Part shown: one piece after another, positions 1-17,616 of the stretch | Numbering within the stretch: the stretch's first letter is position 1 | Layout: each line of letters starts with the position of its first letter | Source: Thermococci archaeon | GTDB taxonomy: Archaea > Methanobacteriota_B > Thermococci > Thermococcales > Thermococcaceae | Direction: 5' to 3' | Assembly (NCBI GenBank): GCA_003663535.1 | Contig: QMUE01000002.1 | Coordinates: forward strand, 1 to 17,616 | DNA length: 17,616 nt | Made by a program: the position numbers and the translations under genes | Notes under the pieces: model-generated | What the model was told of the DNA's origin: nothing | Database searches by the model: none | Seen by the model: the letters and a program-made list of their open reading frames with translations, nothing else

Positions 1-238
1 CGTTCCTGCCTTGGACACAAAATTCTCAAAATAATATATGCCCGCAATTGTGGAGTCAACATTTGTTCCTTCTATCAAGATTATAAGATCCCCTTTGTGT
101 TCTATGGATTGAATGACAAAGAGGCCATTTTTTATATCCCACCAATCTTTCCCGGGCTGGGGATATGGGTATCCACTACGAGGGGATAACAAGCGTTTCA
201 TTATTTTTGTCAGCGTTTGTTTTAAAATTAGCGCCTAA
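1..238 (-). pseudogene. Frameshifted remnant of an S-layer-type C-terminal domain, cut by the window edge
   Basis: The minus strand just downstream of the 741-residue protein encodes a second, broken copy of that protein's last domain. One frame (238 to about 183) reads NFKTNADKNNETLVIPS, matching AFKVHVTANSLITPHS of the intact neighbour, and then hits a TAG. A second frame continues from about 177 to the edge with SGYPYPQPGKDWWDIKNGLF, VIQS, EGTNVDSTIAGIYYFENF, matching the neighbour's LWWDSKEGLFVIQT and EGTNEDSTLAGVHYF. The switch of frame inside one continuous homology, and the lack of the GGPxVN half of the domain, indicate a 5'-truncated, frameshifted pseudogene. An ATG at 201 could open the second frame, but it starts inside the fold. 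It begins within a few bases of the upstream stop codon, so a tandem duplication of the 3' end of that gene is the simplest origin. The rest lies outside the window. Confidence 0.7.
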
Positions 239-242
239 TTAG

Positions 243-2465
243 TTATTTTCCCGTTTCAAGAATTACAATCTTGTCTCCTGGACTAAATCCATTCGAATCT
301 TCCATCGAGCCCCGAACAACGTCAAGAACCTTGCCATCGGTCTCTTCCCATCTCCCAACGACATAACTAATATTCACATATTTTTCAGGTGAGGGAAGAA
401 CCTCTTCCAGGAAGTAGTGAACTCCCGCCAATGTGGAGTCCTCGTTAGTACCTTCTATAGCTACTACGGATCGCCCCATATACTCAAGAGTCTGAATAAC
501 AAAGAGGCCTTCTTTAGAATCCCACCAAAGATTTGGGATAGGGACGTGGTATACTGAGTGGGGAGTTATAAGAGAGTTGGCTGTAACATGAACCTTAAAG
601 GCTTCAATCTTCTCAAGCTCGCGGATGCAGGGATTCACAGCCGGGCCACCAATGAGGATAACCCCCTTGCCCAGAACGATACTCTCGATTGGGCACTTCC
701 CATCTGGGGAAAGTGAAATCAATGATGAGCCTGGAAACAGGGCGGTGATGTAAGAGTTAAACTGGACCCTTCCACCAGCTAGAAGAACTGGGGGTTCTCC
801 CTTCTGAAGGAAAGCCCTGGCAAAGCCGTCGATGCTCAGAAAGCCCACCTTATCCCAGTAGCGGTAAAAGCTGTCAGAGACCATTGAAAAGTCGTTGTTT
901 GGCTCTAGGTTGAGCTCTAGGGTTCCTCCACAGGCTCTTAGGAGGTTGTCTTCGACGAAGCGGGAATAAACCGAGCCGTCCAGCCTCGGAACATAGGTTC
1001 CTCTCTCTTGACACAGGCTCACGAGTTCCTCGCTCCACACTGCGTCATAGTTGTAAACTCCTGGAACCCTCGCGGTGTTCAAGATGCTCAAAGTTATGAG
1101 CAGTCCTATCAGCAATGGGACGAGCAACCTGGAACTCTTACCAACGAGATCAACTTCGGATCTAACTACACCTGCTACAATGGGGGCAGCCAATGGCACG
1201 AAGTACTGAAGCGCCCTGATTAACCAGTTGTGGAAGCCCCAGATACTGTTTCCATGAGGCATAAAGAAGGACAGTACTAGGAACAAGAGCGCTAGGGGCA
1301 GCATCATAAGGGACAAAAGTTCAAAAGTATCCAAACTGGCGCGGCGAAGGGCAGTAAGGATACCCCTAAGGTAGAAGATAGCAAAGGCTATGTTGCCGGC
1401 TTGAAACAGGAGGAGCACCAAGAGAGAGCCGCGGTAGACCCAATTGTAGAGGCTAGAGCCAAGGTGGAACTGAACATAGAGGATGCCCAGAAGCCCGGCC
1501 AACATGACAATACTGAGCAACGGGCTCCTTTTTTCGATTCCCTCAGAAAAACGTGCTAAGGTTCGCTGGAACAACTGCATGAGGAGGGGTAATCTTCCAC
1601 GGAACCGAAGGAGAACAAGGTACCATAAGGGTAGACCAACTAACAGTGAAACCACGGAGAGCAGGGAAAAGCTGAACACAGATAGACTAAGCCCAGTCAC
1701 ACTGTTGAAGAGCCATACCATGTTCTTCAATATCGCGCCAGAGTACGGAAAGACCAAGAAAGCCACCCACGAGAGTGCTATGGTGAACGCGAAGAAGCGG
1801 TAGGTCACAATGGCCGTATTGTCATCGAAGACTAGCACCCTTACGGAGATGTACAAAACTAGAAGAACGGAGTACACAATAAAGGAAAGAACGTGGGAAA
1901 ACACTAAGAGGAGATAGAGGATAAGTACTAAGAGAATCTCAGCTTTCTTTCTAATCCCTCTGAGGAGGGACACAGCCAAGAGAAAGCCTACTAAAAGGCC
2001 CACCTGTTGGGGGCGAACCTGAATCACGGACCAAATGTAAAGTGGGCTCATGAAGAGAATGAAAACTGCTGACATTGAGTGTTTAGGGGACAGTCCCAGC
2101 CTTCGGTATGAGAAGAAAAGAACAAGAGTATATACAAGGACCATTGCAATGGAGTACCACACCACTTCATCGACGGGGGTGGCAAAGAAAGGCCTGAAGA
2201 TGTGGAGGGAAAAGGGTGTAACGTATCCCGACACTATCGACGAAAGATACCAATGAGGGTCTCCGAGGAGGGATACATAGTAGGACTCGTCTATGGTTGT
2301 AAAGTATCTACCAAACCCCGTTCTGATATAGAAGACAACCACACTACCAAAGAGCAGGGTAGAAAAAAGGCCAAGCCTGTGGTCAAGCCTCTTCTCTAAA
2401 ATCAGTAGCGAGGCGATGATAGACGCTGCCAGGACGAGAATTATTCCCATCGCTATGCTATCCAT
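243..2465 (-). CDS. GT-C-like polytopic membrane protein fused to an S-layer-type C-terminal domain
   Basis: About 740 residues. The first ~470 are a run of roughly a dozen hydrophobic segments. An acidic pair in the first outer loop (IDESYY, D60/E61 counting from the upstream GTG), a later VRPQQ, and FSHVLSF resemble the GT-C superfamily of lipid-linked-sugar glycosyltransferases (GT39/PMT-like); this is a fold-level inference. From about 475 on the chain is soluble and probably outside the cell. Residues 607-741 are clearly related to the C-terminus of the S-layer-like protein at 8495..12730: GGPAVNP, LWWDSKEGLFVIQT, EGTNEDSTLAGVHYF, YVVGRWEET and a final DSNGFSPGDKI. The ATG overlaps the TGA of the upstream gene (TGATG); an in-frame GTG at 2468 is an alternative start. 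Translational coupling with the upstream gene is likely. Oligosaccharyltransferase (AglB/Stt3) was considered, but no WWDYG motif is present. The fusion and coding status are well supported; enzymatic activity is inferred. Confidence 0.85.
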   Translation of the reverse strand: MDSIAMGIILVLAASIIASLLILEKRLDHRLGLFSTLLFGSVVVFYIRTGFGRYFTTIDESYYVSLLGDPHWYLSSIVSGYVTPFSLHIFRPFFATPVDEVVWYSIAMVLVYTLVLFFSYRRLGLSPKHSMSAVFILFMSPLYIWSVIQVRPQQVGLLVGFLLAVSLLRGIRKKAEILLVLILYLLLVFSHVLSFIVYSVLLVLYISVRVLVFDDNTAIVTYRFFAFTIALSWVAFLVFPYSGAILKNMVWLFNSVTGLSLSVFSFSLLSVVSLLVGLPLWYLVLLRFRGRLPLLMQLFQRTLARFSEGIEKRSPLLSIVMLAGLLGILYVQFHLGSSLYNWVYRGSLLVLLLFQAGNIAFAIFYLRGILTALRRASLDTFELLSLMMLPLALLFLVLSFFMPHGNSIWGFHNWLIRALQYFVPLAAPIVAGVVRSEVDLVGKSSRLLVPLLIGLLITLSILNTARVPGVYNYDAVWSEELVSLCQERGTYVPRLDGSVYSRFVEDNLLRACGGTLELNLEPNNDFSMVSDSFYRYWDKVGFLSIDGFARAFLQKGEPPVLLAGGRVQFNSYITALFPGSSLISLSPDGKCPIESIVLGKGVILIGGPAVNPCIRELEKIEAFKVHVTANSLITPHSVYHVPIPNLWWDSKEGLFVIQTLEYMGRSVVAIEGTNEDSTLAGVHYFLEEVLPSPEKYVNISYVVGRWEETDGKVLDVVRGSMEDSNGFSPGDKIVILETGK

Positions 2466-3169
2466 CACCTTACCCCCAGGGGGATGCGCCTGAGTATCTG
2501 GTAGGATCTGTCGCTTGAAGTCTCGACAACGATCCTAATGACGACTGAATTAGGTACGTAAGTGAATTGAGATTCATGTACAGTCACCTTATACTTCTCG
2601 TCCCCTAGTGCGGTTATCTTCAGCCTGTACTCTGTCACTTTAACGCCGGAATCGCCTTTCTCCGTGATGGTTCTCACGAGTGTGACGTTTCTCGTGGTGT
2701 TGAGGAGGAAGCTCAGGTTGGTGGGGCCAGAATAGGCGGGCAGTCTGTGACCGGGAGACGTGACACTGACGTTCGTGACGTTGTCGAGGGGCTCTCCAAG
2801 TATGGCCCATACCCCACTAAGGTCGTATGTGGTGTTCCTCTCCCACAGCACCACACGTCTGTAGGTAGCATCTTGCACCGAGAACGTGAAGGAGAGCTGG
2901 GCAACCTTGTTCGGGGCAAGGGACACGTTGCCATCATTTATGACCGTGTCATTGAGGTATACTGTATAGCGATAATTCTCAGTTGAACGCTCGTGGGACT
3001 CTATGATGAAGGTTATTGTGTAGGTAACGTTGGGAACGATGTAATCGGGGACGGTGGCGTTGTCGAAATAGACCTTGGAAAAGCCGGGGGCAACCTGGGA
3101 ATTTACCACAACGATAAGCCCAGTTAGGATGATCACCAATACCGCGAACAGATAATAATCTCTTCTCAT
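2465..3169 (-). CDS. Membrane-anchored extracytoplasmic beta-sandwich protein (DUF1616-like)
   Basis: 234 residues. One N-terminal hydrophobic segment (about 6-24, YLFAVLVIILTGLIVVVNS) serves as signal or anchor. A Thr/Val/Asn-rich exposed region follows, with many N-x-S/T sequons (for example NVTYT, NDTV, NVSL, NTTY, NLSF) and alternating hydrophobic residues typical of Ig-like beta-strands. The stretch YRYTVYLNDTVINDGNVSLA resembles archaeal DUF1616-type surface domains; this is recognition by eye and not firm. It is the first gene of a two-gene operon: its TGA overlaps the start of the GT-C/S-layer fusion, so the two products are probably made together and may interact on the outer face of the membrane. 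The ATG is preceded by a GGGGGAT sequence about 4 nt upstream. No enzymatic motif is visible. Confidence 0.8.
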   Translation of the reverse strand: MRRDYYLFAVLVIILTGLIVVVNSQVAPGFSKVYFDNATVPDYIVPNVTYTITFIIESHERSTENYRYTVYLNDTVINDGNVSLAPNKVAQLSFTFSVQDATYRRVVLWERNTTYDLSGVWAILGEPLDNVTNVSVTSPGHRLPAYSGPTNLSFLLNTTRNVTLVRTITEKGDSGVKVTEYRLKITALGDEKYKVTVHESQFTYVPNSVVIRIVVETSSDRSYQILRRIPLGVR

Positions 3170-3200
3170 GTCAATCCCCCAACTTCATTGAGAAAGAATG

Positions 3201-3208
3201 ATTAAAAA
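3201..3208 (-). promoter_or_regulatory. Probable TATA box for the 3169-to-243 operon
   Basis: On the minus strand an A/T-rich TTTTTAAT lies about 31 nt upstream of the ATG at 3169. This would place transcription start about 5-10 nt before the start codon, just ahead of the GGGGG ribosome-binding sequence. No upstream B-recognition element was resolved with confidence. Confidence 0.4.
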
Positions 3209-3241
3209 TCTTTGGGAAATGAAGAGGAGAGAGGGTGATCT

Positions 3242-3412
3242 CTATGCTCTGACCTCTTCCCTGCCCTGAAGGGCGAGGCTTGAAAAAGAAAAGTCACCTG
3301 CACTGGATTCACTTGTGTCTCCAAGATCAGCATCGGGCAGCGGTATGTCAGCTTCCAGCTCGATCTCTTTCCAAATGATACGAACCATAAAAAGGGTAGT
3401 ATGATCTGATGC
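3242..3412 (-). pseudogene. Vestigial S-layer C-terminal tail
   Basis: An open minus-strand frame (after a TAA at 3413-3415, ending at TAG 3242-3244; internal ATG at 3388) reads FMVRIIWKEIELEADIPLP followed by DADLGDTSESSAGDFS. It lines up with the last ~40 residues of the 1411-residue protein: YIVGLWEDTEAGADYELPG, ASLGDTSGFSSGDS. An 11-nt block (cttggagacac) is identical at the DNA level. The GGPxVN and GxFxIQ parts are missing, so this is a 5'-deleted fragment of an S-layer-type gene. The final residues LALQGREEVRA are encoded by the hairpin that resembles an IS200/IS605 end, so the original 3' end has been replaced by mobile-element sequence. It lies in the same orientation as the intact tail at 8495. 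Confidence 0.6.
3249..3278 (-). mobile_element. IS200/IS605-type end-like hairpin (remnant)
   Basis: The minus strand reads CCTCGCCCTTCAGGGC then agggaagaGGTCAG. A GCCC-TGAA-GGGC stem (3263-3274) with flanking partial pairing is followed by GGTCAG. The same pattern occurs on the plus strand at 14205..14231. This arrangement recalls the right end, and overlapping guide-RNA hairpin, of TnpB-bearing IS200/IS605 elements in Thermococcales. No transposase gene is attached here, so it would be a solo end. The assignment rests on memory of the motif and on the two copies in this window. Confidence 0.45.
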
Positions 3413-3420
3413 TTAAAAAA

Positions 3421-3428
3421 TTTTATAA
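3421..3428 (+). promoter_or_regulatory. TATA box of the sulfatase-like gene
   Basis: TTTTATAA preceded by an A-rich stretch lies about 25-28 nt before the ATG at 3453. No Shine-Dalgarno sequence is visible between them. The spacing therefore predicts a transcript that starts at or within a few nucleotides of the ATG, i.e. a leaderless or nearly leaderless mRNA. Confidence 0.55.
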
Positions 3429-3452
3429 CTCCCTTGGCCATAAAAAGCAAAT

Positions 3453-4451
3453 ATGATCCAGAAGAGAGATACAACAGTCTTGATCCATAGATTCAAGGAA
3501 TATGGATTAAAAGGGCTCGTGGAGATAACTAAGCGTAACAATGGGGAGTGGATATTCCTTGAAGAATGGGATCATCTTATTATATTAGATGACTGCAGGT
3601 ATGATGTGTTCAGAGAAGAATTTAAGAGAAGAGGACTGCCTGGGACACTAAAACCCAAAAATTCCCTAGGATCGTGGACAGGAGAGTTTTTAAGAAGGAA
3701 CTTTCGTGAAAAACATCCCGAAATAGTTTTCGTGAGTGCTAATCCTTTTTCAGATGTCTATTTAAAAAACAAGTTTTACAAGCTTATATCTGTCTGGAAA
3801 ACAGAATGGGATGATAGGTATCAGACAGTTCCCCCAGGAGCAGTTTACAGAGCAGCCCTAAAAGCCGCAAGAAGGCATCCCGACAAAAAGCTTGTAATTC
3901 ATTTTCTTCAGCCTCATCATCCATACTTCTCACTTAATTTTAGAGATAAAACCATGACTCTCATCCGAGAATCAATTGAGGGTGGGCACCCAGAGTTAGA
4001 CACGATTAAAGAGGAACCAATAAACACCCTATATCTATCCCCCATATATGGACAGTTCCACATTAAACATCTAATATGGGCATATAAAGAGAACCTCCGC
4101 TTAGTCATCCCCTACGTGGAGCTGTTGCTTCATAAATTGGCTGGGAAAACCGTCGTAACATCAGACCACGGGGAGTTATTTGGAGAAAATGTACTCAAGT
4201 TTATTCCCATAAAAGTCTACGGCCATGGAATCGGCAGAAATCCCAACCTAGTAACGGTACCATGGTGGGTTGTAACAGATGAAGACAGAGAAGATCTGAG
4301 GCCCATTAAGGATATAAAAAAGGAGATAGCCACCATAGAATCAAGGTTCGGTTTAACAGAGAGATCTCGGGAAAAGAGACTTCTCAAAAAAGCAATATCC
4401 CGCTTAAGACACAAGAAGAACTTAACAATGCTTCCGGAGAGCATGACGTGA
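3453..4451 (+). CDS. Sulfatase-like (alkaline phosphatase superfamily) enzyme
   Basis: 332 residues, no signal peptide, and the only convincing plus-strand gene. Superfamily landmarks are in order: IILDDCRYD at about 43-51, where a DD-C-R motif provides metal ligands and the nucleophile position; HFLQPHHPY at 150-158; TSDHGE at 236-241; and YGHG at 256-259, both in the region of the second metal site. Known members hydrolyse or transfer sulfate, phosphoethanolamine or phosphoglycerol groups on glycans and lipids; related archaeal genes sit in polysaccharide clusters. The classical CxPxR formylglycine motif of true type I sulfatases is absent, so a sulfatase activity is unproven and phosphotransferase or phosphatase activity is equally possible. 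The tail after ~285 is Lys/Arg-rich. It is A/T-rich like the two genes that follow, converges on the GT39-like gene, and probably has a leaderless mRNA. Confidence 0.85.
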   Translation: MIQKRDTTVLIHRFKEYGLKGLVEITKRNNGEWIFLEEWDHLIILDDCRYDVFREEFKRRGLPGTLKPKNSLGSWTGEFLRRNFREKHPEIVFVSANPFSDVYLKNKFYKLISVWKTEWDDRYQTVPPGAVYRAALKAARRHPDKKLVIHFLQPHHPYFSLNFRDKTMTLIRESIEGGHPELDTIKEEPINTLYLSPIYGQFHIKHLIWAYKENLRLVIPYVELLLHKLAGKTVVTSDHGELFGENVLKFIPIKVYGHGIGRNPNLVTVPWWVVTDEDREDLRPIKDIKKEIATIESRFGLTERSREKRLLKKAISRLRHKKNLTMLPESMT

Positions 4452-4464
4452 CAATTTCTCCGGA
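4433..4464 (+). terminator. Hairpin over the stop codon of the sulfatase-like gene
   Basis: TCCGGAGA (4433-4440) and TCTCCGGA (4457-4464) form an 8-bp perfect stem with a 16-nt loop containing the TGA, followed by gttttgg. The T-run is weak, so this may be a 3'-end stabilising structure rather than an intrinsic terminator. The remaining gap to the convergent gene (to 4628) holds no recognised gene. Confidence 0.4.
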
Positions 4465-4628
4465 GTTTTGGCTCACTCCTCATTTTAAACAGTACAACAA
4501 TCACAGTCAAATTCAACTAACCATGCAATAATTCGTGATATGTTCACGTCTTATATCACACATCCCAATTAAAGCCCCCTTAAGATCTTCTTTGCTATCT
4601 TCTCCTGAGTGTGATGGAAGATACAGTC

Positions 4629-6671
4629 TTAACTTGCCGAAGCCTGATCTAGCTGTAGTGCATTGTGACAGCTATTGTTCGTCTCATGCGTCTTGCTTAT
4701 TGAAATATTAATCACCTGAGTTTTATCAAAATTGATAGTCCCATTAAACGTAAATTTAGCATGATCTGTCTCCGAAAGATTAAACAAGTACATACCATCC
4801 ATAACGATTCCCTCATAGTGCGAAAGCAGATAACATGCCAGCTCAAAATACCTGGGATCATTGAACAACGCATCATTTGCAATAAAATATTTGTAGTTTC
4901 CATCTGACGAGTTCATTTTAGATAAAAAGTCTTGGAGTGTCCAAACAAGTTCAACCCGGCGTTTTGAGTAAAAAGTTGAAGAATAACTGTGAATTCCGGT
5001 TCCGGGAATTACTAAAATACCTTCCTCCGGCGTCGTCAATTTCTCTATAATCAACCCCCATTGGTACTCATGAGGGTACTCCCAACTATCCTGGATATCC
5101 ACAACATAAATAGCCTGGGATGCAAACAGGACAAGAACAAGAGACACAGCTAAAACTCGTGGTTTAAGTTTAATTCCATATCCTTTTATTTCAATCCAGA
5201 ACAACAAAATAAGTGCAGCCACTGTTAAAAGCAATAAACCCCCATACTTGGGGACGTACGGGTATATTAGATTTTTTAAGTACCCTAAAAGCAATATTGA
5301 AGGCGCAAAGATTATCGAATGAAGTCTAAGAGCATTAAGATCTAACATACTCTCCTTAATTAAATCTGAAGATAAAGCCCAAAACAAGAGGTAGCTAAAG
5401 ATTAGAGCTAGCAATATTAGCGGTGCTAACCAAAGGGTATTCCCCATATTATAAACAACTTCAAGCACCATTAAAGTAAATATTCCGCCTACAAATCCAA
5501 ATAACAGAACTGCAAAGAACGTTACAGAGAAGGGAACATTAGACCCCCACTCTTTCCAAGTACTAGGTAATTTGGAAAAAAGTATAATTCCCCGACCTGC
5601 TGAAAGCACAATGCTAGGAACCAGCTGATAAAGCCAAAAGTCGTGTATCCAAGCTCCCTGTTTAAACACTAGCAAACTGACAATTCCCTGAACAAAAAGG
5701 GGCAGTATATAGGAATCCTTCTTAGGCCTCCATACCAAAAAATAGGTTCCCCATACCAGAGTGAAGATAAGAGTTATTGATGTAAACAAATTTAGAGATC
5801 TCTTTAGTTCTAACACCAAAAACTGAAACATTGTAAAATCATAATGAGAACCCGGACGGTCGAATTTGGAGTAAACCTTAATGCCAGACCTAGTGAGAAA
5901 CCCTTGATATAACTCCACAATCTGCTCATAACCCCCAACAAAATACACGAACCCAACATAAGCTAAAAACGCTAGAAATGCAGTACTCAAGAGAATCAGT
6001 ATCACTTTACGGTTCTTATTGAATCCAAAGAGTATTGCATGGAGGATAATGCCTAGTACAATAATATAAGCCTGCCAATCAAACCAAGCTCCAACAAACA
6101 GGGACAAGCTCATGTATAGAAGGTGCTTAGGTTCTCGTGATTCTGACCAGAGGATATAGAAATATAACGTCGAGAGAATAAAGGGCATTGTGGAGTAGTC
6201 TGGTGCGGTAATTCTGTCATAATACGCCGTAAGAGGCATTAATGCGAAGAGAATCGAGGAAACAATAGCAGTTTTTTCTCCCCACAACTTCTTTGAAATC
6301 TTGTAAATCAAAAAGAGTGTTAACATTGACAATACAATCTCAGCTAATCTAACGCTAGCTTCTGTGATTCCAAAGATCCTGAAGAATAGTGATATCCAAA
6401 TACTAGTAAGCGGTGGATGGTGAAAGTAATATTCAAAATTGCCATCAGTTACGTAGTAAGGGGTCGAAACTAATCCCAGCTTGGTAGTCATATACCCATA
6501 CCAAATGTAATTCCTAGCATATACTGCATACTGACAGTTAATGTACTTGAAATATTCCGTAAATGGCCTGTTAATGTCCCTGATCCTAACTACAAACGCC
6601 AATATTGCTACACTTACAAACAAAACCGTTGTTACTGAAACCTTGCTACTCCGTGATTTAAGTTTCATCAC
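4629..6671 (-). CDS. GT39/PMT-ArnT-like membrane glycosyltransferase
   Basis: 680 residues with about a dozen transmembrane segments. Family features are: a first membrane helix followed by RIRDINRPFTEYFKY and CQYAVYARNYIWYG; the HHPPL motif at 84-88; FRIFGITEASVRLAEIVLS; and LMPLTAYYDRITAPDYSTM, all typical of dolichol-phosphate-sugar-using protein or lipid glycosyltransferases. The usual acidic D/E pair of the first outer loop is not obvious (E39 is a candidate). A soluble domain after ~520 (IEKLTTPEEGILVIPGTGIH) is probably extracytoplasmic. A GGAGGGG ribosome binding site lies 5 nt before the GTG at 6671; the ATG at 6668 is the alternative. The last ~16 residues (NNSCHNALQLDQASAS) look atypical. 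It likely transfers a lipid-linked sugar onto a surface acceptor. No WWDYG motif, so not an oligosaccharyltransferase. Confidence 0.85.
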   Translation of the reverse strand: MMKLKSRSSKVSVTTVLFVSVAILAFVVRIRDINRPFTEYFKYINCQYAVYARNYIWYGYMTTKLGLVSTPYYVTDGNFEYYFHHPPLTSIWISLFFRIFGITEASVRLAEIVLSMLTLFLIYKISKKLWGEKTAIVSSILFALMPLTAYYDRITAPDYSTMPFILSTLYFYILWSESREPKHLLYMSLSLFVGAWFDWQAYIIVLGIILHAILFGFNKNRKVILILLSTAFLAFLAYVGFVYFVGGYEQIVELYQGFLTRSGIKVYSKFDRPGSHYDFTMFQFLVLELKRSLNLFTSITLIFTLVWGTYFLVWRPKKDSYILPLFVQGIVSLLVFKQGAWIHDFWLYQLVPSIVLSAGRGIILFSKLPSTWKEWGSNVPFSVTFFAVLLFGFVGGIFTLMVLEVVYNMGNTLWLAPLILLALIFSYLLFWALSSDLIKESMLDLNALRLHSIIFAPSILLLGYLKNLIYPYVPKYGGLLLLTVAALILLFWIEIKGYGIKLKPRVLAVSLVLVLFASQAIYVVDIQDSWEYPHEYQWGLIIEKLTTPEEGILVIPGTGIHSYSSTFYSKRRVELVWTLQDFLSKMNSSDGNYKYFIANDALFNDPRYFELACYLLSHYEGIVMDGMYLFNLSETDHAKFTFNGTINFDKTQVINISISKTHETNNSCHNALQLDQASAS

Positions 6672-6720
6672 TATTGCCCCTCCAGTAATACTCTCCCCTA
6701 GACCGTATGGGGAATAAATG

Positions 6721-6740
6721 ATTTATAAAGTTTTATATAA
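6721..6740 (-). promoter_or_regulatory. TATA boxes for the GT39-like gene
   Basis: On the minus strand TTATATAAAA (6740-6731) and CTTTATAAAT (6730-6721) overlap in tandem 50-70 nt before the start codon. Either predicts a start site around 6695-6710 and a leader of a few tens of nucleotides containing the GGAGGGG site at 6683-6677. Confidence 0.45.
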
Positions 6741-6759
6741 CCGCAACAGGGCAGACTCT

Positions 6760-6792
6760 AAATTAAACAAAAACTTACCTCCACTAGGAGGT
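6760..6792 (-). terminator. Intrinsic-type terminator of the DPMS-like gene
   Basis: ACCTCC (6777-6782) and GGAGGT (6787-6792) form a perfect 6-bp stem with an ACTA loop. On the minus strand it is followed by AAGTTTTTGTTTAATTT, a T-rich tract of the kind that ends archaeal transcripts. It lies about 125 nt downstream of the mannosyltransferase stop codon and just upstream of the promoter of the next gene. The rest of 6793..6916 shows no gene. Confidence 0.5.
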
Positions 6793-6916
6793 TATCTAAA
6801 GAGAGGGAGAAACAATTAATTTTTGAACCTAATTAGAAAAGATACCAATCATGACTCGAAATTAAATAGTTCTTAAGAGAGCTTGAGTGGATCCCAGCAG
6901 ACACAAAGGGCTAGCG

Positions 6917-7972
6917 TTATTGGAGCGGAGTCCAAACAAATCTCTTACTAAGGATATAATTCATTGGAAAACCTACTAAAATACCTATCAACTGGGCTAT
7001 GATTGACGAACTAAACACCTTGTAGTAGATTATAACAGACGTTATCCACTGTGCTAACAAGGCCACTGCTGACGATGTATGGAACTTTAAGAATTTACGC
7101 CACCAGTCTTTACCCCTTCCCCTAAATGTCCATAAATCATTAAGTATAAAGTTGTTTACGACGGAAGCCTCTATACCTACTGCTGAAGCAAACACATGAG
7201 GGAAGTTGAAATATCTGAGAAGTGTTAGGACACCCAAGTTTACTACTACACCACTAGCCCCAACAAGTGCAAACCTGACATACTCAGGAGATAAATTTAG
7301 CACATGTACCATGTAGTTAACTATCTCACTAGTGTCGAGCTTGGATTCACCTTTAAACCTAACGCCAAACGTGTACGGAACCTCACAAATCTTCCTCACA
7401 TTCCCCCTAACAAGTATCTCTAAGAGGATTTTAAAGCCTCGAGGATTCATGCTAACTCCTTCAACGACATCTCGTCTGAAGATAAAGAAACCCGACATGG
7501 GATCCTTAACAGTCCTCACCTTTGGAAGCAACACTCTTGTTATCAGTGTAGCTCCTTTGGAAATTAACCTTCTTAGGAAGGACCATTCACTCATAGATCC
7601 TCCTTCAACATACCGTGATGCAATTATGACATCGCAATTCTGCAATTTTTCAAGCATCTTTGGCAATACTTCGGGCGGGTATTGAAGGTCAGCACCCATC
7701 ACGGCTACGAATTCGCCCTCTGCTATTTTTAACCCGTCCAAAACGGCAGATGATAGTCCTAATTTACCAAGTCTCTTGAGTACCTTTACAGGGTATAACT
7801 CCGATAACTTCTCAGCATACTCTGCAGTACCATCAGGCGAATTATCGTCAACGATAATAACCTCATAGGACACTCCATAGACTCTTAAAGCACTATCTAT
7901 CCTCTTCAATAGTTCCTCCAAATTGGCCCTTTCATTATACGTAGGCACAATAATGCTTAGGACAACACTCAT
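6917..7972 (-). CDS. Polyprenol-phosphate mannosyltransferase (DPMS-like GT2 with GtrA-type membrane domain)
   Basis: 351 residues, matching the architecture and length of the Pyrococcus furiosus dolichol-phosphate-mannose synthase. A cytosolic GT-A catalytic domain (about 1-230) has SIIVPTYNERANL, VDDNSPDGT (41-49), GADLQYPPE (93-101), ASRYVEGG and KDPMSGFF. Four transmembrane helices of GtrA type follow from about 232 (FALVGASGVVVNLGVL, VVNNFILNDLWTF). The expected role is GDP-mannose plus dolichyl phosphate giving dolichyl-phosphate mannose for outer-face glycosyltransferases such as the GT39-like neighbour. The DxD-type site reads G-A-D-L-Q: the first acidic position is glycine (G93), whereas the canonical motif is DAD. 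The sugar specificity is therefore less certain. An AGAGGTG ribosome binding site lies 7 nt before the ATG. It has its own promoter and terminator, so it is probably monocistronic. Confidence 0.9.
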   Translation of the reverse strand: MSVVLSIIVPTYNERANLEELLKRIDSALRVYGVSYEVIIVDDNSPDGTAEYAEKLSELYPVKVLKRLGKLGLSSAVLDGLKIAEGEFVAVMGADLQYPPEVLPKMLEKLQNCDVIIASRYVEGGSMSEWSFLRRLISKGATLITRVLLPKVRTVKDPMSGFFIFRRDVVEGVSMNPRGFKILLEILVRGNVRKICEVPYTFGVRFKGESKLDTSEIVNYMVHVLNLSPEYVRFALVGASGVVVNLGVLTLLRYFNFPHVFASAVGIEASVVNNFILNDLWTFRGRGKDWWRKFLKFHTSSAVALLAQWITSVIIYYKVFSSSIIAQLIGILVGFPMNYILSKRFVWTPLQ

Positions 7973-8132
7973 GATTTAACACCTCTAGGAAAGTGTAGAT
8001 ATAATATATATGCTTTATCATGTACTTCCACAAGTACTTTAGACTCCACGGTTTTCCCGAAGCGATCATTGATCCAACCAGGAAGGCTATCAACTTACTA
8101 AAGACAGAATGCTTTCCATTAAAAATAAACAT
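7935..8132 (-). pseudogene. Possible C-terminal remnant of an unidentified gene
   Basis: A 65-codon open frame overlaps the start of the DPMS-like gene in another frame. Its middle (FSKLIAFLVGSMIASGKPWS, LKYLWKYMIKHI) reads like the C-terminal end of a membrane or glycosyltransferase protein. Its end (NHECCPKHYCAYV) is out-of-frame translation of the neighbour's 5' region. The GGAGGG upstream abuts the ATG with no spacer, so it is unlikely to be an expressed gene. The promoter of the DPMS-like gene lies inside it. No family could be assigned. Confidence 0.25.
8003..8012 (-). promoter_or_regulatory. TATA box of the DPMS-like gene
   Basis: The minus strand carries catatatattatatc centred about 35 nt before the ATG at 7972. 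A start site roughly 25 nt downstream would give a short leader beginning at the AGAGGTG ribosome binding site (7986-7980). Confidence 0.5.
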
Positions 8133-8250
8133 CCCTCCTTACAAAATAAAGTGGTGGAGTAAATATATGTTTTTCTTTCTTTGAAATTAATCTTGTTCCA
8201 AAAAGGACTTGATCCACACAGGGTAAAACTCACCCTAAAACTTCCTCTAA

Positions 8251-8490
8251 TGTTTTTTGGATGCTAGAATTGACTACAGGCCAAGATATGTAGGTAAAGG
8301 AGTCTTCACCTTAGTCAAGAATGAAGACTTGAACATTGCCTCCAAACCAAAACTCCAAGAAGAGTGAGTTAACCAAAAGTAAACTCACTGTATTATCAGG
8401 ACGTGATATTCCAAAAGAATATTAGAACAATACTCCAAGAAATCAAAATTGTAAAAGGCAAAACTAAAGAAGAAAAGAAAGTTTGGAAAG
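8251..8490 (+). pseudogene. Multi-frameshifted coding remnant, unidentified
   Basis: This fills most of the 520-nt gap between the DPMS-like and S-layer-like genes. On the plus strand, protein-like stretches succeed one another in three frames. The first (8251-8364) reads RIDYRPRYVGKGVFTLVKNE, DLNIASKPKLQEE. The second (8366-8422) reads ELTKSKLTVLSGRDIPKEY. The third (from about 8403) reads NIRTILQEIKIVKGKTKEEK, KVWKGFQPW. Each stretch begins where the previous one meets a stop, as expected for a gene that collected indels. A/T-rich codon use matches the cassette to its left, not the S-layer gene. No family was recognised, and no start codon with a ribosome binding site is visible. The antisense frames were not better. 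8133..8250 shows little else. Confidence 0.3.
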
Positions 8491-8502
8491 GCTTTCAGCC
8501 TT
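8470..8502 (-). terminator. Terminator at the end of the S-layer-like gene
   Basis: AAGGCT (8488-8493), TTC loop, AGCCTT (8497-8502) is a perfect 6-bp inverted repeat spanning the TGA at 8495-8497. On the minus strand it is followed by tccaaactttcttttcttc, a pyrimidine/T-rich stretch. This is a good candidate for the transcription end of the large gene. Confidence 0.5.
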
Positions 8503-11500
8503 GGGCGACGGGAGTTATGCTGTCGCCCGAGCTGAACCCGCTAGTGTCTCCAAGGCTAGCGCCTGGGAGTTCATAGTCAGCTCCCGCCTCAGTGTCTTCC
8601 CAAAGGCCTACAATGTAGTTGACGCCACTGTAACTGTCAAGGTTCGGGTAGATTGTGTTGGCGAAGTAGTAGGCTCCGGCCGCAGTGCTGTCCATGTCAG
8701 TACCGTAGATTGTGACTACGAGAGCGCTAGTGTCCGGGTCCTCGAAGAGTTGGATGATGAAATAACCCTCTGTGGCGTTCCACCATGGTTTTGGAGGAGT
8801 CCAGGTGAAGTTACCCTCTAGAGTAACTATCGTGATGTTCTCGCCGACCACCATGTGAACTGGAGCAATGTCCTCGTAGTAGGCAGTAACGTCGTTAACG
8901 AGCGGTCCGCCAATGCTGATGACCACATCGTTGGCGGTCAGGTTGCCAAGCTCTGAGACAAAGTTCTCCGCGAACTTGAACTTCGGTGCAACACCACTGA
9001 GGGTTGGGGTAATGTACGGGACTGAAACTAGATAATCCATGCTAGTGTAATCCTTGAAGGTTATGTAAACGTTCTCAGCCGCCTGAACCCTGTCATCGTA
9101 CTCATCAATTGTTACGTGGAGCTTCTCTGTGGCGTTTACAGTAACGTTGAAGCCGTCGACCTTAATTACGTGCTCGCCTGCCTCTGTTATCTCCACGTTG
9201 AGGATAACGCTCTTCTCTTCGCCTACCTTGATCGTAACAGGGGTGCTGTTGGCAACTTTGCCGTCGAGGAATACCGTAACTGGGTAGTCAATTGCGTCGA
9301 GGTCGCCGGTGTTCTCGAGGGTTACGTTCACTGCGACGGTAAATGGAACGACTGTCTCCTCTGGGACATCGAATGTCACGTTCTTGACGGTTACGTTGTA
9401 TCCCTGCTTCCAGACGTAGACTGTGGTGTTTGTGCTATTCGTCTTGATACCATCAGTGTACTCGAGGACGATGTAGTACTTGCCGACCTGGTACTTGGTC
9501 TCGTTGGTCATGTTCACGAGCTCCTTGATGAGGCCCTTCTCCTCGACGTAGACGGTCTTGGTGAAGACCGGTTTCTTGGTTTCGTTGAGTATCTTGAGGG
9601 TAACTTCTGCATCGATACCGAGGTTGCTCTGGGCGGTTATGTTGAAGAGTCCCTCACCGAGCTTAACCCCGTAGAGTTCCTCGCCGCCGACAGTTACTTT
9701 TTCGAGGTTCTCTGGAGTGGGTTTCTGGAGGTCTGGTTTGTCTGTTATGGAAACCGTCCACTCGGGTGACTTTACTCCATTGTACTCGGCGGTAATCCAG
9801 ACGTCGCCGACATATCCGGCAAGTTTTGTCATGGAGTAGTTGTACTCAAAGGTTCCATCCTCTTTTACTGGCACACTGGTGATAGACTCTGAATCTCCCT
9901 TCCAGACGATTGATATATTCACGGTCCCACCGCTGGCGCCGTTAACCTTACCCTTGATAAGCATCTTTCCGTCGGGGTAGTACTCTGGGAGCTCCGTGGT
10001 GACGTTTACACCGCTCTCAACGTTAACCTGTATGTTTATGGTGCGGCCGTACTTGGCAATGGTATCATTAACTGTTATGTTGTGGACTCCCTTCGTGAGT
10101 TCAGCTCTCTCGTAGAGCGGGATGTAACCGACGAAGTAGTACCTTCCGTCCTCGCCCTGCTCCCATGTGACGTTGGCATAGTATGAGTAGCTGTCAATAA
10201 CCTCAGTGAGGTTGCTCTGGTTGAGAACCCTGAAGATTAAGTCTATCTTCTTCTCTCCCGGCGTGACGTAGGTGTATCCCTCAATCTTGAGCTTCTGTCC
10301 GAGGTAGATCGTGTCACCGTCCTTGAGGTTAGTGACCTCGGTCATGGTGTCGTTGAGCATCTCCACCTCAACCTTATCCCAAGCGTAGCCATCGGTCAGG
10401 TTGACGTCAAGCGGCAATTTGAACGGTAGCCATGTGTCTGGCGCGTTGGCGCTAGGATCTATCTCAATAGTCAGGTTCTTGTATCCAAAGGTGTCGTTGT
10501 ACACACCCACGACGGGTGGGCTGGCTTTCCAAGTCGCACCGGCGCCCACAAACTTGAGCTTGTAGTTGGCATTGCTGATGTTTGAGTGGGTCTGGGCGAG
10601 TATTACGAGCGTGTCTCCGAGGACGAGCTTGGGTGTGTATTTCATGATGGTTAGGTCATCCTTGACCTCGAGCGTGAACGTGGCTGGCGAGGTAACTGAC
10701 TCGGCGCTAGAAACGGTTATGTTGATCTCATATTTTCCGGCCTTCGTTGGATCATCTGTTCCAAATGTGACGTTCCACATCTTCGTGTGAGTGCTCTCGT
10801 TGAAGGCCGTGATGTTGACCATACCGAGTACAGTATTATTTGGTACGATCTTTATGTCATCAGGAGAGGTTGTGGTGACCTGTATTGTGGTGTTGAATCC
10901 GAGCCATATGCTGGCGGAGTCTTTGCTTAGAGTGACATTGTGTGGCATAACTTTGAAATCTTTGGTGATGTTAGTAATTCCATCGCTGACGACGAGGGTG
11001 TACGTACCGTTGGAGAGGTTGAAGTTAGTGAATATGTCTGATAAGTTAACTGCAATGTAGCCTGACTTGGCATTGTAGTGCGTTACGGGAACACTAGCAT
11101 TTGTGAAGTCACCAAGGGTGAAATTGTAGGTTCCACCATGGGTAACGGTTACGTTCACGAAGATGTCATCTCCTGGGTAGATCTTGTCATCTTTAAAGCC
11201 GTGGTATTTGTTGTAGACTGAGCTGAGCTCGGTTACCTCAATCTCATCAATGAACGTAACAGGGTCAGATGTGGCATTTGCAATAGTCTCATCGGAATCG
11301 TTGAAGAAGTATATCCTCACTTCGTATTCTCCGGGGCTGAGACTACTAGGCCACTTGCTAAGGTTGCTTGTTTCAAACACCCATGACTGCGGGATCTTTG
11401 ATACTAGCTTACTACTGCTGTTTATAACAGCTACATCTTTACCTGTTCCGACTGAAACTAGTGTGATGTTGTAAGATTTCGCAGTGTCATTGGTCACTAC

Positions 11501-12730
11501 GAAATCAATTCTCAGATCTTCTACTCCAAGGTAAACTGTGCTCTGATTCGCGGATACACTAGCCTCTGTATCCTTTGGAAGGACATAGGCGAGCGGCCAT
11601 TCGTAGGTTACGGTGCTTCCGTTAAGTTTGACAGTAACGTAACACATTCCCTCCGCGGTATCCGGAATAGTGACGTTCATCAACACCGTGCCGTTCTCGT
11701 CGGCGCTAAGGTCCATTATCAGGGTGGTGTTGTCACTAGAGACATTGAATATAGTCTTATTATACTTTGCATTTGTGGTGTTGAACTTAAATCCACTCGG
11801 GAGAGTTATGAAGACCTCGTATGGTTCAACAGAAGTTATGTTCGCCCAGATAGTGGCGTTAAAGAGCATTGGGGTGCCTGCAGTGTAGGCCCTAACATCC
11901 GGATCATAAACAGTGTTAGTAAGAGCCTCCACATCAAAGTCTCCGTGTGGATCCTGGTCTACAATGACCTTCTTTGCGTTCGTGTTTATAGTTCCCAGTA
12001 CAAAGGCACCGCTGGTGACGTCGAATGCCTGGTCAACCTTCTCAATAGTAACCGTTGCCGTGAGGTTGTAGAGCGTTTCGGTAGTGTCGTTTCCGTTAAC
12101 CTCGAAGGTGACTCCATCAATGTTGATGTTGGCATTCTTCTTCACCACATACGGGGCTGAACCTGTTATGTTGAGGACAACAACAAGGCTGTCTCCGACA
12201 AGCATATCCTTAGTATTTACTCTTATGCCACCAGTTAAGTTCCCTGGTAATTGAGTATTATTAACTGCCCCGCCAGTTATGCCTGACGTCAGTTCTATGA
12301 GTTGTAGCGTGTTCACGTAGAACTCCCTAATGCTCTGCCCATCAAAATTGTCCTGGACTATTAGGTATGCAGGTTCAGTGACGCTAATGTTTTTGAGTTT
12401 CTCTGTTGTTGAGAACTCAATTACATAATGCCAGGTTCCAGTTGCTTCGTCATACGTCGCTGTGGCATCGTTTAGTAACGAGATAGATGTAGTATCGCTT
12501 GTTGTATTAGTGTATGTGATATTAATTGCAGCTAATTTGCTGTATGGACTGTCAAATTCAATGGTGATGTTTTCTCCGAGGAGTATCACGCCATCTTCGT
12601 TGCCATCTGTGATAACTATGTTGGTTGCTGGAGAAGTTGCTGCCGTCACTGGAGCAAAAAAGCCGGGCAGTGCTGTTGCCAGCATTAAAACTGCTAGCAA
12701 CACGCTCAAATATTTATTCTGCCTATTCAT
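8495..12730 (-). CDS. Giant secreted S-layer-like surface glycoprotein
   Basis: 1411 residues. It has a clear signal peptide (MNRQNKYLSVLLAVLMLATA then LPGFFAPVTAA, cleavage near residue 30). A long array of beta-rich, Ig-like stretches follows, with dozens of N-x-S/T sequons and very few cysteines. The last ~200 residues form a distinct domain: NVYITFKDYTSMDYLVS, VVISIGGPLVND (GGPLVN at 1274-1279), PWWNATEGYFIIQLFE, YGTDMDSTAAGAYYF, YIVGLWEDT, then LGDTSGFSSGDSITPVAQG. This resembles the C-terminal S-layer region of Thermococcales/Methanococcales S-layer proteins (GGPxVN signature). There is no C-terminal membrane helix and no PGF-type archaeosortase signal, so retention is probably by lattice contacts. 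AGGTGA lies 6 nt before the ATG. Its G/C content and codon choice are visibly higher than in the A/T-rich genes on its left, as expected for a highly expressed resident gene. It may be the main S-layer protein or an accessory one, and is the likely acceptor of glycans made by the neighbours. Confidence 0.88.
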   Translation of the reverse strand: MNRQNKYLSVLLAVLMLATALPGFFAPVTAATSPATNIVITDGNEDGVILLGENITIEFDSPYSKLAAINITYTNTTSDTTSISLLNDATATYDEATGTWHYVIEFSTTEKLKNISVTEPAYLIVQDNFDGQSIREFYVNTLQLIELTSGITGGAVNNTQLPGNLTGGIRVNTKDMLVGDSLVVVLNITGSAPYVVKKNANINIDGVTFEVNGNDTTETLYNLTATVTIEKVDQAFDVTSGAFVLGTINTNAKKVIVDQDPHGDFDVEALTNTVYDPDVRAYTAGTPMLFNATIWANITSVEPYEVFITLPSGFKFNTTNAKYNKTIFNVSSDNTTLIMDLSADENGTVLMNVTIPDTAEGMCYVTVKLNGSTVTYEWPLAYVLPKDTEASVSANQSTVYLGVEDLRIDFVVTNDTAKSYNITLVSVGTGKDVAVINSSSKLVSKIPQSWVFETSNLSKWPSSLSPGEYEVRIYFFNDSDETIANATSDPVTFIDEIEVTELSSVYNKYHGFKDDKIYPGDDIFVNVTVTHGGTYNFTLGDFTNASVPVTHYNAKSGYIAVNLSDIFTNFNLSNGTYTLVVSDGITNITKDFKVMPHNVTLSKDSASIWLGFNTTIQVTTTSPDDIKIVPNNTVLGMVNITAFNESTHTKMWNVTFGTDDPTKAGKYEINITVSSAESVTSPATFTLEVKDDLTIMKYTPKLVLGDTLVILAQTHSNISNANYKLKFVGAGATWKASPPVVGVYNDTFGYKNLTIEIDPSANAPDTWLPFKLPLDVNLTDGYAWDKVEVEMLNDTMTEVTNLKDGDTIYLGQKLKIEGYTYVTPGEKKIDLIFRVLNQSNLTEVIDSYSYYANVTWEQGEDGRYYFVGYIPLYERAELTKGVHNITVNDTIAKYGRTINIQVNVESGVNVTTELPEYYPDGKMLIKGKVNGASGGTVNISIVWKGDSESITSVPVKEDGTFEYNYSMTKLAGYVGDVWITAEYNGVKSPEWTVSITDKPDLQKPTPENLEKVTVGGEELYGVKLGEGLFNITAQSNLGIDAEVTLKILNETKKPVFTKTVYVEEKGLIKELVNMTNETKYQVGKYYIVLEYTDGIKTNSTNTTVYVWKQGYNVTVKNVTFDVPEETVVPFTVAVNVTLENTGDLDAIDYPVTVFLDGKVANSTPVTIKVGEEKSVILNVEITEAGEHVIKVDGFNVTVNATEKLHVTIDEYDDRVQAAENVYITFKDYTSMDYLVSVPYITPTLSGVAPKFKFAENFVSELGNLTANDVVISIGGPLVNDVTAYYEDIAPVHMVVGENITIVTLEGNFTWTPPKPWWNATEGYFIIQLFEDPDTSALVVTIYGTDMDSTAAGAYYFANTIYPNLDSYSGVNYIVGLWEDTEAGADYELPGASLGDTSGFSSGDSITPVAQG

Positions 12731-12755
12731 AATATTTCACCTTACTTCTTTTTTC

Positions 12756-12777
12756 AGAGGCCGGCCTCTTGAAGGCC
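12756..12777 (-). promoter_or_regulatory. Overlapping palindromes in the leader of the S-layer-like gene
   Basis: AGAGGCCGGCCTCT (12756-12769) is a perfect 14-nt palindrome. The overlapping GGCCT-cttga-AGGCC (12763-12777) is a 5-bp hairpin sharing the GGCCT arm, so the two structures exclude each other. Both lie between the TATA box and the ribosome binding site (12742-12737), in the predicted 5' untranslated leader. They could be a regulator-binding site, an mRNA-stabilising structure or a switch controlling translation. Function is inferred from position only. Confidence 0.45.
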
Positions 12778-12800
12778 AATATATTTTTAGGATGTCAAGT

Positions 12801-12808
12801 ATTATAAA
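12801..12808 (-). promoter_or_regulatory. TATA box of the S-layer-like gene
   Basis: The minus strand reads aaaaacTTTATAATacttg, a strong archaeal TATA box preceded by an A-rich B-recognition region. A start about 25 nt downstream (near 12778) gives a leader of roughly 48 nt that includes the overlapping palindromes and the AGGTGA site. Confidence 0.6.
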
Positions 12809-12991
12809 GTTTTTGCTATTTGAAAGGTATTTGGGGTTATTAGCGATATCTAACTCCTTAAATTATTTTTATATGACAAGCAGCTAATACGTTTTAGTCG
12901 GGCTTGATAGATTGCGACTCATTTAACAGTCTTATTTCTTTTAGGTTTGCTTCCTTCATGTAGTTAATAACTTCAAGGAGGGTGTGATCAT

Positions 12992-13227
12992 ATGATTAAG
13001 CCTCTTATTGAGTCAAAAGAACGGATGCAAATGGGGTTTTGAGGTTAGCTTGGGCTATCGCTAAGGGCAGTGTTTGGAAACCCTATATGTGTGCTGTAGT
13101 TTCTATATAGTCTTGTGACATGATTCTTAGCAGTGCAGCAGCCCTCGGTATGTAGGGTTTTGTAAGCCCGAATGAGGACTCAACGGAAGATGTGGAGGGC
13201 TCTATTCTCCCGAAAGCCACCCAATGA
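12992..13227 (+). pseudogene. Degenerate coding remnant, perhaps of a tnpB-type transposon gene
   Basis: Part of the 600-nt gap 12731..13331. A good ribosome binding site (aaggagggtgtgatc) precedes an ATG at 12992 that opens only 15 codons (MIKPLIESKERMQMGF). Other plus frames then give protein-like pieces: KRTDANGVLRLAWAIAKGS, followed by ALGM-stop-GFVSPNEDSTEDVEGSILPK. The minus strand here also has sizeable open stretches (for example LTKPYIPRAAALLRIMSQDY), so the sense strand is not certain. The DANG and SPNEDSTEDV pieces vaguely recall the end of IS200/IS605 TnpB proteins, which would fit the element-end hairpin at 14205 in the same orientation, but no zinc-finger CxxC pair is seen. 12778..12991 contains the S-layer promoter and a further short minus-strand open stretch (MKEANLKEIRLLNESQSIKP) without a start signal. 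Confidence 0.3.
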
Positions 13228-13307
13228 AGACAGGAAGAGGGAGGCCTACCCAATACGAAATCGACACTCTACACACAATTAACAGGTAGGCAGAACTGCT
13301 AAGAGAC

Positions 13308-13323
13308 GACAACCTTTGTTGTC
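13308..13323 (-). terminator. Hairpin just after the orphan gene
   Basis: GACAAC (13308-13313), CTTT loop, GTTGTC (13318-13323): a perfect 6-bp stem beginning 9 nt after the TAG of the 258-residue gene. It is not followed by a T-run on the minus strand, so a termination role is weak. Confidence 0.3.
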
Positions 13324-13331
13324 TTGGGTTT

Positions 13332-14108
13332 CTAAGCGTGTTGCTCTTTCTTTTCTGGCTTTCTAGGAGGTTTAACACCCAAACTATACTGAACAAGCAT
13401 TATATTCGAAATAAAGTCCCAGAGCTGGTCTCTATCCATCGTTGAGGCCGCAGCGTAACTGACAATATACAGATTCATAATCGCCTCATCCCTCTGTCGC
13501 TTCAATTGCTCGGCAACCTCTTCAAGGAGGACCAGCTTCACATCCAAGGCCATAAGCTTCTTTCTGTATTTGATGATCTCTTGCGCTTCTTCTTTAGCAT
13601 GGAAAAGAGCGTTCAAGTACTCTCTAACAAAGTCAACAAAACTTTGCGGATTCTTGAACTCAGCTATTTTCGTGTAAAGCTCTTCTGGAGGAACTTTCGC
13701 AACCTGCATTGCTAAGAGTGTTGCATAGAAGCCGATCTCATTTAAAACATCTGCAAACCATGAAATCCGCTCCGTGACGTTTTGAACTATCCTGGCGTGG
13801 GACCTATCCAAAGCCTCGAGTGTTATTTTCCTCCCCGTACCTGCCTGCTGATAACCTAGTGTCTTTGGTTTCTTTTGCTTCTTAACATCCTCTTCTTTGA
13901 GATCTTTAGGCTTCCTTGCTTGATTCTTCAGCTCCTCTTTCAATTTCCAGCAGAACTCATTGAAGTGTTTTGGGAGGGAATAAGACTTGACCCTGCCCTT
14001 CATCCACTTCTGGAGCTTGAACCTGTCGTTAGTCTTATCATAACTCAAGCTCCAGCCATCGCTCACGAATTTTTCTATTTTTTCTTCACTCCACTCTATT
14101 TTCTTCAT
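13332..14108 (-). CDS. Conserved-looking unknown protein with basic N-terminus and coiled coil
   Basis: 258 residues, family not recognised. The N-terminal ~60 residues (GWSLSYDKTNDRFKLQKWMK, GRVKSYSLPKHF) are rich in Lys/Arg/aromatics, in a beta-hairpin-like pattern reminiscent of the small DNA-binding arms of integrases and other mobile-element proteins; this is only a resemblance. Residues 60-90 are a Lys-rich linker. A helical region follows (RISWFADVLNEIGFYATLLA, FVREYLNALFHAKEEAQEII), with a likely coiled coil at about 170-215 (KKLMALDVKLVLLEEVAEQL). The C-terminus is basic (PPRKPEKKEQHA). No signal peptide or clear membrane helix. The start is certain: a perfect GGAGGTGAT (14122-14114) lies 5 nt before the ATG. 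It stands alone among transposon-like debris, so a plasmid- or virus-derived origin is plausible but unproven. Confidence 0.7.
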   Translation of the reverse strand: MKKIEWSEEKIEKFVSDGWSLSYDKTNDRFKLQKWMKGRVKSYSLPKHFNEFCWKLKEELKNQARKPKDLKEEDVKKQKKPKTLGYQQAGTGRKITLEALDRSHARIVQNVTERISWFADVLNEIGFYATLLAMQVAKVPPEELYTKIAEFKNPQSFVDFVREYLNALFHAKEEAQEIIKYRKKLMALDVKLVLLEEVAEQLKRQRDEAIMNLYIVSYAAASTMDRDQLWDFISNIMLVQYSLGVKPPRKPEKKEQHA

Positions 14109-14144
14109 TAATTATCACCTCCATTTTGCTTTTGTATTTGCCTG

Positions 14145-14152
14145 ATTAAAAG
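14145..14152 (-). promoter_or_regulatory. Weak TATA-like element of the orphan gene
   Basis: The minus strand carries CTTTTAAT about 40 nt before the ATG at 14108. A start 25 nt downstream would put the transcript's 5' end right at the GGAGGTGAT site, a short leader typical of these organisms. Confidence 0.35.
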
Positions 14153-14160
14153 CTTTTCTG

Positions 14161-14184
14161 GAGGAAAAAGAGGAAAAAGAGGAA
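14161..14184 (+). repeat. Short tandem repeat (gaggaaaaa, about 2.7 copies)
   Basis: Two complete 9-nt units at 14161-14169 and 14170-14178, plus a partial third to 14184, lie just upstream of the orphan gene's promoter. It has no known role and may be simple polymerase slippage. Confidence 0.5.
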
Positions 14185-14204
14185 TTTTCCTACCTCACAA
14201 AAAA

Positions 14205-14231
14205 CCTCGCCCTTCAAGGTGGGGAGGTCAG
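14205..14231 (+). mobile_element. IS200/IS605-type end-like hairpin (second copy)
   Basis: The plus strand reads CCTCGCCCTTCAAGGT then GGGGAGGTCAG, an imperfect stem-loop of the same design as the copy on the minus strand at 3249..3278 (shared CCTCGCCCTTCA, GG, GGG and GGTCAG). It is typical of the right end of TnpB-carrying IS200/IS605 elements. The transposase gene is not adjacent; only a possible remnant lies upstream (12992..13227), with the orphan gene between. Confidence 0.5.
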
Positions 14232-14393
14232 CCATATCCTCTAGTATTTGATGAGTCATTGAACAAAATTAAGGACAAGGGGTTATCTCCTCATTTTGTG
14301 TTCATACCTATCTCTCTAAGGGCCTATCTGGTGGTAAAGGGGGAAGTTAAGCCCTTACTTTGTGCGGTTAAGATAAAAAGACATGAGATATGA
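14229..14393 (+). pseudogene. 3' gene fragment abutting the element end, unidentified
   Basis: Immediately after the element-end hairpin a plus-strand frame stays open for 54 codons to TGA 14391-14393. It reads QPYPLVFDESLNKIKDKGLS, PHFVFIPISLRAYLVVKGEV, KPLLCAVKIKRHEI. The composition is protein-like, there is no ATG/GTG start, and the frame runs on into the hairpin. It looks like the C-terminal part of a gene interrupted or deleted by the transposon. No family was recognised. Confidence 0.35.
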
Positions 14394-14407
14394 TATAAAA
14401 CCTTACT

Positions 14408-14436
14408 ATATTAGAAAAAGCCCCTATAATGGGCTT
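14408..14436 (-). terminator. Terminator of the GT4-GT2-GT4 operon
   Basis: AAGCCC (14418-14423), 7-nt loop, GGGCTT (14431-14436). On the minus strand the stem is followed by tttctaatatag, with TTTTT formed across its end. It lies about 85 nt after the last glycosyltransferase stop codon, the expected position for the operon's transcription end. Confidence 0.55.
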
Positions 14437-14520
14437 AATAATGGGCCAAGTTGCGTGATTTTTCTACGCTTTAACTTTTGTATTTTATCTATATATCTTA
14501 CATCCTCAAAAAACTCAACT

Positions 14521-15648
14521 TTATTTTCGCTTGCTTATGGGGTTTGAGGGTGTTGTCACCCTGGGGGTTCTGGAAAACTTGTTATTTTTATCTAAGAAAC
14601 CACATATCTTGCGTCTGGCAATGTGGGAGAGCTTCTTTAAAGCCTTCGGGTTCTCCATCAACTCCCTCATGGCATTTGCAAGGGATTTTGGATCGAGATT
14701 TTTTAAAATCACACCGTTTTTCCCCTCATCTACCAGGAACTTGGCCCCCACGTAGGGGGACACAATTACCGGGACGCCAAATGCCAGGGCCTCAGCAACG
14801 ACCATTCCAAAGGATTCAAAAGAGGAGGGAAGAACAAGGAATCTGGCCTTTGAGTATATTTTCGAAAGCTTTTGATCTCCCAAACTGCCAAAAAAGTGAA
14901 CTTTCTCCATTATCCCCAGTTCTTTGGCCAGATTTTTGTATTCATCCACCATATCTCCCTCCCCAACCACCCAGAGTTCCCATTCCGGGAATTCTTTCAA
15001 AATCTCTGCAAAAGCCCTTATGAGAAGGTTTAAGTTCTTAAATCTGTGATATTTACCGAGCTGACCCACGAAGAGCACCGCGTTTTTTCTTCTGCAGGTC
15101 TTGGAAAGATCAAATTCCGTAACATCGAGCCTTGGATGGGAAATTCGGGGATTGTATCCTCTGCTTTTGAGATGCTCAAACACCGTCCCAGAAACGGCAA
15201 TTATTTCCGCTCCCCTGAGCGTTGCCCTCTCCAGAGTTGAGGAGTATATGCCGGCAACGAAGTCGAGCAGTTTGTCCCCCTTCTTAAGCCCCACGGTATG
15301 ATAGACTATTACTATGGGAATTCCTTTTAATTTGACAAAGAACGAAGCAACATCGGCTGCAAAGGGAACGGGAGTGTGGGCTATCACCACTTCGCTTTCC
15401 TTTACCATGTGGGCTGCCCTGAAGATGAACTTCAGACTCAGGGGGGTGTTTGATATTATTGCTCCCGGCTTAACGCGGTGGACGGTAATTCCGTTTATCT
15501 CTTCGGTTCTCTCGGCCCCTTTCGTCATGCAGAGCACTGTGACCTTCTCCTTCTCCGCCAGCTCTCGGGCCATATTAAAGGCATACCTCTCAAGCCCTCC
15601 CCCCTCGGGATAAAAGTATGGAGAAACAACGAGTATGTGCTTCCCCAT
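14521..15648 (-). CDS. GT4 family glycosyltransferase with abnormal C-terminus
   Basis: About 375 residues from the ATG at 15648. The N-terminal Rossmann domain has VVSPYFYPEGGGLERYAFNM (glycine-rich acceptor-side loop). The C-terminal GT-B domain has LFVGQLGKYHRFKNLNLLI, LWVVGEGD, and SSFESFGMVVAEALAFGVPV containing the E-x7-E nucleotide-sugar motif. It would transfer a sugar from a nucleotide donor to a lipid-linked glycan at the cytoplasmic face. The ATG overlaps the TGA of the upstream GT2 gene (TGATG), with GGAGG 7 nt upstream; the in-frame TTG at 15651 is less likely. After about KKLSHIARRK the sequence no longer looks like a GT4: instead of the usual W-containing last helix it has a 28-residue basic tail (ICGFLDKNNKFSRTPRVTTP then SNPISKRK). 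A 3' rearrangement is likely, so activity may be altered. Last gene of the operon. Confidence 0.88.
   Translation of the reverse strand: MGKHILVVSPYFYPEGGGLERYAFNMARELAEKEKVTVLCMTKGAERTEEINGITVHRVKPGAIISNTPLSLKFIFRAAHMVKESEVVIAHTPVPFAADVASFFVKLKGIPIVIVYHTVGLKKGDKLLDFVAGIYSSTLERATLRGAEIIAVSGTVFEHLKSRGYNPRISHPRLDVTEFDLSKTCRRKNAVLFVGQLGKYHRFKNLNLLIRAFAEILKEFPEWELWVVGEGDMVDEYKNLAKELGIMEKVHFFGSLGDQKLSKIYSKARFLVLPSSFESFGMVVAEALAFGVPVIVSPYVGAKFLVDEGKNGVILKNLDPKSLANAMRELMENPKALKKLSHIARRKICGFLDKNNKFSRTPRVTTPSNPISKRK
14547..14562 (-). repeat. Hairpin inside the abnormal GT4 tail
   Basis: AGGGTG (14547-14552), TTGT loop, CACCCT (14557-14562) is a perfect 6-bp inverted repeat within the part of the gene that no longer resembles GT4. 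It may belong to the foreign sequence that replaced the original 3' end. Confidence 0.4.
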
Positions 15649-16763
15649 CAAAGTTCCTCCTTAAGCATGTATATGCTCACAAAGAAGGAGAAGAACATCA
15701 CGGATATCCCCAGAGTTGTTAGGGTAAGCACCAGTACGGCCTCTCTGAGCATAAAGAGCTCTCCGTATCCGCTTGCCCTCCACTTCAAAAAAATGTACAG
15801 TCCAATTATTATGCCGATGAGGAACATTGACCCGCCGGCCATTAGGCCCTCCTCGAGAACAGAATACCTCATGAAAAATCTGGTTAATTTATTGGGTTTT
15901 TCAAGATCCTCCTTGGTAGCATAGACCTTGGCAGAAATGCCGAGTGACAACACCTGAAAGCCAAGAAGCGTCAGGGCGCTCCCAAGTACTAGGGTATGCA
16001 ACCTCTCGGGTTTGATGAGATAGGTGTACCCCATGAGGAGAACACCCATACCTAAGAGTAATATTCCGGGAAGAAGGAAGAGATAGGAGGGTGAATAGAG
16101 TAACATAAGTCTCAGGTGCCGCCACCCATCCCTAAAGGAGCTGAGCTTTGATTCCCCTATCCTTTTGTGGTATCTTATGGGAACCTCTTCTATTCTCAGC
16201 CCCGCTTTAATAGCCTCGATCACCATTTCACTGGCAAACTCCATGCCTTTACATTTTAGGGGCAGTTTTTCCAGGGCTTCCTTCGTTATGGCCCTCATCC
16301 CGCAGTGGGCATCGCTTATATTTGCCTTAAAAAGGAAGTTGAGTATGTGGGTAAGGAGGGGATTCCCAATATGCCTGTGGAGCCGAGGCATGGCCCCCTC
16401 GTCAATCCTGCCCCTAAGCCTGCTACCCATGACAAAATCCGCACGTCCGTTTAGTATCGGTTCTAAAATTTTTGGGATGTCCTCCGGGTCGTAACTCCCG
16501 TCGGGATCCATCATAACTATAATATTACCCCTAGCATTCTTAAATCCAAGAATATAAGCATCACCATATCCCTTGCCTTCCTGCCTTATAACCCTCGCTC
16601 CGAACTCTTGGGAAATTTTAGGAGTATTGTCCCTGCTTTTATCAACAACTATGATTTCATAAGACACTCCCATTTTACTTAAAACTTCTTTTATTTTGGG
16701 CAGAATGGCCTTTATTGCCTCTTCCTCGTCCATAGTCGGCAACACAACTGACACATCAACCAT
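15648..16763 (-). CDS. GT2 polyprenyl-phosphate hexosyltransferase with C-terminal membrane domain
   Basis: 371 residues. The GT-A domain (1-225) has SVVLPTMDEEEAI, EIIVVDKSRDNTP (41-48), a canonical metal site VMMDPDGSYDPEDIP (D86-x-D88), DFVMGSRLRGRIDEGAMP, and SDAHCGMRAI. About four membrane helices follow (from SYLFLLPGILLLGMGVLLMG to the end). This is the widespread archaeal GT2 type that charges dolichyl phosphate with glucose or another hexose in N-glycan assembly; the exact sugar cannot be read from sequence. It overlaps the preceding GT4 gene by 8 nt and the following GT4 by 1 nt, so the three are surely co-transcribed and probably translationally coupled. A purine-rich GGGGGAT precedes the ATG. 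Unlike the DPMS-like protein at 6917..7972, its DxD is intact. Confidence 0.9.
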   Translation of the reverse strand: MVDVSVVLPTMDEEEAIKAILPKIKEVLSKMGVSYEIIVVDKSRDNTPKISQEFGARVIRQEGKGYGDAYILGFKNARGNIIVMMDPDGSYDPEDIPKILEPILNGRADFVMGSRLRGRIDEGAMPRLHRHIGNPLLTHILNFLFKANISDAHCGMRAITKEALEKLPLKCKGMEFASEMVIEAIKAGLRIEEVPIRYHKRIGESKLSSFRDGWRHLRLMLLYSPSYLFLLPGILLLGMGVLLMGYTYLIKPERLHTLVLGSALTLLGFQVLSLGISAKVYATKEDLEKPNKLTRFFMRYSVLEEGLMAGGSMFLIGIIIGLYIFLKWRASGYGELFMLREAVLVLTLTTLGISVMFFSFFVSIYMLKEEL

Positions 16764-17616
16764 TTAAAATCCCCCGATAGTATTTCTCCAAGTCCTCAAC
16801 GATTAAATCCCAATCATAACTCCTCGCCATGCTTTTGGCCTTTTCCCCCAATCGCTTCTCATCTTCGTATGCAGTAATCAGATGTTCTGCAAAGTCTTTT
16901 TCGTTGTTTTTACTCACAAAACCATTTTTCCATGGTACTATTAAATCTTTCGATGCGTTTAAAGGATGATCCACAACCACGGCCGGAATCCCAGAGGCAT
17001 TAGCCTCTAGAACGACCATCCCGAACCCCTCTCTCCCCGAAGGAAATGCAAAAACTTTAGAGGATTTCATCACCGAAATTACCTCTTCATGGTTCTCCAA
17101 AAACCCCAAAAACTCGACATTGGAGGAAATTCCGAGATCTTTTGCTAAAAATTCAAGGTTCTCTCTCTCAGGCCCATCTCCGATTATACCCAGACTTGTA
17201 TCCGGATACTCTTTTTTAACATGAGCAAAGCTCCTCAAAAGAAAATCAACGTTTTTGTGCTTAATTAACCTGCCAACAAAGAGGAAGTCAAAGCCCCTCT
17301 CCCCCCTCTTTATTTCATCAATTTCTTTAAAGTCAATGCCATTTGGAACCAAAGCGGCAAAAACTCCCATCTCCTTTAGATAATTTTTAGTGGTCTTGGA
17401 GACGGCTATATGGTGTTTCGTAAGTTTTGTTAATCCCCTCTCTATTTGCAATCCAAGGATTCCAAAATCTCCAAGATAATCCCTCCAGTAGTTGCCCCAA
17501 AACTCATGCCATGTTATGACAAAACTTGTACCCTTTGGAAGACCCAACCGGGAGGTGTAGCACGATAAATACGGAAACTCCTGGCAATCAATCACGTCAA
17601 AATCTCTTAGAGTTCC
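16756..17616 (-). CDS. GT4 family glycosyltransferase, N-terminus outside the window
   Basis: At least 286 residues are in the window; the frame is open to the right edge (GTLRDFDVIDCQEFPYLS), so the GTG at 17595 is not the true start and the first part of the N-terminal Rossmann domain is missing. Visible motifs are TKHHIAVSKTTKNYLKEMG, VPNGIDFKEID, DFLFVGRLIKHKNVDFLL, LGIIGDGPERENLEFLA, and FPSGREGFGMVVLEANASGI with the E-x7-E motif. The C-terminus is normal for GT4 (YDWDLIVEDLEKYYRGILNG), a useful contrast with the defective end of the sister gene at 14521..15648. It probably adds a sugar to a lipid-linked oligosaccharide in the cytoplasm. First visible gene of the operon; its promoter lies beyond the window. 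Confidence 0.9.
   Translation of the reverse strand, partial: GTLRDFDVIDCQEFPYLSCYTSRLGLPKGTSFVITWHEFWGNYWRDYLGDFGILGLQIERGLTKLTKHHIAVSKTTKNYLKEMGVFAALVPNGIDFKEIDEIKRGERGFDFLFVGRLIKHKNVDFLLRSFAHVKKEYPDTSLGIIGDGPERENLEFLAKDLGISSNVEFLGFLENHEEVISVMKSSKVFAFPSGREGFGMVVLEANASGIPAVVVDHPLNASKDLIVPWKNGFVSKNNEKDFAEHLITAYEDEKRLGEKAKSMARSYDWDLIVEDLEKYYRGILNG

Follow-up and report, generated by a model that had tools for sequence, protein, structure and literature searches.

We find that the gene at positions 243 to 2468 of the window (the whole 17,616-nucleotide stretch of Thermococcaceae DNA analysed here) belongs to a real, conserved and apparently undescribed family of fusion proteins, in which a polytopic membrane part with a predicted GT-C fold precedes a C-terminal domain related to S-layer anchors. 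The reading that we tentatively favour, with a confidence a little short of even, is that the fusion protein is an extracytoplasmic, lipid-phosphate-sugar-dependent glycosyltransferase of GT-C fold, docked to its glycoprotein acceptor by an anchor domain common to both. No described fusion of a glycosyltransferase with an S-layer domain was found in the open-licence literature.

The window lies on contig C2 of a genome of 300 contigs that is 77.8% complete. Its relevant features are as follows.

1..198, minus strand: tail piece of a second fusion paralogue, without the GT-C part, cut at the contig end
243..2468, minus strand: fusion gene, GTG start, 741 aa, membrane protein of predicted GT-C fold with a C-terminal S-layer-anchor-like domain
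246..839, minus strand: residues 544-741, S-layer-anchor-like alpha/beta domain, presumably on the outer face, with a C-terminal extension
1029..2468, minus strand: residues 1-480, polytopic membrane part, in the AF2 model an extra N-terminal helix and then a GT-C core
2277..2294, minus strand: IDESYY, residues 59-64, which a GT-C topology would put in the first outer loop; D60/E61 are candidate catalytic acids
2465..3169, minus strand: 234-aa protein with an N-terminal helix (by eye) and a part weakly like the C-terminal part of DUF1616
3453..4451, plus strand: conserved neighbour without a Pfam match, alkaline-phosphatase-superfamily-like by eye (SDHGELFGE)
4629..6671, minus strand: separate PMT_2 GT-C glycosyltransferase without a tail (PF13231, 4.9e-18)
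6917..7972, minus strand: GT2 domain with a GtrA/DPMS membrane domain (PF00535, 7.7e-33; PF04138, 7.5e-29)
8495..12730, minus strand: large partner, a 1411-aa surface protein with a signal-peptide-like start (by eye) and 68 N-X-S/T sequons
8498..9085, minus strand: C-terminal domain of the partner, of the same family as the fusion tail
14521..15651, minus strand: GT4-type glycosyltransferase, conserved neighbour (PF00534, 4.7e-40; PF13439, 5.9e-18)
15648..16763, minus strand: GT2 glycosyltransferase, conserved neighbour (PF00535, 2.5e-27)
16756..17616, minus strand: GT4-type glycosyltransferase, cut at the contig end (PF00534, 5.6e-41)

The initial annotation had placed the fusion gene at 243..2465. 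Position 2465 corresponds to the next codon, an ATG that would give 740 aa as in relative P0001, and the GTG start lies at 2468. Named relatives occur in Thermococcus siculi, T. onnurineus (TON_1826) and T. camini, where they are annotated as hypothetical or of unknown function. Directly downstream, the piece of a further tail copy at 1-198 (minus strand) shares 96.9% identity with paralogue P0017 over 64 residues and may be read as a recombination scar or a contig-end chimera.

As the initial annotation claimed, the tail is homologous to the C-terminus of the 1411-aa protein: residues 598-737 align with it at 37% identity (E 4e-21), and a profile-to-profile comparison of fusion tails with partner tails by hhalign gave E 1.4e-38. 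The same method related the fusion tails to the C-terminal end of 10 canonical Thermococcales S-layer proteins with E 3.9e-6 and a probability of 87. By sequence, then, the tail is kin to the end of the partner and, only distantly, to the ordinary S-layer protein of Thermococcales. The latter, about 620 aa long, is marked by PF05124 (S_layer_C), with the domain split between its two ends. For the window tail the PF05124 score was sub-threshold (12.1 bits versus a cut-off of 23.9); at E 1, 10 of the 20 family members matched, with a best value of 2.5e-6, and this was the only recurrent Pfam match of the family, carried by P0002 and P0003 in precomputed annotation. The fusion tail and the partners share an extra C-terminal extension that the canonical S-layer proteins compared with them do not show at their ends. 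In the model, the tail matches the fold of 9FSA, the crystal structure of an S-layer anchoring domain from Methanococcus voltae, which is described as the dimeric anchor of an S-layer protein (PMC11410804). It also matches BcsB and domains of GH84, GH67 and GH115 enzymes, which are N-terminal in those enzymes. The tail is a relative of PF05124 and 9FSA in sequence and predicted fold, but here the domain is joined to a polytopic protein that looks like an enzyme. For the partner's terminal domain the model had a pLDDT of 63, and its fold matches are weaker support.

Four cysteines recur among 20 relatives (C592 and C614 in 19, C486 in 16, C513 in 15), which fits a tail on the outer face. In a tree of 35 tails, 14 fusion tails fell on one side of a branch with support 89/90, not starred, in an analysis that gave long-branch warnings and included one row of odd letter composition; a single fusion event is the simplest reading. 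Oligosaccharyltransferases carry a WWDxG motif, and the WW(N/D) motif of the tail was considered as a likeness to it and set aside, because it is part of the anchor domain and recurs in the partners. Separately, a common origin of the S-layer anchor fold (246-839, 8498-9085) with the BcsB domain and the N-terminal domains of GH84, GH67 and GH115 is possible. PF05124 matches are also numerous in genomes of the same class (G061-G081), with up to 27 per genome, indicating that the domain is widely used outside Thermococcaceae.

The AF2 model of the fusion protein had a pLDDT of 85 over the whole chain, and residues ~26-510 are predicted to adopt a GT-C fold, with STT3/AglB, ALG12, ArnT and PMT as the closest structures. 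The matches mostly cover 26..~510, are best for STT3/AglB chains and stop before the tail; Foldseek TM-scores against GT-C structures were only 0.2-0.4, mostly with a large rmsd across the whole chain. At the level of profiles, no curated Pfam GT-C family matched the membrane part in any of the 20 members at E 1, and NCBIfam gave no GT-C match to the window protein, the one sequence searched. A profile of the membrane part found no relative among PDB sequences (the single weak match, E 0.37, is attributable to chance), and hhalign gave no signal against local alignments of PMT_2 (F24), F25 and STT3-like (F17) proteins, of 3-4 sequences each. The N-terminal part is indeed polytopic and carries IDESYY at 59-64, as had been noted; its proposed GT-C character survives as a predicted fold and fails as a match to a curated GT-C profile.

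The alignment of the membrane part comprised 14 sequences, one of them an unfused protein (21% identity) from archaeon GW2011_AR10. Residues invariant in all 14 include D60, E61, Y64, W146, R152, P153, Q154, H192, S195, Q333, N359, N414 and R418, a set that looks like a kept active site. D60 and E61 are the sole invariant acids, no other Asp or Glu being invariant or nearly so in this alignment; in the model they sit just past the first core helix, which would place a candidate catalytic acidic pair in the first outer loop. Both genes flanking the GW2011_AR10 gene are GT4-type by Pfam. Our whole-database protein searches for relatives each scored the roughly 8000 candidates with most words in common with the query. 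Among these candidates, the full-length relatives P0001-P0019 all have the tail and P0020 is a fragment, and a query with the GW2011_AR10 protein returned itself and one distant relative.

A survey of 94 Thermococcaceae genomes (the initial annotation had proposed one of Thermococcales as a check) bore out the existence of a conserved family. The membrane part gave 21 matches in 20 genomes; two are cut at contig edges and the remaining 19 of 19 have the tail. The terminal domain was found in 24 genomes, by a scan that also hits fusion tails; all 20 genomes with the membrane part carry it in another frame as well, and 70 of the 94 have neither. The co-occurrence is strong (Fisher p 8e-17, a value that ignores shared ancestry and physical linkage). 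Four genomes (G059, G060, G106 and G125) have the terminal domain without the membrane part; two of these, G059 and G125, have small tail pieces, possibly remnants of a fusion or a cut fusion. A pattern-limited scan of genome contigs gave 6 loci, one of which, L062, is in a MAG labelled Thermotogaceae and is probably on a stray Thermococcales contig. In-frame stops were seen in the membrane-part scan in G046, G056 and G131.

Gene neighbourhoods were compared in 14 loci, including the window, and in 4 more, two of which (L065 and L066) are near-identical. A partner with the same terminal domain lies upstream of the fusion gene in 18 of 18 loci, 1-6 genes away and 836 to 2933 aa long, a count that excludes L062, which is cut before the partner position, and in which the domain match is partial in L037-L039 (scores 38-48). 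The usual gene order, with variations, is GT4, GT2, GT4, [AP-like], partner, [234-aa protein], fusion, where the GT4 and GT2 names come from Pfam in the window and from clustering with the window genes elsewhere. Four bases are shared between the fusion gene and the gene for the 234-aa protein, which was found in 9 of the 14 loci; pfam07760 (DUF1616) proteins appear in a published list among predicted S-layer proteins that are membrane-associated and have an Ig-like domain (PMC5898192). The protein encoded at 6917..7972 is possibly a polyprenyl-phosphate-sugar synthase with a flippase-like part. The alkaline-phosphatase-superfamily-like neighbour (3453-4451, plus strand) might modify surface glycans, and a 258-aa ORF at 13332-14108 (minus strand), between the partner and the glycosyltransferase genes, has no convincing family match.

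The 68 sequons of the window partner compare with 18.7 +/- 3.7 in shuffled sequences. An excess was seen in all 14 partners tested, with at most 1 in 1000 shuffles as high, so the partners are likely to be heavily N-glycosylated; among 10 canonical S-layer proteins put to the same test, 7 were not enriched and 3 were. Fusion tails were no more similar to their own partners than to others (0.2705 versus 0.2730 +/- 0.004; 1413 of 2000 shuffles as high), and hence the sequences give no sign of specific pairing between tail and partner. A mirror-tree comparison gave r 0.68, reached in 0 of 2000 permutations, a correlation that linked inheritance can explain. Elsewhere in the window's genome, a 1083-aa frame contains another partner-type domain (G000:C50:7071-7433).

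The architecture, predicted fold, conservation, co-occurrence and neighbourhood described above were all computed; from them we infer the topology, catalysis, donor, acceptor and heterodimer docking of the favoured reading. A polyprenyl (dolichyl) phosphate would be charged with a sugar by a GT2-type enzyme and then flipped across the membrane. The membrane part would accept this sugar and, using D60/E61 of the first outer loop as its catalytic acids, attach it to the sequon-rich large surface protein encoded in the locus, either on its glycans or directly on Ser/Thr. An outer domain that resembles the terminal domain of the putative acceptor and is kin to a dimerising one suggests docking, by anchor-to-anchor pairing at the membrane, and we propose that the acceptor is thereby held at the active site. 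The enzyme would then be dedicated to one client, its locus partner. The initial annotation had likewise suggested that the fusion ties a glycosyltransferase to the lattice or presents the acceptor to it; we regard that interpretation as partly supported, and the own-partner similarity, which is not above chance, speaks against specificity. A bolder version, in which a client-locked enzyme carries the same anchor domain as its substrate, pairs with it anchor to anchor, and glycosylates, and perhaps holds, the giant glycoprotein of a second, accessory surface layer, seems to us doubtful.

The main rival is a pure membrane tether. On this reading the GT-C part now serves mainly as a membrane anchor, and heterodimers between the tail and the partner's own anchor domain keep the partner on the cell. 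The terminal domain common to both proteins, their strict co-occurrence and the reported dimeric state of the 9FSA domain would all suit it, as would the window's 1411-aa partner, which ends with the anchor domain and, by eye, has no C-terminal hydrophobic helix and no evident membrane anchor of its own. However, an entire polytopic enzyme fold would be a costly anchor, and the DE, RPQ, H192 and N/R residues are kept in all 14 sequences, even in the unfused one among GT4 genes. Moreover, 4 of the 94 genomes have partner-type domains but no GT-C part, and extra copies of the domain are found at a distance from it. We consider a tether rather unlikely. Unlikely, too, is a glycosyltransferase whose tail is a mere structural or glycan-binding accessory, like those of BcsB or glycoside hydrolases, and makes no contact with the S-layer or partner, given that the tail is kin in sequence to the partner (E 1e-38) and to the canonical S-layer protein (E 4e-6), that PF05124 is the one recurrent Pfam match (10 of 20 members), and that fusion and partner are strictly linked.

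The preference for STT3/AglB chains among the fold matches raises the further reading of a second, client-specific oligosaccharyltransferase that moves a whole lipid-linked glycan. STT3/AglB proteins likewise combine a GT-C core with a C-terminal outer domain, and in most cases less than 20 kb separates the locus from an STT3 match: in 11 of the 12 genomes with the fusion and a match on one contig (that in G053 being below cut-off) the nearest lies 6.9-18.8 kb away. The exception is G018, where a protein about 5 kb away clusters with STT3-like proteins and its STT3/AglB core matches are sub-threshold; in G056 fusion and match are on separate contigs. But PF02516 (STT3) matched 0 of the 20 fusion family members at E 1, and the fold matches end before the tail. 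Oligosaccharyltransferases have a second acidic motif and a loop-5 Glu; with D60/E61 as its one invariant acidic site, the fusion protein would lack both and be unlike the metal-dependent enzymes. An STT3 match is, besides, already present in 13 of the 14 genomes searched (12 above cut-off, none in the window's own genome), and we regard this reading as very improbable.

Among known systems, AglS of Haloferax volcanii may be an archaeal analogue of the proposed docking enzyme; to our knowledge it has no S-layer-type tail, and what is new relative to it is an outer domain that matches in kind the presumed acceptor's terminal domain. AglS is the enzyme that puts mannose on the S-layer N-glycan (PMC4973528). 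Large GT-C enzymes, for example AftD, have outer carbohydrate-binding domains that are thought to bind the acceptor, and for smaller ones the need for extra acceptor-recognition proteins is left open (PMC8035078). Multi-component transmembrane glycosylation systems (GT-A, GtrA flippase and GT-C) have the same kinds of parts as the GT2-GtrA and GT-C proteins here; their acceptors, however, are cell-wall polymers, no S-layer anchor domain is mentioned in the description that we consulted, and the fusion falls outside the Pfam GT-C families. VARTIG modules, which are also variable loci of Thermococcales and also encode a large surface protein of Ig type, were considered as the identity of the partner and set aside, because the C-terminal end differs: 31 of the VARTIG Ig proteins end in DNNxxxGG (PMC8416519), whereas the partners have the S-layer-type domain at that end.

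The fusion bears on how Thermococcales surface proteins with no evident membrane helix stay on the cell and on how extracytoplasmic GT-C enzymes find their acceptors, and a GT-C core joined to an S-layer-type anchor, near a protein with the same end, makes both questions testable. A double S-layer is reported to be common in many Thermococcales (PMC5744192), and we speculate that the partners could belong to one. Beside the fusion operon, four loci carry Camelysin/M73-type genes (L033:12291-12893, identified by PF12389, and L035:14730-15326, L036:12156-12749 and L062:4623-5048, assigned through clustering with, or BLAST to, its cluster), whose products we take to be TasA-like.
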